Below are positions 1-64,000 of a stretch of DNA of 64,000 bases, one piece after another. The stretch is from Fictibacillus arsenicus (GTDB lineage Bacteria; Bacillota; Bacilli; Bacillales; Fictibacillaceae): assembly GCF_001642935.1 (NCBI RefSeq), contig NZ_CP016761.1, positions 1,302,001 through 1,366,000 on the forward strand, given 5' to 3'. How positions within the stretch are numbered: position 1 is the stretch's first letter; the number at the start of each line of letters is the position of its first letter. Below the pieces are notes generated by a model. It did no database searches and was not told the DNA's origin. It worked only from the letters and a program-made list of their open reading frames with translations. Made by a program: the position numbers and the translations under genes.

Positions 1-63
1 TTCACTTCTGAAATGGTTGATGAAGTCATTGAGTGGATGAATCAGGCCGATTCAAGTCTTTAG
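1..63 (+). CDS. C-terminal end of an unidentified protein (partial)
   Basis: An open frame enters from the left edge and stops at TAG 61-63, giving a 20-residue acidic tail that ends in QADSSL. It is followed at once by a hairpin and T-run that overlap its last codons, which supports it as a true gene end. Too little is visible to name a family. Confidence 0.45.
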   Translation, partial: FTSEMVDEVIEWMNQADSSL

Positions 64-76
64 AATCGGCTTTTTA
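46..76 (+). terminator. Rho-independent terminator
   Basis: GCCGATTC (46-53) pairs with GAATCGGC (63-70) and is followed by TTTTTA. It overlaps the stop codon of the partial upstream gene. Confidence 0.75.
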
Positions 77-86
77 CTCTATGATT

Positions 87-1019
87 TCACGTCCAATTTA
101 AGGGTGCTTTATCCAGCTGAGGAGGAATTCCCAATTCTTTTGATGCGGCTAGGATAAATTCCTTTCTGAAGAAATAACTTCTGTGGTAGACGATCTTCTC
201 ATTTTCTACATCTTGATATTGTATGTCGTGTACGAGAGGACCTTGATTTGAATCAGCTAACACGACAATCACTGGTTTCCCCCATAATACAAATTCCTTT
301 GCGTGGTGACGAGGTAAGCCATACATGAGAGAGCCTTCGCGCATTTCGTCTTTTGTCGTCTCTAAGAATCCTAAAGATGCTTCATAATGTACATGGTCAC
401 CGAATAACGCCAATATTCCTTCTAAATCTCCTTGATTAAAGGCTTTTAAATAGGCAGATATAATTTCGTTTTTCTGTTCCTTTGTTTCATTTGTTTGTTT
501 AGATGGTGAAGGTGCCTCGTTTTTCAGTTTTGCCTTCATCCGTCGGGTTGTGGCATAAACTGCACCAGGAGTCGTCTTGATGATACTCGCCACTTCTTCT
601 GCTTTAAATTGAAAGACTTCCATAAGCAAAAAAACGGCGGTTTGTCTTGGTGTGAAAAGATGATAGAGCTTTTCAAGTGCTTCTTCTAATTCGAGCGTGT
701 CTGTGAAAGCTTCTTGTGGTTCTTCCGCTTCATCTAGTGAACCTAAGTTTCGCTTTTCTCTTCTGCAGTGGTCGATCCAGGTGTTGGTTGCCATTCTGTA
801 CATATAGGATTTCAGATTAGTAGGATGCCAGCGTGTAAAAAGGCCGCCCATTGCTTTAAGTACCGTTTCCTGAAATAGGTCCTCCCCATCCCAAGGCGAG
901 CCCGTCAAATACCGGCAGTACTTCCAAAGATCACTCCCGATTTCATCAATCATGGTTTGAAACTGTTGTTGAAGCTCACGTGACTGTTCATACAAACTAA
1001 TTGTTTTAGATTGTGGCAA
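87..1019 (-). CDS. ECF-like sigma-70 factor with C-terminal SnoaL-like domain (SigJ/ECF41-like)
   Basis: The product would direct RNA polymerase to a small regulon. Residues about 20-100 hold region 2 (the ELF/DLFQETV helix, then YRMATNTWIDHCRRE) and about 105-165 hold region 4 with the helix-turn-helix (FTPRQTAVFLLMEVFQFKAEEVA). Residues about 185-305 match the SnoaL/NTF2-like tail found in SigJ and ECF41-type factors, where the tail usually modulates activity and replaces a separate anti-sigma factor. No anti-sigma gene is adjacent, which fits. The start is TTG, set by AGGAGG eight bases upstream. The target promoter and signal cannot be read from the sequence. Confidence 0.85.
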   Translation of the reverse strand: MPQSKTISLYEQSRELQQQFQTMIDEIGSDLWKYCRYLTGSPWDGEDLFQETVLKAMGGLFTRWHPTNLKSYMYRMATNTWIDHCRREKRNLGSLDEAEEPQEAFTDTLELEEALEKLYHLFTPRQTAVFLLMEVFQFKAEEVASIIKTTPGAVYATTRRMKAKLKNEAPSPSKQTNETKEQKNEIISAYLKAFNQGDLEGILALFGDHVHYEASLGFLETTKDEMREGSLMYGLPRHHAKEFVLWGKPVIVVLADSNQGPLVHDIQYQDVENEKIVYHRSYFFRKEFILAASKELGIPPQLDKAPLNWT

Positions 1020-1108
1020 GAATAAAACCTCCTATAGAAAATTCGAATCTATATGTATAACGAACGTGCTGAAAAGAATTAAACGCTTTTATGAAAATTA
1101 ATTTATGT

Positions 1109-1336
1109 TTATTTGTCTATCGGATCCGTGTCTTCTTTTATGAACTCAATTATTTCTCCATCCGATTTAATTTTGACCCCCTTGTCAGGGAAGCCAGCAC
1201 TTAATTGCATAGCCAGCTGGACCATGTATGGTGAATTTCTTTCTCTGTCTATTAAATCACAAAGATGAATCATCATTTCATTAAAGGTGAAATAACAGCT
1301 ATGAACATTACCGATAAAAAATAATTCAAATTTCAT
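1109..1336 (-). CDS. Hypothetical 75-aa protein
   Basis: I do not recognise a family. The ATG is preceded by AAAAAGGGGT, a reasonable ribosome binding site, and the frame ends in an acidic tail (KEDTDPIDK). There is no signal peptide or membrane helix. It lies between the sigma factor and a divergent kinase-like gene with its own spacing on both sides, so it is probably a single-gene unit. The composition looks coding, but support is modest. Confidence 0.5.
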   Translation of the reverse strand: MKFELFFIGNVHSCYFTFNEMMIHLCDLIDRERNSPYMVQLAMQLSAGFPDKGVKIKSDGEIIEFIKEDTDPIDK

Positions 1337-1436
1337 ACCCCTTTTTATTTATAATCGAAGTAGATGTATTCTCTTTTACAGAACAATTTCCTCTTAATAT
1401 ATTTTTTTCTCTAAAATCTAAATCGAGGTGCAGAAC

Positions 1437-1979
1437 ATGTTTTTTATTCAAATGGCCGGTTTCCCAGGTGCAGGTAAGTCAACACTTGCTAGAGAAATAG
1501 GAAAACGTACAGGTGCGGTTGTGATTGATCATGATGTTGTAAAATCTGCGTTGTTACACTCTATAAATGAAAACACGTTGGAACCGAACCTTGCAGGGAA
1601 GATTTCATACAATATTGATTGGTCTTTAATTGAAGCTCAGTTATCCCATGGCAATAGCGTAGTCTTTGATAGTCCTTGTTTTTATAAAGAAATGATAGAA
1701 AAAGGTACTCAACTAGCAGAAAAGTATGAAGCAAGCTATAAGTATGTTGAATGCATTTTAAATGATTATAATCAAATCAATGAACGGTTAAGGAACCGTA
1801 ATCGAATGATCAGCCAAATTAAAGAAACGAATCAAGAAATGTTCAATTATGGCTTGCATAATAGCAAAAAACCTCTGAATCACAAGTGTTTGCAAGTAAA
1901 TACAAATTTACCGATAGAGAACTATATTGATGAAGTTATTCATTACATTTTGGAGAGAAACTATGAGATTACCAGATAA
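1437..1979 (+). CDS. AAA/P-loop kinase-like protein (zeta-toxin/chloramphenicol-phosphotransferase type fold)
   Basis: The N-terminus carries a Walker A motif, GFPGAGKST (about residues 7-15), followed by an IDHD strand and a later RLRNRNR arginine-rich lid, the layout of small P-loop kinases. The substrate is unknown. ATG 1437 is preferred over GTG 1428 because GAGGTG lies six bases upstream and itself includes the GTG. The last 17 bases overlap the start of the next gene, a phosphotransferase-like protein, so the two are probably co-translated and may act on related small molecules. Confidence 0.75.
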   Translation: MFFIQMAGFPGAGKSTLAREIGKRTGAVVIDHDVVKSALLHSINENTLEPNLAGKISYNIDWSLIEAQLSHGNSVVFDSPCFYKEMIEKGTQLAEKYEASYKYVECILNDYNQINERLRNRNRMISQIKETNQEMFNYGLHNSKKPLNHKCLQVNTNLPIENYIDEVIHYILERNYEITR

Positions 1980-2871
1980 ATTTGTCAGGACCATGAAAAG
2001 CATTCATAAAGAAAATGCCAATGAGTGGCTGAGAAATTTCGATAAGATGGTTGCTGATTATGAAGAGCGTTGGGAGCTTAAAGTCCAAGACCCTTTTGAT
2101 CTATCCTACAATTTTGTCGCACCTGCTATCCGAAACAATGGTGAAGAAGTGGTGCTGAAGGTTGTACTTTCTCGTAAAGAATTCCTTACTGAACTTGAGA
2201 CCATTAAGCGAATGAAGGGCAAAGGGATGGTTAAGCTTTTGGAATATGATACAGAAATTGGTGTCATGATTTTGGAACGATTGAGTCCTGGTGTAATGCT
2301 TGCAGAAATAGAAAGTGATGAGGAAGCAGCTCGTATTGCTTCACAGATCATGAAGAGCTTGTGGATTGCAGCCCCAGTGGGTACCAATATACAGACGGTA
2401 ACCGATAGGGAGTATAGTTTGAAGCGCATCATCCAAAACAATCCGGATGGCTTTGAGCAAATTTCCAAAGAGACGCTTCAAGAAGCATTGCTGATTTTTG
2501 AACAGCTTAATAGTGAGATAAGCAACCCATACTTGCTTCATGGAGACCTGCATCATTACAACATACTTAAGGATGGCGATTCTTGGGTGGCAATTGATCC
2601 AAAAGGTTTAATTGGAGATAGGGAGTATGATGTGATTCAGTATCTGCTGAACAAACTGCCAGAGACGAATGTAAAAGATACCATTGAAAAACGTATAGAT
2701 ATTTTCGTGAAAGAACTTAACCTGGACAAAAAGAGATTGTTGTTAAGGGGGTTCTCTCATGCAGTTTTATCTACGTGCTGGACGATAGAGGACGGTAATT
2801 ACAATGAAGCATTTTTAAGCACGATTGATGTATTTAATGAGCTTTTATCCAAAGAAAACATATCGCATTAA
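1963..2871 (+). CDS. Aminoglycoside/hydroxyurea-type phosphotransferase (APH(6)-like)
   Basis: A 302-residue kinase-like protein resembling the APH_6/hydroxyurea kinase family (StrB type). The Brenner-type catalytic motif is LLHGDLHHYNIL (about residue 190), and the metal-binding motif is VAIDPKGLIGDREYDV shortly after. ATP would bind in the N-lobe (VLKVVLSRKEF). Members phosphorylate aminoglycosides or hydroxyurea, but chromosomal Bacillaceae copies mostly have unknown substrates, so resistance is only a possibility. The start at 1963 follows TGGAGAG and overlaps the upstream kinase-like gene. A strong terminator follows. Confidence 0.82.
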   Translation: MRLPDKFVRTMKSIHKENANEWLRNFDKMVADYEERWELKVQDPFDLSYNFVAPAIRNNGEEVVLKVVLSRKEFLTELETIKRMKGKGMVKLLEYDTEIGVMILERLSPGVMLAEIESDEEAARIASQIMKSLWIAAPVGTNIQTVTDREYSLKRIIQNNPDGFEQISKETLQEALLIFEQLNSEISNPYLLHGDLHHYNILKDGDSWVAIDPKGLIGDREYDVIQYLLNKLPETNVKDTIEKRIDIFVKELNLDKKRLLLRGFSHAVLSTCWTIEDGNYNEAFLSTIDVFNELLSKENISH

Positions 2872-2882
2872 TAATTTTTTAA

Positions 2883-2934
2883 AAAGACTGCCCTTAATGT
2901 ACTCCTTTAGTACTTAAAATGGCAGTCTTTGTTC
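2883..2934 (+). terminator. Rho-independent terminator
   Basis: AAAGACTGCC (2883-2892) pairs with GGCAGTCTTT (2921-2930). It ends the kinase/APH-like pair. Confidence 0.75.
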
Positions 2935-2958
2935 ATATTAAGTAGCTGTTATAAGTGG

Positions 2959-3105
2959 ATCGGGTGGAATGAAGAAGATATGGGGTGTAACTAGGGAGAC
3001 ACCGGGTGGAACTAGACCATAACGGGGTGAAACAAAGGGGAGTTGGGGCGTAACTCTGAGTTATTGGGCGAACGTGTAATTAATAAAAGAACACGTACCG
3101 TAAAG
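2959..3105. repeat. Array A: five 21-bp direct repeats plus conserved palindromic tail
   Basis: Five units of exactly 21 bp start at 2959, 2980, 3001, 3022 and 3043, sharing a core GGGTGnAAC/GGGGYGtAAC. They run into a tail, 3064-3105, containing ACGTGT (3072-3077) and ACACGT (3091-3096) followed by ACCGTAAAG. The same tail ends arrays at 18062 and 18211. The rest of the gap 2872-3183 holds only the terminator before it and the arsR promoter after it. See findings. Confidence 0.85.
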
Positions 3106-3147
3106 CGATATTTGTTGATAATATTTTAAATGAATTTTAAATATTCC

Positions 3148-3179
3148 TTTACACGTATATTCCTTATGGTGTATATTAT
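3148..3179 (+). promoter_or_regulatory. Sigma-A-like promoter of arsR
   Basis: TTTACA (3148-3153) lies 18 bases before TATATT (3172-3177), or 20 before TATTAT (3174-3179). Either -10 box would start transcription at or just beside ATG 3184, so the mRNA could be nearly leaderless, or the start codon lies elsewhere. Confidence 0.55.
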
Positions 3180-3183
3180 AAAC

Positions 3184-3516
3184 ATGAATACAATATTAAA
3201 TGCTCTCGCCGAGCCAAACCGCCTGCAAATTGTTGAACTATTACGTGATGGTTCCTTAACAGTAGGAGAGATCACCGACAAACTTGGAATGAATCAGCCT
3301 CAAGTTTCCAAACACCTCCGAGTACTTAGTGAAGCCGGGCTCGTCGAAGTGCAGCCGATCGCCAATCGACGCTATTACAAATTAAAAGCGGAACCGCTCA
3401 AGGAAATGAACGAATGGGTTCAATCTTTTCAAAAACTTTGGGAAGACCGGTTTGATCGGTTGGACGATTATCTGCAGGAACTTCAAAGGAAAAAAAAGAA
3501 TAAACGAAGCGAATAG
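3184..3516 (+). CDS. ArsR-family winged-helix repressor
   Basis: A 110-residue winged-helix protein with the ArsR layout: the entry LNALAEPNRLQIVELL, then a recognition helix (MNQPQVSKHLRVLSEAGLV) and a wing (VQPIANRRYYKL). No Cys-based metal motif is present, so it is probably not a metal sensor. It precedes an AHSA1-type SRPBCC gene, a pairing common in Bacillaceae in which the regulator and SRPBCC protein share an operon. ATG 3184 is chosen by family alignment. An in-frame start at 3130 would add an AT-rich, unconserved leader that overlaps the promoter. Confidence 0.85.
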   Translation: MNTILNALAEPNRLQIVELLRDGSLTVGEITDKLGMNQPQVSKHLRVLSEAGLVEVQPIANRRYYKLKAEPLKEMNEWVQSFQKLWEDRFDRLDDYLQELQRKKKNKRSE

Positions 3517-3611
3517 TTTAATAGCTACAATTCTTTCCGCACACCAAAATAAGGGAGGGCCGTTTTTAGTTGTAAAGTTCTTTAAAACACTAACTTTTAG
3601 GAGGAAATAAA

Positions 3612-4118
3612 ATGGCTGAAAGTAATGTTAAGAATTCAATGACACAAACGGTTGAAGGCAATAATCTGATTTTCACACGGGTTTTTGATGCTCCAAGGGA
3701 TCTTGTTTTCCAGGTTCTTTCTGAGTCTGAACACCTTAAAAATTGGTGGGGACCGAATCATTGGACGCTCCCCGTAAGTAAAATGGACTTCCGTGAAGGC
3801 GGATCGTGGCATTATTGCATGGAATCTCCTGATGGTGACATGAAGTCTTGGGGGAAATCATTTTACAAAGAAATCGTAGAGCCGGAGCGAATTGTCTACG
3901 AAGATTTTTTCTCAGACGAAGAAGGTACGATAAACGAAACCATGCCAGGAATGAAAGTTATCTTAACATTGATCGAACATGAAGGAAAAACAAAAATCGT
4001 GAGTCATACACAATTCTCTTCAGAAGAAGCTTTGAAGTCGGTGCTCGATATGGGTGTCGTTCAAGGTTTTACCGAAACGTGGGATAAACTCGAAGCACAC
4101 TTGGAAAGAATTCAATAG
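3612..4118 (+). CDS. SRPBCC (AHSA1-like) domain protein
   Basis: A 168-residue START-like/SRPBCC protein. It opens with the typical strand IFTRVFDAPRDLVFQVLSE, then NWWGP and the WHYCMESPDG segment, and ends in the long C-terminal helix (VLDMGVVQGFTETWDKLEAHL). Such proteins bind small hydrophobic ligands and are often paired with ArsR regulators; the ligand is unknown. The ribosome binding site is AGGAGG before ATG 3612. It is probably co-transcribed with the arsR gene upstream, though 95 bases separate them. Confidence 0.85.
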   Translation: MAESNVKNSMTQTVEGNNLIFTRVFDAPRDLVFQVLSESEHLKNWWGPNHWTLPVSKMDFREGGSWHYCMESPDGDMKSWGKSFYKEIVEPERIVYEDFFSDEEGTINETMPGMKVILTLIEHEGKTKIVSHTQFSSEEALKSVLDMGVVQGFTETWDKLEAHLERIQ

Positions 4119-4123
4119 ATCAA

Positions 4124-4162
4124 GGAAGGCGTACTGTCCAGAAGTGGTCAGTGCGCCTTTTT
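4124..4162. terminator. Rho-independent terminator between convergent genes
   Basis: AAGGCGTACTGTCCA pairs with TGGTCAGTGCGCCTT and is followed by TTTTTC. The stem ends the SRPBCC gene on the plus strand and lies just beyond the stop codon of citA on the minus strand. Confidence 0.75.
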
Positions 4163-4165
4163 CAT

Positions 4166-5257
4166 TTAAACTTGTTTGTTTTTCAATTTGCCTACATAGG
4201 CAGATTGTGGTCTGTAAATCGTGTTGTCCTCTGCTTGTTCGAGAACATGTGCCGTCCACCCTACAATTCGGCTGGCGGTGAAGGTTGGGGTAAACAGTGA
4301 TGGATCCAAATGAATGGATTTCATGATGGCCGCTGCGTAAAACTCTACATTCGTATAAAGTGATCTGCCGGGTTTGTATTCTTCCAGAAGCTTAACGGCA
4401 ATTTCCTCAACTTCTATCGCCAAATCCAGCCATTCGTCCTGACCGACTAGTTCAAGCAAGGTTTCCTTCAAAGCTATACTTCTCGGGTCGTGGGTTTTGT
4501 ACACACGATGTCCGAACCCCATAAGTTTTTCTTTTTGATCAAGCTTTTTTCGAATGACTCGTTCGGCATCCCCAACTAATGCAATTTCGTTTAAAAGGTC
4601 AATTACACCCGAAGGAGCACCTCCATGAAGCGGTCCTTTCATGGTCCCTATAGCAGAAGTGATGGCAGAAACGAGATCGGATTCTGTTGAAGCCGTAACT
4701 CTGGCAGAGAAGGTGGATGCGTTCATGCCATGTTCCAAAGTTAAGATCATATAGCTTTCAAGTGCTTTAACTTGTGCAGGATTTGGTATGATGCCATTTA
4801 ACATGTAGAGGTAGTTTTCCACGTGAGACAAATCTTGACGAGGTGGAATAAACGGCAGACCTTCTGTATTTCTTTTTCTATATGCGATGATTGTTGGAAT
4901 GATCGATGTAAGTTTCATAGCTTGTGAGATGGTAGGTTTCCAGTTAAAGTCTGAAGTCCCCGATGCAGAAATGACAGTTCTTAAAACACTCATCATATCC
5001 ATATTTGTTGGAAGTGAGGTTAGGATTTCTATGAGGTGTTGATCCAGATCGCGATTTTTGCGCAATTCTTCTTTTGTATGCTTCAATTCTTTATCCGTTG
5101 CGAACTTCCCATGCCATAAAAGATAAGCAACTTCTTCAAAGTTATATTTGTTCAGTTCGTTTATTTCATAGCCCCGGTAAATAAGTTTTCCCTCATCCCC
5201 ATCGATATGACTGATAGCTGTTTCGGCAGCAATAATGCCCTTTAACCCTTTTTGCAT
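4166..5257 (-). CDS. citA: Citrate synthase, CitA type
   Basis: Condenses oxaloacetate and acetyl-CoA to citrate. At 363 residues it is the size of Bacillus subtilis CitA. Visible signatures are LHGGAPSGV, the MGFGHRVYKTHDPR motif with the catalytic His, GMNASTFSARV and the C-terminal PTFTASRIVGWTAHVLEQ. It is divergently transcribed from a LysR regulator, exactly the citR-citA arrangement of B. subtilis, where CitR represses citA, the minor citrate synthase. A 2-methylcitrate synthase role is possible but no prp genes are nearby. Confidence 0.93.
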   Translation of the reverse strand: MQKGLKGIIAAETAISHIDGDEGKLIYRGYEINELNKYNFEEVAYLLWHGKFATDKELKHTKEELRKNRDLDQHLIEILTSLPTNMDMMSVLRTVISASGTSDFNWKPTISQAMKLTSIIPTIIAYRKRNTEGLPFIPPRQDLSHVENYLYMLNGIIPNPAQVKALESYMILTLEHGMNASTFSARVTASTESDLVSAITSAIGTMKGPLHGGAPSGVIDLLNEIALVGDAERVIRKKLDQKEKLMGFGHRVYKTHDPRSIALKETLLELVGQDEWLDLAIEVEEIAVKLLEEYKPGRSLYTNVEFYAAAIMKSIHLDPSLFTPTFTASRIVGWTAHVLEQAEDNTIYRPQSAYVGKLKNKQV

Positions 5258-5322
5258 ATCTTCATCTCCTTCTTAGTGATTTGTTATCATTGTATGGTAG
5301 ATTAGTAATTAAGAAAATTAAA

Positions 5323-5358
5323 TCTTATTAAATAGTTTATTTACTATTTTTAATAAGA
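5323..5358. promoter_or_regulatory. Inverted repeat, probable CitR operator
   Basis: TCTTATTAAATAGT (5323-5336) faces ACTATTTTTAATAAGA (5343-5358): matching arms apart from a two-base insertion, around an AT-rich centre. It ends about 15 bases before the citR start, inside the citR/citA divergent region, where a LysR-type regulator would bind. Confidence 0.7.
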
Positions 5359-5373
5359 AGGGGTGGAGTTAGA

Positions 5374-6252
5374 ATGGAATTTAATTGGCTGACTACTTTC
5401 ATAACTGCTGCAGAATGTGAAAATTTTAGAAGAACAGCAGAGATTCTATACATTTCTCAGCCATCCGTAACGGTTCATATTAAATCATTGGAAAAAGAAG
5501 TGGGTGCTGTTCTTTTTCATAGAGATGGAAAACGAATAAAACTGACAGAAGAAGGCAAGCGATATCTCGTTCATGCGAAGGAACTGATCCACGTTTACCA
5601 GCGGGGCTTAGAGGACATGAAATCTCTCAGTCAGGGCTATACTTCCCAGTTCTCCATCGCCATCTCGCCACTAATCGCAGATACGATCCTGCCTTCTGTG
5701 TTAAAAAGATACTTAAGTAAAAATCCTAATGTTGAGATTAATGTGAAGATCATTGAATCTATTGATATTGAAAAAGCGGTTCTGGAGGAGGAAGTAGATA
5801 TCGGCTTGTCCTGTTTGAATAGCACGGATCCAGAGCTCGTTTGCAAACCTTTATATCAAGACAAATTGATCCTGGTGACGGCACAGGACGGAAGAGATTC
5901 AGAATCCGCACCGCCGCTTGATGAAGCAGAAGTATTAAACAAGAATTATTTGCTCACGAACAATCACCCAGGTTATTGGGATGTCTTATTAAAGAAGATT
6001 AAAAGTATTTATCCCTCTCAAAGAATGATGAAAGTTTCCCAGGTTCATATCACAAAAAGATTTATTAAAGAAGGACTAGGTGTTTCTTTTTTGCCAATCT
6101 CAACCGTTCGGAGAGAATTGCTGGAGGGTACGCTGCTAGAGGTGGATTGTCACTCCATTTCATTACCTGATGCTAACACATATGCCATTATGAAATATGA
6201 ACATACAAGACAGAAGGAATTTGTAGAGTTCGTCTCACATTTCCGGTTCTGA
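5374..6252 (+). CDS. citR: LysR-type regulator of citA
   Basis: A 292-residue LysR protein. The N-terminal helix-turn-helix is at about residues 1-60 (FRRTAEILYISQPSVTVHIKSLE) and the periplasmic-binding-like effector domain at about 90-290. Its divergent position next to citA and the large inverted repeat between them support the name. The ribosome binding site is GGGGTGGAG. In B. subtilis CitR represses citA; the same sign of regulation here is inferred. Confidence 0.85.
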   Translation: MEFNWLTTFITAAECENFRRTAEILYISQPSVTVHIKSLEKEVGAVLFHRDGKRIKLTEEGKRYLVHAKELIHVYQRGLEDMKSLSQGYTSQFSIAISPLIADTILPSVLKRYLSKNPNVEINVKIIESIDIEKAVLEEEVDIGLSCLNSTDPELVCKPLYQDKLILVTAQDGRDSESAPPLDEAEVLNKNYLLTNNHPGYWDVLLKKIKSIYPSQRMMKVSQVHITKRFIKEGLGVSFLPISTVRRELLEGTLLEVDCHSISLPDANTYAIMKYEHTRQKEFVEFVSHFRF

Positions 6253-6456
6253 CGGAAAGACCTTTTGACGAGCATAGGAAAGTTATTTAAACTGACAACC
6301 AGGCTAGCGATAAACCTAGCAAGTGGCGAGCCCATCCGCTTTTGATAGAAATTTTATTGAAAATTATGTAAAATGCAGGCGGTTAAATGTATAATATAGG
6401 AAATGACACCTGAGAGTTGAACACCGGATCTTTAGAAAAAAGAAAGGGTGGTTAAA

Positions 6457-6633
6457 ATGTTGTGGGTAATCATTGCTTTTATTGTGTTTTTCATGAGTTC
6501 AGCTGTATTTTTTGTGAGTAGAGCAGGCCAGCAAAATTTTTATTTAGACCAAAGAGAAACGTCGAAAGTAAACGATTCGTTAAAGCATTTTGTAAGATCG
6601 GGAGCTATTGTTCTGCGTGCAAAAGGTGATTGA
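6457..6633 (+). CDS. Small single-pass membrane protein
   Basis: A 58-residue protein with one N-terminal membrane helix (VIIAFIVFFMSSAVFFV) and a basic soluble tail. ATG 6457 is chosen because AAAGGGTGG lies six bases upstream; the in-frame GTG at 6448 is part of that site. It stands alone with its own terminator. No family recognised. Confidence 0.65.
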   Translation: MLWVIIAFIVFFMSSAVFFVSRAGQQNFYLDQRETSKVNDSLKHFVRSGAIVLRAKGD

Positions 6634-6670
6634 TATTAATCCCTCAACGAGTACAGTAAAATAGGAAATG

Positions 6671-6705
6671 AAAGACGTACAAGTTCGTGTGATTGTACGT
6701 CTTTT
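6671..6705 (+). terminator. Rho-independent terminator
   Basis: AAAGACGTACAA (6671-6682) pairs with TTGTACGTCTTTT (6693-6705). Confidence 0.8.
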
Positions 6706-6731
6706 AAAATTTCTTGGTGGAGGTCTAAAGG

Positions 6732-7082
6732 ATGAAAATCAAGGGTTTCGGTGGAGTGTTTTGGCGATCAAAAGATGTTGCAGCATTAAAAAACTGGTAT
6801 AAAGAAACGCTTGGTATTTCTATGGATGACTGGAATGGAACGATTATCAAGCCAGATGCTGACAATGAAACGATCTTTTCTTTGTTTAAAGAACAGAGCG
6901 ATTATTTTCCGGAAAATCAATCTGTCATGCTGAATTTTCAAGTGGAAGATATTGAAGCTTGGATGGAGCACTTCAATAAGGTGGGAATCCCCTTATTAAA
7001 AGAACCTGAAAAAAGTGAATATGGAACATTTATTTGGATTGCTGATCCTGAAGGAAGATGGATTGAACTTTGGGAGAAATGA
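6732..7082 (+). CDS. VOC (glyoxalase/bleomycin-resistance fold) family protein
   Basis: A 116-residue single-module vicinal-oxygen-chelate protein. It has FWRSKDVAALKNWYKETLG at the start, the second half module at VEDIEAWMEHFNKVGIPLL, and the C-terminal metal-side motif DPEGRWIELWE. The substrate cannot be assigned. The ribosome binding site is GGTGGAGG. Confidence 0.85.
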   Translation: MKIKGFGGVFWRSKDVAALKNWYKETLGISMDDWNGTIIKPDADNETIFSLFKEQSDYFPENQSVMLNFQVEDIEAWMEHFNKVGIPLLKEPEKSEYGTFIWIADPEGRWIELWEK

Positions 7083-7158
7083 TCTCACAGATTGTCCAAA
7101 CATAATTCCTGGTTTTGGCATATACAAGATTATAGCCTTTTAAAGGAGATTTTTTATT

Positions 7159-7614
7159 ATGCCAAATCAACTGCAATACAGCTTGAAAACTCAATTCTCG
7201 TTTTGTGTCAGCGATAAAAAACTAAGCTGCATCTTAAGTGAGATCGCTAATCAGGGAATCAATATTAATGGATATGAGCAAAGTGTTTTTCCGACAAAAA
7301 GAAATTTCAATATGGTCAGACTAGTACCTGGTACAACTGAGTCACAAACCAAAGATGATTATTATACAGTTATCGCCATACTTAGGGATTTTGGGGTATG
7401 TTTTAATCAAAAAAAGGTCATTCAGATTCTTGATCTTCCAGCAGGAGTTCCAGGTCAAATTAATACTATTTTTGGTGCACTATGGTGCAAAGTAGATGTA
7501 TTCTCAATCTACATTGGAGAGAATGATTCGCTTTATCTGGATGTTTCCGACAATCATAAAGCGATTTGTAAACTATCTCAAGATCCGATAAAGCAATGTC
7601 CTAAAAATTGTTGA
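7159..7614 (+). CDS. Hypothetical protein with two ACT-like halves
   Basis: A 151-residue cytosolic protein. Residues 10-90 (FCVSDKKLSCILSEIANQGININGYE...) and 90-140 (LDLPAGVPGQINTIFGALW...) both look like ACT-type beta-alpha-beta units, the PGQIN segment especially resembling ligand-binding ACT loops. This is by eye, so a function in small-molecule sensing is only suggested. The ribosome binding site is AAAGGAG. It is followed by the MarR-GNAT gene and its operator. Confidence 0.6.
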   Translation: MPNQLQYSLKTQFSFCVSDKKLSCILSEIANQGININGYEQSVFPTKRNFNMVRLVPGTTESQTKDDYYTVIAILRDFGVCFNQKKVIQILDLPAGVPGQINTIFGALWCKVDVFSIYIGENDSLYLDVSDNHKAICKLSQDPIKQCPKNC

Positions 7615-7654
7615 ATAGAGGCGCACACATAAGGAGGCGTCTTTTTTTTTGAAA

Positions 7655-7675
7655 TTAGTTGACTAAGTCAACTAA
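7655..7675. promoter_or_regulatory. Perfect 21-bp palindrome, probable MarR operator
   Basis: TTAGTTGACT - A - AGTCAACTAA, ten-base arms about one central base. It lies about 50 bp before a gene encoding a MarR-family DNA-binding domain, so autoregulation is likely. Confidence 0.75.
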
Positions 7676-7722
7676 TGGAGTTTAAACTATTAATAATTTC
7701 AGACAATTTAGGAGGGCTCATG

Positions 7723-8652
7723 ATGGATGGTAAACGTTATGTTGAACAAATACGTAATTTCAACAGATATTATGCGAGTGTTCTAGGTAAGATTGATCAA
7801 GAGATTTATAATCAATCTTTTACGCTAACCGAGGCACGAGTCATAACTGAAATCCACTTAAAAAACGGCTGTACGGCAACCGATGTAAGAGAAAATCTTG
7901 GGATTGACCGAGGTTATATGAGCCGGATTATCCAACGGCTCGAAGACGAAAATATCACGATAAAAAACCAGTCACTCGAAGATAAACGGCAGTATTCCCT
8001 CTACCTGACTGAATACGGCAAACAAGTTTACAACGATTTAGTTGAACGTGCAAATCATGGTGTGGAAAAAATGATTGAGAACGTGCCTAAACAAGAATTA
8101 ACTAAGTTAGTCACATCGATGGGAGCAATAAAAAGCATTTATACACAAGAAACTTCATCTCAGAAGGAAATCGTGATTCGACCTTTTCGTTCTGGAGATG
8201 TCGGATACATTGCCTACCTGCATGGAAGGTTATACGATCATACCTATAAGTTTGGTCCGAAGTTTGAATATTACGTTATGAAAGGCTTAACAGAATTCAT
8301 GCTCAATTCAGATGGGGGAGAGTTATGGGTCGCTGAAGTGGATAACCAAATAGTGGGTTCCATTGCCATTACGAAGTCGAGTGAAAATACGGCACAGCTA
8401 AGATGGTTTATTTTGGACGAAGATTATCAGGGCATGGGCATCGGGAAAAAGCTCATGGAAACAGCCCTTCATTTCTGCAAGGAGAAAAGCTATCAGCATG
8501 TGTTTTTATGGACGGTGAGCACGTTGCATGCAGCCCGATATCTCTATCAAAAATATAATTTTGAACTTACAGAAGAAAAACCAAATGAAGAGTGGACTGG
8601 AACGAAATTAATAGAAGAACGTTGGGATTTGGACATGAAAGGAATTTCGTAA
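7723..8652 (+). CDS. MarR-type regulator fused to GNAT acetyltransferase
   Basis: A bifunctional protein of about 309 residues. The first half is a MarR winged helix (ATDVRENLGIDRGYMSRIIQRLE, wing DKRQYSLYLTEYG). The second half, from about residue 150, is a GNAT domain with the acetyl-CoA loop DYQGMGIGKKLM. This fusion is a known type in Firmicutes; substrates are generally unknown. The start is placed at ATG 7723 (GGAGGG six bases upstream), with ATG 7720 as alternative. The palindrome upstream suggests self-regulation. Confidence 0.88.
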   Translation: MDGKRYVEQIRNFNRYYASVLGKIDQEIYNQSFTLTEARVITEIHLKNGCTATDVRENLGIDRGYMSRIIQRLEDENITIKNQSLEDKRQYSLYLTEYGKQVYNDLVERANHGVEKMIENVPKQELTKLVTSMGAIKSIYTQETSSQKEIVIRPFRSGDVGYIAYLHGRLYDHTYKFGPKFEYYVMKGLTEFMLNSDGGELWVAEVDNQIVGSIAITKSSENTAQLRWFILDEDYQGMGIGKKLMETALHFCKEKSYQHVFLWTVSTLHAARYLYQKYNFELTEEKPNEEWTGTKLIEERWDLDMKGIS

Positions 8653-8789
8653 AGGGGTATAAGAAAGACAAGTGTTTATGTAGCATGAAGGTAGCCCTTT
8701 GTGTTTGTCCTTAATATGGATTTATTACTGACTATTAGAGATTAGAACTCTGACACATATCCGGGGCTTCCTTCTATTATAGAATTTAG

Positions 8790-9170
8790 TTACAACCTAA
8801 TAATACTTGTAACAGGTTGTGAAATTTCTTTTTCTCCTCTTAGAAGATCATATACAATGCCGTATTCTGCAGACAAAAAACTCAGTATATTCTTTACTTC
8901 TAGCGAAGGGTGCATTTTTCCACAAGTGTAAATATCTAAAGCGGCATACCCTTTTTCCGGCCATGTATGAATAGACATATGTGAAGTGGACAAGATAAGC
9001 ACTCCTGTAACACCGTAAGGATCGAATTTATGAAAACAGCGGTTCAAAACGGTCATATTTAACCGGTTTGCAATACTCATCATCTCTGCTTCAAGTAAAT
9101 TTTCGTTATTAAGAATTTGTGGATCACAATGAAATGCATCAATTGTGATGTGGTTTCCTTTTATTATCAA
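8790..9170 (-). CDS. S-adenosylmethionine decarboxylase-like proenzyme
   Basis: A 126-residue pyruvoyl-type proenzyme of the prokaryotic SpeD/SpeH class. The signature is SHMSIHTWPEKGYAALDIYTCG. Family members self-cleave before the Ser to form the pyruvoyl group and then supply decarboxylated AdoMet for spermidine synthesis. Here the residue before that Ser is Thr (STSH) and not the usual Glu. The start is TTG 9170 with a weak AAAGGTAGG upstream. The aminopropyltransferase-like gene lies directly upstream on the same strand, so the pair is probably one polyamine unit. Relatives that decarboxylate ornithine or arginine are an alternative. Confidence 0.82.
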   Translation of the reverse strand: MIIKGNHITIDAFHCDPQILNNENLLEAEMMSIANRLNMTVLNRCFHKFDPYGVTGVLILSTSHMSIHTWPEKGYAALDIYTCGKMHPSLEVKNILSFLSAEYGIVYDLLRGEKEISQPVTSIIRL

Positions 9171-9300
9171 TTTTTATAAACGCCTACCTTTACAACTATT
9201 TCAATCAATTAATTAAAGGGGAAATCTCCCTCCTCTAAATATCAAAAAAATTTCTAATTTATATACAACCCAAAAATCCGTAAAAAATTGTATGAAAGAC

Positions 9301-9331
9301 AGATGCCCTAAAAAATATTCATTTTAAGGGC
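9301..9331 (-). terminator. Weak hairpin after the aminopropyltransferase gene
   Basis: GCCCT...AGGGC with adjoining A/T pairing lies 20 bases beyond the stop codon on the minus strand. There is no good T-run after it, so it may be an attenuator or RNA-stability element between the two polyamine genes. The rest of the gap 9171-9351 shows nothing else. Confidence 0.35.
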
Positions 9332-9351
9332 AACCTCTAAAATGTTTTATC

Positions 9352-10278
9352 TTATTGATATGGGTCTGTTTCTTCTTGATAAATTTGGTGGAGATTTAAA
9401 CTGTTCATACGATTAACTGTTGCAGATTGACGGTGAGCAAGGGAGGTTTGACCAAATTCAAAAAGGTGATTTAGATTCTCTGGTAGTGTCCGACAAGGAA
9501 CATTAATGGATACTTTTCTTTCCGTGAACATACTTGGTATTCTTGTTGCTAAATGAAATCCCCAATCACCAAAAGAAGGTATAATCGTATGATAGCTACT
9601 TACTGTCATGCCGGTATTGCTGATTGTTTCTCCGATACTCCAAAAGACAACCGGAGTATCAATGGGAGAATTAGCTTGAGATACTAAAACTCCACCATTA
9701 GCTAGAAACCCAGCTAGGCGAGTGAAAACCTCTGTTGTGTATAATTTACTTAGCGTAATATTTGCTGGATCTGGAAAGTCAACAATGATTACATTGTATT
9801 GACGCGTATTTGAACGTATGAAATGCTGTGCATCACGGATAAGAGTTCTTACTCTTGGATCATGAAAAGAATATTCGTTTAACTCACATAGCTCTGGAAC
9901 ACTGCTCGCAGCATGGATTACTTCTGAATCAATATCGACAAGGTCAACCGTATTAACGTCCGGGTATTTCAAAATCTCTCTTAGGGCAAGACCGTCACCG
10001 CCACCTAGGACTAAAATGTTTTTTCTGCTAAATGCCAAACTCATTGCAGGATGGACGAGTGCTTCATGATAGAAACGTTCATCCAGGGAACTGAATTGTA
10101 ATTGTTCATTTAAATACATTCTTATATCCGAAATTTTTAGTACATTAATATCTTGGAATCTACTTTTGCCTTCGAAAAGTACTTTGTGATTTTGAGCTTT
10201 TATTTCCATGAGGCTATGTTTATCATATATATCACCGCCGGCTAGTGTTGTTTTTTTGAATAGATTTTTATCAGTCAC
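9352..10278 (-). CDS. Spermidine synthase-like aminopropyltransferase
   Basis: A 308-residue Rossmann methyltransferase-fold protein. The AdoMet-binding loop is LVLGGGDGLALREIL, the acidic strand is DLVDID, and the active-site loop reads VDFPDPANITLSKLYT. This resembles the DFPDP(N)-type loop of the spermidine-synthase-like proteins that often carry membrane domains, and not the classical D-S-T-D-P loop of SpeE. No membrane segment is present here. GTG 10278 follows AAGGATG. It lies upstream of the AdoMetDC-like gene, so aminopropyl transfer is likely but the acceptor (putrescine, agmatine or other) is open. Confidence 0.82.
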   Translation of the reverse strand: MTDKNLFKKTTLAGGDIYDKHSLMEIKAQNHKVLFEGKSRFQDINVLKISDIRMYLNEQLQFSSLDERFYHEALVHPAMSLAFSRKNILVLGGGDGLALREILKYPDVNTVDLVDIDSEVIHAASSVPELCELNEYSFHDPRVRTLIRDAQHFIRSNTRQYNVIIVDFPDPANITLSKLYTTEVFTRLAGFLANGGVLVSQANSPIDTPVVFWSIGETISNTGMTVSSYHTIIPSFGDWGFHLATRIPSMFTERKVSINVPCRTLPENLNHLFEFGQTSLAHRQSATVNRMNSLNLHQIYQEETDPYQ

Positions 10279-10488
10279 TTTTCATCCTTCTTTCATAAAA
10301 ATTCACATATTTTGAGTAGTATATGAAAAAATATGGTGAATGCTTGGACACTTTTTGTTCAAAAGCGTAAAAAGAATGTGGCACACTGTACTCTTGATAG
10401 ACAGAAGAGAAGACGAAGGATGAAATACGTATAATAAACTCCTAATTGGTAATGAATGAAGATAAGACAACTAAAGGAGGATGTATCT

Positions 10489-10662
10489 ATGGAAGTAAAT
10501 ATGAGCTCAGAAGAAGTCTTATTGGAGATTCAAGGTTTAAAGGCAAAAGGTTCGAATTTGAACAAAAAACAAGTTAAGAAAACAAATCCTCAACTCATGA
10601 GAAACGCCCTTCATTATTTTCCAAGTTGGGATGAAGCCATTGAACGAAGTAATACGGGTTGA
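10489..10662 (+). CDS. Small protein, single homing-endonuclease-associated (HNH_repeat-like) module
   Basis: A 57-residue protein that is almost entirely one copy of the short helical module seen in repeats of HNH/homing-endonuclease-associated proteins: IQGLKAKGSNLNKKQV, then PQLMRNALHYFPSWDEAIE. Such modules are thought to bind DNA. AAAGGAGG at 10473-10480 sets ATG 10489. It is a single-gene unit with its own terminator and no nuclease nearby. Confidence 0.65.
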   Translation: MEVNMSSEEVLLEIQGLKAKGSNLNKKQVKKTNPQLMRNALHYFPSWDEAIERSNTG

Positions 10663-10674
10663 TTAAATAATAGT

Positions 10675-10711
10675 AAAAAGTCGCAGATCACAGATCATGC
10701 GGCTTTTTTTA
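10675..10711 (+). terminator. Rho-independent terminator
   Basis: AAAGTCGCAGATC pairs with GATCATGCGGCTTT (one bulge), then a run of T. Confidence 0.7.
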
Positions 10712-10832
10712 TTTTAGGCAGATAGTTATTTTTACCTAATATTAATAAAGCGACAGTCATGTTGATATGTACCTTTAGACTCATAGGTATAGGTAATTTA
10801 AACTGAATATTAGTAATTGTCAGAAATCTTAA

Positions 10833-10860
10833 TTGTAAATAGTAGAAATATCACTATAAT
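10833..10860 (+). promoter_or_regulatory. Sigma-A-like promoter of the subtilisin gene
   Basis: TTGTAA (10833-10838), 16-base spacer, TATAAT (10855-10860), 32 bases before the start codon. Confidence 0.6.
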
Positions 10861-10892
10861 AAAAGTATTAGTTCAAAGGAGGTAGTAATTGG

Positions 10893-12239
10893 ATGAAAAA
10901 GAAGATTTTAGCTGGTGCGTTAGCTCTAACACTTGGAGCGACAATGACCTTTAGCAGCGGTGGTAATGTGAATGCTGAAAATGGTCAGGCAAAGAAATAC
11001 ATAGTTATTTTTAAGGAACAAGCGAAATTACCTTCAGGATTTGGGAATGAAATCTCAAAAGCTGGTGGACAAATCGAATCGAGATTGGACAAGCTAGGTG
11101 CGGTTGAAGTTGTTTCTAGTAATCCAAACTTCCTTTCTGAAATCAAAAAATCTAGTACTGTACTAGAAGCAGGCGTACAAAATATTGTGCAGCCTGAACA
11201 AGCCGCTATTGAAGAAGTTGCACTAGTAAGTTCGTATGGTGCTGATGCAGAACTTTACAATAAATATCAATGGGATATTAAACAGGTTACTCAAAATGGA
11301 GAGTCGTGGACCCTGCCAGGCGGGACGGGTGAATCTGTAGATGGAAAAGATATTGTGGTTGGGGTTATTGATACAGGTATTGATTACACCCACCCTGACT
11401 TAAAAGATAACTATGCTTACGGTAAATCTTTTGTTCCAGGATATCCTGATGCGATGGATGAAAACTCACACGGAACACACGTTGCAGGATCCATTGCAGC
11501 TAAAGGGCGCACAATGGGTATCGGTCCTGACTTAAAAGTAGCTGCTTACCGTGTATTTGGACCAACAGGTGGAGCGGAAACATCTCATATTGCTGAAGCA
11601 TTAATGACTGCTGCGGATGATAATGTTGATGTAGTAAACATGTCCCTTGGCGGCTATGACTGGTTCCAAAACCCAGACTATGCTACAAAAGATGTCGTAG
11701 CTGATGTTCGATTGTTTAATAGAGCCATTCAATATGCCATTCAAAAGGGTGTTACAGTAGTTGGGTCTGCTGGAAACAATGCGGTTGATATCAGTTCGCC
11801 TGGTAAACTATCAGGGGATGATAATGGTGCAACACACCGCAGTCCAAGCAGCCAGACTATGATCAGGGTTTCAGCAGGCGGAGCGCTAAAGAATCTAGCA
11901 TTCTACTCGAACTATGGTGTAGGAAAAATTGATGTACTAGCTCCGGGTGGAGATCTTGGACCGAACTACGATCCTGCAACTGGTGCTGGGAGAGATAATA
12001 CTTATCTATGTCTAGCAACTATTCCTGGAGGAGGGTACGGCTATAAAGGCGGAACTTCCATGGCGGCACCAAAAACAGCTGCACTTGCAGGTGTTATCAT
12101 TGCTCAGCACGGGAAAGACAAGCTGAACCCGGCACAGGTTAAGAGCATCATCCAATCTTCCTCTGAAGATGTATTTAAAAGAGGTTATGATGGAGAATCA
12201 GGTTTCGGATTAATTAATGCTGTAGATGCGTTAAATTAA
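10893..12239 (+). CDS. Secreted subtilisin-like serine protease (S8)
   Basis: A 448-residue preproprotease. The signal peptide is residues 1-28 (MKKKILAGALALTLGATMTF..., cleavage near VNA-EN). An I9-type inhibitory propeptide follows (YIVIFKEQAKLPSGF...). The catalytic triad is in the standard motifs: Asp in VGVIDTGIDYTHPDL, His in NSHGTHVAGSIAA and Ser in GGTSMAAPKTAALAG. The oxyanion Asn is in GSAGNNAVD. It acts outside the cell or in the wall. AAAGGAGG lies ten bases before the ATG, and the gene has its own promoter and terminator. Confidence 0.93.
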   Translation: MKKKILAGALALTLGATMTFSSGGNVNAENGQAKKYIVIFKEQAKLPSGFGNEISKAGGQIESRLDKLGAVEVVSSNPNFLSEIKKSSTVLEAGVQNIVQPEQAAIEEVALVSSYGADAELYNKYQWDIKQVTQNGESWTLPGGTGESVDGKDIVVGVIDTGIDYTHPDLKDNYAYGKSFVPGYPDAMDENSHGTHVAGSIAAKGRTMGIGPDLKVAAYRVFGPTGGAETSHIAEALMTAADDNVDVVNMSLGGYDWFQNPDYATKDVVADVRLFNRAIQYAIQKGVTVVGSAGNNAVDISSPGKLSGDDNGATHRSPSSQTMIRVSAGGALKNLAFYSNYGVGKIDVLAPGGDLGPNYDPATGAGRDNTYLCLATIPGGGYGYKGGTSMAAPKTAALAGVIIAQHGKDKLNPAQVKSIIQSSSEDVFKRGYDGESGFGLINAVDALN

Positions 12240-12251
12240 TACTAACTGAAA

Positions 12252-12286
12252 GAAGCGGAGGCAGCATATTGCCCCGCTTTTTTGTT
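12252..12286 (+). terminator. Rho-independent terminator
   Basis: AAGCGGAGGCA pairs with TGCCCCGCTT, followed by TTTTTTG. Confidence 0.8.
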
Positions 12287-12353
12287 TGGTAGAATGTAAG
12301 TATGTAATCATTTTAATAATGAATAAGAAGAACAGAATAGGAGAGTTATGATT

Positions 12354-12797
12354 ATGGATACCCAAGTAATTACACAAATGAAGATTGTTAAGCCTGCTGC
12401 TGATGTTTTTGAAGCCATTGTAGATCCAGAGAAAATAGGAGGCTTTTGGTTTTCCTCCAGTTCTGAAAGATGGGTTCAAGGCAGAACAGTTATATTAAGA
12501 TATGACGAGTACAATGCAGAAGGTGAAATAAAAGTTTTAGAAGTTGAGGAAAATAAGAAAATCGTTTTTTCCTGGGGAGCAGAACATGATAATGGTTCGC
12601 TTGTTACCATTAAGCTGACTGAATTGGATGATGAAAGTACAATAGTTGAAGTGGTTGAATCAGGTTTGAAAGAAGATGATCCTGACGTTGTTAACAAAAT
12701 GATGGGCCAAAAAGAAGGCTGGGTTTATACATTGACGTGTTTAAAGGGGTATTTAGAAAATGATGTAAATACTTTAAGGGCATCATTAATCCATTAA
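12354..12797 (+). CDS. SRPBCC (AHSA1-like) domain protein
   Basis: A 147-residue START-like protein: AADVFEAIVDPEKIGGFWFS, RYDEYNAEGEIKVLEVEENKKIVFSW and the C-terminal helix GWVYTLTCLKGYLE. Ligand unknown. ATG 12354 is favoured because AGGAGAG ends eight bases before it; ATG 12348 is only two bases away from that site. It stands alone, bounded by terminators. Confidence 0.85.
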   Translation: MDTQVITQMKIVKPAADVFEAIVDPEKIGGFWFSSSSERWVQGRTVILRYDEYNAEGEIKVLEVEENKKIVFSWGAEHDNGSLVTIKLTELDDESTIVEVVESGLKEDDPDVVNKMMGQKEGWVYTLTCLKGYLENDVNTLRASLIH

Positions 12798-12805
12798 GAA
12801 GTTTT

Positions 12806-12846
12806 AAAGAGTAACTGCTTAAGCGAAAGTGGTTACTCTTTTTTAT
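12806..12846. terminator. Bidirectional terminator
   Basis: AAAGAGTAAC pairs with GGTTACTCTTTTTT between two convergent genes. Confidence 0.75.
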
Positions 12847-12858
12847 GGTTATCTATGC

Positions 12859-13719
12859 TTATCTATATCTTTCTATAATAAAGTCAATAAAATATCTGCT
12901 CGCGATCGGCAGAACTCTTTTATCCTTATATGCCAGACTGATTGTCCGGGCAAAGGATGGGGAAATTCTTTTAGTCACAATATGATAAGGACACCGATGT
13001 AAGACAAGTGTTGGCAGGATGGAGATTCCCAGACCCTGTTCGATCATTGACATGATCGTATAATCATCATGTACCCGGTATTGAATGTTGGGTTCGAAAT
13101 TGTTTTGTTGAAAAATCGTTAACGGTTCACTTATTTCTCCTTCATCTAAAAGGATGTAAGGTTCCTTCAATAACTCTTTTAATGAGACTTCATGCTGCTC
13201 TGCCAACCGATGATCTTTAGGAAATACAGCTAACATTTCATCGTCCTGCAAGGGAATCATATTCAGGTTTGATACGGCTTTCGGGTTCACGAAGCCAAGG
13301 TCAACGCTGCCTTCTTTAATCCAACTGGAGATCTCTGTGTAATCACCTTGATGCAGTTCGAAATGAACAGCGGGGTACTGTACCTTGAAATCTTTCATCA
13401 ATCCTGGCAGCCAGTGGCAGGAAACACTTGAAAATACGCCGATTCGGATAATCCCGCTCTCAAGTCCTTCCATCTCTTTCATCTTTTCTTTTAATTCCCT
13501 GTGTGAATTACAGATTTTCTTAATGTATGGCAAAAATTCCTCACCGTCAGGAGTCAATGTAATACCCGTTCTTGAGCGTAGAATAAGGATCGTAGAAAGT
13601 TCTTCTTCTAAAGAATGCACCATTTGGCTGATCGCTGATTGGGTGTAGCCAAGTTCTTCTGCGGCTTTCGTGAAACTGCCTGTTTCGATCGCTTTTATAA
13701 AGGCGTAATATGCATTCAT
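12859..13719 (-). CDS. LysR-family regulator
   Basis: A 286-residue LysR protein. The helix-turn-helix is at residues 1-60 (FTKAAEELGYTQSAISQMVHSLE) and the effector domain from about 88 (IRIGVFSSVSCHWLPGLM...). It is divergent from an EamA transporter across a 123-bp gap that holds ATTAGAATTCCTAAT, a T-N11-A-like LysR box next to its own start. By family habit it probably controls the transporter and itself. Effector unknown. Confidence 0.88.
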   Translation of the reverse strand: MNAYYAFIKAIETGSFTKAAEELGYTQSAISQMVHSLEEELSTILILRSRTGITLTPDGEEFLPYIKKICNSHRELKEKMKEMEGLESGIIRIGVFSSVSCHWLPGLMKDFKVQYPAVHFELHQGDYTEISSWIKEGSVDLGFVNPKAVSNLNMIPLQDDEMLAVFPKDHRLAEQHEVSLKELLKEPYILLDEGEISEPLTIFQQNNFEPNIQYRVHDDYTIMSMIEQGLGISILPTLVLHRCPYHIVTKRISPSFARTISLAYKDKRVLPIASRYFIDFIIERYR

Positions 13720-13842
13720 CCCGTTTTCTCCCTTACATTAGAATTCCTAATAGTTCTATTATAAATATTCGTTTTATTAATGCAAAGGGAGGTGATACGA
13801 TAAATCCAATCCAAAAATACATGAAGGGTTAGGGGCTGCTGC

Positions 13843-14739
13843 ATGACACCTAAACAAGCGAACTGGATTTTAGTTTCCGTTTCTATGGGATGGGGAATGT
13901 CTTATATCTTTATGAAACTAGTAATAGATACGATTCCGGCCCTAACCATTGTGGCACTACGATTCGGGATTGCTTTTATCATAATGGTGCTGATTTTTCG
14001 GAAAAAAGTATTTCAAACAGATGCTAGAACGTTGAAATACAGTTTAATTCTTGGTTTTTTATTATGGGGGATCTTCATTACGCTTATGTATGGTATCAAA
14101 CATACGACGGCTTCAACTGCTGGCTTTTTGATTAGTACAACGGTGATCTTAGTGCCAATACTTCAGGCGTTCATTATAAGAAAGCTGCCAAGCAGAAAGA
14201 TCAGTCTGGGAGTTGTATTTGTTGCAATCGGCTTAACTCTGCTAACCATCGGAGAAGATTTTACGTTAGCGTTTGGTTCGGTTCTTTGTTTAATCGCTGC
14301 CTTTTTGTATGCAGTACACATTATAGTAACCAATCACTTTGCAAGAGAAGTAAATACCTTGCAGCTGGGAATCTATCAGCTTGGATTTGCCGCTTTTTTT
14401 GCGGCTGTCGGAACGTTTATTTTAGAAGTGCCTGTTTTACCACATACGATGATTCATTGGATCGCCATACTCGGGCTCACATTCATTTGTTCAGCATATG
14501 GATTTGTTATGCAGTCCATCGCTCAAAAATACACAACGCCAGAAAGCACCGGATTTCTTTTTTCACTCGAACCGATATTTGCCGCCATTTTTGCATTCAT
14601 CTTTCTTCAGGAAAACATGGGGTTGAGAGGATACCTGGGTGCGTTAATCATTCTATTAGGAGTATTTACAGCCACCGTTACATTTAGAAAACGGGCTGAT
14701 ATAAGAATGTTGAAAGTAAAGAGCGGCATAATGAAATAA
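13843..14739 (+). CDS. EamA/DMT-family transporter
   Basis: A 298-residue inner-membrane protein with about ten helices in two EamA repeats (first half WILVSVSMGWGMSYIFMKL, second half VLCLIAAFLYAVHIIVTN). It is of the drug/metabolite exporter superfamily, commonly metabolite or amino-acid efflux. The ribosome binding site is weak (AGGGGCTGCTGC). Regulation by the divergent LysR protein is likely. Substrate unknown. Confidence 0.88.
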   Translation: MTPKQANWILVSVSMGWGMSYIFMKLVIDTIPALTIVALRFGIAFIIMVLIFRKKVFQTDARTLKYSLILGFLLWGIFITLMYGIKHTTASTAGFLISTTVILVPILQAFIIRKLPSRKISLGVVFVAIGLTLLTIGEDFTLAFGSVLCLIAAFLYAVHIIVTNHFAREVNTLQLGIYQLGFAAFFAAVGTFILEVPVLPHTMIHWIAILGLTFICSAYGFVMQSIAQKYTTPESTGFLFSLEPIFAAIFAFIFLQENMGLRGYLGALIILLGVFTATVTFRKRADIRMLKVKSGIMK

Positions 14740-14827
14740 CTGAAGTTGTAAAAAAAGAATGCTGCTTTCCAATAAATGTTATTATATTTATAAGAGCAAG
14801 CTATGTTTTTATAAGGGGGATAATAAT

Positions 14828-14971
14828 ATGGAATATGCAGGAACTTGGCTGCCGTTAATGGGGCTATTTACTTTTATACTACCAATTGGTTTAACGATAT
14901 TTGTTCTTGTTATGTTGTATCAAATGAATCAATCATTAAAAAGAATTGCAGAGAGTTTAGAGAAAAAATAG
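14828..14971 (+). CDS. 47-aa single-pass membrane protein
   Basis: A very small protein with one membrane helix (MGLFTFILPIGLTIFVLVML) and a short amphipathic basic tail (KRIAESLEKK). AAGGGGG eight bases before ATG 14828 is a strong site, so it is probably real. Its own terminator follows. Family not recognised. Confidence 0.7.
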   Translation: MEYAGTWLPLMGLFTFILPIGLTIFVLVMLYQMNQSLKRIAESLEKK

Positions 14972-14997
14972 GACTTCGTGAGTCTTAATCGCATTTT

Positions 14998-15028
14998 ATA
15001 TCTCGTGATAGAAACGAGATATATTTTT
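14998..15028 (+). terminator. Rho-independent terminator
   Basis: ATATCTCGT pairs with ACGAGATAT, followed by TTTTTA. Confidence 0.8.
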
Positions 15029-15149
15029 AGCCTATACATTGTTATACGAGGTAAATAAATTTTACAGCAATTTTCAAAAATATCAGTTGGTGTATTTAAT
15101 CAATAGATGTATACTGAAACGAAAAGAAAAAGGCAGGCGTGTTCTAAAT

Positions 15150-15974
15150 ATGAAAGTAGCATACTTAGGTCCTCAAGGAAGTTTCTCAGAAGAAGCTGCC
15201 TTTCGTTATTTTACGAATGATGATATTGAGTGGTATAAAAGTGATTCTATCGTTGATGTATTAGAAGCGGTAGGTGAAGGCAAGGCGGATAAAGGGATTG
15301 TTCCGATCGAAAATTCTATTGAGGGAACGATCAATATTACTGCAGATGGCCTGTTAACGTATGATTTATTTGTTGAAGCTGAATTGATTTTCCCGGTTTC
15401 CCTGCATCTTCTCACTCTAAAAGGAGCCTCACTAGATGAAGTGCGTGAAGTCTGGTCCATCGTTCCAGCGCTTGCCCAGTGCAGAGATTTTATCAGAGAA
15501 TCTAAAGTGAAAAGCAGGCAGTTTGACAGTACGTCTGCAGCCGCCCAAGCGGTTAAGAACCAAGAAAGAAGAGATGTCGCAGCGATTGCTTCCAAATATG
15601 CGGCTGAAGTGTTTGATCTGCAGATTACAAAAAGCGGAATACAAGATTGCAGCAACAACCATACCCGTTTCGTCGTAATCAGCAAGGAACCTGTAAAACA
15701 AAGGGAAGATCGAACGAAGACAATGATGTTGATCTCACCGACGGAAGATTATTCAGGGGTACTGTCATCCATCCTGAATGTATTTACTGCACTTTCAATC
15801 AATCTGTCCTGGATTGAGTCTCGTCCAACGAAAAAACAATTAGGGACCTATCACTTTTTTATTGAAACACAAAATGGTTTGCATGAAGAAAAGATGACAA
15901 AAGCGATTGCGATCTTAGAAGCTTATGGACATGATGTTCGAGTTTTAGGAAGTTATAATACAACGAAATTATAA
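15150..15974 (+). CDS. pheA: Prephenate dehydratase
   Basis: Converts prephenate to phenylpyruvate in phenylalanine biosynthesis. At 274 residues it is monofunctional, as in Bacillus, with no chorismate mutase part. The catalytic domain starts at VAYLGPQGSFSEEAA; the conserved T-R-F motif is in CSNNHTRFVVIS. The C-terminal ACT domain (about 195-270) carries the Phe-binding ESRP motif (WIESRPTKKQLGTYHFF), so feedback inhibition by phenylalanine is expected. ATG 15150 is chosen by homology; the longer upstream frame is AT-rich and unconserved. Confidence 0.95.
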   Translation: MKVAYLGPQGSFSEEAAFRYFTNDDIEWYKSDSIVDVLEAVGEGKADKGIVPIENSIEGTINITADGLLTYDLFVEAELIFPVSLHLLTLKGASLDEVREVWSIVPALAQCRDFIRESKVKSRQFDSTSAAAQAVKNQERRDVAAIASKYAAEVFDLQITKSGIQDCSNNHTRFVVISKEPVKQREDRTKTMMLISPTEDYSGVLSSILNVFTALSINLSWIESRPTKKQLGTYHFFIETQNGLHEEKMTKAIAILEAYGHDVRVLGSYNTTKL

Positions 15975-16019
15975 AAAAAATCGGCCACTCTTATCTTAAA
16001 GAGTGCGCCGATTTTTTTA
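15975..16019. terminator. Bidirectional terminator
   Basis: AAAATCGGC and a CACTCTT/AAGAGTG extension pair with GCCGATTTTTTT. It ends pheA and, on the other strand, overlaps the stop codon of the ABC exporter. Confidence 0.85.
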
Positions 16020-17759
16020 CGCTTGTAACTCAAATTGTTTGGAATACAAATGAGCATAAACTCCACCGCGTTTGAGCAGCATGTCATGTGTGCCTTGCTC
16101 GGCAATTCCATTCTCGGTCAGCATGATGATCCGTTCAGCATTTCGAATTGTGGAAAGGCGATGGGCGATTACAATTGTTGTCCGTCCTTTAGCTAATGAT
16201 TCGAGTGATTCTTTAATAATGCTTTCACTTTCGTTATCAAGTGCACTTGTTGCCTCATCTAAAATGAGAACGGGCGGATTCTTTAAGAAAACCCGTGCGA
16301 TACTTAATCGCTGCTTTTGACCGCCTGAGAGTTTAACTCCTCGCTGTCCGATTTCAGAATGGTAGCCGTTTGGCAAACTCATGATAAAGTCATGGGCATT
16401 TGCATGCTTGGCAGCCGCAATAACTTCTTCATCAGTCGCCTCTGGATTTCCATAGCGAATATTTTCCATAACGGTTCCTGCAAACAGGTAAACATCTTGC
16501 TGTACGATCCCAATTGTTTTTCTTAATGAATGCAATTCGATATCACGCACGTCTACCCCGTCAAGAAAGACATTTCCACATGTCACATCATAAAAGCGGG
16601 GAATGAGTGAGCACAAAGTCGTTTTTCCTGCACCAGATGGACCCACCAAGGCTACGTATTCGCCTGGCTTCACATGCAGTGACAGCCCCTTTAGGACATA
16701 TTCCGTATGGTCTTCATAACGGAAAGATACGTGATGGAACTCCACATCACCATCAACGTCAGACAGAATAACAGCATAAGGTTTGTTTTCAATCGCTGGC
16801 TTTAGATTCATTATTTCTATAAATCGCTGAAAACCTGTGATTCCTTCTTGAAACTGTGTCGTCATATGGGTCAGTTTTTGAATGGGCTCGATCATAAAGT
16901 TGATATAAAGCAAGAATGTGATTAAGTCTGCTAAATCTAACTTCTGGCTAACAATACTGGCACTTCCAAAGACGATTACCGCGATTGTAATAAGCTGAAT
17001 AAATGTTTCTACTCCGTTGTAAAAGTACGCTTCACCTTTATAGGTATTTCTTCGGCTATCAAGAAAACGATTGTTTTCCCGGCTGAACTTTTCGATTTCG
17101 AGGTGTTCGTTAGCAAATGATTGTACGGCACGGATTCCCGAGAGACTATCTTCTACCTGTGCATTTACGTCGGCGATCCGCTCTTTATTTTCTTTAAATG
17201 ATCTGTTCAGCTTCTTATTAAAGTACAGTGCAAAGGCTCCTAAAAAGGGCAAAAAACAGAATACTGCAATCGTTAATGGTGCGTTAATAAAGAACAATAT
17301 GACAAACGCTCCAACAAATCGGGTCAAATATTTTACATAGTCTTCAGGACCGTGATGATAAAGCTCAGCAAGCATGAGAAGATCGGTCGTTACCCTGGAC
17401 ATAAGCTGGCCGGTCCGTTCTTTATCGTAAAAGCTAAAGGAAAGTTTTTGCATGTGTGCGAATAGTTCGCTGCGCAGATCTCTTTCCATAAGAGCTCCGA
17501 CTTCATGACCTTTATAGTCCAGAAAGTAGTTTGCTATATTCTGAATCACTGCTAAAACAAGCATCAGTCCGCCAATCCAATACACTTCACTTAGTGCATC
17601 AGATAAATTCCCTTCGAGTACATCTTTCGTAATGTAGCGAACGAGCAGCGGAAAAACAAGAGTCACAGAAGATACAAGTAAGGCACATAACAATACGCAT
17701 AGAAATATCTTTAAATACGGTTTGTAATAGGAAAAAAATTTTTTAACTGGAAAATGCAT
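16017..17759 (-). CDS. ABC exporter half-transporter (fused membrane and ATPase domains)
   Basis: A 580-residue type IV ABC exporter subunit, probably a homodimer. Six membrane helices lie in residues 1-320. The nucleotide-binding domain follows, with Walker A GPSGAGKTT, Q-loop VQQDVYLFAG, signature LSGGQKQR, Walker B VLILDEATSALD and H-loop IAHRLS. It is similar to YgaD-type or multidrug exporters; substrate unknown. AAAGGGG precedes the ATG. The mRNA leader (17760-17917) holds a 17-codon ORF and a long hairpin, suggesting control by ribosome stalling on the leader. Confidence 0.92.
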   Translation of the reverse strand: MHFPVKKFFSYYKPYLKIFLCVLLCALLVSSVTLVFPLLVRYITKDVLEGNLSDALSEVYWIGGLMLVLAVIQNIANYFLDYKGHEVGALMERDLRSELFAHMQKLSFSFYDKERTGQLMSRVTTDLLMLAELYHHGPEDYVKYLTRFVGAFVILFFINAPLTIAVFCFLPFLGAFALYFNKKLNRSFKENKERIADVNAQVEDSLSGIRAVQSFANEHLEIEKFSRENNRFLDSRRNTYKGEAYFYNGVETFIQLITIAVIVFGSASIVSQKLDLADLITFLLYINFMIEPIQKLTHMTTQFQEGITGFQRFIEIMNLKPAIENKPYAVILSDVDGDVEFHHVSFRYEDHTEYVLKGLSLHVKPGEYVALVGPSGAGKTTLCSLIPRFYDVTCGNVFLDGVDVRDIELHSLRKTIGIVQQDVYLFAGTVMENIRYGNPEATDEEVIAAAKHANAHDFIMSLPNGYHSEIGQRGVKLSGGQKQRLSIARVFLKNPPVLILDEATSALDNESESIIKESLESLAKGRTTIVIAHRLSTIRNAERIIMLTENGIAEQGTHDMLLKRGGVYAHLYSKQFELQA

Positions 17760-17791
17760 GATTTACCCCTTTGTGTGTTATTTAAATAAAC

Positions 17792-17872
17792 ACATATAAG
17801 GGAGTACACCGTTAAGAGAATCAAAACGATAAGCGGCGAATTTCTTCGTTAACCGGTTCCACCCTTATATGT
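17792..17872 (-). promoter_or_regulatory. Long leader hairpin upstream of the ABC exporter
   Basis: On the transcribed (minus) strand ACATATAAGGG (from 17872 to 17862) pairs with its complement at 17802-17792. The inner segments at 17857-17849 and 17815-17808 extend the stem (ACCG(g)TTAA). A second AT-rich palindrome at 17776-17794 lies nearer the gene. The upstream arm is inside a leader ORF, the layout of translation-dependent attenuators. Confidence 0.65.
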
Positions 17873-17902
17873 TTGTACGGTTTGATTCGTCATGTTTCTC
17901 AT
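17849..17902 (-). CDS. Putative 17-aa leader peptide of the ABC exporter
   Basis: The ORF MRNMTNQTVQTYKGGTG begins at ATG 17902 with a perfect AAGGAGG (17917-17911) eight bases upstream. Its last seven codons and stop lie in the 5' arm of the leader hairpin, so a translating or stalled ribosome would change the RNA fold. No other reason for so strong a ribosome binding site is seen. The peptide sequence itself matches nothing I know. Confidence 0.6.
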   Translation of the reverse strand: MRNMTNQTVQTYKGGTG

Positions 17903-18020
17903 GTGAATAGCCTCCTTATTTGTTGATACTTACATTGTAGATGATTTTATAAGGGAAAGAACATTAAATTTTTGTAATTAACTGAAAATTGTTTTTTAGC
18001 ACTGTTTTTCACAGCGTAAA

Positions 18021-18102
18021 TTGAGGGTTCACAGGTTCACTGCGTGAAAACTCACTAATCTTGCGTGAACGTGTAATAAATGTAGGAACACGTACCGAAA
18101 AA
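18021..18102. repeat. Array B1: short 20-bp repeats plus conserved palindromic tail
   Basis: Two units of 20-21 bp (18021-18040, 18041-18061; cores GAGGGTTCAC and GCGTGAAAAC) run into a tail, 18062-18102, with ACGTGT (18069-18074) and ACACGT (18088-18093). The tail is nearly identical to those at 3064 and 18211, including the 19-base offset between the two arms. Confidence 0.8.
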
Positions 18103-18110
18103 TTATTGGT

Positions 18111-18252
18111 TTGAGGGTTCCTCAGCTGATTTGAGCGTAGATCAGCAAGTTTGAGCGTACCTCGGCTATTTTGAGCGTAACTCATCTACTCTGAGCGTAG
18201 CTCAGCAATCTTGAGCGAACGTGTAATAAATGTAAGAACACGTACCGTAAAA
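18111..18252. repeat. Array B2: five exact 20-bp direct repeats plus conserved palindromic tail
   Basis: Units start at 18111, 18131, 18151, 18171 and 18191 with consensus TTGAGCGTAnCTCAGCnAnt, then a tail 18211-18252 with ACGTGT (18219-18224) and ACACGT (18238-18243). Together with B1 it fills most of the 17918-18342 gap. Only a stretch of AT-rich DNA remains on each side. Confidence 0.9.
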
Positions 18253-18369
18253 TCTTTTTTTCTCCAAAAAAATCAAACTTTTTTTCTGAATTAGTGATCC
18301 AAATCAAAACTCTCTTCGTTAGCTTTATGAATCTATCAAAAAATGTTCAAAAAAAGGAGAGAGTTAACC

Positions 18370-18699
18370 ATGAACAAGAAAATGAAAAAAGCATTAATTG
18401 CTGTTCCACTAAGTGTATCTTTATTAATCCCTACTTTTAGCGTAGCAGATGGGCATGGCCACGAAAGCCATAGCAAAGGTCAAATGTCTGCTGAGGTAAC
18501 GAACCCTGCAATCGATCTTCGTGCATCGTTAGACACTCTTTTATCCGAGCATGCTTTCTTAGCTGTAGTGATAAAACACACGCCATTTATGCGTGTGTTT
18601 TATTGTTTGTTAGTAAAAATAATGAATGAAAGGATGATTAAGGCAATACCTATTATTCCTGCACTTACGATTATTTCACCCCGTTTAAAATGGAAATAA
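18370..18699 (+). pseudogene. Truncated exported protein (5' part only)
   Basis: A good start (GGAGAGAG before ATG 18370), a signal peptide (KKALIAVPLSVSLLIPTFSVA) and a His-rich segment (DGHGHESH) lead to LRASLDTLLSEHAFLAVV. The frame then runs straight into a perfect terminator hairpin (18571-18603) and through antisense of the next gene to 18699. The natural gene body seems deleted between residue 67 and its terminator. I recall longer Bacillaceae proteins with an LRxxLDxLLSEHxxLAV segment, but cannot name them. A short secreted product could still be made. Confidence 0.6.
18571..18603. terminator. Bidirectional terminator
   Basis: ATAAAACACACGC (18571-18583) pairs perfectly with GCGTGTGTTTTAT (18591-18603). 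It serves the truncated plus-strand gene and the minus-strand membrane protein. Confidence 0.85.
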
Positions 18700-18860
18700 A
18701 CGTAAACAAATGTGTAATAAATCGTTAAAGCAATTATAAGAAATACGGCAGCAGTTATTATTTTAGATGTACTATATTCACTAAAGGATATTGTAAAGTG
18801 CAATATCCACGACAACAGTGATACCGCTCCAAACCTATATAGAAATTTTTCAGTATTCAT
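18600..18860 (-). CDS. Small membrane protein, three predicted helices
   Basis: An 86-residue protein with about three hydrophobic helices (AVSLLSWILHFTISF; IITAAVFLIIALTIYYTFVY; VSAGIIGIALIILSFIIF). AAAAGGA precedes ATG 18860, and it lies 11 bases after the end of the lipoprotein frame on the same strand, so the two were probably one operon. No family recognised. Confidence 0.65.
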   Translation of the reverse strand: MNTEKFLYRFGAVSLLSWILHFTISFSEYSTSKIITAAVFLIIALTIYYTFVYVYFHFKRGEIIVSAGIIGIALIILSFIIFTNKQ

Positions 18861-18871
18861 AACAAGTCCTT

Positions 18872-19392
18872 TTAATCCTTTATTCTTACTTTTGCCTTAG
18901 CTTCTCTAAATTCAAGTGTTCGATAAGGAACGATTATGAAGTTGTCGCTTCCACCTTCACACTCAGTTAAGGTTACACCACTATAATTGGGATCTATATT
19001 CTGGCAGTTCTAACTTCTTGTAATCCAATTAGGGTTTCCCCGCCACCCGTTAAATAAAAATCTTTCATTCCTAAAAATTTGTTGTCTATTTTGATTTGTC
19101 CGTCCTTTGTAGATATCGTATTTTCTACACTTTTTCCATCTTTCGTTACATTAACAAATGACAGTGCAGCTGACTCACTACTTTTCGATTTATTAATAAG
19201 TGCAAAAAGTTTATCTAAATTATGTATCTTATAATTAAGTGGGGGACTTTGACCCGTTTCTTGTAAAATCACATCTCCGTCCTTGATGCTATCTTCTAAT
19301 ACAAACGTTTTCTCCTCTTTAGCTTTCGGATCATCCTGACAACCCGTTAACCAAATCACGGATAGTATAAAAAATAGACTTAACTTCTTCAA
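18872..19392 (-). pseudogene. DUF4362-like lipoprotein gene with one-base frameshift
   Basis: The first frame (to 18994) has a lipobox signal peptide (FFILSVIWLTGC) and a conserved middle (NLDKLFALINKSK). The DUF4362-type ending continues in another frame down to TAA 18872: CQNIDPNYSGVTLTECEGG, then NFIIVPYRTLEFREAKA. One missing base near 19006 (AA read as A on the plus strand) explains the break, and restoring it gives 173 residues. As sequenced, the product loses its last Cys-containing 45 residues. Function of the family is unknown; surface-anchored. Confidence 0.75.
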
Positions 19393-19558
19393 ATCATCAC
19401 TCCCTCTTTTTTATTTATTACGAACAAATTAGAAAAAAGTTCCAATAAATAGATTACTAAGTGAGAATTTTAATCCTTTTATAAGAATTTCATGGAGGTA
19501 TGCAAATTGAAACGATTATACTGTAAAAAAGAAGTTAGGATATCCAGAAGGAAGTTAT

Positions 19559-19945
19559 GTGAAGATGAATAAAATTAAAACCTGGGCAAGAAATCTAAAA
19601 AAGTATGTATATGTTCTTTACTTCGCTTATAAGGATCCTAGAGTACCTTGGTATGCAAAGGTATTTACTGCATGTGTTGTTGCATATGCATTCAGTCCGA
19701 TTGATTTTATTCCTGACTTTATCCCTGTGTTGGGTTATCTTGATGACATTATTATCGTTCCTTTAGGGATCAAGCTTGCTTTAAAGATGATACCTAACGC
19801 GGTAATCAAGGATTGTGAAGAAAAAGCAGAAGAGTTGATGGTAAAGGGGAAACCGAAGAATTGGCTAGTTGGCACTTTAATCATTATCTTTTGGGGGATT
19901 ATTTTAATCTGGGGCAGTATGGCTATATTTCAATACATCAAATAA
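19559..19945 (+). CDS. YkvA-like DUF1232 membrane protein
   Basis: A 128-residue protein with the DUF1232 signature YAFSPIDFIPDFIPVLGYLDD at about residues 48-68. A hydrophobic C-terminal helix follows (LVGTLIIIFWGIILIWGSMAIF). The family is widespread and uncharacterised. AGAAGGAAG precedes GTG 19559; ATG 19565 is an equally possible start. Confidence 0.85.
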   Translation: MKMNKIKTWARNLKKYVYVLYFAYKDPRVPWYAKVFTACVVAYAFSPIDFIPDFIPVLGYLDDIIIVPLGIKLALKMIPNAVIKDCEEKAEELMVKGKPKNWLVGTLIIIFWGIILIWGSMAIFQYIK

Positions 19946-20079
19946 CGAAAGCGTCTCTCCTGTTGGAGGTCACTTTTTTTCTATTAAGCAGGGATTTCTG
20001 CAAAAACAATAGAAAAGAGTTCAAAGTGAATTACAGAAATTGGAGGATATCGATAACCCCGTGGGAGGGAAAGGAATAA

Positions 20080-20477
20080 ATGCTACACCTTGAAGAGAGA
20101 CCAAGAGCTTTTGCAGCTATCATTAAAGACAACTTAATCCTTATGGTTCGTGAAGAAACTGATCGTAAATCCTTCTGGACATTACCCGGCGGCGGGCTAG
20201 AGAACGCTGAATCTTTTGAAGAAGCTGTGATTCGTGAAGTCCGGGAAGAAGTAAACTTAGACGTAAAAGTCATAAAATACTTATTTTCAAGAAATTATGA
20301 ACTTGGTATTGAAAAGTGTTACTTAGTTGAACCGACAAACAATAAACCTCCTACATTAGGATACGATCCGGAATTACCAATGGATAATCAAAACCTTAAA
20401 GAGGTGCGTGGCACTCGTTAAAAAGTATGAAAGATGATTTACAGGTTAGTGAAGTTATTAAAGCTTTGAAAATCTAG
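20080..20477 (+). pseudogene. Nudix hydrolase gene with one-base frameshift near its end
   Basis: The Nudix box GGGLENAESFEEAVIREVREEV (about residues 38-59) is intact, so a diphosphate hydrolase acting on a nucleotide-type substrate is indicated. The frame ends early at 20421 (KEVRGTR). Adding one T at about 20409 restores the usual Nudix ending VRWHSLKSMKDDLQ and a stop at 20477, 132 residues in all. As sequenced the last helix is lost. Either a real lesion or a read error at TT. Confidence 0.75.
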
Positions 20478-20539
20478 CAAGTATATTAACCTGCCAAAAG
20501 GCGATAATTATGGATAACTATTTCAAGGAGTTGTCACGG

Positions 20540-21064
20540 ATGATCTTTATCTATAATGATTTTGGCGGTACACATACAACGGCACTAGCGGCGGCTTTTC
20601 ATCTAAAAAAACTACCGGCTCATGCTGAACTTACGAGAGAACAGATATTAAATATAGAATACTTTAACAAATTGGATACGTCTGATATGGGGAAGATTAT
20701 CTTCCACGGGGTGGATGAGGAAGGGCATTCCGTCTATACAGTCGGACGGGGGAACTCTAAAATATTCGTTCCTGGTTTAAAGGATATGTTTGAAATCCTC
20801 CAGAAAAGAAATGGAACAGAGGAACAATTAATCTTTTCAAACACATCACCGACAGTTCCTTTATCTATGACGGTTGGAGGATTTTTTTCAAGAAGACTAG
20901 GTATTGATTTTATTGGAGTACCTTTACTAGTGATGGGTGCTAAACAAGCTTCTGCTCAAATCGCTTATCTTGTTGAACATACAAAAGAAATGGCTAATAA
21001 ATCCTCTGAACAGGTCCTTATCATAGACAATAAAAAAGAACTTTTAATCACGGAAGTTAGTTAA
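20540..21064 (+). CDS. DUF3189 family protein
   Basis: A 174-residue protein opening with IFIYNDFGGTHTTALAAAFHLKKLP, typical of the DUF3189 family found in spore-forming Firmicutes, followed by a helical C-terminal part. Function unknown. ATG 20540 is preferred because AAGGAG lies nine bases upstream. It follows the Nudix gene and may be co-transcribed with it. Confidence 0.8.
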   Translation: MIFIYNDFGGTHTTALAAAFHLKKLPAHAELTREQILNIEYFNKLDTSDMGKIIFHGVDEEGHSVYTVGRGNSKIFVPGLKDMFEILQKRNGTEEQLIFSNTSPTVPLSMTVGGFFSRRLGIDFIGVPLLVMGAKQASAQIAYLVEHTKEMANKSSEQVLIIDNKKELLITEVS

Positions 21065-21083
21065 AACATCTTTTTCAGGGAAA

Positions 21084-21113
21084 ATGCTCCTCACTTGGTT
21101 AGGGGCTTTTTTA
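21084..21113 (+). terminator. Rho-independent terminator
   Basis: TGCTCCT pairs with AGGGGC(A via G-T), then TTTTTT. Confidence 0.6.
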
Positions 21114-21146
21114 TGTGGCATCATTCAAAGTGAATTCATAAGCAAT

Positions 21147-21174
21147 TAAAAAGCTTGGGGTATCCCCCAAGCTA
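21147..21174 (-). terminator. Rho-independent terminator
   Basis: AGCTTGGGG pairs with CCCCCAAGCT. On the minus strand it is followed by TTTTT and overlaps the stop codon of the coiled-coil gene. Confidence 0.8.
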
Positions 21175-21498
21175 TCTTTGTTCGTTCGTATCCTTCACAC
21201 TGGCAATCTCGATCTTTTCCACAAACATGTTAAATACGCTGCGTTTTTGTTCGAGCTTCTTCAGCTGTTCTTTCAGCTCATTGTATTTTTCCTCAAACGG
21301 CTGCTGGTAAGTCTTCTTAATGTTCTTGATCATTTCCTCGTTGATGGTGGATTGAATAACTTGTTTCGTAATCCCGAATTTATAAGAATAAAGCTGAAGT
21401 TCAGTCTTAACATTCTCGTACTCTTCATCAATTTCTTTCTTTTGTTTTTCAATCTCTTCTTTCCATTCAAGCAGAGCATCTTTTACATACGGCTCCAT
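21172..21498 (-). CDS. Coiled-coil hypothetical protein
   Basis: A 108-residue, highly charged, almost wholly helical protein (EEIEKQKKEIDEEYENVKTE and KYNELKEQLKKLEQKRSVF), so a coiled coil is likely. No membrane part. It has a terminator of its own and an AAGGAGGCA site before the ATG. Function unknown. Confidence 0.7.
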   Translation of the reverse strand: MEPYVKDALLEWKEEIEKQKKEIDEEYENVKTELQLYSYKFGITKQVIQSTINEEMIKNIKKTYQQPFEEKYNELKEQLKKLEQKRSVFNMFVEKIEIASVKDTNEQR

Positions 21499-21662
21499 CT
21501 TTTGCCTCCTTAAAGCAGTTCATTCGTAAGTCTAACTTTTTATGTACTCAATACACTATTTATAATGAGAAGCTCTTTTATGGGGGTATTTTCATACATT
21601 GACTAAATTTTTCCATAACTCTATGATTGAGATAAATACACTTAGAGAGGGTTAATTTCATT

Positions 21663-22112
21663 ATGAAACTAGAAACAGAAAGACTAACGATTGTACCTGT
21701 TGATCACCAGCTTGTTGAGAAGCTTTCGCCAGAAGATTACGAGATTCATGGCTTTATTAAGAGTTATCTTACGGATTTAAAAGAGGATGAGAGTTTGCTT
21801 GGATGGGGCGTTTGGTTTGTGATTGAAAAAGAGACTGGAAGGATTATTGGAGATACCGGATTCAAAGGGAAACCGGTGGATCAAACGGTTGAAATCGGTT
21901 ATGGCATCATTCCTTCTGCACAAGGAAGGGGATATGCAACAGAAGCGGTTAATGGCATCATAGATCGGGCGTTATCTACGAATCTCGTAAGTAATGTTGT
22001 CGCTGAATGTTTAGATGACAATATTGCTTCTGTAAAAGTTTTAGAAAAACTAGGATTTGAAAGAACGGGTACAGATGAAAATATGCTGAAGTGGAAGATA
22101 AGTCATCAGTAG
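21663..22112 (+). CDS. GNAT N-acetyltransferase (RimJ/L-like)
   Basis: A 149-residue acetyltransferase: LETERLTIVPVDHQLVEKL at the start, the acetyl-CoA loop SAQGRGYATEAVNGII, and C-terminal NIASVKVLEKLGFERTG. Acts on an unknown amine. AGAGAGGG precedes the ATG. The next gene starts 15 bases later, so they share a transcript. Confidence 0.88.
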   Translation: MKLETERLTIVPVDHQLVEKLSPEDYEIHGFIKSYLTDLKEDESLLGWGVWFVIEKETGRIIGDTGFKGKPVDQTVEIGYGIIPSAQGRGYATEAVNGIIDRALSTNLVSNVVAECLDDNIASVKVLEKLGFERTGTDENMLKWKISHQ

Positions 22113-22127
22113 AGAGGGGTTCAGCAT

Positions 22128-22853
22128 TTGCAAGAAAACTTCTTCCAAAGAAAAATGATGGCTTCGATTGTAACAGCAATCACTTTGGCAATGATTCTAG
22201 CTAGCATATCCATATATGATGATGCTGGCAGAACATCTGATTATGGAGAAGCTTTTTTAGCAGCCGGAATGCTGTATGGCATGTATGGTGGAGTCATTGT
22301 ACTGTTTTATGGATCTTTAATGTCGGCCGTAATTGAGTTTGTTATGAACAGATGGTTCAATATCAAAACTCCTATATATATTTTATTCCACGGTGTTTTT
22401 GGTCTGATCATGCTTAAAGTTCCAATTCTTGCTGTGTTCGGTGTTGCGGCAGCAATTCTTTATGCACTCATCGACAGGTGGATCCTTCATCGTATAAAAA
22501 AAGATAAACCAATTAAGATGATCATGTTAACTCCTATTACTCTTTTTGCGATGATTTGGTCTGTACTCAGTTTTATATCACCAGATCAGCCACCTTTTAC
22601 AGTCGAGGATGCAGTTGAGTTTGCAACGTCAGGTGTAGGAACCATAATTGATAAGTTTCCGAAAGAAGAAGGCGTCATTACGGTTGGAAACGCTACTAGA
22701 GAAACGAGTGTTAAAGAGATCGGGGATGAAGTGTACATCGTAACTTTTACTGAGACGTGGAAAGACGAGGATGCAGGGGGGCCGTGGTCGATCTCTTATA
22801 AAGTGGAACGAGGATCTTCAACGCTTTATGATCAAAGTCATAATGGATTGTAA
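22128..22853 (+). CDS. Membrane protein with C-terminal extracytoplasmic domain
   Basis: A 241-residue protein. About four helices lie in residues 10-160 (MMASIVTAITLAMILASISI; LYGMYGGVIVLFYGSLMSAV; YILFHGVFGLIML; MLTPITLFAMIWSVLSF). A beta-rich tail follows (VYIVTFTETWKDEDAGGPWSISYKVE). The start is TTG 22128 behind AGAGAGGGG; ATG 22155 is an alternative. Located between the GNAT gene and another membrane gene. Not recognised. Confidence 0.7.
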   Translation: MQENFFQRKMMASIVTAITLAMILASISIYDDAGRTSDYGEAFLAAGMLYGMYGGVIVLFYGSLMSAVIEFVMNRWFNIKTPIYILFHGVFGLIMLKVPILAVFGVAAAILYALIDRWILHRIKKDKPIKMIMLTPITLFAMIWSVLSFISPDQPPFTVEDAVEFATSGVGTIIDKFPKEEGVITVGNATRETSVKEIGDEVYIVTFTETWKDEDAGGPWSISYKVERGSSTLYDQSHNGL

Positions 22854-22874
22854 TTTGAGGGAGGGGGACTCACT

Positions 22875-23150
22875 TTGCTCGGCGTTGGATGGGTTTATCC
22901 GGTTATAGTAATAGGCATTATTATCATCGTTTCTTTTATAAAGTTGTATTTAAATCAGAACTGGAAGCTCTACTATACAGCATTTGGACAGGAAAATTAC
23001 TTTAAAGTCGTCTCACAATTACAGTCGGATGGTATCAAATATAAAGTTAAGGTTCCACTCCAATTTGATCGTGAACGATCTTTTAACGACAATACGCAGT
23101 ATGATATTTATGTAAAAAAGGATGAAGTACATCGAGCTTCAATAAAATAA
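22875..23150 (+). CDS. Small membrane-anchored protein
   Basis: A 91-residue protein: one N-terminal helix (VYPVIVIGIIIIVSFIKLYL), then a soluble alpha/beta segment (FKVVSQLQSDGIKYKVKV ... YDIYVKKDEVHRA). The pattern resembles small membrane-anchored ligand-binding folds of the DUF2007 kind, but this is only by eye. TTG 22875 follows GGGAGGGGG. It lies 21 bases after the preceding membrane gene. Confidence 0.65.
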   Translation: MLGVGWVYPVIVIGIIIIVSFIKLYLNQNWKLYYTAFGQENYFKVVSQLQSDGIKYKVKVPLQFDRERSFNDNTQYDIYVKKDEVHRASIK

Positions 23151-23171
23151 ACGGATGGTGACCTTTTTACA

Positions 23172-23801
23172 ATGACTAATTTTAAAGAGTGTATTACAAG
23201 TCAGGAAGAATTGAGAAATTTATTAGGAAATCCAAGTTTGAGAGGGCAAAATAAAGTGATTTCTACTATTGATCAGCATTGCAGAGAGTTTATAGGGAAG
23301 TCGCCTTTTCTAGTCCTCGCTACGTCAGATGCTGACGGAAACTGCGACAGCTCGCCTCGTGGTGACGCGCCAGGTTTCGTTTATGTGTTGGATGATAAGC
23401 ACCTCATTATTCCCGATCGTCCGGGGAACAAGCGTGTCGACTCGATGTTCAACATACTTGTAAATCCTAGAGTGGGGCTTCTCTTTCTCATACCTGGCAT
23501 GAGTGAAACGCTTAGGATTAATGGAGAAGCGGCAATTATTCGCGATGAAGATATTTTGGGGAAAATGGCGGTTAACGGGAAAACGCCGCTGTTAGGAATT
23601 GCTGTGAAAGTAGAGCAATGTTTCATGCATTGCGGCAAAGCCTTCAAACGTTCCGGGCTTTGGGAGCCAGATAGGTGGTCGGCTAAAGAGAACTTGCCGA
23701 ATGCCGCAAAGATATTAGCTGATCATGTGAACCTTCCGGGAATGACAGAAGATGTAGTTGCAGAAGCTCTATTAGATGGTTATAAGAATAAACTTTACTA
23801 G
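23172..23801 (+). CDS. PPOX-type flavoprotein (pyridoxamine-5'-phosphate-oxidase-like, MSMEG_1061 type)
   Basis: A 209-residue split-barrel flavoprotein. Residues 40-130 form the FMN-binding barrel (FLVLATSDADGNCDSSPRGD, HLIIPDRPGNKRVDSM, GLLFLIPGMSETLRINGEA). The C-terminal segment with MHCGKAFKRSGLW is typical of the MSMEG_1061-type FMN-dependent family. Likely a reductase or oxidase of an unknown small molecule. Confidence 0.87.
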   Translation: MTNFKECITSQEELRNLLGNPSLRGQNKVISTIDQHCREFIGKSPFLVLATSDADGNCDSSPRGDAPGFVYVLDDKHLIIPDRPGNKRVDSMFNILVNPRVGLLFLIPGMSETLRINGEAAIIRDEDILGKMAVNGKTPLLGIAVKVEQCFMHCGKAFKRSGLWEPDRWSAKENLPNAAKILADHVNLPGMTEDVVAEALLDGYKNKLY

Positions 23802-23886
23802 GGGTCTTATTCCTCAGAGCGGGAGAGTGTAACAAGTTGTCTCCTTGTGAATATGATGTATTGAATATTTTTTAGGAGGCTTTCTT

Positions 23887-24225
23887 TTGCACTACGGCAA
23901 AGACAATGCTGGGTATCATATGCCCAACGAGAATTACCACATGAAGAAGGATGGACATCATGATTGGATGAACATCTGCAAGCAAAGATTAGGACAATAT
24001 TGCGAGGTGGAAATGGCAAACGGCAAGGTCTATCAAGGCAAAATCCACAGCTATGACAATGAAAACATGTATATGGTGATGCAAACGCAAGACCGTTCAG
24101 AGCGTGTATTTGGATTTGGTCCAGGATTTGGTTTTCCTTTCTTTGCAGGGCCTTTCTTTCCTGGTTTCGGACTTTTCGGTTTCCCGTTTTTTGGAATCCG
24201 GAGATTTAGACGTTTTTGGTGGTAA
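23887..24225 (+). CDS. Small Sm-like protein with Gly/Phe-rich tail
   Basis: A 112-residue protein. Residues 30-65 look like an Sm/LSm-type barrel (QRLGQYCEVEMANGKVYQGKIHSYDNENM). The rest is a hydrophobic Gly-Phe-Pro tail (FGFGPGFGFPFF, FFPGFGLFGFPFFGIRRF) of a kind seen in spore-associated Bacillus proteins. His-rich start. TTG 23887 follows AGGAGG. Spore association is inference from composition only. Confidence 0.7.
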   Translation: MHYGKDNAGYHMPNENYHMKKDGHHDWMNICKQRLGQYCEVEMANGKVYQGKIHSYDNENMYMVMQTQDRSERVFGFGPGFGFPFFAGPFFPGFGLFGFPFFGIRRFRRFWW

Positions 24226-24240
24226 TCTATCTTAAATATC

Positions 24241-24277
24241 AGCAATGATTCCATTTTAGGAATTATTGCTTTTTTAT
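24241..24277 (+). terminator. Rho-independent terminator
   Basis: AGCAATGATTCC pairs with GGAATTATTGCT, followed by TTTTTTA. Confidence 0.8.
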
Positions 24278-24330
24278 TTCCTCGAAAATGTAAAATTATG
24301 TTATATACTTAAAGGGGAGGAGATTTGAAT

Positions 24331-24654
24331 ATGTATTGGGAGACAATGCCGGTTTGGGTTACAATTGTTCATTTATTATTTAATGCTGCCATAATAGGGA
24401 CTGTTATTTATTGTTTAATTCGTTTTCAAAAAATAAACTTATCAATCTTCACTTTAGTCGTTTTAATAATTGTACAGATGGTTGGTTTAATAAACAGTAT
24501 TGGAAGAGAAAAGGGTGTAAATGAATGGGAACACTTGGTGAACCAGCTGGTGCAAGGTGAATTGTGGTCTCTTTTTGTCGTTATCGGATACTTTTATTTG
24601 TGTGTGTGGCTAGTGTTATTTTTTAGTAATAAGAAATTCCTAATTAAAAAATGA
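24331..24654 (+). CDS. Membrane protein, three predicted helices
   Basis: A 107-residue protein with about three helices (VTIVHLLFNAAIIGTVIYCL; LSIFTLVVLIIVQMVGLI; LWSLFVVIGYFYLCVWLVLF). ATG 24331 lies ten bases after GGGGAGG; TTG 24325 is a possible earlier start. It is followed directly by the CPBP-like gene, so they likely share a transcript. Not recognised. Confidence 0.65.
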   Translation: MYWETMPVWVTIVHLLFNAAIIGTVIYCLIRFQKINLSIFTLVVLIIVQMVGLINSIGREKGVNEWEHLVNQLVQGELWSLFVVIGYFYLCVWLVLFFSNKKFLIKK

Positions 24655-24679
24655 ACTTTTGTTAAAAGGCGGTAGGTTC

Positions 24680-25398
24680 ATGAAAAAGTTCCTAGTCGGA
24701 ATTTTAATTTTTATCGTATTAAATCTTTACTTTAATTTCACTACATATTTCATTTCAAATACAGTTATTGTGTTTATTAGTATTCTGCTATTCTTTCCAT
24801 TAGCATCTTATCTTGTTAGATTTGTAGGTATTTCAGGTCTGCGCGGCTTAGGTTTGTTTTATAGCAAAAGAGGTCTTCGCTTTTTTTGCATCAGTTTTTT
24901 GATCGGTTTTGGAACTTGGACTCGAATGTATCTCTTGTATTCGTATTTAGGTAAATTTCAAATCATGGGCGTGAAAACGGGAATCGAAGCGTTGTGGATC
25001 GTTCTCCAAGTACTGGTGGGCTTTTTTCTCGGTTCATTAATCAATGATTTGATTACTAGAAGCTATGTTATTCATTTCCTTCAAGGCAAGATGCAACCTG
25101 TGGTAATTGGATTTATCAGTATTGTCATCTATGCTCTTGATGATTTCTGGAATGGCGACCTCACCTTAATGAATTTTGTATTTTCCTTAATCCTTGGCTG
25201 TACGTTCACGTTGGCTTTTTAAAGACAGGGTCTCTTTGGGCAAATACAGGTCTTCATTTCGGCCTGAATATTGCATTCGGTTTATTATATGGACTTAATG
25301 GCACATATGGATCAGGATTGATCACTACGGTAGAAGGGGGGATTCATTGGGCTGTAAGCAGTTTGATAGTGTTAGGTGTGCTTGTGTGTTATTTGTAA
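24680..25398 (+). pseudogene. CPBP-like membrane protein gene with one-base frameshift
   Basis: The frame from ATG 24680 stops at 25222 after FVFSLILGCTFTLAF. The next frame continues the family's ending, LKTGSLWANTGLHFGLN, up to TAA 25398. One extra T in the T5 run at about 25218-25222 joins them into 239 residues. The HFGLN motif matches CPBP motif 3, but where CPBP proteases have EExxxR there is only NDLITR, so even a repaired protein may be non-proteolytic. About seven helices. Function unknown. Confidence 0.72.
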
Positions 25399-25478
25399 CC
25401 GTTTATTTTGTCTATTAAAAACCAAAAGTTGAGAGGAAAGAAGAAGCTCATGTTGTATGAAATTATGGAGGTGGACCG

Positions 25479-26396
25479 ATGATAGAGTTTGATGTGATAA
25501 AGGCATCTGTTAAGGATAGTGAGGACATTCTGAGTCTTTTAAAGGAAGTCGCGTATTGGCTGAAGGACAAAGAGATCAACCAGTGGGGCTATTTATTACA
25601 GGGCGGAGACGATCGTGAGATTCTGCAGGCTATTGAGAACCAAGATACTTTCGTCGTTTTAAAAGACGATGTGATGGTTGGAACGTTCACACTTTCAACG
25701 ACACAAAGTGAATGGGATCAGCATATTTTTGGAGTTGATGATACGAATGATTCTTTATATATACATAGATTAGCAGTCTTTCCGAGATACATGGGTAAGG
25801 GAATCGGGAAAAGTATATTGGAATGGATCGAAGAAAACCATCAAAGCAAAAAGACTTATTTGAAGCTGGATTGTGTGGCGGACAATCCGAGGCTGAATCA
25901 ATTCTATCGTGAGAATGGTTTTGAATACTTGGGTGAGACGGACAAACATAGCAAGTATCAAAAAGTTTTGAATAGTAGTATAAATCAATCGTTTCGTTCA
26001 TCCTTAGAGGGTTTTAAAGAATCATGGAAACGATCTTCACTCGAAGATTTGAAAAAGTGGATTTCTGTAAATTACCAAGCACGCGAAATTAAAAATGGAG
26101 AAATTTTTGATTTTGGTTACGAAGAATCCATCAACGGCTGGGAGCAAGCATTTAACCAATTTCGTCAAAAAGATGTAGAGTGGCTCCTTACTGAAGATGG
26201 GATTATTCCTTTAAAAGAGAATGAAGTAATGGTCATACTGAGTGCTTCTTTAATAATTGAGGGAAAACCATTAGACACGGCGAATCTTTTCTTTCAAACA
26301 TTTAGGATGGAGCACGGTGATTGGCAGCTAGTAAGAAGCTATATTGAAGCGGGTTTACCAATGGAGAAAGTAAAAAGCTTAAGCATTTTCAAATAG
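25479..26396 (+). CDS. GNAT acetyltransferase fused to an NTF2/SnoaL-like domain
   Basis: Residues 1-165 are a GNAT domain with acetyl-CoA loop RYMGKGIGKSILEWIEE and the ending NQFYRENGFEYLG. Residues 170-305 start FKESWKRSSLEDLKKWISVNYQ and look like a DUF4440/NTF2-like barrel, usually a ligand-binding domain. The join falls at a smooth linker with no stop, so it is a true fusion and not two genes. GGAGGTGG precedes the ATG. Substrate unknown. Confidence 0.85.
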   Translation: MIEFDVIKASVKDSEDILSLLKEVAYWLKDKEINQWGYLLQGGDDREILQAIENQDTFVVLKDDVMVGTFTLSTTQSEWDQHIFGVDDTNDSLYIHRLAVFPRYMGKGIGKSILEWIEENHQSKKTYLKLDCVADNPRLNQFYRENGFEYLGETDKHSKYQKVLNSSINQSFRSSLEGFKESWKRSSLEDLKKWISVNYQAREIKNGEIFDFGYEESINGWEQAFNQFRQKDVEWLLTEDGIIPLKENEVMVILSASLIIEGKPLDTANLFFQTFRMEHGDWQLVRSYIEAGLPMEKVKSLSIFK

Positions 26397-26400
26397 ATTA

Positions 26401-26429
26401 TTGACAGAATTTTCAAATGCTACTATGAT
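26401..26429 (+). promoter_or_regulatory. Sigma-A promoter of the T-box-HIT-PP2C operon
   Basis: Consensus TTGACA (26401-26406), a 17-base spacer, and TATGAT (26424-26429). It begins five bases after the stop of the preceding gene. Confidence 0.85.
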
Positions 26430-26459
26430 TAGTAAAAGTTTTCCATAGAATAAACGCTT

Positions 26460-26691
26460 TGATTAGGAGTAGTAAGGATTTTCTGTTGTGTAGAGAGCTG
26501 CTGATTTGGTGAAAGGCGGCCGATAGATTTCCCGAACTCGCCTAGGAGCGGTCAGATTGAGATGTAGATCTGAACGGTTAACTCCCGTGAACGAGTCTTG
26601 AGAAGGTTTGTATTTTTTATAGCAAACTAAGAAGAGTGGTACCACGTTAGGAACAGCCTATCGTCTCTTTCCTGAGATGATGGGCTTTTTA
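26460..26691 (+). ncRNA. T-box riboswitch leader (probable Leu, CUC specifier)
   Basis: The leader shows an AGUA-type bulge (GGAGTAGTAAGG, about 26466), a stem I apical element (AGAGCTGCTGATTTGGTGAAA), and the loop-E strand GAA followed by CTC (26537-26539) as the likely specifier. The T-box itself is AAGAGTGGTACCACG (26632-26646), and a terminator stem AGCCTATCGTCTC/GAGATGATGGGCT follows with TTTTT (26655-26690). The bulge UGGU predicts a tRNA with discriminator A, which fits Leu (A73) and not Ser (G73). Expression of the genes downstream should rise when uncharged tRNA accumulates. Confidence 0.88.
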
Positions 26692-26716
26692 TATTTATAT
26701 AGGGGAGAGAGTGCAG

Positions 26717-27172
26717 ATGAGTGAGAGTTGTTTTATTTGCAATAAGCATAATGGGGATATTCAAACTTCAGGCGTTAAGATCTATGAGGATGAGTTCGTA
26801 TATGTCGGTCATATCGATAAGGGAGGCAAACCTTCTTATCTTGGTCATATAATGATTGATTTGAAGCGGCACGCTCCGTCTCTAGGTGATATGACGATGG
26901 ATGAGGCAAAAGCATTCGGTGTCATTATGGCAAGAGTGAGTAAAGCGTTAAAGGAGACAGAAAAGGCGGAGCACATCTATGCAGCTGTTTCTGGTAATTC
27001 GGTTCCGCATCTTCATATGCATATCATCCCGCGTTTTCCAAATACACCTGAAGCATACTGGGGTGCATGGGAAGTGTACGACTGGCCGGAAGCCCCGTTT
27101 GGCAAAAACCCTGAAATCATACAAGTGTGTGAGCAGATCAAGAGTTATTTGGAGGAGACCTCTTATGAGTGA
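26717..27172 (+). CDS. HIT-family hydrolase under T-box control
   Basis: A 151-residue histidine-triad protein. The triad is HLHMHIIPR (about residue 98) with the upstream N-S-V-P. HIT enzymes cleave nucleoside phosphoramidates, Ap4A-type dinucleotides or aminoacyl-adenylates, some of them side products of tRNA synthetases. ATG 26717 lies in the GGGGAGAGAG spacing; GTG 26711 belongs to that site. It is the first gene after the T-box and overlaps the PP2C-like gene by eight bases, so the two are translationally coupled. Confidence 0.9.
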   Translation: MSESCFICNKHNGDIQTSGVKIYEDEFVYVGHIDKGGKPSYLGHIMIDLKRHAPSLGDMTMDEAKAFGVIMARVSKALKETEKAEHIYAAVSGNSVPHLHMHIIPRFPNTPEAYWGAWEVYDWPEAPFGKNPEIIQVCEQIKSYLEETSYE

Positions 27173-27962
27173 ATTGAGCTGGGTAGGCAGTGACAAAAAC
27201 TTCGTTGATGAATTAGATGTAAGCTTGGTTGGAAATGTCGCAGTAGGGAGATTCGGCGGCAACTCGTCTGCTGGACAATACAAAAATGAAGACGGTTGTT
27301 TAGTTTGGGTAAATGAGAGCGGCGGGTGGGAATTTACCATGATTCTTGATGGCCACAAGACCGCTTCTAGTGTGGAGCTGGTGGTTGATCATTTTAACAA
27401 AAAAAAGGATGAGATTCAAAGGGTGTTAATGCTGCCGGCAGGTGAGGCGCTAAGAACAATGGACTCCCTTATATTAGATATTTTCCAGGCGCCGGATTTT
27501 ATGGAAGCTTGCCGAAAAACTACAGGAGAAACCGCTTGTATGATTGTTATCCGGAAAGAAAAATACTTGTGGTGGTTTTCAATAGGTGATTGCATCCTTC
27601 ACGTGTTTCATCCTGAATTGATCGCACTTGGTGAGAGGCAGCTGAACCAGAGAAGTTTTTACGAATGGGTGGGTGAGGTTAACACGTTTAAGATGACTGT
27701 ACCTTGTTACAGCACTGGCAAGAAAGAATTAAGACATGGTGAAAGCCTTATTTTTATGACAACAGATGGATTGACGGAATGTCCTGGTGTAACGTTTGCA
27801 AATCCTGAAGCGGTAGAAGGTACTTTTAATGGTGTGAGTGTTCCAGAAGCTGTCAGGGATTTATTAGAAGAAGTTAGAATAAAAGGTGTGAGGGACAGTA
27901 CGACGATTATCTCTTGGTCTGTTTTTATTGAGGAAACGGCCACTATGCCAAGTGATCTTTAA
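27165..27962 (+). CDS. PP2C-like serine/threonine phosphatase
   Basis: A 265-residue PP2C-fold protein. The order of motifs fits PPM phosphatases: NEDGCLVW, ILDGH (metal Asp), GETACMIVI, SIGDC, MTTDGLTE and a late DSTTIISW. The first acidic sites are kept, so metal binding is plausible. GGAGGAG seven bases before ATG 27165 lies within the end of the HIT gene. Co-expression with HIT under a T-box suggests a link to starvation or tRNA charging, which is inference. Target unknown. Confidence 0.82.
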   Translation: MSELSWVGSDKNFVDELDVSLVGNVAVGRFGGNSSAGQYKNEDGCLVWVNESGGWEFTMILDGHKTASSVELVVDHFNKKKDEIQRVLMLPAGEALRTMDSLILDIFQAPDFMEACRKTTGETACMIVIRKEKYLWWFSIGDCILHVFHPELIALGERQLNQRSFYEWVGEVNTFKMTVPCYSTGKKELRHGESLIFMTTDGLTECPGVTFANPEAVEGTFNGVSVPEAVRDLLEEVRIKGVRDSTTIISWSVFIEETATMPSDL

Positions 27963-28027
27963 TGTTGGTAAACTGTGGCTGTTTCCTCAGTTTATTTGTT
28001 TAAGCATTGTGTATAAGGGATTGTGAG

Positions 28028-28399
28028 TTACATGACGTCCATATAATGCTGCAGAACACGTGGCGGGATGAATTTGAGAGGCAAAGGTCGTAAGGATACG
28101 ATAATAGTTGGCGGCATAATAAGATCTTTTTGTGCTTGTTTAAAGTGGTTATACATGCCTTTTCCTGCGACTGAATTGGCGGAGTGTATGGTAATGCGAT
28201 TTGCGAAAAGTTTCTCGTCAATCATCATTTGAACGAGCATTGTGCCATTTCTTGTTTTACTTATCAGGTCATGATCTAATGACAGATGTTCGATGTCGAA
28301 CTTTCGCAAGAGTTCAATACATTCGTCGATGGTCTCGACAAACACATAACCATCTGGCGGACTCCGGTAATCATCCATAAATACACTGATTTTCTCCAT
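28028..28399 (-). CDS. Receiver-fold protein (cyclic-phosphate processing receiver type)
   Basis: A 123-residue protein of the stand-alone receiver-like type described as cyclic-phosphate processing. Signatures are VFMDDYRSPPDGYVFVET at the start, LSLDHDL in the middle and ITIHSANSVAGKGM near the end. ATG 28399 follows AAGGGAG; the upstream GTG 28408 lies within the site. No kinase is adjacent. It sits alone, reading against the PP2C gene. Confidence 0.8.
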   Translation of the reverse strand: MEKISVFMDDYRSPPDGYVFVETIDECIELLRKFDIEHLSLDHDLISKTRNGTMLVQMMIDEKLFANRITIHSANSVAGKGMYNHFKQAQKDLIMPPTIIVSLRPLPLKFIPPRVLQHYMDVM

Positions 28400-28526
28400 T
28401 TCTTGCACTCCCTTCGAAGAACGGAGGGTGACTAAGAAAAGTCGAAAGCCCTAAGTTTTTGTAATATAACTATCATAACATACTTTTGGTATTAATGAAA
28501 AAGCCACTTGCCGGGAAGGTGTAACA

Positions 28527-28660
28527 TTGAAATCTATTTTTATTGGCATATCAGTCCTTTTGCTTCTTGTAGCATGATGTCAGAGCAAGGGTCTATAACA
28601 TTGAAGAAATGCACAGGTGATTATACTGGGGAAACGGTATTATTAACACTAAAAAAATAA
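28527..28660 (+). pseudogene. Lipoprotein remnant with nonsense mutation in the lipobox
   Basis: TTG 28527 with GGAAGGTG upstream starts a signal peptide (KSIFIGISVLLLLVA) that meets TGA at 28575, exactly where the lipobox Gly would be (LVA-stop-CQS). A second stop follows, and the last part, KKCTGDYTGETVLLTLKK, lies in a shifted frame to TAA 28660. This looks like a decayed small lipoprotein. It accounts for most of the coding-like signal in the gap 28400-28779; the rest is AT-rich without features. Confidence 0.6.
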
Positions 28661-28779
28661 AACAATAAGCGTACCCCTTCATGTACCCTTCGAACTATAC
28701 ATCTAATACATTGCATAGTTTAAGCAAATCAGGAAATAATTCGTAATATCTTCAATTTATTAAAATAGGAGTTGACCTG

Positions 28780-29328
28780 ATGCCTAACATTTTCGAAGCA
28801 ATTATCGATTACATTAAAACCACGAATGATAATGAACCAAAACCTCGTCCGCACATTGGAGAGGCAATGGGATGCTGGCTTTATTTCACAGCTTTAGCAG
28901 AAGAAATACCAGCATTAGAAGCTTCATTAAATACAACAACGGATAATGAGCTAATTAGTTTATTAAATAATTCCCTAGACCTTGCTCAGCATCAATTAGA
29001 TGTTTTAAGAAATTTAATGATAAATGAAGGTATCCCATTATCACAAGTGGCAGAATCTAAACCAAAATCTGATCCAAACAGTGTCCCCTTAGGTGTAAAA
29101 GTAACGGATGAGGAAATTGCTAATTTCATTTCACTAAAAGTGGCTTCCAATATTATTTTGTGTTCTACAAATATGAGTCAATGTATTCGAAATGATATTG
29201 GTCTAATGTGGGCAAGATTTCATGCTGAGAAAATGATATTTGGAATGGAACTAAAAACTGCTATGAGAAAAAGAGGTTGGATTAAAGTTCCACCTTACTT
29301 TTATCCGCCAGGGGCACCTAGTAACTGA
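28780..29328 (+). CDS. DUF3231 family protein
   Basis: A 182-residue, mostly helical protein resembling one half of the DUF3231 proteins of Bacillaceae. It has EAMGCWLYFTALAEEIPALEASL with a buried-helix pattern and the ending RGWIKVPPYFYPPGAP, which is characteristic. Related to the CotF/ferritin-like helical fold and usually linked to spores. Function unknown. AGGAG precedes the ATG. Confidence 0.82.
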   Translation: MPNIFEAIIDYIKTTNDNEPKPRPHIGEAMGCWLYFTALAEEIPALEASLNTTTDNELISLLNNSLDLAQHQLDVLRNLMINEGIPLSQVAESKPKSDPNSVPLGVKVTDEEIANFISLKVASNIILCSTNMSQCIRNDIGLMWARFHAEKMIFGMELKTAMRKRGWIKVPPYFYPPGAPSN

Positions 29329-29393
29329 TTTTTGGCACCACTTTTTCAGTTGCCTGTCTGTTTGTGGAGTAATCAGCGTTGATATATATAAAT

Positions 29394-29431
29394 AAGCCAA
29401 CTTATTCAAATACGAATTTGTTGGCTATTTG
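29394..29431 (+). terminator. Rho-independent terminator
   Basis: AAGCCAAC pairs with GTTGGCT, with inner ATTC/GAAT pairing. The T-run is short (TATTT). The rest of the gap 29329-29595 shows nothing else. Confidence 0.6.
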
Positions 29432-29595
29432 CATTGTTTTTTTGTTTTAAACGACAAAGAGAACCCTTTACTTTTTAATTGGTACGCTTATTAATCGCTA
29501 TACATATATTATGGCTTTTCAATTTATAAAAAGGAAATAAACAAATACAATAGAAATATGTGGTAAACCCCAAAATGACAGAAGGTGAGCTCTGG

Positions 29596-30015
29596 ATGAT
29601 TCGACGTGCAATGATAGTAGATGCCAAAGAGATTCCTAGACTTTGTTTGCAGCTTGGCAACCAAATTAGAGTTGAACAAGTAGAAGAACGACTTGAAAAG
29701 ATTAATCAGGAGAAAGACAGTGTGATCTTTTTGTATGAAATGGATAACTTGATCTGCGGCTGGGTGCATGTGTTTGGAAAATGTATCATTCAGATGGAAT
29801 ATGCCGAAATTGGTGGATTAGTGATTGATACAGAATATCGAGGTAAAGGAGTCGGCAAGAAGTTAATGGGAACAGCGGAGGAATGGGCAAAGGATAAGGG
29901 GTTTTCTGAAGTTAGGCTCCGTTCAGGTGGACATAGAAAAGAAGCCCATCAATTTTATAAAGGTATAGGTTATGAAAATATAAAATGGCAGGAAGTATTT
30001 AGACTTAAACTTTGA
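29596..30015 (+). CDS. GNAT N-acetyltransferase
   Basis: A 139-residue acetyltransferase with acetyl-CoA loop TEYRGKGVGKKLMGTAEEWA and the late motif KEAHQFYKGIGY. The form resembles small aminoglycoside 6'-acetyltransferase-like proteins, but no resistance is implied. ATG 29596 follows AAGGTGAG; the frame upstream to 29560 lacks a site. Confidence 0.87.
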   Translation: MIRRAMIVDAKEIPRLCLQLGNQIRVEQVEERLEKINQEKDSVIFLYEMDNLICGWVHVFGKCIIQMEYAEIGGLVIDTEYRGKGVGKKLMGTAEEWAKDKGFSEVRLRSGGHRKEAHQFYKGIGYENIKWQEVFRLKL

Positions 30016-30036
30016 CTATTTAAGAGGTGTAACGAA

Positions 30037-30279
30037 TTGGGGAATATCGATAAACGAAAACGGCTAGAAGAAGAGGTTTTTACTTATAGAGTCACGAAGG
30101 ATAACATGGTCTTTATTGATTTTCATGGCAAGCATGTAAAGACTTTAAAGGGAAAGGAAGCGGAGAAAATCATCAAAAGAATTGAGCAAGCCGCAACTGA
30201 CCACGAGGTGCAGTTGATTCTTGCTAAAGTAACAGGAAACTTTAAAAGAGGTAATGAAAAAGATGCTTCAAAAAATTAG
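30037..30279 (+). CDS. Hypothetical 80-aa basic protein
   Basis: A small soluble Lys-rich protein (KTLKGKEAEKIIKRIEQAATD helix). TTG 30037 has AGAGGTG upstream. It lies in a tight row of genes 29596-31057 (21 and 12 bases between neighbours), so it is probably part of that operon. Not recognised. Confidence 0.6.
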   Translation: MGNIDKRKRLEEEVFTYRVTKDNMVFIDFHGKHVKTLKGKEAEKIIKRIEQAATDHEVQLILAKVTGNFKRGNEKDASKN

Positions 30280-30291
30280 GGTGATTAAGGT

Positions 30292-30510
30292 ATGACGGTT
30301 GCTGGAATTATCTTTTATGCTGTAGTTTTTGGACTCATCCTCTACCGCATCATCGTTAAACGAAAGATGCCTTCCAATAAATACACTCCATATGATGATA
30401 TTACGATGGGAAGGCATATTGATGTGATACAAGATCAGCCAATCTACGATACAAAACATGAGATTGAATATAGAGAAGAAATGAGGAATGGACATGAACC
30501 AAAGTATTGA
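30292..30510 (+). CDS. Small membrane protein (DUF3951-like)
   Basis: A 72-residue protein: one N-terminal helix (AGIIFYAVVFGLILYRIIV) then a soluble tail with YTPYDDITMG, which I associate with DUF3951 of Bacillaceae. It overlaps the next gene by 17 bases (ATG 30494), so co-translation is likely. Function unknown. Confidence 0.65.
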   Translation: MTVAGIIFYAVVFGLILYRIIVKRKMPSNKYTPYDDITMGRHIDVIQDQPIYDTKHEIEYREEMRNGHEPKY

Positions 30511-31057
30511 TATGAAACAAAAGCTGTCTGGACAGAACGTTTATATACGCTTACTTAGTGTGGATGATGCAGAAGAACTTCTTCAATTGCAGGTGGAGAA
30601 CAAAGAATTCTTTGAGAAGTATGCGATGGAGCGCTCGCCAGATTTTTATACGCTCGAAAGTCAGCGGAAGCGACTTCAGATGATGGCTGAGAATGCTAAA
30701 CAGGATCTTGATTACTTTTTTGGTATTTTTACAAATGAAGATCATTTAATTGGTACGATTAATCTGTTTGCCGTTATGCGCGGATCCATTCAAAGTGCGT
30801 TTGTCGGGTATTTCTTAGAAAAAAGGCACAATGGAAAAGGCTATACAACTGAAGCGGTGAAGCTGATCGTGAAGTATTCTTTCGAGGAATTGAAGCTGCA
30901 CAGGGTGGAAGCAGGAGTCATGCCTCGTAACATGGGATCGATTCGTGTCTTAGAAAAAGCAGGCTTTGAAAAAGAAGGACTTGCCCGCAAAAATGTGAAG
31001 ATCAACGGTAAATGGGAAGACCACCAGCAGATGGCTATTATCAATCCGGCTGACTAA
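30494..31057 (+). CDS. GNAT N-acetyltransferase (RimJ/RimL type)
   Basis: A 187-residue protein of the ribosomal-protein-alanine acetyltransferase type: YIRLLSVDDAEELLQLQ, KRHNGKGYTTEAVKLIVKY and PRNMGSIRVLEKAGFEKEG. ATG 30494 is preferred because GAGGA lies eight bases before it; ATG 30488 is too close. It overlaps the preceding membrane gene. Substrate unknown. Confidence 0.88.
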   Translation: MNQSIDMKQKLSGQNVYIRLLSVDDAEELLQLQVENKEFFEKYAMERSPDFYTLESQRKRLQMMAENAKQDLDYFFGIFTNEDHLIGTINLFAVMRGSIQSAFVGYFLEKRHNGKGYTTEAVKLIVKYSFEELKLHRVEAGVMPRNMGSIRVLEKAGFEKEGLARKNVKINGKWEDHQQMAIINPAD

Positions 31058-31060
31058 TGT

Positions 31061-31387
31061 ATGAAAAAGTGGCTGTTAATTTTGTTTATTTTAATTGGTT
31101 TAGCTGGATGTAATGAAGAGAAGCTGGTTCGAATTGATTTTCAAAAGGGTGAGAATCGTTCAGGGGAACATATAATTACAGACGTGAACCAGCTTAAGTC
31201 GATTGAAGAGGTCTTTAGGCAGGTGAAATGGGAAAACGCAAAGGTACAGATGTCCAGAAAAGAAGACATGATGCTTACATTTTTCTACCAATATAACACG
31301 AACGAACCAGAGAGGTTAGAGGGGTATAAAATTTGGCTGAACAAAGATAAGAGCATCGAAATTGTTAATCCTAACGGAAATAAATAG
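31061..31387 (+). CDS. Small lipoprotein, possibly frameshifted at its end
   Basis: A 108-residue lipoprotein with lipobox IGLAGC at residues 14-19, surface-anchored. The start lies three bases after the GNAT stop, without a clear ribosome binding site, so translation is probably coupled. Just after the stop another frame reads SELEEAEAQILMEAVK to TGA 31434-31436. Removing one T near 31385 would join the two into 124 residues. That ending looks coding, but is less clear than the other frameshifts in this window. Confidence 0.65.
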   Translation: MKKWLLILFILIGLAGCNEEKLVRIDFQKGENRSGEHIITDVNQLKSIEEVFRQVKWENAKVQMSRKEDMMLTFFYQYNTNEPERLEGYKIWLNKDKSIEIVNPNGNK

Positions 31388-31428
31388 TGAGCTAGAAGAA
31401 GCAGAAGCGCAAATATTGATGGAAGCTG

Positions 31429-32399
31429 TTAAATGATTAGAGAGTCTAGGTGGTAGACTGTTCCTTTTTTAAAACCGGTTTTTTTAAGATTAAGTGAATG
31501 TAAAAGGTATTTAGTTTTATAGTCTGAAGTTAAATTTAAGTATTTTTTACATTCTTTGTTTGTAATTGCAGGTGATATTAGCAAGGCATAATCTTTTAAG
31601 GCTTGAATATGAGCATTCTTAAAGATCAGTTTACAATGCGTACAAACCCAATTTGCCTTATATCGTTTCAATGGTACTTTTAAACTGCAGTTTTCACATA
31701 ATACACCGGTAATGAGTTCATTCTTATTTATTTCATAGTGCATAAGGACTTCGGAATTGTAAGGATCATTTAGTTTATTAAGGATCCTTACAGTTTTTTT
31801 TATTTGTTTTTGTGAAAATTGAGCTTCTTTATATTTACTGCAAAAGTTCTCAAATTTCATCTGTAAAAGTGGACTTTTAATTACTTTTGAAGGGCTTCTT
31901 TATAGGAAGGTGAACATTCAATTTGTGATGTTGGATTTGTCATTACAACAAGGGTTTCAATTGGAATAGGAGGTAACTTGAATTTATTTATGATCTGAGA
32001 TAGATGATATGATTGCCTTTTTACTTGAAGGATTGGATCTTCAAAAATATCAACCTTGCCGTTTAATGTCCTTACTAATTGCCCAAATTTATCATCAAAG
32101 TAAAGGTGTCCCGCATAATTTTTTATTTCTAATAGCAATATGAATTTTGAAGTAATGATTAATGTGTCTAACTGAAAATAATAATCTAAATGAAGTATTC
32201 TTGTATTATACACAAAAACAATGTCATCTTTAGGTAGATAACGATAAAAATACTTTAAAGATCTTTCCCCTTTTAAACCAGAACTAAATGATGCCAGCTT
32301 TTCTTTAACTTTTGATCTTTTAGGATGATTATCAGGTAATCTCCTCAAAAGAGCCTCAAGTTTAGTAATAACTATTGGTGAATTTTGTCGTTCTTTAAT
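31429..32399 (-). pseudogene. NERD-domain nuclease-like gene with one-base frameshift
   Basis: The N-terminal frame carries the NERD core (GERSLKYFYRYLPKDD, QLDTLIITSKFILLLEIKNYAG with the catalytic-type D...E-K, and LVVMTNPTS) and stops at 31881 (EALQK). The C-terminal frame starts at once in another phase (VIKSPLLQMKFENFCSKY). One more A in the A4 run near 31885 rejoins them into a single protein. It ends in a Cys-x2-Cys...Cys-x2-Cys segment (LCENCSL...VCTHCKL), a zinc-ribbon-like tail. The start is odd: GGAGGG is correctly placed, but the codon six bases later is ATT (32399). Confidence 0.75.
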
Positions 32400-32494
32400 A
32401 TAGAGCCCTCCTAAAATGATATATTTCCATTTTGTGCTTTGTTTTTTTTGATGACAAACTTCAAATTTATGTAAAATTAAATATTTGAAAGACA

Positions 32495-32562
32495 ATATCG
32501 TCAATTTTAATAGAGATATCGTCAAAAATCGGAGGGATATCGTTAAAAATTTCAGTATATCG
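32495..32562. repeat. Array C: four ATATCG direct repeats with 20-21 bp period
   Basis: ATATCG begins at 32495, 32516, 32537 and 32557, each followed by an AT-rich stretch (TCAATTTT, TCAAAAAT, TTAAAAAT, ACAAATAT). It lies about 100 bp upstream of the NERD gene, on its promoter side. No palindromic tail like that of arrays A and B is seen. Confidence 0.75.
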
Positions 32563-32687
32563 ACAAATATCAAAATTTATCAATAAATGATCAACGTCGA
32601 GCCAAAGTTGCCTTTTTTTATACTAATGTAGTAAAATCCACTTTTCTGCTCTATACTGTGTAATAGAATGTGCATGGAGTGATTATG

Positions 32688-32852
32688 ATGAGTAAAGCAA
32701 AAGCTAATAGCAAGAAAAAGACTGGAGTAGGTCAGGGAACTGGCAAAAAGGGCTGGAACCGCTGGAAATCAAGCAGCAAGAAAAAAGGACCAAAACCGTA
32801 TGTAAGCAAAGGTACGAAAAAGATAGATAAAGATCAGGAACAAAACGATTAA
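32688..32852 (+). CDS. Small basic protein (DUF3934-like)
   Basis: A 54-residue, very Lys/Gly-rich protein containing GTGKKGWNRWKSSSKKKGP, which I associate with DUF3934-type small proteins of Bacillus. GGAGTG lies six bases before ATG 32688. A nucleic-acid-binding role is suggested only by charge. It has its own terminator. Confidence 0.65.
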   Translation: MSKAKANSKKKTGVGQGTGKKGWNRWKSSSKKKGPKPYVSKGTKKIDKDQEQND

Positions 32853-32854
32853 TA

Positions 32855-32893
32855 GGAGCCAGCTCACCATAAAAGTGAGTTGGCTTTTTCATT
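32855..32893 (+). terminator. Rho-independent terminator
   Basis: AGCCAGCTCAC pairs with GTGAGTTGGCT, followed by TTTTTC. Confidence 0.85.
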
Positions 32894-32957
32894 TGGTATA
32901 TTTCCTCCCGAGCCACAATAAAATGAACTATCTCATGGTATTGGGGGAGGACGAGCA

Positions 32958-33359
32958 GTGTCTATAAACAAAACGGATTACACGATATCTGAAGACCTTG
33001 TCATTAAATACAACACGCTAAGTGCCAAGAAGAAAGAGCTCGAAAAGGAACTGGATGAACTGAAGAAAGTCTTTCATATTTATTTTGATAATCTCGTTGG
33101 TCCGAACGAAAAAGGAGAGGTTACGGTCAACAATTACAAATTGCAAAGACAAATTCGAAGGTCGGAAAAGTTTAATGATGAGAAGACGGTCCACCGGCTA
33201 ACCGAACTCAACATGACCGATCTGATTCATCATGTTCCAAAACCTGATGAAGAAAAAGTGAAGTCTGCCCTCACGCTTGGATTAATAAAAGAAGAAGACT
33301 TGGAAGGCTGTCTCATTAAAAGTGCGTCTCAAGCCATTGTTGTTAAAACACTTAAATAA
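32958..33359 (+). CDS. Hypothetical 133-aa protein
   Basis: A soluble protein with a coiled-coil-prone start (NTLSAKKKELEKELDELKKVF) followed by a compact alpha/beta part (EVTVNNYKLQRQIRRSEKF...). The GTG start follows GGGGGAGGACGAG. The outline recalls phage-type recombination or siphovirus helper proteins, but there is no phage context and I do not recognise it. Confidence 0.65.
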   Translation: MSINKTDYTISEDLVIKYNTLSAKKKELEKELDELKKVFHIYFDNLVGPNEKGEVTVNNYKLQRQIRRSEKFNDEKTVHRLTELNMTDLIHHVPKPDEEKVKSALTLGLIKEEDLEGCLIKSASQAIVVKTLK

Positions 33360-33360
33360 A

Positions 33361-33397
33361 AGAGGGGTGACTTGTATCAAAAAGTCACCCTATTTGT
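33361..33397 (+). terminator. Rho-independent terminator
   Basis: AGGGGTGACTT pairs with AAGTCACCCT; short T-run (ATTTGTT). It precedes galE by 20 bases, so some read-through into galE is possible. Confidence 0.6.
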
Positions 33398-33416
33398 TAT
33401 GGAGAGTGATAGCGAA

Positions 33417-34421
33417 ATGACAATTTTAGTAACTGGCGGAGCAGGGTACATCGGCAGTCACACGGTTCTATACCTGAAAGAAAAAGGTGAATCTGTTGTT
33501 GTGCTGGATAATCTATTAACTGGTCATCGGCAATCGGTTTTAAACGACGTTCCTTTTTATATGGGAAGCTTACATGACGAACAGCTGCTGAGCTACATTT
33601 GTCAAAATCACAACATAGAGGCTGTGATTCATTTTGCGGCTAATTCCCTTGTAGGTGAAAGCGTGAAAGATCCGCTATCCTATTATGAAAACAATATTGC
33701 TGGAACACTTTCCCTGCTGAAAGTAATGAACAAAAACAATGTAAAAAGAATCGTATTTTCTTCAACGGCGGCAGTTTACGGAGAACCAAAGAGCGTTCCG
33801 ATTCAAGAGGAAGACCCTGCAATCCCGACAAATCCTTATGGAGAAACCAAGCTTGCGATAGAGAAAATGCTCCATTGGGCGGATAAAGCACATGGCATAA
33901 AGTCCGTTGCACTCCGCTACTTTAATGCAGCTGGGGCGGACCCTGAAGGACGCATTGGGGAAGAGCACCTACCAGAAACGCACCTTATTCCGATTGTATT
34001 GCAAGCGGCATTAGGGCAAAGGGAGAACATAACGGTGTTTGGTGATGATTACCCTACGCCAGATGGCACATGTGTCCGGGATTATGTGCATGTGATGGAT
34101 CTGGCTGATGCTCATTATTGTGCCTTGCAAAAAATCAGAAACACGAAAGAGAGCGGCATTTACAATCTTGGGAACGGCAAAGGATTTTCTGTAAAAGAAG
34201 TAATTGAGGTTTGCCGTGAAGTTGCGCAATATGACATCAAGATAGAAACAGCACAAAGAAGAACGGGTGATCCAGCGGTATTGGTTGCCTCTTCACAAAA
34301 AGCACGGGATGAGCTGAAGTGGCATCCACGATATCCTGATTTGAAGACCATCGTCACCGATGCTTGGAACTGGCATAAAAACAAAGCAGAATCTTTTAGT
34401 GTAGTTCAACATTCTAAATAA
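33417..34421 (+). CDS. galE: UDP-glucose 4-epimerase
   Basis: Interconverts UDP-glucose and UDP-galactose for sugar nucleotide supply. A 334-residue extended SDR. The NAD motif is GGAGYIGSH (residues 7-15), the catalytic YxxxK is YGETK, with SSTAAVYGEP before it, and the RYFNAAGADPEGRIGE segment contacts substrate. GGAGAG lies ten bases before ATG 33417, the start that matches the family. No galK/galT nearby; a role in wall or capsule sugars is as likely as galactose use. Confidence 0.93.
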   Translation: MTILVTGGAGYIGSHTVLYLKEKGESVVVLDNLLTGHRQSVLNDVPFYMGSLHDEQLLSYICQNHNIEAVIHFAANSLVGESVKDPLSYYENNIAGTLSLLKVMNKNNVKRIVFSSTAAVYGEPKSVPIQEEDPAIPTNPYGETKLAIEKMLHWADKAHGIKSVALRYFNAAGADPEGRIGEEHLPETHLIPIVLQAALGQRENITVFGDDYPTPDGTCVRDYVHVMDLADAHYCALQKIRNTKESGIYNLGNGKGFSVKEVIEVCREVAQYDIKIETAQRRTGDPAVLVASSQKARDELKWHPRYPDLKTIVTDAWNWHKNKAESFSVVQHSK

Positions 34422-34426
34422 TTTCA

Positions 34427-34466
34427 AACAGCTCAAGTCATTTCTGCCACTTGAGCTGTTTTTTTT
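34427..34466 (+). terminator. Rho-independent terminator
   Basis: AAACAGCTCAAGT pairs with ACTTGAGCTGTTT, with a run of eight T. Confidence 0.88.
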
Positions 34467-34554
34467 AAGGTAGGATAGAAGTAGAATGGTTAATATGCAA
34501 TAATTGTAATTACATGGATAGTTTGGTATATAGATAGTTTTTTAATTAAAAGGG

Positions 34555-35277
34555 GTGCTGATCATCAAGTTTTATTTCGAAAACCATTTTCCATCAATGT
34601 TGATGGATATCTTGGCAATTATCGCGGTTGGGGTTCTTGCGTATCGCATCTATAAAAAGCAAGATGAGAAACCAAAGAAGTGGAAAACTTTTATTGTTAT
34701 AATCTTGGGTCTTTTTTCTTTTTCCTTCACTATACCGATATTTAATACGTTCATTAAAATCCCAATCCTGCCGCTTGGTGTTTGGATTTTGTATTTTATC
34801 TACAGGAACAAGGTGGAAAAGTGGGTGAGGTACAGACGTTTTGCTTGGTTAGGATTCTTCGCGAATTTCATTTTTCTTGCGGCCACATTTTTATCATATC
34901 CTTTTCAGAATGCCTTGTATCCAGAAAATAAACTCACTACATACATGGCAACTGTGAAAGAAGCGAAATTAGTAAACATTCATCCTTCTGCAAAAAATCA
35001 ACAACTCAACAAAAATAGTCTTGAAAAACAGATAAATACAATGAAAAAAGATTCTATACCAAGTGAGGAATGGTATTACAATACAGTCGTAAATGTCGAA
35101 CCGGAGGACCGTAAAGAACGATTCCCTTATCAGCTTACTGGCACAGAGACTAAATGGGGAAGCGGGACTAGTGCGGTTATATATGTAGAAGAAGACGGGA
35201 AAGGTTTATTAGTTTGGACACCAGCTAAACAATTATACTACCGAACAGATTCCTCCATATTAGTAGGGGGGAAATAA
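34555..35277 (+). CDS. Membrane protein with C-terminal soluble domain
   Basis: A 240-residue protein with about four helices in residues 10-125 (MLMDILAIIAVGVLAYRIY; FIVIILGLFSFSFTIPIF; LPLGVWILYFIY; FAWLGFFANFIFLAATFL) and a soluble tail. The start is uncertain: AAAAGGGG at 34548-34555 abuts GTG 34555. The next gene starts two bases after its stop and also encodes a membrane-anchored protein, so they form an operon. Not recognised. Confidence 0.65.
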   Translation: MLIIKFYFENHFPSMLMDILAIIAVGVLAYRIYKKQDEKPKKWKTFIVIILGLFSFSFTIPIFNTFIKIPILPLGVWILYFIYRNKVEKWVRYRRFAWLGFFANFIFLAATFLSYPFQNALYPENKLTTYMATVKEAKLVNIHPSAKNQQLNKNSLEKQINTMKKDSIPSEEWYYNTVVNVEPEDRKERFPYQLTGTETKWGSGTSAVIYVEEDGKGLLVWTPAKQLYYRTDSSILVGGK

Positions 35278-35279
35278 AG

Positions 35280-36020
35280 ATGACGAAAACAACAAAATTA
35301 ACGATAAGCATGGGTGTATTGATTATTTTAGGGGTCATCATTTATTGGTATTTTCCAAGAACTCCAGTTACTTTTCCTTCAGATAAGGAATTGATAGTAA
35401 ATATAAACCATACGCAATCAACTGTGAGAGTCAAAGAAATACTAGATAAAATAAAAATGGATGAGGAACACTTTTTCGTTCCATTCACCTCAACAACAGG
35501 TGATTATGGAACAAGTTATTGGGAATGGCAGAATACAAAATGGAAAGTACTTAACATCGATAATTCAGGAGAACCGAAAGTATGGAAGATTGATAGTAAT
35601 GATCCTTCTACATTTCGGTTAGTTTGGAATCTTCATGAAGACGATAAGGTAGACCATATAAAGTTTTTCCTATATAGAGAAAGAAATTTTCATGTAACGA
35701 ACGGAGTAGAATACTATTATCCAAAACTGCAGATGGAAAAGAGAATAGAGACTGCTTCGGCTTCATATGGCTCTATGAAACTTCCAAGTGATTGGTTATC
35801 TGTCATCGATTCTCTAATTAAGATGGATTCAGCTGCAACACCAAATTTATTTGGAGATTTTGACATGAACCGTTATATGTATTTTGCTTGGAAGCCCTAT
35901 GAACAATCGGGGATTGAAGCGAGGTTAGAGGGGACTAGCAATGGATTTTCTTTTATGAATGATGATATTGAATTGGATTTTGTAAGGATAATGAATGATT
36001 CAGATATCGAATCTCAATAA
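35280..36020 (+). CDS. Membrane-anchored extracytoplasmic protein
   Basis: A 246-residue protein: one N-terminal anchor (LTISMGVLIILGVIIYWYF), then about 215 residues outside the membrane, rich in aromatic beta strands (YWEWQNTKWKVLNID, YMYFAWKPYEQSGIEAR). GGGGGG precedes the ATG. It is coupled to the preceding membrane gene. Family not recognised; an accessory envelope pair is suggested. Confidence 0.7.
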   Translation: MTKTTKLTISMGVLIILGVIIYWYFPRTPVTFPSDKELIVNINHTQSTVRVKEILDKIKMDEEHFFVPFTSTTGDYGTSYWEWQNTKWKVLNIDNSGEPKVWKIDSNDPSTFRLVWNLHEDDKVDHIKFFLYRERNFHVTNGVEYYYPKLQMEKRIETASASYGSMKLPSDWLSVIDSLIKMDSAATPNLFGDFDMNRYMYFAWKPYEQSGIEARLEGTSNGFSFMNDDIELDFVRIMNDSDIESQ

Positions 36021-36023
36021 TCC

Positions 36024-36070
36024 AAAAAAACAGTGCATCTCCCAAATAAGGGAACATGCACTGTTTTTCT
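36024..36070. terminator. Bidirectional terminator
   Basis: AAAACAGTGCAT (with inner TCCC/GGGA) pairs with ATGCACTGTTTTT between two convergent transcription units. The minus-strand side serves cphA. Confidence 0.85.
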
Positions 36071-36082
36071 TTTTCTACTTTA

Positions 36083-38713
36083 TTATTCTGCTTTCTGTAA
36101 GACGGAAACAGATTCAGAGGCTCTGATTCTCTGTAAAATGCCTTGAATGGATGGATACTCGTCGTACAAGAATACGAGTGTATCACCAGGTTGTGATCGC
36201 TCCCATGCCTGTAGCATCGCTTCAGGTTCTTTCGGATACACATGAACAGCCGTTTTTTTTTTTGATTCCTTTACACCGGTGTAGAGAAGATGAACCGTTT
36301 CGCCAGGTGTGCGTCCTCTTAGATTCACATCTTCTTTAATGATAAAAATATCCGAATGGGTACCAAAGATGCGGCCCATCTCTTGAATGTTATGGTCCTG
36401 TCTATCTCCGGCTGCCGATCCAACCGTAATCACACGACCGCCATTTCTCAGCTGATCCACGGTTTCGAACAAAGCTTTAAGACCTGCTGGGTTGTGAGCG
36501 TAATCTACTACAATTGTCCGGCCGTGGATGTTATCCACGTTAAAGCGTCCGCGGTTTTGGTTCTCTGTCGGAAGGAACGTAATCACTTTGCTGCGCAGTT
36601 CAGATAACGGACGTCCTAATGAATGGGCAGCAGCGAGTGCACCCAGTACGTTCGCAACATTATGTCGGGCTGCACCATTGATCGTTAACGGAATATGAGA
36701 AACAGGCAGGAATCTTTCTGCCTTTCCGTTCTCACTGAACATCACCCAGTCATTTTCGAGGTACCATACTTTTGCGCCGCTCTTTAGTCCCTTCTGGATC
36801 TCCGGATTCATGACGGATAGCGAGAAGAATACGACTTCACCGTTCGTGTGCTGTGCCATATCCACACAACGTGGATCATCGGCATTCAATACACATGTGC
36901 CTTCAGGCAGTACTACTTCAGCCACCGTTTGTTTTAATCTTTTCAGATCATCTAATGTTTCGACGCCATTTAAGCCAAGATGATCTTCACTCACGTTTGT
37001 TACGATGCCAACATCACAATAACGGAAAGCAAGACCTTCACGAAGCATGCCTCCCCGTGCTGTTTCAAGTACAGCAACATCAACGGCTGGGTGAGACAAT
37101 ACTTTGCGGGCACTTCTTGGTCCGCTGCAGTCGCCGGAATCCAGCTGCTGATCGCCGACCCATACTCCATCAGAACATGTAAAACCGACCGTTACATTTT
37201 CTTTTTGTAAAAGGTGCGCGACTAATCGGGAAGTCGTCGTTTTACCGTTCGTTCCTGTTACAGCCACCACGGGAATAGCGGCTTCTTCACGGGATGAGAA
37301 CAAGTAATCAACAATCGCCCCGCCGGCATCACGTTTTTTTCCTTTTGAAGGGTAGAGGTGCATGCGGATTCCTGGAGCTGCGTTCACTTCTAAAATGGCA
37401 GCTTCCCCCTCTTCAAAAGGAACAGTTATATCTGTTGAAAGGATATCGATGCCTGCAATATCAAGACCGACAGCAACTGCAGCTTCAATGGCCATTTTAC
37501 GATAAGAAGGGTGAACTTCATCTGTAACATCAATTGCAGATCCGCCCGTTGAAAGATTTGCGTTTCCAAGCACTTCTAAGGCTTGTCCTTTTTTCAAAAC
37601 GGATTGCAGGGAGTAGCCGCTCTTTTCTAAATGTACGACAGTGCGCTCATCCAGCGGAATCTTGCTCATCGCTTTTTCATGTCCGTCGCCACGCAATGGA
37701 TTCAAGTTTTCTTCATCAATTAATTCACCAACTGTTTTGTAGCCGTCTCCCGTTACGATAGGCGGAAGTCGCAGGCTCACAGCAACCAGTTCTCCGTTCA
37801 CTACAAAAAAGCGATAGTCGTTGCCAGCATAATAACGTTCGAGAATGTACTGCGTTCCGTCACTGTACACAACACGAAAAGCTGCTAACAGATCTTCATC
37901 ATTCTGTATGTCGGTCACGATATTTTGACCTTGTCGCCCGTTAAGCGGTTTGATCACAAGGGGATAACCGATTTTCTCAGCTGCCTGAAGAAGTTCATAT
38001 TCATTGGACACAACATCGCCCGATGGAACAGGAAGACCCGCACCTTTTAACAGTGTCTTCGTCATATCTTTATCACATGAATTTTCTACGGCCAGATAAG
38101 AGGTCTGGCTAGAAATCGTCGCTTGCACGGATTTTTGTTTTTTTCCGGTTCCAAGTCTTAAGTAGCTGTTTGTTCCGATTCTTTCCACTGGGATCTTGCG
38201 ACTTCGAGCAGCATGGTAGATCGCTTCTGTACTCGGACCTAATTTATGCAGATGATAAAGGTCTGAAGTATGCTGTATATATGAATCAGCGCTGATCTCA
38301 TCTCCTTCAAGAATAGCCGTTACGATTTCGATCGCTGCTTCAAACGCGTAATAGCCAGACTTTGGCTCTGCATAATCATACGTAACAAAGTAGATTCCTT
38401 TTCGCTCACTAGTTATCGTCTTGCCGCGTTTGACTTTTATACCTGCAAGATGCTGGATTTCTAACGCAATATGTTCTAATATATGCCCCATCCACGTTCC
38501 TTCATGAAGACGTTCCACAAATCCGCCGGCATATCCTCTCGAACACGTGTGAGTATGAAGGGATGGGATGACTTTTAATAATTTTTCTGTAAAACCCGGT
38601 AACAGGTTTGAAGGTTTTTCCTCGAATTCTTCTATATCAAGCTCAATCCAGATAGTTGGTTTGAAGCTGTAAAGATTAGGTCCCGTTAAATAATTCACGC
38701 GATTGATTTTCAT
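36083..38713 (-). CDS. cphA: Cyanophycin synthetase
   Basis: Makes multi-L-arginyl-poly-L-aspartate, a nitrogen and carbon store, using ATP, Asp and Arg. At 876 residues it has the standard CphA size. Domains in order: N-terminal domain (1-160), ATP-grasp (about 220-470, with VIKPLNGRQGQNI and LEVNAAPGIRMHLYP), and Mur-ligase-like part (about 485-870) with P-loop GTNGKTTT, GDCSGPRSA, YAHNPAG and a late DRQDHNIQ motif. It follows cphB by 16 bases on the same strand, so cphB-cphA form one operon. Confidence 0.96.
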   Translation of the reverse strand: MKINRVNYLTGPNLYSFKPTIWIELDIEEFEEKPSNLLPGFTEKLLKVIPSLHTHTCSRGYAGGFVERLHEGTWMGHILEHIALEIQHLAGIKVKRGKTITSERKGIYFVTYDYAEPKSGYYAFEAAIEIVTAILEGDEISADSYIQHTSDLYHLHKLGPSTEAIYHAARSRKIPVERIGTNSYLRLGTGKKQKSVQATISSQTSYLAVENSCDKDMTKTLLKGAGLPVPSGDVVSNEYELLQAAEKIGYPLVIKPLNGRQGQNIVTDIQNDEDLLAAFRVVYSDGTQYILERYYAGNDYRFFVVNGELVAVSLRLPPIVTGDGYKTVGELIDEENLNPLRGDGHEKAMSKIPLDERTVVHLEKSGYSLQSVLKKGQALEVLGNANLSTGGSAIDVTDEVHPSYRKMAIEAAVAVGLDIAGIDILSTDITVPFEEGEAAILEVNAAPGIRMHLYPSKGKKRDAGGAIVDYLFSSREEAAIPVVAVTGTNGKTTTSRLVAHLLQKENVTVGFTCSDGVWVGDQQLDSGDCSGPRSARKVLSHPAVDVAVLETARGGMLREGLAFRYCDVGIVTNVSEDHLGLNGVETLDDLKRLKQTVAEVVLPEGTCVLNADDPRCVDMAQHTNGEVVFFSLSVMNPEIQKGLKSGAKVWYLENDWVMFSENGKAERFLPVSHIPLTINGAARHNVANVLGALAAAHSLGRPLSELRSKVITFLPTENQNRGRFNVDNIHGRTIVVDYAHNPAGLKALFETVDQLRNGGRVITVGSAAGDRQDHNIQEMGRIFGTHSDIFIIKEDVNLRGRTPGETVHLLYTGVKESKKKTAVHVYPKEPEAMLQAWERSQPGDTLVFLYDEYPSIQGILQRIRASESVSVLQKAE

Positions 38714-38729
38714 TTATTACGCTCGCTCC

Positions 38730-39524
38730 TTAAGAGATGATTAATTCTCGTTTGTGTAAATTGAAAACCGCGCCCGCACCCAATGTATGGAAGCGGATAT
38801 CGGAAATCGTCATGTTTCCTTTGTTCTCAGCAACGTCTACATAGGTTGATGTTTTGCCGTCGAAGATGCTGACGTTGTATTCGCCGATTACTTCGAACTG
38901 TACGCCGTCGTTATGTACCCAGATTGCAGTGTTTTCATCGATTCCGATGCCAATGATCTGAGGATTTAACGCGATGGCGCGCATCAGCCTGCTGAAACGG
39001 TCGCGCTGGGAAAAATGTTGATCAATGATAACGTCTTCTAAAAATCCGAAGCCTGAGCCCATTTCTAGAACAGAAACGTCCTCTTTTTCAAAAAGCTTAG
39101 ACGATATAATCATTAATCTGCTCATAACAGCAGCACCGGCACTCGTTCCGCCGATGGTTAAATTGTCTTTCCATTCCTGAAAAAGGTGTTTGTAAAAAGT
39201 GGTGCCGCCAAGAATACTTGTCAGTCTCAGCTGATCTCCGCCTGTCATGAACAAACCCGACAGAGTTGAGAGCTGCTCGGGCAATTCAGGATCCTCCGCT
39301 TTTTCACGGGAATCTAAATGGAAAAGCAGTGGCTTTGTGCCATGTAATGTGTGAAACAGTTCATGATATTCGCTGCCTACTTCTTCCGGAAAGCCGGATG
39401 CTGTTGTCAGAATTCCGATTGGACCTGGACGGTTCTTACATAATGCAGCGAACCTGGAAAGGATCATTTTCTTATCGCTTTTGTCTTCATTGCCACCAAT
39501 GATCAACAGATCACCTTTTGCCAT
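38730..39524 (-). CDS. cphB: Cyanophycinase
   Basis: A cytosolic serine exopeptidase of family S51 that releases beta-Asp-Arg dipeptides from cyanophycin. 264 residues. The nucleophile motif is GGTSAGAAVMS; also visible are MTGGDQLRLTS and DQHFSQRDRFSRLM, which hold other conserved sites. It precedes cphA and shares its transcript. The isoaspartyl dipeptidase that would finish degradation is not in this window. Confidence 0.95.
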   Translation of the reverse strand: MAKGDLLIIGGNEDKSDKKMILSRFAALCKNRPGPIGILTTASGFPEEVGSEYHELFHTLHGTKPLLFHLDSREKAEDPELPEQLSTLSGLFMTGGDQLRLTSILGGTTFYKHLFQEWKDNLTIGGTSAGAAVMSRLMIISSKLFEKEDVSVLEMGSGFGFLEDVIIDQHFSQRDRFSRLMRAIALNPQIIGIGIDENTAIWVHNDGVQFEVIGEYNVSIFDGKTSTYVDVAENKGNMTISDIRFHTLGAGAVFNLHKRELIIS

Positions 39525-39795
39525 CTTTCATCAGCCTCTTTGATAAATGTAGTAGTTGGTATTATAGGTCGAAATTAGCAAGGAATTTCGCCCTGTTATG
39601 TATACCACTATTCGTCATCGTTCAAACCAAAACGAGGAAAATATTTACTGAATATTTAAATTGTTAGAATTTTTGTAAAAATAGCTAGATTCCTGTCAAA
39701 AGACTTAGTATAATTTACCTACTGGAAGTTTTTTGCTTTCAAAATAATGAAAAGGAGAGAAGGTAAAACAAAAGAGAAAATAGGAGGATGTATAG

Positions 39796-40290
39796 ATGGA
39801 AAAAACAATGCTTCTAGGTTCCTACGAAATTAACACAAGCACAATGGCACTTTTACCGTTTTACAATGAGTTCGGAGTAGTGCATACCGAAATATTGGAA
39901 TCGGAAAAAAATGAAAGAGTCGCACTCAGTCCTATCAAAATTATCAATGAAAGCTGCTTGTTCTTCGGCTCCAGTTATGAAGGCAGGCGAGAAGCTGTCC
40001 GCCGCTCAATGGGCTATGTGAGTTTATCCCCAATCATGATCAACCTCGAATTAGGCATTTTCTTTTTTCCCGTAGAATCACCTAAAAACGAAACATGCAT
40101 CTGGTTATCACAGTCACACGTGCAGCGAATCGAAGCCGTTGACTCCGATACATGCAGTGTCCACTTTAAGAACACCGCAAACCTGATCTTACCCCAATCG
40201 AAGCATGCATTAGAGGCGAAACTGTTCCGTACCGCGCAATACCGATATATATTAAGTGAACGAGTGAGTGAAAGAAATATGAGATATTAA
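39796..40290 (+). CDS. comK: Competence transcription factor ComK
   Basis: Master activator of DNA-uptake genes. The family core is clear: SYEINTSTMALLP at residues 9-21, then SPIKIINESCLFFGSSYEGRREA (about 47-69) and SLSPIMINLELGIFFFPVESP. At 164 residues it is shorter than the 192-residue B. subtilis ComK: the frame stops soon after FRTAQYRYIL. The missing tail is the region linked in B. subtilis to transcription activation. AGGAGG precedes the ATG. I saw no convincing paired AAAA-N5-TTTT boxes upstream; a TATAAT lies at 39709-39714. The gap 39525-39795 holds nothing else clear. Confidence 0.88.
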   Translation: MEKTMLLGSYEINTSTMALLPFYNEFGVVHTEILESEKNERVALSPIKIINESCLFFGSSYEGRREAVRRSMGYVSLSPIMINLELGIFFFPVESPKNETCIWLSQSHVQRIEAVDSDTCSVHFKNTANLILPQSKHALEAKLFRTAQYRYILSERVSERNMRY

Positions 40291-40334
40291 AAAATAGCGC
40301 CTGATGCGAATGAAATCGCACGGGCGTTATTTTA
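40291..40334 (+). terminator. Rho-independent terminator
   Basis: AATAGCGCC pairs with GGGCGTTATT (one G-T), then TTT. Confidence 0.7.
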
Positions 40335-40385
40335 TGGAACTTTCTTCCTTTTGGGACGTAAGTATTAAAAAAGGGAGGGAATTGT

Positions 40386-40706
40386 ATGAGAAATATAATG
40401 ATTTCTGTTATCACAGTAATCATCATGATAGGGGTCAATTTTGGACTAGCGAGGGTTTTTGGCTGGAATTTTATTGATTTTTCCTTGTTTGTCGGCTTAG
40501 CATGCACCTTCATCATACGATATTTTACTTCGACCGGCGGTTTAACTTCCAACATGGTTCGTGTACAAACTCAGGCTATAACTGGCATTAAAGTAGAAGA
40601 AGAGAAACAGACATTTAAACCGACTTATGCTTATTACACAGCTCTTGTTTATACAGCAGTCTCGTTTATCGGCATTATTATTTATTATCGGGAATATTTT
40701 TTATAA
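40386..40706 (+). CDS. Membrane protein, three predicted helices
   Basis: A 106-residue protein with about three helices (IMISVITVIIMIGVNFGLAR; FSLFVGLACTFIIRYF; YYTALVYTAVSFIGIIIYY). GGGAGGG precedes ATG 40386. It lies upstream of a lipoprotein gene in the same direction. Not recognised. Confidence 0.7.
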   Translation: MRNIMISVITVIIMIGVNFGLARVFGWNFIDFSLFVGLACTFIIRYFTSTGGLTSNMVRVQTQAITGIKVEEEKQTFKPTYAYYTALVYTAVSFIGIIIYYREYFL

Positions 40707-40759
40707 GGTGTTAGGTAACCTTGACTCTTCATTTTTCGTCTGATAGTAGAGGTGAGGAA

Positions 40760-41143
40760 ATGAGAAAAAATTATTTCAGCTTGATCCTTTTATTGTTAGT
40801 AATCTTGTCAGCATGTAAAGAAAAAGTTAATGTACAGATTTCAGGGATGCCAGATGCTGAAGAGGTACTAACTCTTGATCCGAATTCTAATATTTTTTTG
40901 TGGGATGGCCGTGTTTATAAAACAAATATAGAGTGGGTGGAGGAACTAAAGCTGACAAAACATAAAGAGCTTGGTGTAATTACATCTGTCTCTACACACC
41001 GTGAAAACTATAACTATAAAAACGGCATGGCAAATAAACTGCCGATTGGTGCGAAAATCTTTTCAGCTAAAGAAAGAGACGACATTTTGCTTGCAGAATA
41101 CGAAGGAAAGTTAATGAAATATTTGGGGGTAAGTGAAGGGTAA
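40760..41143 (+). CDS. Lipoprotein
   Basis: A 127-residue lipoprotein. Signal peptide with lipobox VILSAC, then a soluble domain containing LDPNSNIFLWDGRVYKTN and GAKIFSAKERDDILLAEY, a pattern seen in small Bacillus lipoproteins of unknown function. ATG 40760 follows GAGGTGAGG. Confidence 0.78.
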   Translation: MRKNYFSLILLLLVILSACKEKVNVQISGMPDAEEVLTLDPNSNIFLWDGRVYKTNIEWVEELKLTKHKELGVITSVSTHRENYNYKNGMANKLPIGAKIFSAKERDDILLAEYEGKLMKYLGVSEG

Positions 41144-41181
41144 CACGCTTCGTTGACAAGATGATTGTAGTACCTGGAGCA

Positions 41182-41225
41182 GATATCAACAACTTCGAAT
41201 TGCAACAAAGTATACGAAAGCAACC
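41182..41225 (-). repeat. Remnant end of the dispersed element found at 51478
   Basis: The sequence matches the reverse complement of the left end of the 51478-51765 element over about 43 bases, with shared blocks GCAACAAAGT and TACGAAA(a/g)CAACC. The rest of the element is missing. See findings. Confidence 0.6.
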
Positions 41226-41227
41226 AA

Positions 41228-41258
41228 AAAAAGAAACCTTCCAAACTGGAAGGTTTCA
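41228..41258 (-). terminator. Rho-independent terminator
   Basis: GAAACCTTCCA pairs with TGGAAGGTTTC; the minus strand continues with seven T. Confidence 0.85.
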
Positions 41259-41264
41259 TCATTG

Positions 41265-42704
41265 TTACGCTTGTTTTCGTGCTTCCTCTTCATCCTCGTC
41301 TTCTTCATCCTCGTCAAACGGCACATCAAATTCAGAGGCAGGTGCTGTGAATAATGAAATACCTACCAAACTTATAAGACCAGCCGACATACCATATAGA
41401 ATAGGATTTGTTGCAGTCAGCCCTTCCATAAAGAGCCCCACTAATACAACAACTGTTGAGATTATGATCGAATAAAATCCAGAACTTGGTGTAGCTCTTT
41501 TCCAAAAGAAAGTCATGACGAGCGGAACAAATATGGCTCCAGAAAGAATGGCATAGGCAACATCAAGCGCCACCAATACGTCTTGAATCCAGATAGAAAA
41601 CGTAATCGCTATCAATCCAATAAAGAGGGTAGTTATTCTAGATGCTGTTATAAGTTGACGATCTGTTGAGTTCTTTAAAAAGTACTGTTTTAATATATCA
41701 TTTGTAATTAATGTTGATGAAGCAAGCAATGATCCGGATGCTGTTGACATTAGAGCAGAACAGACGCTTGCGAGAACAAGACCTAAAATCCCCGTTGGAA
41801 GAATGGTAAGAGCCATCTCAGCAAACGTATTTTGAGGATTCTCTAAGTTAGGAAGTACAATGAATGCACACATCCCGATGATACTCCCAGCAATCGCATA
41901 AGCAATACTATATACTCCTGCAAAAATAGAACCGTTTCTTGCTATTTTACTAGATTTAGCTGTAAATACACGCTGCCAAATATCTTGGGAAACAACCATT
42001 CCAAGTGCAAACAGCAGGAAATATTGGAAAATTTGCTGATAGCCGATGGTAGTAAAATCTAAATGAGTTTCAGGTAACGTGGATACTAGATTTCCTAAAC
42101 CGTCTACTTTTGAAAGACTCATAGGCAGCATGATAAAGAAGATTCCAGCCGTCATCACGACAAATTGAATAATGTCTGTAACCGTAACACTCCACATTCC
42201 GCCAAGAATCGTGTAAAAGAGGACGATACTACCACCAACAAGCATAGAGGTTGTAATGCTCCAGCCTAATAGTACGTTAATGATCGTACCCATGCCAATC
42301 ACTTGAGTGACGGCAATCATAAGCGTATAGATCGAAGCAACAATAGCACTTAAAAGACGTGTTTCTGATTTATACCGTTTACCCAAAAGTTCACTGATCG
42401 TGGTAACTTTTAACGAATTAATCTTTTTAATAAAAATAGTACCTAAAAGAATAATGCCTAAACCAATCATAGATACAAACCAAATACCCGAGATTCCAAA
42501 TTGATAGCCAAGCTTTGTCGTTCCAATTGTTGCAGCTCCGCCTAAAATAACAGCGGATAAACAGCCTAGATACATGAACATGCCAAGATTTCGTCCGGCT
42601 AGGTTGAAGTCCTCAGATGTTTTTGCCTTCGTTGAACCGATAACGCCAGCCCCGATCAATACTGCGAAATACAAAAGAATAATAACGGTATCAAGTGCCT
42701 GCAT
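41265..42704 (-). CDS. Sodium:solute symporter (SSS family)
   Basis: A 479-residue transporter with about 12-13 helices. Family signs include FNLAGRNLGMFMYLGCLSAV near the start and GGMWSVTVTDIIQFVVM in the middle; the tail is strongly acidic (DEDEEDEDEEEA). SSS proteins bring in sugars, amino acids or other organic solutes with Na+. Its place behind the aminotransferase in a sigma-54-driven operon suggests it imports the amine or amino acid that the aminotransferase uses. Confidence 0.9.
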   Translation of the reverse strand: MQALDTVIILLYFAVLIGAGVIGSTKAKTSEDFNLAGRNLGMFMYLGCLSAVILGGAATIGTTKLGYQFGISGIWFVSMIGLGIILLGTIFIKKINSLKVTTISELLGKRYKSETRLLSAIVASIYTLMIAVTQVIGMGTIINVLLGWSITTSMLVGGSIVLFYTILGGMWSVTVTDIIQFVVMTAGIFFIMLPMSLSKVDGLGNLVSTLPETHLDFTTIGYQQIFQYFLLFALGMVVSQDIWQRVFTAKSSKIARNGSIFAGVYSIAYAIAGSIIGMCAFIVLPNLENPQNTFAEMALTILPTGILGLVLASVCSALMSTASGSLLASSTLITNDILKQYFLKNSTDRQLITASRITTLFIGLIAITFSIWIQDVLVALDVAYAILSGAIFVPLVMTFFWKRATPSSGFYSIIISTVVVLVGLFMEGLTATNPILYGMSAGLISLVGISLFTAPASEFDVPFDEDEEDEDEEEARKQA

Positions 42705-42739
42705 AATAAAAAACCTCCTTTTTTATTGAAAGATTGTAG

Positions 42740-44080
42740 TCATACATTTTGATAGCTTCCGCTTAACTGCATGTGAAGTTCATTCTGATATTCCAAAACA
42801 GCTTCTTCCAGAACAGACAGGCCGTAATCGATTTGTTCTTTATTAACTGTTAGAGGAGGAATCATCCGAATCACTTCTCCGTGGTTTCCGCATAGGTAGA
42901 AAAGCACTCCTTTTTCTAAGCATTTGTCTAGGATGGTCATTAAACCGTTTCCGTCAGGCTTGCCAGTCAAAGGATCAACGATTTCGATGCCAATCATGAG
43001 ACCAAGTGCTCTGATACTGCCAATAACAGGTGATTCTTGCTGTAACACTTGCAACCGTTCGTAAGCATATGCCCCCATGTTTTTCGAGTTCTCAACAAGC
43101 TTTTCTTCTTTTAAAACAGCAATCGTAGCAAGTGCAGCTTCACAAGCGATCGGATTTCCTCCGAACGTTGTTCCATGACTTCCTAACGGCCATTGCTTCA
43201 TCAATTCTTTAGAAGCGACAGTAGCACTTAAAGGCAGACCGGAAGCAATCCCTTTTGCGATCGCCATAATATCAGGTATGACATCAAATGTCTGTGCTGC
43301 AAACCACTCACCAGTGCGACCAAATCCCGTTTGGACTTCATCAAAAATGAGCAGAATGCCGTGTCTATCGCAAACCTCTCTCATTTTTTTCAGCCATCCA
43401 CTTGGAGGTACGATATAGCCGCCTTCACCAAGAACAGGTTCTACAATCATACAAGCCACTTCTTCTGGTGTTACTTGATGATTAAACAAGGTTTCAAAAT
43501 CTCTCTCAAGCTTCTCGATCACGTACGTTTCAGGATCCATTCCACTCGGGCAGCCCTTCACATCAGCATAGGGTACTTGATAAGCGAGACCGTTCGGCTG
43601 AAGGAACTTACGATATTTGCTTTTCGATGTGGTGACACTTAAAGCACCGAGCGATCTGCCATGGAAACAGCCGATAAAGGAAACGACATACGGCCGTTTC
43701 GTTACATGCTTGGCTAGTTTGATCGCTCCCTCAATTGCCTCTGTACCACTGTTAGCAAAGAAGAAACAATCGAGATCACCAGGTAAAACTTTTGCCAATT
43801 CCTTTGAAAGCTTCAAGATCGATTCATACATGATGACACCAGAAGGGCCATGCATGAGATGGTCAGCACCATTTTTAATCGCTTGTACGACTTTCGGATG
43901 ACGATGACCCGTGTTAGCTGTTGCGATCCCAGAAGTGAAATCCAGATATTTCTTTCCATCTAATCCGTAGTAATAACAGCCTTCCGCTTTTACTACAGGT
44001 AGATTTGGATGATCCTTAGCCATACTGGGGGCTAATAGATCGGGCATTTCCGTTACAAGATTACTCCAGTTTGTTGACAC
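42740..44080 (-). CDS. Class III (GabT-like) aminotransferase
   Basis: A 446-residue PLP enzyme. Visible sites: the phosphate-binding [15 protein letters not shown], the Asp in [14 protein letters not shown], and the PLP lysine in [14 protein letters not shown]. It is most like 4-aminobutyrate or omega-amino-acid:oxoglutarate aminotransferases. GTG 44080 is chosen because AAGGAGG lies seven bases upstream; the frame further upstream runs into the promoter. It is the first gene after a sigma-54 promoter and is followed by the symporter gene. Exact amino donor unproven. Confidence 0.88.
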
Positions 44081-44140
44081 AAAATGACCTCCTTGAATAT
44101 TCAATCTCTCGTTGTATAAAAAATTCCTATACAGAATATC

Positions 44141-44160
44141 CATGCAAGTTTTGTGCCAAA
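44141..44160 (-). promoter_or_regulatory. Sigma-54 (SigL) -24/-12 promoter
   Basis: On the minus strand TTGGCACAAAACTTGCATGG: TGGCAC, five bases, TTGCA, a full match to the consensus. It lies between the stop of the activator gene and the start of the aminotransferase gene, about 60 bases before GTG 44080. Confidence 0.93.
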
Positions 44161-44163
44161 ATA

Positions 44164-45540
44164 TTAATAAATTTTATACTTTTTTAATTTTCTAACAATT
44201 GAAGGTTGACTTGTCCCAAGTGCATTCGCTATACGTATTGTTGTTATGTATTTTTTTCTCGCTTTTAATAAAATTTGTTTTTCCGTTTCCTCCAATAATT
44301 CTTTTAATGTTTTATCGCTATCAACTGAAGGCGGAGAAAGGGTAGGCCCTTTTTTTAAATGGTCTGGAAGCTGTTCTACTGAAATAAGGGTTGATGGTGA
44401 GAGAACGACTAATCTTTCCATAATATTAATAAGTTCCCGCACATTGCCTTTCCATTCGTAATGCAACAAGTGGTGCACGACCGCTTCATCTAATTTCTTT
44501 TCGCGATTATATTTCTCCTCAAATTGCTGCAGCAGCAAATGTATAAGAGGTACAATGTCTTCTGTTCGTTTTCGGAGAGGAGGGATTGTTACAGGAACAA
44601 CGTTTAATCGAAAATATAGATCTTCCCGGAATCTTTTCTCTTGAATAGCAGTATTCAAGTCTTTATTCGTAGCAGATATCAACCGGAAATCCACTTTGAT
44701 TGGCTTTGTTCCACCTACTCGGTAAAACTGTTTTTCCTGAATCACTTTTAACACTTTTACTTGATGATGCAGCGGCAATTCACCTATTTCATCTAAAAAG
44801 AGTGTTCCGCCATTAGAGAGTTCAATCAAACCTACCTTTCCTTTTTGGTGTGCACCTGTAAATGCACCGGATTCGTAGCCGAATAATTCAGCTTCAAACA
44901 ACGAATCTGGAATTGCACCGCAGTTTACTTCAATGAACGGTCCTTTGTTTCGATGGCTTTTATTATGTATGAATTTTGCTAGAAGTGATTTTCCAACACC
45001 AGATTCGCCAAGAATCAGCGCATTCACATCGACTTCAGATAATTGAAGCGCTGTACTGATTACCTTTTTCATATCTTCACTGTTTGCTATGATTCCGGCA
45101 TCCATGAGTTGCTTACTTCTCAACAGATCCAATTCGCTTTTAACACGTTCCATTTCTTCTTCCATTGTAATTAAAAAATCTTTGTATTCTGCTAGTTCAG
45201 TAATATCATGCGAATAACTGACAATCCTGTAAAGCTCACCTTTTTCGTTATACACGGGGATGCCTGTTACCAGCAGTTTTTTTCCTTTATTCGTTGTTTG
45301 GACAAAGGTGATCTTCTTATTTTCCTTTACAACCATAGGTGTTAGTATCGGAGTAAATAATCCTTGTCTTTCAAGATCATATACAGATTTTCCAATCAGG
45401 CTCTCAGAATCTACACCGTAAATCTTACCTGTAACTTCGCTGACTTTTAGAATAATTCCATCTACGTTTGTTACTAAAATATCGTCTTTTAATGAATGAA
45501 GAATTTGTTCGTTTTCATTCCATGTAGAAGAAGAGGTCAA
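44164..45540 (-). CDS. Sigma-54-dependent transcriptional activator with PAS domain (GabR/RocR-like)
   Basis: An activator of about 458 residues. An N-terminal PAS domain (about 15-130) senses a ligand. The AAA+ core follows (about 150-385) with Walker A GESGVGKS, the sigma-54-contacting ESGAFTGA loop, Walker [12 protein letters not shown] and [13 protein letters not shown]. The C-terminal Fis-type helix-turn-helix ends in [24 protein letters not shown] 45540 is preferred (AAAGGG nine bases upstream); ATG 45549 abuts that site. It is placed to activate the promoter at 44141. B. thuringiensis GabR controls gabT in a similar layout. Confidence 0.9.
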
Positions 45541-45697
45541 AATAATCATCCCTTTCGATTATTAGTAGTGATTTTATTATGCAATTCTGAATAATTATTC
45601 GTTTTTGAATAATTATAGCTTAGAGAGTGCCTTCTGGATACGGGTCAAATGAAATTTTTCCATGAAAAAAGGACCAACAATGTGGTCCATAATTTTA

Positions 45698-46120
45698 TTA
45701 CAATACTTCTGTATTTAATTCTACATCAATATTTCCTTTTGTTGCCTTTGAGTAAGGGCAAACGCCATGTGCTGTTTGAACAAGTTCTTGAGCTTCCTCT
45801 TGTGATACTCCGCTGACCCCTACATGAAGCACGACCCCCAGCTTAAAGCCGCCATCTGTATCTTTTCCGATTGAAACTTCAGCGGTTACTTTGGATTCAA
45901 TCCGTTTTTTGGATTGTCTCGCCACAAGGTTTAACGCGGAGTCAAAGCAAGCTGCGTAACCAGCTGCGAATAATTGTTCGGGATTGGTTGCACTCTCGTC
46001 TCCAGATCCACCAAGTCCTTTTGGCATGGCTAACTGATGGTTTAATACTCCATCCTCGCTTTTCACCGTTCCCGCTCGTCCACCTTCTGCTGTTGCTTTA
46101 GCTGTATATAACTTTTCCAT
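45698..46120 (-). CDS. ohr: Organic hydroperoxide resistance protein (Ohr/OsmC family)
   Basis: A thiol peroxidase for organic and fatty-acid hydroperoxides. 140 residues; the two redox cysteines are in GYAACFDSAL and HGVCPYSKAT, as in Ohr. ATG 46120 follows GGAGTG and matches family length. It is divergent from an OhrR-type regulator across two operator-like palindromes, so it should be induced by organic peroxides. Confidence 0.94.
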   Translation of the reverse strand: MEKLYTAKATAEGGRAGTVKSEDGVLNHQLAMPKGLGGSGDESATNPEQLFAAGYAACFDSALNLVARQSKKRIESKVTAEVSIGKDTDGGFKLGVVLHVGVSGVSQEEAQELVQTAHGVCPYSKATKGNIDVELNTEVL

Positions 46121-46147
46121 ATGGAATAACACTCCTTTTATTTGTGT

Positions 46148-46160
46148 AAAATTAAATTGT
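46148..46160. promoter_or_regulatory. OhrR operator-like site near ohr
   Basis: AAAATTAAATTGT, a one-mismatch version of the second site (46200-46212), 28 bases from the ohr start. Confidence 0.6.
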
Positions 46161-46199
46161 GTACAACTAAATAATAAGAGCTTATTATAATAATGTCAA

Positions 46200-46212
46200 A
46201 CAATTAAATTGT
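46200..46212. promoter_or_regulatory. OhrR operator-like site near ohrR
   Basis: ACAATTAAATTGT, a perfect palindrome about the central A, matching the ACAATT/AATTGT arms of the B. subtilis OhrR operator. Followed by a TATAAT. Confidence 0.75.
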
Positions 46213-46265
46213 GCAAAATTAATGTATAATAGAAAGAAGCGATGAATGAAGGAAAGGAATCGATT

Positions 46266-46715
46266 ATGGAAGATCAAAACCCCTTGTTATTAGAAAGCCA
46301 AATTTGCTTTAAAATTTACACGCTTGAACGTGAAATCACGAAATTGTATAGAAACTTGTTACAAGATCTGGATATGACGTATCCTCAATATTTAGTCATG
46401 CTGCTGCTTTGGGAAAAAGATGGGATGACCGTTAAAGAAATAGGAAAACGATTGTTTTTGGATTCGGGCACCTTAACACCGATGCTGAAACGAATGGAGG
46501 CTAATGGAATAATTAAAAGAAGACGATCAACTGAAGACGAGAGAAGTGTCATTATTTCATTAACAAAGAAAGGTGAACAATTAAAACAAAAAGCAGAATG
46601 CATTCCTTCTAAATTAGTGGAAGATATGTCGTTGGATCATGGGGAATTACCGACACTGAATAAAACGCTGACAAATATGCTCTACAGGCTGCAAGGGCAG
46701 ACCACTAGTAATTAA
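46266..46715 (+). CDS. ohrR: MarR-family peroxide sensor OhrR
   Basis: A 149-residue repressor of ohr. The sensing cysteine is residue 14 in ESQICFKIY, matching Cys15 of B. subtilis OhrR. The winged helix is MTVKEIGKRLFLDSGTLTPML with wing DERSVIISLTKKG. No second Cys partner near the C-terminus is seen, so the one-Cys (thiol-dependent) class is likely. AAAGGA precedes ATG 46266. Confidence 0.92.
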   Translation: MEDQNPLLLESQICFKIYTLEREITKLYRNLLQDLDMTYPQYLVMLLLWEKDGMTVKEIGKRLFLDSGTLTPMLKRMEANGIIKRRRSTEDERSVIISLTKKGEQLKQKAECIPSKLVEDMSLDHGELPTLNKTLTNMLYRLQGQTTSN

Positions 46716-46741
46716 TAAACAAATCTTTAAACACTTAGATC

Positions 46742-46933
46742 AATATTGAAAAAGATGCACAAAGAATTATAAAAATCTTTCAGGATAACGATGTAGATCC
46801 TTTAGGTTTAGAGGCAAAATATGAAGCTCATTATCGGGATTTTAAATTAAAAGAATGGGAAGCTTTGTATCCCGATGTTAAAGTTAACGTCAATGTGGAC
46901 CTTAACATTAACCATACAGGTATTATTGAATAA
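46742..46933 (+). pseudogene. C-terminal remnant of a Ger(x)C spore germination protein
   Basis: An open stretch of 63 codons without a start reads IEKDAQRIIKIFQDNDVDP, LGLEAKYEAHYRD and KEWEALYPDVKVNVNVDL, ending in INHTGIIE and TAA. This is the typical C-terminal end of Ger(x)C lipoproteins of nutrient receptors. The preceding 600 or more bases and the A and B partner genes are absent. It is a relic of a lost germination operon. Confidence 0.72.
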
Positions 46934-46935
46934 AA

Positions 46936-46970
46936 AGTAAGAACTTTCCGAGCGGAAAGTTCTTTTAATT
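46936..46970. terminator. Bidirectional terminator
   Basis: GAACTTTCC pairs with GGAAAGTTC, followed by TTTT. It would have served the lost germination gene and now also ends the minus-strand hydrolase. Confidence 0.75.
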
Positions 46971-47741
46971 TGCTGTTAAGCTCATGATAAATTCTTTCAT
47001 GTACAGATTCAGCTCATCAGCAGCTTTTGTTGGTATCTGGTGCTTTACATTGTCAACGATTTTTAATTCATTGTGTTTCAATTTTTTATGCAATATCTTG
47101 GCATATGGATGAAACTGGCGGTCTTTCTTCCCGTAAACGAGAAGAATTGGCAGATCAATGTTCAAGAGCTGATTTGTGCAATTGTATTCTGCACTGTAAG
47201 AATAATACTGCTCGATATTTATTGCATTACCCTTCATTGATGATGTAAATAGCAGTCGGAATATCTCGTTGTTATTTGAGTTCGTCTTGGAAACAGATAA
47301 TGCAATAAGCGGTACGGCATCCTGGGCAGCAAGAGATCTCCCCAGCTCAATTTTATCTTTTAAGACACCATGTGCTTCAGACATGCCGCTTATGATGATC
47401 CCGCCAAGAGCTCGATCTGGCAGTGTAAGTAAGAACTCCAAGACAATAGAACCGCCGGTCGAATATCCACTTACATAGGCTTTATCAATACCGAGATGAT
47501 CCAGGAGCTGTTTAATATCCTCTACAATTAGTGGATACGTAAGAGGAGAACTTGAATAATAACTTTTACCATGGCCTCTAATATCAAAAGTGATTACCTT
47601 ATATATTTTTGATAATTCATCTTCCTGATAAGTGAAGTTTTCAGATGTAAGCAGGGGAGGGTGGATAAATATGATGGGCACCCCGTCTCCTTTAACACGA
47701 TAAGATAAAGAAACGCCATCTGCTGTTTCAAAGTAAGCCAT
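46965..47741 (-). CDS. Alpha/beta hydrolase
   Basis: A 258-residue serine hydrolase. The nucleophile elbow is GYSTGGS (Ser about 92), the oxyanion region IFIHPPLL, the acid in LVYGKKDRQFHPY, and the final His in NVKHQIP. Substrate unknown. It starts two bases after the stop of the coat protein gene with only a weak site, so its translation probably depends on that gene; a sporulation link is possible. Confidence 0.85.
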   Translation of the reverse strand: MAYFETADGVSLSYRVKGDGVPIIFIHPPLLTSENFTYQEDELSKIYKVITFDIRGHGKSYYSSSPLTYPLIVEDIKQLLDHLGIDKAYVSGYSTGGSIVLEFLLTLPDRALGGIIISGMSEAHGVLKDKIELGRSLAAQDAVPLIALSVSKTNSNNNEIFRLLFTSSMKGNAINIEQYYSYSAEYNCTNQLLNIDLPILLVYGKKDRQFHPYAKILHKKLKHNELKIVDNVKHQIPTKAADELNLYMKEFIMSLTAN

Positions 47742-47743
47742 TT

Positions 47744-48394
47744 TTAATTAGGCATATTCCCAGGATTGTTTTGCTGTGGAGCTTGAGCATAACTTTGAAG
47801 CATCGCAGTCATATCTTGATCTTTCAATTGCGGAACCTGATAATATCCATGTTTATTTTGATATAAAAAGATCTCGTAACTCATTTCAATAAAGTTTGGA
47901 ACACTATCTGCGACAACACGGCGTAATACAGGGTTGGTCATCTCAAGTGCTGTCATGGCTAATAGCGTAGCTAATGACTTTGTGTTTCCTAACATGTAAG
48001 CAGATAATCCTTGGTCGGAAAGATCGTTCACAGATTGATTTGGCTTTTTCGGAGCTCCCGGCTTAATGCCATAAACAACATTGTTATCCTGGTTCATTTT
48101 GTATTGCTGAGTCGGAACTTCCGGGTCTTGTCCAGTACTGAAACAATCAACGATTGTATTATACATTTGGGTTAGAAATGCAGCCTGGCGGTGGTTGATA
48201 TCTTTTAAGATCGGGTCCTTAATGTGCTGATCATACATTTGATATTGATCAAGCATGCTGATGATGCCGGCAATGACTTCATGCGCATCAAACAGCTCGT
48301 GGCCGCCATGGTTTTTATTCATAGCTTGATTTCCCATCATATTTTGCGGCTTTTGAGCTCCGTTTTGCATTTGATTTTGATCTTGGTTAGGCAT
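47744..48394 (-). CDS. CotF-family spore coat protein
   Basis: A 216-residue protein with a Gln/Asn/Met-rich head (NQDQNQMQNGAQKPQNMM), a helical CotF-like core (DAHEVIAGIISMLDQYQMY, GLSAYMLGNTKSLATLLAMT, YEIFLYQNKHGYYQVP) and a Gln/Asn-rich tail. Likely built into the spore coat. AGGAGG precedes the ATG. It is transcribed with the hydrolase. Confidence 0.85.
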   Translation of the reverse strand: MPNQDQNQMQNGAQKPQNMMGNQAMNKNHGGHELFDAHEVIAGIISMLDQYQMYDQHIKDPILKDINHRQAAFLTQMYNTIVDCFSTGQDPEVPTQQYKMNQDNNVVYGIKPGAPKKPNQSVNDLSDQGLSAYMLGNTKSLATLLAMTALEMTNPVLRRVVADSVPNFIEMSYEIFLYQNKHGYYQVPQLKDQDMTAMLQSYAQAPQQNNPGNMPN

Positions 48395-48464
48395 AGGGAT
48401 TTCCTCCTAATATTTTTATTACGTCATTAGGATACCTAGTTTCAGATCAATCATGTGTACAAAT

Positions 48465-48513
48465 CAAAAAAACTGGCTCATTTTGGTTGAATTTACAACC
48501 TTTTTGAGCCAGT
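48465..48513 (-). terminator. Rho-independent terminator
   Basis: ACTGGCTCA pairs with TGAGCCAGT; the minus strand continues into TTTTTTT. It ends the nuclease gene. Confidence 0.85.
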
Positions 48514-48520
48514 CTTTGTT

Positions 48521-49702
48521 TTAATTATTGTTTACTTCATCATCACGCATCAGCCAGCCTTCAAAATGGCGTTTCACATAGTTTTCAGCTGATTGGAAAC
48601 TATCAAACGTTTCATCGACTGGATGGGTTTTATGTGTGATCAGCCAAGTTTCGTTATCATCTGAGTAGATCTTTGAAACGTCCTGGTATTTATTCACGTA
48701 CATGGTTCCATCAGGGTTTTCTTTAACGTTTTGTTCGTTCTTCGGTGCATCAATTCTTCGCGGCTGTTCTTGGAAAGCTGCCACAACAAACTTCTCAAAA
48801 GCTTCTGGTGTCATTGTTCCTCCAGATGCTTTAGGATGTCCGCCGCCGCCATACTGCTTCGCGTAAATCGAGCAATCCACTTCTTCATGAATGGTACGCA
48901 GTCCAATCCGTTTGTTTGCGATATTCAAGATCACGATAAGATCTAAGTGAGGGTTCTCACGATTGATCTCGTTGCCTAGTTCTGAATGATAACGTTCAGC
49001 ATGCAGAATACCGATCTTGTAAGTCTTCTCTTCAGATCCTTCACCTAAAGACCAAGTGTCCCAGATCTCAACCATTTGCCGCTGCTTTTTTTTAATGTAA
49101 TCAGCGATGTTTTCTTCTTCTAAATCAAGGATCGTTGTTTCCGTTTCAGAGAACTCGAATGAGTCACCCTTTAGGCGTTCCATGATCTGTGCTTCAAACT
49201 TATCAGGAGGAAGAATGAAGAATAGGTCATTAAGACGTTTTGCTTCAACCTTTTGATCAAACCATTCCCACGTGTCATAAAGTCTGACCAGCTCTACATA
49301 TTCTTTTAGAGCGCCTGTGTCTTTCAGTTTGCCGTTCTCCAATAAATATTCATAAAAAAGAGAAGTTGCACAAGTCAGACGATCATCGTCATAGCGAACT
49401 TGAACATGTCCCCAGTCAAATCCGTTAAAGTGAAGTGCTGTTGCATGATGGTCGATCAGTTTAACTTTTCCACCAGCATTGGAACGTTCGTCCAGACGCA
49501 TCATTAATTCTTCGTTTACAGCGATATCTGTAATAATAATTTCTGTTTTTCGTTCTTTTGGGTTATCCAGAAGCTGTTCCACACGGTCGTTGATCGTACC
49601 ATGAGAACAATATGATATTTTGCAGTTGTCTCCAAATGCAAGCTGTGCCAAGTAACCGCACGATTTACCGTCTAAATCATTGTGTGAAAATAAATGAATC
49701 AT
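48521..49702 (-). CDS. DHH-family phosphoesterase, NrnB-like
   Basis: A 393-residue DHH/DHHA1 protein. It starts IHLFSHNDLDGKSCGYLA (metal-binding D), with LIDHHATA as the DHH motif and YGGGGHPKASGG as the DHHA1 motif. The length is close to NrnB of B. subtilis (oligoribonuclease, also pAp phosphatase-like). ATG 49702 follows GAGAGG; the longer upstream frame is not conserved in character. Likely degrades short RNAs. Confidence 0.88.
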   Translation of the reverse strand: MIHLFSHNDLDGKSCGYLAQLAFGDNCKISYCSHGTINDRVEQLLDNPKERKTEIIITDIAVNEELMMRLDERSNAGGKVKLIDHHATALHFNGFDWGHVQVRYDDDRLTCATSLFYEYLLENGKLKDTGALKEYVELVRLYDTWEWFDQKVEAKRLNDLFFILPPDKFEAQIMERLKGDSFEFSETETTILDLEEENIADYIKKKQRQMVEIWDTWSLGEGSEEKTYKIGILHAERYHSELGNEINRENPHLDLIVILNIANKRIGLRTIHEEVDCSIYAKQYGGGGHPKASGGTMTPEAFEKFVVAAFQEQPRRIDAPKNEQNVKENPDGTMYVNKYQDVSKIYSDDNETWLITHKTHPVDETFDSFQSAENYVKRHFEGWLMRDDEVNNN

Positions 49703-49844
49703 GTTAGTATCCTCTCTATTTTGCTCTCTGTCTAGAGTATCGTCATAATGCGAAAAGTTCAACCTAAAAAAACATTTACAAAAGATGGAATTAGGTAGAA
49801 AATGGTAGTAGAACTTTGTTGCATACAAAAATGGAGGTTTTCAA

Positions 49845-51131
49845 ATGAAGGATTTTCTGAAAATATTTCAGAACCGAAACTTCAGCAAGCTTTTTTTAGC
49901 TGGATTTACATCAATGATGGGAAGTATTATAGGCGTTACAGCGTTTATGTTTTATTTGCTGGATAAATTTAGCGAACAACCATTTTATGCGACGCTGGCA
50001 GAGTTGATGTATTCACTGCCTACATTAGCAGTCTTTTTTATTGTAGGTGTGCTTGCAGACAGGATGGACCGTCAGAAGATCGCTTTATATTGTGACTGGA
50101 TTTGTGCTGTTCTTTGTTTAGCATTGATGGGTGCAATTTTGCTGGATTGGATGCCGTTAATATTTGCGGTTTTATTTTTGAGAAGTGCTGTCGGCAAGTT
50201 CTTCTTTCCAGCAGATCAAGCCATGGTGCAAGGGATTTTGTCAAAAGATGAATATGCGATTGCTGCAGGATTAAATCAGATGGTTGGAAGTATGTTCATG
50301 CTTTTTGGAAACATGCTGGGGATCTTTATTTATTGGAGTGTCGGTATTCAAGGAGCTATCGCATTTGACCTTGTTACATATGTGGTTTCCGCTTTATTGA
50401 TCATGAGTATGAAAGTGAATGAAGAAGTGCGTTTGCCGAATGGAAAACATAAGTTTAAAGATATTAATATCGGGATGGTATGGAAAGATTTCGGTGCAGG
50501 CTTCTCGTATATAAAGAATTCTAAATTACTGATGGCTTTGATTTTTGGTTTTTTCTTGTTCGGTGTAGTCAATGGCGGTCTATCGGTCATGCCTGCATTT
50601 ATCATGAAATACAAACTTGCTCCGGAAAATTATGAGCAAATGATGATGTGGATGGGGATTGTGTTTGGTATTTCAGTCCTGGCTGGAAGTGTAATTTGTT
50701 CGATGCTTGCTAAGAAGATAAAGCTTTCAACGGCTATTATCATTGGACTTTTTGCAAGTGGTATAGCAATTGGTCTTTGTGCAGTAGCTGCAAACATTTG
50801 GGTTTTCTTTATTTTCACTGCTCTAATGGGGCTTGGTATTCCGCTTGTAAACATTGGCTTAGGCGGATGGCTGCCAAAAATCGTGGACCCGAAAATGATG
50901 GGACGTGTTCAAGGTGCAATCACACCGATTAATATGCTTTCACACACGGTCACACTTGCATTGATTGCGGCGTTTTTTCCGAAATTTTTATCAGTTGAAG
51001 CGCTATTCTGGGTAGTAGGTGGAGCACTTTTCATTGTTGGATTGTTCTATATGTTCACATTGCCTAAATATGATGTTGAAGAAACAGAAGAAACAACTGA
51101 TATGGATCTGAAAGAAAAAGTACCAGTGTAA
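49845..51131 (+). CDS. MFS transporter
   Basis: A 428-residue, 12-helix major facilitator. It opens NFSKLFLAGFTSMMGSIIGVTAF, has the loop DRMDRQKIALYCDW between helices 2 and 3, and resembles the MFS_3/enterobactin-exporter type. Substrate unknown. TGGAGG precedes the ATG. Confidence 0.9.
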   Translation: MKDFLKIFQNRNFSKLFLAGFTSMMGSIIGVTAFMFYLLDKFSEQPFYATLAELMYSLPTLAVFFIVGVLADRMDRQKIALYCDWICAVLCLALMGAILLDWMPLIFAVLFLRSAVGKFFFPADQAMVQGILSKDEYAIAAGLNQMVGSMFMLFGNMLGIFIYWSVGIQGAIAFDLVTYVVSALLIMSMKVNEEVRLPNGKHKFKDINIGMVWKDFGAGFSYIKNSKLLMALIFGFFLFGVVNGGLSVMPAFIMKYKLAPENYEQMMMWMGIVFGISVLAGSVICSMLAKKIKLSTAIIIGLFASGIAIGLCAVAANIWVFFIFTALMGLGIPLVNIGLGGWLPKIVDPKMMGRVQGAITPINMLSHTVTLALIAAFFPKFLSVEALFWVVGGALFIVGLFYMFTLPKYDVEETEETTDMDLKEKVPV

Positions 51132-51182
51132 AGCTGGTGAAAGTAACGAACCCCTTATATAATGAAAGGCGGAGGGGAAGTT

Positions 51183-51428
51183 ATGGCATTATTTCAAAGT
51201 ATTCTATTCTGGTTTTTTATTATATTGCCTATCGTTCTTTTTATCGTGGCCATCGCCAGAACATCGTGGGTGTTGATGCTCGTGAACTTGTTATTAACAC
51301 TGCCGTTAGTTTGGTTTGTAGGCTGGATTACGGAAAGATATGGTGCAGTTTTTGTTGTAATCGCTATTCATCTCATCACAGGTGGTTGGCTGTGGGTGAA
51401 AAGTCAGCGAATGGATTTTAGATATTAG
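51183..51428 (+). CDS. Small membrane protein, three predicted helices
   Basis: An 81-residue protein, almost all hydrophobic (LFWFFIILPIVLFIVAIAR; SWVLMLVNLLLTLPLVWFVG; AVFVVIAIHLITGGWLWV). GGAGGGG lies just before ATG 51183. It follows the MFS gene by 51 bases and may be co-transcribed. Not recognised. Confidence 0.7.
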   Translation: MALFQSILFWFFIILPIVLFIVAIARTSWVLMLVNLLLTLPLVWFVGWITERYGAVFVVIAIHLITGGWLWVKSQRMDFRY

Positions 51429-51477
51429 TATGTGAAGGTTTCTGCAGATTTCAGTGTATGCAGAGCCTTTTTTATTT

Positions 51478-51765
51478 GGTTGTTTTCGTAAACTTTGTTG
51501 CTCTTGAAAGTGGTTGATTTCCACTCCAGGCTGCTCGCTTTCCACGGGGCGTGCGGTGAGCCTCCTGCCGCTTTGCGCCATTAGGAGTCTCCACCTGACC
51601 GCTTCATGGAAGTATCCTTGCTCCTGCGTCTACAAGTAAATGCTACCGATGTGAGCTTCCTCGTCGCATGCCTAGCGAGAAACTTCTCATGTGGTAGGCA
51701 CGCACCTTGCGCACCAATCAACTTGCAAATGATGCAGAATTGAAAAAGCCAAAAGCAACAATCCT
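51478..51765. repeat. Dispersed Bacillus-type intergenic element
   Basis: A GC-richer segment of about 290 bases containing TGGTTGATTTCCACTCCAGG, CTGCTCGCTTTCCACGGGGC and GTGCGGTGAGCCTCCTGCCG, wording I recognise from repeated noncoding elements of many Bacillaceae genomes. The ends carry an inverted repeat: TTGTTGCT (51496) and AGCAACAA (51754). No ORF. It fills most of the 51429-51893 gap; what remains is a terminator. Confidence 0.7.
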
Positions 51766-51779
51766 TTAGAAAATTTTTA

Positions 51780-51808
51780 AAAAAACGACCGGCTGGGATG
51801 GCCGGTCT
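51780..51808 (-). terminator. Rho-independent terminator
   Basis: GACCGGC pairs with GCCGGTC; the minus strand continues with TTTTTT. It lies 85 bases beyond the histidine kinase stop. Confidence 0.75.
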
Positions 51809-51893
51809 CGCTGGTGGGGAGGTTAGGTGTTGGAATATCTAACCTATATTTAGAATAACACGAACAAGTGTTCCTGTAAACTTTTTTTGCAGT

Positions 51894-53306
51894 CTATTTT
51901 TTCCAAAGTATTGAAAAAGTCGTTCCTTTTGGTGAACTTGACTTCATAATGAGTTCGGCACCTAAAGCTTTTGCAAGCATTCTGCTAAATGGCAAACCAA
52001 GTCCAAGTCCTCTGACTTTTAACTTTTTCTTTTCCCCTCGGAAGAAACGTTCGAAGATATATGGCTGTTCTGCTTCAGGAATGCCTGATCCTGTATCATG
52101 AACTTCGATTGCTTTCTTTGATAAGGATACAGTAATTGAGCCATCCTTTCCAAGTGCTTGGTAAGCGTTATTTAAAAGGTTGATCAAGATCTGCTGTAAT
52201 CGAAGCGGATCTGTTTCTCTGAATACATTTTCTTCGGGAACAACTAACTTAATATCGAAATCCTCATTCAACGTGATTTTCCAGTGATGTACAATTTCTC
52301 TCAGAAGTTCATTCATATTGGTTTCTTCTGATCTAATAGAAAACGCTCCGGCTGATAGGGAGTTGTAATCTAGGAGATCTTCAATCATTCTCTGTAATCG
52401 GTGAATTTCTTTCATTGTAATTTCTAAAAACTCATCACTTTCATTTCCAGAAACAATCCCGTCTTTTACAGCTTGAACAAGACCGCTTATTGATGTTACA
52501 GGTGTTTTTAAGTCATGGGTAACGTCTGCCAGCAGTTCTGCGCGAAGAGTTTCGAGCTGAGTCAGCCTGTTCGTCATCTCTTCAAAAGATGTTAATAATT
52601 CATGGATTTCCTTTTCTTTTGCTTCATCGGTGTTTAAATTGATATCGTAATTGCCATCTCTAATCTGGGAAGCAGCATATGCCACATTGTGAATCGGTTT
52701 TAAAATTTTCTTAGTCAATAGATAGATGACGATCCATCCGAGCAATCCCAACCCGATCAGTAAGATGATCGGCAATCGATATTCTTGCTCAACATCTGTT
52801 AATTCTGAGGCGTTTTGCACGACAAGAACCCAGCCCGCTTGATTGTTTTCATAGACAATCGGCTTTTTCACTGCATATACATGGGTATCATTTAGTTGTA
52901 ATTTTTGTACCGTTTTATTATTTTCTAAAATGTCAGAAGGAATCTTCTGGAGATTATGAAATTGATGTTCTTTAGGCATAAGTCCTTTATGAAGTGGTTT
53001 TGAATTTAGGACATTGCCATTCATATCTGTTATAAAAAACTCTGGCGGTCTGTCCATTTGAAGGACTTTGGCTCGGTCATCGAGTTTCTTGTTGAATAGG
53101 TTGTAGTCTTTATTTCTGTCTGTTGATGCGATTCGATCTGCCGCTTCAGCTGCCATATATTCCATGAGGGTTAACCGGTTCTCAAGGGTAGTATGTCTGA
53201 TCCACCATAAGGAAAAGACGCTAAGGATCAGCAGTCCGATGAAAAGAGTAAACAAATATCTCGTTGTCCAATACCTTAACAATGTTGTTCGATTTTTATT
53301 TTTCAT
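51894..53306 (-). CDS. Sensor histidine kinase
   Basis: A 470-residue membrane kinase. Helix 1 (YLFTLFIGLLILSVFSLWWI), an extracytoplasmic domain (about 40-165) and helix 2 (LPIILLIGLGLLGWIVIYLL) are followed by HAMP, the phosphoacceptor H in ADVTHDLKTPVTSISG, the N-box LLNNAYQAL, and G-boxes HDTGSGIP and GLGLGLPFS. It overlaps the response regulator gene, so the two are translated together. Signal unknown; the neighbouring exported repeat protein may be target or sensor partner. Confidence 0.92.
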   Translation of the reverse strand: MKNKNRTTLLRYWTTRYLFTLFIGLLILSVFSLWWIRHTTLENRLTLMEYMAAEAADRIASTDRNKDYNLFNKKLDDRAKVLQMDRPPEFFITDMNGNVLNSKPLHKGLMPKEHQFHNLQKIPSDILENNKTVQKLQLNDTHVYAVKKPIVYENNQAGWVLVVQNASELTDVEQEYRLPIILLIGLGLLGWIVIYLLTKKILKPIHNVAYAASQIRDGNYDINLNTDEAKEKEIHELLTSFEEMTNRLTQLETLRAELLADVTHDLKTPVTSISGLVQAVKDGIVSGNESDEFLEITMKEIHRLQRMIEDLLDYNSLSAGAFSIRSEETNMNELLREIVHHWKITLNEDFDIKLVVPEENVFRETDPLRLQQILINLLNNAYQALGKDGSITVSLSKKAIEVHDTGSGIPEAEQPYIFERFFRGEKKKLKVRGLGLGLPFSRMLAKALGAELIMKSSSPKGTTFSILWKK

Positions 53307-53982
53307 AGACACAGAACTGATACCCCAATCCTCGAAGTGTACGTATTTCTCCTTGTGAATCAGGCCATTTTGCCAGCGCTTGTCTGATTCGTTTTATCGC
53401 GAGGTCCACAGCGCGTTCACTGCCGTCGTAATCCAGTCCCCAAACTTGTTCAATTAAATTGTCCCTAGTAAATGTCCGGTTAGGCCTAGCTGCTAAAAAG
53501 AAAAGCAGGGAAAGATCTTTCGGTGTAAGAACGACAGGTTCTCCGTTTATTTTGACAACATGAGAATCAAGATTAAGGCTCAGTGATCCAAATTGTTTTA
53601 TATTATCTGTCTCTAAAACATTTGCAGCACGGCGTAATACTGCATTAACTCTTGCAATGACTTCTTCACCAATGAAGGGCTTTGTTATGTAATCGTCAGC
53701 GCCTTGGTTCAATCCTTTTAAACGGTAATCGATGTCTCCAAGTGCAGTCAGCATGATAACGGGACAAGAGCTGTTTTCGCGGATTTCTTGCAGGATGCTC
53801 CAGCCATCTCGATCTGGGAGCATTACATCCAATAGTACGAGATTAGGAGTATGTTCAGTAAACATATGAAGTGCCGTTTTACCATCAAATGCCTGAAGCA
53901 CTTCATAGCCTTCATGTTTTAAGTACACGGTCAAAACTCTTGAGATGGTTTCTTCATCTTCAACTAACAAAATTGTTCTCAT
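53296..53982 (-). CDS. OmpR-family response regulator
   Basis: A 228-residue regulator: receiver with phospho-Asp in LVLLDVMLPDRDGW, LTALGD and the K in YITKPF; C-terminal winged helix (PNRTFTRDNLIEQVWGLDYDGSERAVDLAIKRIR). Its partner is the kinase downstream. TGTCAG direct repeats spaced 11 bp upstream of the repeat-protein gene are candidate binding sites. Confidence 0.92.
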   Translation of the reverse strand: MRTILLVEDEETISRVLTVYLKHEGYEVLQAFDGKTALHMFTEHTPNLVLLDVMLPDRDGWSILQEIRENSSCPVIMLTALGDIDYRLKGLNQGADDYITKPFIGEEVIARVNAVLRRAANVLETDNIKQFGSLSLNLDSHVVKINGEPVVLTPKDLSLLFFLAARPNRTFTRDNLIEQVWGLDYDGSERAVDLAIKRIRQALAKWPDSQGEIRTLRGLGYQFCVYEK

Positions 53983-54013
53983 GGCAGCTCCTCCTATTAC
54001 CCATACTATACTT

Positions 54014-54043
54014 GAAAAATCCCCAGTTTTATAGACTGGGGAC
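54014..54043 (-). terminator. Rho-independent terminator
   Basis: CCCCAGT pairs with ACTGGGG, followed on the minus strand by ATTTTTC. It separates the repeat-protein gene from the two-component genes. Confidence 0.8.
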
Positions 54044-54054
54044 TTGATGGAAAT

Positions 54055-55110
54055 TTAAATTTCATTTCCGGTTTCAGCAGGACTTTCTTCGTTTAATTGC
54101 GGCTGTACATCAGCTGATGGAGGAGCGTCTGGACCAAATCGTTTTCCGCCTACATGATGCTTTCCTTTACCATGATGACCATCAGGACCAAATCCGCCTT
54201 TTCCAAAAGGTAGGAAGAAATCATCCCCGCGCAATGCATCAAGCTTATCAGCATCTTTCTCTTGGATCGCTTCAATTAATTCGCGAGTTGATTTGTCTTT
54301 TGTAGAGATGCCAAGTTCCTTTGCCAGGTTCTGCACTTTTTTCTCTTGCACTTCCATTGCAATTTCAGGAATCGCTTTTCCGTCGATCGTGATATTCAGT
54401 TTTTTAGCTTCTGCTTTAACTTTTGCAGACATTACTTCATGAGCCAGTTCTCTCATTTCCTTACCGTCAGTCGATATTCCTAACTCTTTCGCTTCCTTCT
54501 TAATCGATGCAGTCATCACTTCCTGTTGAAGGGTTTGAAGGTCTTTTCCGTCTGTTGAGATGCCAAGTTCCTTCGCTTTTTTGTTAAGTGAAGCTTGTCT
54601 AATATCTTGTCTCAATGTTTCAGCATCTTTTCCGTCTGTTGAAACACCAAGTTTCTTTGCTTCTTTTTTCAATTCAGCTAAGTGAATGGCATCAAACAGT
54701 TCACTAGCATCCTTATTGCTTGTAGAGATTCCTATATTCTTCACTTTTTTCTGAAGTTTTACGAGCTGTACTTCTTCAGCCAATGTTTCAACGTCTTTTC
54801 CGGAAGTCTTAATTCCTAATTCTTTCGCTTCCTTTTTGATTTGTTCTGTGCGGATCTCCTTCATTAACGTTTCTGCGTCTTTACCGCTCGTACTGATTCC
54901 AAGCTCTTTCGCTTTTGCAAGTAAATCCTCTGAGTCTCCTTTAAAGAAGCCACCTCCAAAATGGCCGTGTCCTTTCATCTTCATCTCCCATTTTTTCGAT
55001 GATGACTCTGCAGATGCAGTCTGATCGTTGTCTGCTGCAAGGGAAGTGGTTGCGTAGCCTCCAGCTAATAATGCGCCTGCGATTGTAAAACCGATTACTG
55101 ATTTTTTCAT
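54055..55110 (-). CDS. Exported protein with eight 28-residue SAP-like repeats
   Basis: A 351-residue secreted protein. Signal peptide MKKSVIGFTIAGALLAGGYA, a His/Gly-rich stretch, then eight tandem units of 28 residues (about 58-290) built like KKEAKELGISTDGKDAETLR. The helix-loop-helix outline looks like the SAP/LEM type. A His/Gly-rich tail (DGHHGKGKHHVGGKRFG) may bind metal. AGGAGG precedes ATG 55110. It is next to and in the same direction as a two-component system, with paired TGTCAG sites in its promoter region. Function unknown. Confidence 0.82.
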   Translation of the reverse strand: MKKSVIGFTIAGALLAGGYATTSLAADNDQTASAESSSKKWEMKMKGHGHFGGGFFKGDSEDLLAKAKELGISTSGKDAETLMKEIRTEQIKKEAKELGIKTSGKDVETLAEEVQLVKLQKKVKNIGISTSNKDASELFDAIHLAELKKEAKKLGVSTDGKDAETLRQDIRQASLNKKAKELGISTDGKDLQTLQQEVMTASIKKEAKELGISTDGKEMRELAHEVMSAKVKAEAKKLNITIDGKAIPEIAMEVQEKKVQNLAKELGISTKDKSTRELIEAIQEKDADKLDALRGDDFFLPFGKGGFGPDGHHGKGKHHVGGKRFGPDAPPSADVQPQLNEESPAETGNEI

Positions 55111-55189
55111 GAAATGTTTTCCTCCTGGATGGTTTTGAGTAGTTTTTTCTAAGGTTCGAACCTTGTACACTTAATGTAACCACTGAAGA

Positions 55190-55206
55190 TGTCAGCACAA
55201 TGTCAG
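55190..55206. promoter_or_regulatory. TGTCAG direct repeat pair, possible response-regulator site
   Basis: TGTCAG at 55190 and 55201, one helical turn (11 bp) apart, 80 bases upstream of the repeat-protein gene. OmpR-type regulators bind such direct repeats. Confidence 0.5.
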
Positions 55207-55311
55207 GAGAAAGAAAATATAAAAATATATTGAACATTTTTTGAAAGCAAAAATGAAGCAAGCATTTCCAATCAAATAAGGACTATTTCATTAAAAGTAT
55301 AAGAAGGAATG

Positions 55312-55328
55312 TGTCAGGTTGATGTCAA
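55312..55328. promoter_or_regulatory. Second TGTCAG/TGTCAA direct repeat pair
   Basis: TGTCAG at 55312 and TGTCAA at 55323, again 11 bp apart, in the same divergent region. Two pairs with the same spacing make chance less likely. Confidence 0.5.
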
Positions 55329-55430
55329 AGGGGAAGTATGGGTCATATACCTTGCCGATTTTTATGTAAAAGGCATACACTATATTTTAAAACGCAGTAT
55401 TCTTATTTGTTAGGAAGGGATTGTCATTTT

Positions 55431-56591
55431 GTGAGCTATTTATATGATGCATATATAAAAAATGAAACACAGCAGAAGTGGTTTAGCAAAATAGATATTT
55501 TGGCTAGTAAGTTTGCAGAGCGAGCTGATAAACATGACCGCGAAGGCAGTTTTCCTTTTGAAAATGTGGATGAGCTTAAAAAAGCTGGATACTTGTCGTT
55601 AACGATACCGAAAGAGTTTGGCGGAGAAGGGCTTAGTCTGTATGAGTTTGTGCTTTTACAAGAAAGAATTGCAGCTGGGGATGCAGCAACAGCATTGTGC
55701 CTCGGATGGCACCTTGGATGTTTTCTCGAACTATCCGAAGAGCGATCGTGGAAGGAAGAGACGTTCCGTTCATTATGCGAAAAAGTGGTAAACAATCAAG
55801 TCCTTGTAAATCGTGCGGCATCTGAACCTGCGACAGGCAGCCCGACACGCGGCGGGATGCCGCAAACGAAAGCTGTTAAGCGGGGTGATGACTGGGTGAT
55901 CAATGGTACTAAGACTTTTACATCTATGGCGCCGGCATTAGATCATGCAATTGTTTCTGCACAAATTGGTGACACGGGGAAAAAAGGAAACTTTTTAATT
56001 GATATGAAGCAAGATGGAGTCACTATAGAAGAGACGTGGGATACAGTTGCAATGAGGGGAACCAGAAGCGATGATCTCGTTATGAAGGATGTAAAAGTTA
56101 ATGATGAGTCTCTTGTTGAAGAAGAGCGTGGAAAATTAGACTTTCCAAAAGCTTGGCTGCTCCACATACCGGCTTGTTATCTTGGCGTAGCAGTTGCTGG
56201 AAGAAATGAAGCCGTTAATTTTGCAAAAAGCTATAAACCGAATAGTTTGCCGGGAGCTATTGCCGAGGTTCCTGAAGTTCAACGCAAGATCGGTGAAATG
56301 GAGCTCGAGCTCTTTAAGGCAAGGGAACTTCTATATTCAACTGCTGCAAAATGGGTGAATGAGCCCGAATCGAGAATGGAAATGGGACCTTCACTCATGG
56401 CAGTTAAGCATGTGGCAACAAACTCGGCTGCAAAAGTAGTAGATCTTGCGATGCGGATTGTGGGAGCAAGAAGCTTGGCCATGTCGAGTCCACTTCAGCG
56501 GCACTATCGAGATGTGCGTGCTGGACTTCATAACCCGCCGATGGACGATATGGTAATTAGTTCACTGGCTAAGAGAGCTTTAAATGAATAG
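55431..56591 (+). CDS. Acyl-CoA dehydrogenase family protein
   Basis: A 386-residue flavoenzyme fold. GYLSLTIPKEFGGEGLSLYEF and the middle NRAASEPATGSPTRGGMPQT resemble FAD-binding acyl-CoA dehydrogenases, with the C-terminal helical bundle (VAVAGRNEAVNFAK, KAWLLHIP nearby). The catalytic base cannot be fixed by eye. Members can also be monooxygenases such as DszC-like or nitroalkane oxidases. GTG 55431 follows AGGAAGGGA; the upstream frame lacks a site. Confidence 0.85.
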   Translation: MSYLYDAYIKNETQQKWFSKIDILASKFAERADKHDREGSFPFENVDELKKAGYLSLTIPKEFGGEGLSLYEFVLLQERIAAGDAATALCLGWHLGCFLELSEERSWKEETFRSLCEKVVNNQVLVNRAASEPATGSPTRGGMPQTKAVKRGDDWVINGTKTFTSMAPALDHAIVSAQIGDTGKKGNFLIDMKQDGVTIEETWDTVAMRGTRSDDLVMKDVKVNDESLVEEERGKLDFPKAWLLHIPACYLGVAVAGRNEAVNFAKSYKPNSLPGAIAEVPEVQRKIGEMELELFKARELLYSTAAKWVNEPESRMEMGPSLMAVKHVATNSAAKVVDLAMRIVGARSLAMSSPLQRHYRDVRAGLHNPPMDDMVISSLAKRALNE

Positions 56592-56602
56592 CTGTAATCT
56601 TC

Positions 56603-56640
56603 AAAGCCTTTCAGCTCATTATAGAACTGGAGGGCTTTTT
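56603..56640 (+). terminator. Rho-independent terminator
   Basis: AAAGCCTTTCAG pairs with CTGGAGGGCTTT (G-T pairs), then TT. Confidence 0.75.
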
Positions 56641-56679
56641 GCTGTTCGATAAAGTGGGGAGGGGGTATGTAAAGGGGTG

Positions 56680-56805
56680 GGATTTGTCGAGGAATTGTAG
56701 ACTCGTGGATAAACAGCCGAAACTTTTTGATTGAGGGCTAAAACTCGTGGATAAACTGGCCGAATTTCTGGATTGATGCCCTGGATTCAAACTCTTGGGT
56801 AAGTC
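56680..56805. repeat. Array D: five to six 21-bp direct repeats
   Basis: Units start at 56701, 56722, 56743, 56764 and 56785, with a weaker one at 56680. The two best (56701, 56743) share ACTCGTGGATAAAC; the others fit AnTyGTGGATTGA loosely. Period 21, no conserved tail. It lies in the 56592-56996 gap between convergent genes; the remainder of the gap is AT-rich with only two terminators. Confidence 0.7.
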
Positions 56806-56944
56806 TGAATACCCCTTAAGGTATCATCTGAAAACAGTTTCGGCACCCGAAAATGCACCTGATTTGTATGTTTTACGATGTGTTCAACCTGACTTGTTTA
56901 GTTTTTTTGTGAAATCACTTCATTTGCGCCCTAAAAAATGAAAT

Positions 56945-56971
56945 ATCCCTTCTAAAAATAATCAGAAGGGA
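56945..56971 (-). terminator. Rho-independent terminator
   Basis: ATCCCTTCT pairs with AGAAGGGAT, 27 bases beyond the restored stop of the VOC gene. The T-run on the minus strand is short (ATTTC). Confidence 0.6.
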
Positions 56972-56996
56972 TACCCACATTATGAAGGAGTATACC

Positions 56997-57369
56997 CTAC
57001 CTCTGTTGAGGCTCGTAAAAACAAAGGTTATTTCCGAATGGATCCCCTATCCTGATTTCCAGATGGCCATGAGCTTTTTCTAATCCAGGTCTTGCATACT
57101 TGTATTTTTTTTTTCGAAATCAGTTTATTGTGCAGCTCTTCAATTCCTTCAACTTGTATACGGATTTTGATGCCAGGGCTGGAATCACCATAATGTTCTG
57201 AGAGATGCAATTGGCAAGAACCTGATGACACTTGCATATATAAAGGATAATCTTCTTCATACCGGTGCTCCCAGTCTAGATGAAACTCCAAAAAGTCTAA
57301 ATAAAATTCTTTTGCTTTTTCTACGTCAAATATTCGAAGGATCGGAGTAATGCTCTTTGCTTTAATCAT
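56997..57369 (-). pseudogene. VOC-family gene frameshifted at a ten-base A tract
   Basis: The glyoxalase-like half (SITPILRIFDVEKAKEFYLD, HLDWEHRYEEDYPLY, LHLSEHYGD) is intact to the A10 tract (plus-strand T10, 57105-57114). There the frame changes and ends at 57028. With nine A the frame continues YKYARPGLEKAHGHLEIRI and DPFGNNLCFYEPQQR, the normal VOC ending, to TAG 56997. A slippage-prone tract means some full-length protein could still be made. It overlaps the MBL hydrolase stop by eight bases. Confidence 0.8.
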
Positions 57370-58303
57370 GTAAAGTGGTCTCCATTTTGTTTTTTACGAG
57401 TTGTTTTAATTGTTTTAGATTTGTTACAAAAAGTTCTTTCAAAGCCCAATCTTTATAGGGAGATGGGATTTTTATGTCATCCACATCTTCTTCACTCTCA
57501 GCGAGCCTCTTTACGTCTTTTATGTATTGAATAATTTGATAATAGTCTGATTTTGAACCTAACGGACCATGTCCGGGTACGGCTGTTTGTATATTCCAGG
57601 TACTCAATTCTTGCAGCGTATGCATCCAGTTATCCAGATCGGATTCATCAAAGAACGAAGGATTTGTTTGGACGAATAATAAATCTCCCATAAAAATGAC
57701 CTCGTCTTCTGGTAGATATAAGAACGTATCACAAGGCGAATGACCAGCGCCTCTTGTGAAAAGCTGAGCTGTCCGTTCAGTACCATGAATAGTAAAAGCT
57801 TCAAGGAACGTACAAGAAGGGAGAGTTAGCGTCAAGGTTGGTAAGGACACTAAGATTTCCTGTAAAAAATGAATCTGTGTGAGTGTTTTTCGCGCTTTTG
57901 TCTCGTTATATTCGCTTTGTAACGTTTGTATGTAATTTTCTAATCCAGCGATATCTTGCTTCTGTACATTAATACGTTGAGGCTGAATGTCCCTCGTTTT
58001 TTTGTAGGTTACCTCACTTGATATCAGGATGCTGGAGTCGAAAACCTGGTTTCCGCGGATGTGGTCTCCATGGTAATGACTGTTCACAACCCAAGAAACA
58101 GGCCGATTTGTCACCTCTTCTGCACACTTCTTTAATTCCAGTGCTGCTTGCTGTGTATTGAATGTGTCAAATACGATAGTTTTATCACCCAAATCTATGA
58201 AACCCGCATTTCCAACGGCACCGCCGCCATCCTTAGCAATAGCTGTATATATACCTTCTTTTACTTTATGAAGTTCAAAATGTTTATTTTCAGTCAGATT
58301 CAT
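57362..58303 (-). CDS. MBL-fold metallohydrolase
   Basis: A 313-residue metallo-beta-lactamase-fold protein. The metal motif is NSHYHGDHIRGN (HxHxDH), with a further His in GAGHSPCDTFLY and Asp in FMGDLLF; late His in VPGHGPLGS. Glyoxalase II or lactonase-like hydrolysis is possible. AGGAGG lies upstream of ATG 58303. It is coupled to the VOC gene, so both may act on one substrate. Confidence 0.9.
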   Translation of the reverse strand: MNLTENKHFELHKVKEGIYTAIAKDGGGAVGNAGFIDLGDKTIVFDTFNTQQAALELKKCAEEVTNRPVSWVVNSHYHGDHIRGNQVFDSSILISSEVTYKKTRDIQPQRINVQKQDIAGLENYIQTLQSEYNETKARKTLTQIHFLQEILVSLPTLTLTLPSCTFLEAFTIHGTERTAQLFTRGAGHSPCDTFLYLPEDEVIFMGDLLFVQTNPSFFDESDLDNWMHTLQELSTWNIQTAVPGHGPLGSKSDYYQIIQYIKDVKRLAESEEDVDDIKIPSPYKDWALKELFVTNLKQLKQLVKNKMETTLHD

Positions 58304-58414
58304 GTAATAACCAACCTCCTATCATTTAATTTTCTCTTCTAACCTGCAGAAACCTTTATATCAAGAAGGATTTTTATTCCAGAAAAAAGAATTGTAAAGG
58401 AAAGGGTGGACACT

Positions 58415-58657
58415 ATGAAACTAGGAACGATTGTTTACTATGTCTTGTTTTTATACATCGGTTTTTTTATATTTCTCCAGGAGGATTGGTCTCCTTGGTT
58501 AGTTGGCTTCCTAGTCATTGTATTAACTTTTAGTCTTCGAAAGTTTACAGAGAGGGTCGAATTCTTACAAAGGAAAATTCACTTTCTTGCCGGGTGTGGT
58601 GTTCTTTATGGGATGCTGATCATTTGGGCGTCTGTGATTAAATTTATCGTTTATTAA
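58415..58657 (+). CDS. Small membrane protein, three predicted helices
   Basis: An 80-residue protein (TIVYYVLFLYIGFFIFL; WLVGFLVIVLTFSL; HFLAGCGVLYGMLIIWASVI). ATG 58415 follows AAAGGGTGG. It is the first of three closely spaced genes (13 and 2 bases between them). Not recognised. Confidence 0.7.
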   Translation: MKLGTIVYYVLFLYIGFFIFLQEDWSPWLVGFLVIVLTFSLRKFTERVEFLQRKIHFLAGCGVLYGMLIIWASVIKFIVY

Positions 58658-58670
58658 AGGAGGGCAATCA

Positions 58671-59099
58671 ATGAAAGAAAAACTAATCCGAGTAGGTACT
58701 GCGTATGTACCAGTTCGGGATCCAAACTTATCTGCTAAATGGTACGCTGAAAATCTTGGAGCTGAAATTAACTATCAGGATGAAGATAAAGCGATTATGA
58801 ATCTAGCTAACCAAAGCTTTTTCCTCGTAAAGGCAGAGCAAAACGAGAGTGCCAACTTCACAGATTACAAAGGCAATGAAAGATTTAGTTTAACGTTTGA
58901 AGTCGACGGGATTGATACGCTGTATAACTTGCACGAGGAATTCAAGAGTCTAGGAATTCAGACTGGTGAAATAGAAGACCGCGGTCATGCGGGTGAGAAT
59001 TTTGTATTCTGCGATCCGGATGGAAACAAATTTGATGTATGGAGTGAATTAAGTCCGTCATTTAAAAAAATGCGCGCTTCTTATTACGAGGAGGTATAA
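58671..59099 (+). CDS. VOC-family protein
   Basis: A 142-residue single-module vicinal-oxygen-chelate protein: TAYVPVRDPNLSAKWYAENLG at the start, FSLTFEVDGIDTLYN in the middle, and the ending NFVFCDPDGNKFDVWSE. Substrate unknown. AAAGGAGGG precedes the ATG. Middle gene of a three-gene operon between two membrane proteins. Confidence 0.87.
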   Translation: MKEKLIRVGTAYVPVRDPNLSAKWYAENLGAEINYQDEDKAIMNLANQSFFLVKAEQNESANFTDYKGNERFSLTFEVDGIDTLYNLHEEFKSLGIQTGEIEDRGHAGENFVFCDPDGNKFDVWSELSPSFKKMRASYYEEV

Positions 59100-59101
59100 A
59101 A

Positions 59102-59389
59102 ATGAGGTGGGTGATCGGTATCATCTTCTCTTTGTTAGGCGTTCTTCTACTAACGCAAGGTCTATCTTTAAGAGCGGCTGGAGCGGGAACCATAGATGGT
59201 GATGGTATCGGCGTTTATTTCTTAGGCATGGAAATCAATGATAAAGTGGCAACCGCCGATATACCGACTTACGCTAATGGCTTTTTAGGAACAGGCACGA
59301 TTCTTTTGCTTCTTGCTGTCTCACTTTTTGTTATCCTCTTAAAAGAAAAAAACACATTCAAACCGATTCGAAGAAAAAATCATGCTTGA
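59102..59389 (+). CDS. Membrane protein, two predicted helices
   Basis: A 95-residue protein: N-terminal helix (WVIGIIFSLLGVLLLTQGLSL), an outside loop (GTIDGDGIGVYFLGMEINDK) and a second helix (GTGTILLLLAVSLFVILL) before a basic end. Two bases after the VOC gene. Not recognised. Confidence 0.68.
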   Translation: MRWVIGIIFSLLGVLLLTQGLSLRAAGAGTIDGDGIGVYFLGMEINDKVATADIPTYANGFLGTGTILLLLAVSLFVILLKEKNTFKPIRRKNHA

Positions 59390-59425
59390 ATTTTATGTGA
59401 AAAGGGAAATTTCATAGAAAGATAA

Positions 59426-59467
59426 AGAGGAACCAGGGATGAAGTCTCAAGGTTCTTTTTTCTTTTT
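59426..59467 (+). terminator. Rho-independent terminator
   Basis: AGAGGAACC pairs with AAGGTTCTT, followed by a T-run. Confidence 0.75.
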
Positions 59468-59493
59468 TAATAATGTGCTGAGGAGGTAAGAGT

Positions 59494-59673
59494 ATGAAAA
59501 AGAGACTTGTGCTCGTATTCATTTGCGGGTATTTATTGCTTGGTCCTTCGGCAAAAGTATTGTCTCCTACATTCAATGATAAAGCTGTGAACCTGTCTCA
59601 CTATACTCCGATCAGCACGACAATCGTCAGCGAGAACCAAGTATTATATGATAAACAAAACCCGCTCCAGTAA
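59494..59673 (+). CDS. Small secreted peptide (59 aa)
   Basis: MKKRLVLVFICGYLLLGPSA is a plausible signal peptide, followed by about 39 residues (SHYTPISTTIVSENQVLYDK). AGGAGG 8 bases before the ATG is strong. It is preceded by one terminator and followed by a weak hairpin. No family known; a signalling or accessory envelope peptide is possible. Confidence 0.6.
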   Translation: MKKRLVLVFICGYLLLGPSAKVLSPTFNDKAVNLSHYTPISTTIVSENQVLYDKQNPLQ

Positions 59674-59689
59674 ATGGGCGGGTATGCTC

Positions 59690-60346
59690 TTATCGTTTTC
59701 CGCTTAATCCGTACATCACAAATTCAACGATGTGTTCAATCTCTTTATCATCATCCCATTCCTGGTTAGGAAAAAGAATGAAGCGGGGTAGAATGTAACC
59801 GATGATGCTTGAGGCTGACATGCGTATGATGGTTTCAGGTGGCAAGTCGATGATTTCTCCCTTTTCCTGAAAGTGCTCGATGATTTTCTTAAACTTCCCG
59901 TATACGTGCTCATTGAAAAGTTTCTGATAAGGTTCACGAAGCTCGTCGTGAAACGCAATCTCTTGTATGAAAATTTTCAACACAGAGAAATGTTTTTTTA
60001 CGAACTCCAGACGATTCTTCGCGATCATTCTTAGAAAATCCTCGTAATGCTCATACTCTTTCTCAAATACTTCTTTTGCAAATGTTTTTATAAAGAAGGG
60101 AGCAGCGAACTTTGCCATTGTCGGTGTAACGATCGCTAAAAGAAGTTCCTTTTTTGTTTTGTAGTGGCGGAAGATCGTACCTTCAGCAACCCCTGCTTTC
60201 TTTGCAATTTCACTTGTGGAAGATGCTGCAAACCCTTTTTCTGAAAAAGTATCAATTGCCGCTGCTAATATTTTTTGCTGCTTTTCACTAATGACAGTGT
60301 CTTCGGTGTCATTTATCAGCTCTTTAATCCATTCTTGATCGGACAT
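59690..60346 (-). CDS. TetR-family repressor
   Basis: A 218-residue regulator: helix-turn-helix AAIDTFSEKGFAASSTSEIA and VAEGTIFRHYKTKKELL at residues 25-70, then a ligand-binding domain (about 80-215). It is the last gene of the ABC operon on the minus strand and should repress the operator pair at 62203-62273. Ligand unknown, probably the exported compound. Confidence 0.9.
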   Translation of the reverse strand: MSDQEWIKELINDTEDTVISEKQQKILAAAIDTFSEKGFAASSTSEIAKKAGVAEGTIFRHYKTKKELLLAIVTPTMAKFAAPFFIKTFAKEVFEKEYEHYEDFLRMIAKNRLEFVKKHFSVLKIFIQEIAFHDELREPYQKLFNEHVYGKFKKIIEHFQEKGEIIDLPPETIIRMSASSIIGYILPRFILFPNQEWDDDKEIEHIVEFVMYGLSGKR

Positions 60347-60414
60347 GAGTGTGTTTCTCCTTTAAACGTGCGTTTCTTTTATTATAGACACATTTTTCAT
60401 CAGTGGACAAACCG

Positions 60415-61452
60415 TTACAGTTTTCTGTGTTTTTTTAACGCCAAAACGTTTAATACCATAAAGAGCAACGAAAAACCGGCGAGAACAAGAACTTCATCAT
60501 AGATCTCTGACCATCCGCCGCCTTGGATCATTACGTCGCGAATCGCCTGGCCGCCGTAAGTCAACGGCATGAGATAACTTAGCGGCTGGAGCCAGTCAGC
60601 CATCGTTTCAATGTTAAAGAGTCCAGAGAAGAACACTTGCGGAACGACGACCAGCGGTATGAACTGAATCATCTGCAGTTCGTTTTTTGCAAATGCAGAT
60701 AGCAATGTTCCTAGCGATAGAGCTGTAACGGCCAACATGAGTGTGATCAAAATAACGAACCAGATGGAACCTGCCATCAGGATGTCGAGAACATAGATCG
60801 AGAACGAGACGATAATTGCTGATTGGATAATGGTAAAAATCCCGAAACCTAAAACATATCCAGCAACCATTTCCCAGCGGCGCATCGGTGTAGCAAGCAA
60901 TCGTTCCAGCGTGCCTGTCGTTCTTTCGCGCAAAAATGAAACGCCTGCGATCAGGAATACGAAAAAGAATATGAAGAATCCAATTAGAAACGGTCCGATG
61001 TAGTCAAAGGATTCCATATCAGCCGATCCGTGCAGGTATTCAATTTCTGTTTCCATTGAGTTTTGCTGGTTGCTTTGCGGAGTCAATGGTTTCAGCGTTT
61101 TTTCCACAGTCATCATTACCGCTTTGTTAGCTGTCGGATTGCTGCCCTCCAAGGTGATTTTCGTTGATGGAGGGTTGATCTCAATTATTGCATCCAGCTT
61201 TTCATTTTCTAAGTCTTCGGCTGCTAGTTTTTTATTTTCATAGACTGTAAAAGACTTATCAGTTTTCTCAAGTTGTGAAGAAATCTGTTCCGTACTGCTC
61301 ATTACAGCGATCTCAGGGTCATAATCATTTCCAGAAAAAACGAGATTAACAAGCGATAAGATGAGTAATGGTGCCAGGAACATCATGGCAAGCGTTCGTT
61401 TATCCCGGATGAACTGGCGGATGATCCGTTTTACTAATGCTCTAGTTCTCAT
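60415..61452 (-). CDS. ABC-2-type permease
   Basis: A 345-residue permease. N-terminal helix (DKRTLAMMFLAPLLILSLVNL), a large outside domain (about 40-165), and five helices at the C-terminus (IGPFLIGFFIFFFVFLIAG onward, with the LRERTTGTLERLLATP signature of YhgE/ABC-2 type). ATG 61452 follows GGAGGTG inside the end of the ATPase gene, so they are coupled. Confidence 0.9.
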   Translation of the reverse strand: MRTRALVKRIIRQFIRDKRTLAMMFLAPLLILSLVNLVFSGNDYDPEIAVMSSTEQISSQLEKTDKSFTVYENKKLAAEDLENEKLDAIIEINPPSTKITLEGSNPTANKAVMMTVEKTLKPLTPQSNQQNSMETEIEYLHGSADMESFDYIGPFLIGFFIFFFVFLIAGVSFLRERTTGTLERLLATPMRRWEMVAGYVLGFGIFTIIQSAIIVSFSIYVLDILMAGSIWFVILITLMLAVTALSLGTLLSAFAKNELQMIQFIPLVVVPQVFFSGLFNIETMADWLQPLSYLMPLTYGGQAIRDVMIQGGGWSEIYDEVLVLAGFSLLFMVLNVLALKKHRKL

Positions 61453-62170
61453 TTCGGACACCTCCGTAATAAAGGAAAGCATCTTCAATCGTTGTACTTG
61501 CTGTGGATTCTTTTAGTTCCTGAGGTGAACCTGAAGCTATTAATCTTCCATCACGCAGCATACCAAGGTGGCCGCATTTCTCTGCTTCATCCATCACGTG
61601 AGTCGTGACAAGGATCGTTGTACCAGCGTCACTTAGTTTGTAAAGTTCGTTCCAGATTGACTGGCGAAGAACAGGATCAATCCCAACAGTAGGTTCATCT
61701 AGTATTAAGATCTCGGGTTCATGAAGAAGGGCTGCAGCTAATGATAAGCGTCTTTTCATTCCTCCTGAGTATTGATGAACAGGCTTCTTTAAAAATTCAG
61801 TCAGGTTTACTAGGGAAGCAGCGTGTTCGATTCGTTCTTTTTGCTTTTGTCCTTTTAAACCGTAAATGGAAGCGAAGAACTCAAGATTTTCTTTGCCGCT
61901 CAGTTCAACATAAAGTGCGTCAGATTGAGCCATAAAACCAATGCGTGTCATGTTATGAAGATTAGGCATGAGTGTGTCGAGTACTTTAATACTGCCTTTT
62001 GTTGGGGTTTCAATGCCTGCAATCATTTTAACGAGAGTCGTTTTCCCTGCACCGGATGGACCAAGTAATCCGTAAATCTTATTCTTTTCAACGTTTAACG
62101 AAATCTTTTCTAAAACCTGATGTGAACCATAGTTTTTTGATACATCGGATACGTGTATAACAGATTTCAT
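61442..62170 (-). CDS. ABC transporter ATP-binding protein
   Basis: A 242-residue ATPase: Walker A GPSGAGKTT, signature QYSGGMKRRLS, Walker B ILILDEPTVGID, H-loop TTHVMDEA. With the ABC-2 permease downstream it forms an efflux pump, possibly for a drug or lipid. AGGAGG precedes the ATG, and it is the first gene of the TetR-controlled operon. Confidence 0.93.
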   Translation of the reverse strand: MKSVIHVSDVSKNYGSHQVLEKISLNVEKNKIYGLLGPSGAGKTTLVKMIAGIETPTKGSIKVLDTLMPNLHNMTRIGFMAQSDALYVELSGKENLEFFASIYGLKGQKQKERIEHAASLVNLTEFLKKPVHQYSGGMKRRLSLAAALLHEPEILILDEPTVGIDPVLRQSIWNELYKLSDAGTTILVTTHVMDEAEKCGHLGMLRDGRLIASGSPQELKESTASTTIEDAFLYYGGVRNEN

Positions 62171-62202
62171 ACGGAACCTCCTTAAAGGTTAATGATAAGA
62201 AG

Positions 62203-62216
62203 TGAGTAATCACTCA
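62203..62216. promoter_or_regulatory. TetR operator copy 1
   Basis: TGAGT-AATC-ACTCA, downstream of the promoter. Confidence 0.7.
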
Positions 62217-62228
62217 TTTTCTATTTTT

Positions 62229-62258
62229 AGCATATGTGAGTGTACAGAATATTGTCAA
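62229..62258 (-). promoter_or_regulatory. Promoter of the ABC-tetR operon
   Basis: On the minus strand TTGACA (62258-62253), an 18-base spacer, TATGCT (62234-62229). The two TGAGT-N4-ACTCA sites flank it. Confidence 0.75.
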
Positions 62259-62259
62259 G

Positions 62260-62273
62260 TGAGTACTCACTCA
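62260..62273. promoter_or_regulatory. TetR operator copy 2
   Basis: TGAGT-ACTC-ACTCA, one base upstream of the -35 box. The same half-sites as copy 1. Confidence 0.7.
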
Positions 62274-62287
62274 TTTGTTTCGACACA

Positions 62288-62317
62288 AAAAGAGATCCCC
62301 GAATAATAAGGGGATCT
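62288..62317 (-). terminator. Rho-independent terminator
   Basis: AGATCCCC pairs with GGGGATCT, followed on the minus strand by TTTTT. It ends the stress protein gene. Confidence 0.8.
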
Positions 62318-62351
62318 TCGTATATTTGAGGGGGTATTCATCGTAGTAACG

Positions 62352-62792
62352 TTACTTAATAACCAGTACGGGACATTCAGCTTTTTGAACAACGTAATGG
62401 CTTACACTTCCTAAGAACAATTCTTTTACACCGCTTAACCCGCGGCTGCCGATCACGATTAAATCGATTCCGTTTAGTGACGAATAGTGGGTAAGTACGT
62501 TTCCTGGGTGTCCTTCAATCGCTTTTGCAACGATAGGATGATCTGTTTTTAGGCTGATTTCTATTTTGACATTTTGGATGATCGCTTCGTTTCTTTCTTT
62601 TAACTCGTAGGATGCTTGTTCAACAGGATAGTTTGCGTACGTATATGCCATCGTATAAACAGGCTGGTAAACGGTGACTAGGTGAAGTTCATCGTCTTTT
62701 CTTTCGTTCGCAAATTCCACTGCAAAGTCTAATGCCTTTTGGCTTTCCTGAGATCCTTCATAAGCAACAAGGATGGTTTGTATGTTATTCAT
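62352..62792 (-). CDS. Universal stress protein (UspA family)
   Basis: A 146-residue protein of the ATP-binding Usp type: ILVAYEGSQESQKALDFAVE at the start, the G-x2-G-x9-G(S) nucleotide loop in GSRGLSGVKELFLGSVSHYV. Role in stress survival is by family. AGGGAGG precedes the ATG. The Fnr-like box upstream suggests induction under oxygen limitation. Confidence 0.9.
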   Translation of the reverse strand: MNNIQTILVAYEGSQESQKALDFAVEFANERKDDELHLVTVYQPVYTMAYTYANYPVEQASYELKERNEAIIQNVKIEISLKTDHPIVAKAIEGHPGNVLTHYSSLNGIDLIVIGSRGLSGVKELFLGSVSHYVVQKAECPVLVIK

Positions 62793-62861
62793 CTTAAATC
62801 CTCCCTACACTTTTTATATTTTGGAACTGATTTAAGCATATGATGTTAGAAGGTATTTGTA

Positions 62862-62877
62862 TGTGATAAACATCACA
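62862..62877 (-). promoter_or_regulatory. Fnr/CRP-like box upstream of uspA-like gene
   Basis: TGTGA-TAAACA-TCACA is a perfect match to the TGTGA-N6-TCACA consensus. On the minus strand a TATGCT -10 box lies at 62840-62835, so the predicted start of transcription is 62828 and the box is centred at -41.5, the class II activator position used by Bacillus Fnr. Confidence 0.75.
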
Positions 62878-62962
62878 AACTTTTGCTGTTTTGAAATAAT
62901 ATTGACGAAAATTTCAGGAAAAACCATAATTAACCTATATTACAAGAAATGAGGGGTTAAAG

Positions 62963-63016
62963 ATGTTAAAAAACAACACTAGCTATGTTCAAATGATGAT
63001 GGTGCGGAAGGGTTGA
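62963..63016 (+). CDS. Putative 17-aa leader peptide before methyltransferase gene
   Basis: ATG 62963 with GAGGGGTTAAAG upstream reads MLKNNTSYVQMMMVRKG and stops at 63016. Its end overlaps CGGAAGGGT (63005-63013), which can pair with ACCCTCCG (63033-63040) before the methyltransferase ribosome binding site GGGGG (63056-63060). This could be a translational control leader. Lower confidence than the ABC leader, as the hairpin is imperfect. The rest of the gap 62793-62962 holds only the Fnr-like box. Confidence 0.4.
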   Translation: MLKNNTSYVQMMMVRKG

Positions 63017-63069
63017 AATTTCGTTAACACTGACCCTCCGTGTAAAAACACTAATGGGGGAATTAATTT

Positions 63070-63834
63070 ATGTCTTTTAGCAATTATGGAGAACTTTGTA
63101 CGGAAGTTTATGATCTTACTAAAAAAGTTGGACAGTCTTTTGGCGGGGACATTGAGTATTACACGAGCAGACTGAAGGAAAACGGCGGACGTACCTTGGA
63201 AGCGATGGTCGGATCCGGGCGTGTAATCATTCCGCTTTTGGAAGCAGGGCTTCACGTTGATGGAATGGACTATTCTGCTGAGATGCTGGCTTCTTGTCAA
63301 AAGCGGATCGACGCAAAAGGATTATATGCTAACCTTTATCAAAGTGATCTTCAGAAACTCGATTTGCCTCAAAAATATAAGAATATCATTATACCTGGAG
63401 GCTCATTTTTACTGATCGAAAAGCGGGAAGAGTCACGTCAGGCATTGGAACAGATGTATGAAAATCTTGAGGATGACGGGCGTTTGATCTTGGATATCTT
63501 CCTGCCTACCGATAATTTTGAAGCGGGAAAAGTGCTTCGTACATTAACGGTAGACTGCCCGAACGGGGACATCATTACGATGGAAGATAAACTAGTAGAA
63601 GTGAACTTCTTCGAACAATACAAAGTATCCTATCTAAAGTACGAAAAATGGCGTCAGGGAAGTCTTATACAGACAGAACTGCAGCGTTTTGCAATCCGCT
63701 GGTACGGAATTGAAGAACTAAAGCTGATTATGGAGAGCGTTGGTTTTAAAAATGTTTCAGCGAGTGCTGACTTCCAGTATGGAAAGAAACCGACTTGCGC
63801 CCGTCAAAGCTTTGTTTTTGAAGCAACAAAATAA
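63070..63834 (+). CDS. Class I SAM-dependent methyltransferase
   Basis: A 254-residue methyltransferase. AdoMet site: LEAMVGSGRVIIPLLEAG (motif I, here VGSGR), GMDYSAEML (acidic strand), and LDLPQKYKNIIIPGGSFLLI. The end (IEELKLIMESVGFKNVS) is typical of small-molecule methyltransferases. Substrate unknown. GGGGGAATT precedes the ATG. Confidence 0.88.
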   Translation: MSFSNYGELCTEVYDLTKKVGQSFGGDIEYYTSRLKENGGRTLEAMVGSGRVIIPLLEAGLHVDGMDYSAEMLASCQKRIDAKGLYANLYQSDLQKLDLPQKYKNIIIPGGSFLLIEKREESRQALEQMYENLEDDGRLILDIFLPTDNFEAGKVLRTLTVDCPNGDIITMEDKLVEVNFFEQYKVSYLKYEKWRQGSLIQTELQRFAIRWYGIEELKLIMESVGFKNVSASADFQYGKKPTCARQSFVFEATK

Positions 63835-63840
63835 AGAAGA

Positions 63841-63876
63841 AAAACCATTTGCTTTTGTGAGCGAATGGTTTTTTTA
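63841..63876. terminator. Bidirectional terminator
   Basis: AAAACCATT pairs with AATGGTTTT (inner TGCT/AGCG), with T7 on the plus side. It lies between the methyltransferase and the convergent partial gene. Confidence 0.75.
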
Positions 63877-63883
63877 TACAAAA

Positions 63884-64000
63884 TTATTGTCGATTTTGTG
63901 TTTTCTGATACCGATACTGCTGCCATCTGAACCGGATAAAGCAGCCAACGCAAAATCCTAATATAGCGATGAATGATGCAGCTGCTACCATTGCAGTTGC
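63884..64000 (-). CDS. C-terminal end of a membrane protein (partial)
   Basis: An open frame enters from the right edge and stops at TAA 63884. The 38 visible residues hold one hydrophobic helix (AMVAAASFIAILGFCVGCFI) followed by a basic, Gln/Arg-rich tail (RFRWQQYRYQKTQNRQ). Family not recognised. Confidence 0.5.
   Translation of the reverse strand, partial: ATAMVAAASFIAILGFCVGCFIRFRWQQYRYQKTQNRQ

Follow-up and report, generated by a model that had tools for sequence, protein, structure and literature searches.

A conserved leucine-type T-box leader preceding a HIT hydrolase and PP2C-like phosphatase operon in Fictibacillus and related Bacilli

The window analyzed in this study, a 64-kb stretch of the Fictibacillus arsenicus genome, harbors a two-gene operon encoding a HIT-family hydrolase and a PP2C-like (PPM) phosphatase, which is preceded by a T-box leader and, on the sequence evidence, is very probably under leucine control. 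The reading that we favor, with moderate confidence, is that of a leucine-specific antitermination T-box which would switch on a two-enzyme operon whose HIT and PPM products act in one nucleotide pathway. Sequence analysis establishes the promoter and leader, the specifier and its matching tRNA, the layout of the operon, the catalytic residues and the conservation of this locus. The presence of a T-box is generally taken to indicate a gene for a synthetase, for biosynthesis or for uptake, and the specifier codon allows a function to be inferred where the gene is unknown. The leader RNA described here belongs to the known family, and its target is, as judged by comparative analysis, both unusual and conserved.

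Architecture of the leader and operon

The features of the locus are presented in Table 1.

Table 1. Features of the T-box/HIT/PP2C locus and its neighbors (window coordinates)
Feature	Position	Strand	Details and basis
GNAT gene	25479-26396		Upstream neighbor of operon
Sigma-A type promoter	26401-26429	+	TTGACA 26401-26406, 17-base spacer, TATGAT 26424-26429; read from sequence
T-box leader RNA, leucine type (RF00230)	26450-26671	+	cmscan and covariation across 23 homologues
AGUA bulge of stem I	26471-26474	+	Rfam alignment
Specifier codon CUC (Leu), followed by G-CC	26537-26539	+	Alignment of 23 leaders
UGGU of T-box bulge, matching A73 of tRNA-Leu	26637-26640	+	Rfam alignment; tRNA-Leu(GAG) end is A73-CCA
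Intrinsic terminator, 13-bp stem and T run	26655-26690	+	Fold; conserved helix
HIT-family hydrolase gene, 151 aa	26717-27172	+	ATG 26717; Shine-Dalgarno 26701-26709; triad H98-x-H100-x-H102; Pfam HIT 47.1 bits
PP2C-like (PPM) phosphatase gene, 265 aa	27165-27962	+	ATG 27165; 8-base overlap with HIT gene; Pfam PP2C_2 48.3 bits
cREC_REC (cyclic-phosphate processing receiver) gene	28028-28408	-	Downstream neighbor

A search with the RF00230 covariance model scored the leader at 116.3 bits (gathering score 93; E 4.7e-25; full model, 1-219), the sole match within the 64-kb window to reach the gathering score of any RNA family. The terminator stem (26655-26686), which folds at -21.9 kcal/mol and is followed by the T run, corresponds to a helix (helix 8) that is paired in 98.3% of cells across the aligned leaders, and the alternative antiterminator, which folds with a 7-base bulge, is formed from sequence overlapping this terminator, the two structures thus being mutually exclusive, as is characteristic of a T-box. 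The best hexamer pair within the 90 bases preceding each of 22 homologous leaders is likewise separated by 17 bases and scores 9-11 of 12, in a scan which permitted spacings of 16-18 and was performed without a shuffled control. Among the tRNA loci fetched from the host genome (4.06 Mb, one contig; closest named relatives in Fictibacillus, with 90-91% HIT identity), there is one tRNA-Leu(GAG), whose discriminator is A73 and whose 3′ end reads A73-CCA; the CUC specifier matches this tRNA and UGGU matches its A73, the correspondence on which membership of the T-box family is judged.

The initial annotation, which was made from the letters of the window, is borne out in each of these respects: the consensus sigma-A promoter is present as TTGACA-N17-TATGAT, all parts of the full T-box leader (AGUA, CUC, UGGU and terminator) were located, the covariance model that it proposed as a check scores over its cut-off, and the predicted Leu (GAG, A73) tRNA exists in the host. 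Its description of two coupled genes, neither of which is a synthetase, biosynthetic or transport gene, also holds, their overlap being accompanied by Pfam assignments to the HIT and PP2C families.

Residues H98, H100 and H102, together with H44, C5 and C8, are invariant across 28 aligned HIT sequences, and both the H-x-H-x-H-x-x triad and the HIT fold place the protein in the HIT superfamily. Fold matches of its AF2 model (pLDDT 82.8) span HinT, FHIT and Ap4A phosphorylase with no clear winner, and this Foldseek search does not assign a substrate class. The MccH motif ExxxxxHxHxKxx is absent, the third triad residue being His in 28/28 aligned sequences. Assignment of the second protein to the PPM/PP2C family is based on its fold and metal-binding Asp residues, with D62, D201 and D244 invariant across 30 aligned sequences; the AF2 model (pLDDT 92.0) finds its best PDB match in tPphA and resembles the protein phosphatases tPphA, SpoIIE and RsbX; protein Ser/Thr phosphatase activity is a prediction. 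At the PP2C motif DGH, the majority residues of the 30 sequences read DAH, and the protein from the window reads DGH. The host genome also encodes the Ap4A hydrolase YqeK (198.9 bits), a protein described in an excerpt of PMC10148737 as a Gram-positive Ap4A-degrading enzyme, and three more HIT-like matches.

A whole-genome search recovered 20 T-boxes at E <= 0.001, 18 of which were above the cut-off; as scoring covered 150 of the 225 first-look candidates, more than 20 may exist. The remaining 19 precede 14 tRNA synthetase genes (tyrS, serS, leuS, valS, pheS, argS, hisS, trpS, ileS, lysS, thrS, alaS, proS and glyS), four biosynthetic genes (aroC, cysE, proI and ilvB) and one transporter (a branched-chain amino acid carrier), as named by NCBIfam when the target is taken to be the first long reading frame downstream, with some frames truncated by the end of the locus and with sub-cut-off scores for valS and ileS. 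Among the 20 T-box targets found, the HIT operon alone lies outside charging, synthesis and transport.

Leucine specificity and covariation

The specifier reads CUC in 18, CUU in four and CUA in one of 23 aligned leaders; in the Bacillales sample described below, in which 33 loci have the T-box, it reads CUC in 28 and CUU in five, such that 56/56 readings are leucine codons when the two sets, which share species and both include the window, are combined. Variation is confined to the third codon position, the first two letters being fixed and the amino acid remaining leucine. According to an excerpt of PMC7778990, CUC accounts for 74% of leucine T-boxes in TBDB. UGGU is retained in 21 of the 23 aligned leaders, the exceptions being L042 and L087.

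Changes on both sides were observed in 23 of 48 named pairs across the 23 leaders, against a shuffled mean of 11.2, and were matched by 0/500 shuffles, although kinship among the sequences can by itself exceed such shuffles. In the same leaders, 97.6% of cells are paired in the true register, compared to 37.0-46.1% with the partner slid by 1-3 columns, a control which is flattered by the fact that the 48 pairs were drawn from 51 predicted by RNAalifold on the same alignment. On these figures, the leader is not a chance match.

Conservation of the T-box/HIT/PP2C arrangement

When a collection in which each species is represented by a single genome was scanned, 70 loci with a HIT relative were recovered. 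PP2C is located directly downstream in 66 of these (none in L032, L054, L063 and L069); for 64 of the 66, the offset of its aligned start from the HIT stop falls between -14 and +19 bases. In L080, where the HIT reading ends early, this distance is 95 bases, and in the Alkalihalobacterium locus L083 HIT and PP2C form a single fused reading frame, for which Pfam confirmed both domains. A T-box above the gathering score stands immediately before HIT in 22/70 loci, representing Fictibacillus, Rossellomorea, Heyndrickxia, Psychrobacillus, Planococcus, Neobacillus, Alkalihalobacterium, an uncultured Bacillaceae and Bacillus species; 48/70 have no T-box at that score, L080 offering just 288 bases of upstream sequence. 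Other flanking genes vary from genus to genus.

The Bacillales sample, which is less biased than this collection, comprised 397 genomes, 113 of which encode PP2C at E <= 1e-10; from 109 genomes, including the source genome (G000), 110 PP2C loci were read, four genomes with partial PP2C pieces being excluded and one genome supplying two loci, and the species of this sample overlap with those of the 70-locus set. HIT is adjacent in 59 of the 110 loci, and a T-box core, defined as 13 or more of 15 letters, is present upstream in 33 of these 59 and lacking in 26. Rfam searches of 20 of the 33 core-positive loci found a T-box in 20/20 at E <= 0.001 (17 over the cut-off), while the same searches of 20 of the 26 core-negative loci found none at E <= 0.01. 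In a class-wide sample, the HIT subfamily (E <= 1e-40) was detected in 13/398 genomes, and 5/13 of these loci, window included, carry, at the leader position, a T-box core with 14 or more of the 15 letters. Locus L282, from another order of the same class, combines a HIT protein of 44% identity with a diverged downstream PP2C and a 103.9-bit T-box with a CUC specifier. The genome survey that the initial annotation called for has therefore traced the T-box before HIT well beyond the source genome, in both collections and in L282. Leucine control is not essential to the HIT-PP2C pair, since 48/70 and 26/59 loci lack the T-box.

Several individual loci merit separate mention. L250/L281 (G046) is apparently a decaying copy, in which PP2C contains a stop and the T-box, which scores 61.2 bits, retains its CUC specifier. 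L052, whose record bears the title Chryseobacterium sp. ISL-80, groups within the HIT-PP2C clade of Bacillota and probably represents a mislabelled genome. Five HIT-PP2C loci (L036, L049, L053, L055 and L059) and the HIT locus L032, for which no PP2C was found, lie between genes which we take, by eye, to be rnr-like and smpB-like, and a tmRNA (Rfam RF00023) is located further downstream in these six loci.

Origin of the leader and alternative control

In a 48-row leader tree, into which 12 of the 23 HIT leaders were entered and from which the ilvB upstreams L271 and L272 (core score 12) were excluded, the 12 HIT leaders form one clade (99/95), and 11 leuS leaders (99/93) and eight ilvB leaders (100/99) each form a separate clade. 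Because it occupies a clade of its own, apart from those of leuS and ilvB, the HIT leader looks like an old dedicated switch; a recent copy of the leuS leader was considered and is not borne out by this topology. The T-box label requires six changes on a 66-row HIT-PP2C protein tree, at least four of which are forced by starred branches, and the two trees fit one leader class of old origin that was lost or transferred several times.

Operons lacking the T-box often carry the promoter element GAAAATTATACCAAT-N16-TATAAT (e.g., L040, L047, L063, L065, L084 and L090), which is apparently an alternative control of the same HIT-PP2C operon. The 15-base part of this element (<= 2 mismatches) is present in 20/48 T-box-less loci of the species collection and in 14/26 of the Bacillales sample, and in 0/226 control upstreams and 0/22 and 0/33 T-box loci. 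The exact full pattern gave eight matches in seven of eight genomes searched, two of them in one genome, and at about one match per genome no regulon is readable from these eight genomes. Boxes resembling the CodY consensus (<= 2 mismatches) occur in 7/48 T-box-less upstreams versus 4/226 control upstreams; despite this enrichment, CodY is not claimed as a replacement for the T-box, as the conserved stretch runs beyond the half-site. In L023, a Fictibacillus locus without a T-box, the GTGGGCTTATTATTTTT stretch before HIT resembles, by eye, the 3′ arm of the terminator, as if the leader had been lost by deletion.

The GNAT and cREC_REC genes each adjoin the operon in 10 loci, window included, the other nine all being Fictibacillus; neither was retained as an operon component, given their restriction to this genus and the operon's own promoter. 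Plasmid-borne spread was likewise set aside, as HIT was matched only at < 60% identity in 11 plasmid records and PP2C had no match.

The phosphatase in loci without an adjacent HIT gene

Of the 110 PP2C loci read from the Bacillales sample, 51 have no such HIT gene adjacent, adjacency being scored by tblastn (E <= 1e-5) over ~1.3-1.5 kb upstream, such that HIT may be encoded elsewhere in these genomes. A Nudix domain accompanies PP2C in 11 of the 51, fused in a single frame in eight (L188, L189, L194, L196, L200, L202, L206 and L213) and encoded by a separate upstream gene in three (L150, L151 and L153). A further partner, recognized by its Peptidase_S51 motif, lies upstream of PP2C in another set of 11/51 (L163, L185, L186, L198, L199, L201, L207, L210, L212, L216 and L217); Pfam confirmed NUDIX in 4/4 loci run and Peptidase_S51 in 1/1 (L163). 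A GNAT gene is found upstream of PP2C in L215 (Pfam) and L197 (by eye), and the corresponding gene in L164 matched no family. The majority of the 51 loci have no nucleotide hydrolase adjacent, and those of this majority outside the S51 and GNAT cases share no common partner. A T-box core of 13 or more was found in 0/51 of these loci versus 33/59 HIT-PP2C loci.

Either HIT or Nudix is joined to the same phosphatase, and each is seen fused to it, which speaks for a single pathway centered on a nucleotide compound. Judging from these loci, the leucine signal goes with HIT, and the S51 and lone PP2C cases are not covered by the nucleotide-pathway idea.

Proposed function and alternative explanations

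By analogy with the T-box family, charged tRNA-Leu would permit formation of the terminator, while uncharged tRNA-Leu(GAG) would pair through its anticodon with CUC and through its ACCA end with UGGU, stabilizing the antiterminator such that HIT and PP2C are co-produced. Either leucine shortage or any block of LeuRS would act as the trigger. HIT is presumed to cleave a phosphate compound linked to a nucleotide, for which a dinucleoside polyphosphate or an aminoacyl-nucleotide type molecule is the most likely candidate, a substrate class which we put forward tentatively, at somewhat less than even odds. The PPM phosphatase would act in the pathway of HIT, either on its product or on a protein signal, and that the two enzymes share a pathway is probable. 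A more speculative extension, which we regard as rather doubtful, is that the leader represents an old, dedicated third leucine T-box class in Bacilli, through which uncharged tRNA-Leu would call upon HIT and PPM to remove a toxic or signalling nucleotide arising from LeuRS failure (e.g., an adenylate-type inhibitor or a noncognate aminoacyl-nucleotide), with Nudix replacing HIT in some HIT-less lineages.

The initial annotation had suggested that the operon clears synthetase by-products, HIT destroying leucyl-AMP or Ap4A generated by LeuRS. HIT families do include leucyl-AMP and Ap4A type hydrolases, the Foldseek list contains Ap4A phosphorylases and FHIT, and the Nudix partner in 11 of the 51 HIT-less PP2C loci favors a nucleotide-hydrolase role; however, known enzymology implies that leucine shortage should lower leucyl-AMP, and YqeK and the three further HIT-like matches are present in the same genome. 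In simple starvation, removal of leucyl-AMP would be a less natural purpose because synthesis of this adenylate should fall, and YqeK is present for Ap4A; a clean-up role would be better suited to LeuRS inhibition or misactivation of other amino acids; overall, we judge it unlikely. A similar standing is accorded to the phosphatase being the real output, whereby leucine shortage would alter protein phosphorylation via PP2C, while HIT would assist it or sense a nucleotide. The conserved PPM active site, a fold shared with protein phosphatases and the 51 of 110 PP2C loci without adjacent HIT are all compatible with this explanation, but the T-box core occurs solely with HIT.

An inducible defense against adenylate-type LeuRS inhibitors, in which the poison would raise uncharged tRNA-Leu and thereby throw the switch, allowing HIT to cut the phosphoramide bond of the poison, is made attractive by certain precedents but seems decidedly unlikely. 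Excerpts from the literature describe MccH HIT hydrolases which cut processed microcin C and confer resistance (PMC7157772), and agrocin 84 as giving rise to TM84, a natural LeuRS inhibitor (PMC5059758), and the HIT-PP2C pair occupies different gene neighborhoods in different genera. The present HIT protein nevertheless retains H-x-H-x-H and the upstream H44, as opposed to the H-x-H-x-K reported for the MccH clade, an objection softened by the phosphoramidase activity which the same excerpt attributes to ordinary HinT enzymes (PMC7157772). Furthermore, no plasmid copy at 60% identity or more was found, and the role of PP2C is left unexplained. It is very improbable that the leader merely hitch-hiked here as the remnant of some other gene and exerts no useful regulation: a stranded T-box before cstA1 is suspected in Bacillus methanolicus in an excerpt of PMC4342826, and decaying leaders such as that of L250 beside its broken PP2C do exist, but the HIT leaders form their own clade across genera, retain the Leu specifier and a short distance to the start codon, and show conservation of promoter, T-box core and terminator. 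The leucine-specific switch acting on a shared nucleotide pathway is the explanation that we favor.

The HIT/PP2C T-box points to what may be a little-explored arm of the leucine-shortage response, with the specifier codon linking an uncharacterized enzyme pair to leucyl-tRNA charging in several genera. The operon offers a concrete starting point for learning what bacterial HIT enzymes other than HinT do physiologically; it is predicted to be switchable by leucine or LeuRS inhibitors, and the substrates of both enzymes are amenable to screening. If the proposal is true, a third leucine T-box class would drive a response other than charging, synthesis or uptake.

Comparison with known systems

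A term search of openly licensed literature did not find the HIT and phosphatase names in four T-box papers (PMC2494555, PMC7778990, PMC3766115 and PMC7583486), nor HIT or histidine triad, the terms searched there, in PMC4342826; in the excerpted part of PMC7438776, where T-box, riboswitch and histidine triad appear together, a histidine triad gene is listed in a sigma-factor table and not with a T-box. The HIT-PP2C leaders may well already be listed in the catalogues of Vitreschak 2008, Gutierrez-Preciado 2009 or TBDB.

The leader shares its core parts, Leu specifier, UGGU bulge and transcription terminator design with the leucine T-boxes of leuS and ilv-leu (RF00230), from which it differs in its HIT and PP2C targets and in its placement in a clade apart from the leuS and ilvB leaders. 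The hydrolase has the histidine triad and fold of the HIT superfamily (PF01230; HinT, FHIT and Ap4A phosphorylase) in common, whereas its subfamily was found in Bacilli, is operonic with PP2C in 66/70 loci and is partly T-box controlled. The HIT fold is also common to the MccH hydrolases, and the protein could act on aminoacyl-nucleotide phosphoramides; unlike the MccH clade, which an excerpt of PMC7157772 characterizes by H-x-H-x-K and the lack of the upstream His, it keeps H-x-H-x-H and H44. Finally, the phosphatase displays the fold and acidic metal residues of the PPM/PP2C family (PF13672; tPphA, Stp1, SpoIIE and RsbX), while being a small single-domain protein paired with HIT, some relatives of which are instead associated with Nudix or an S51 peptidase gene.
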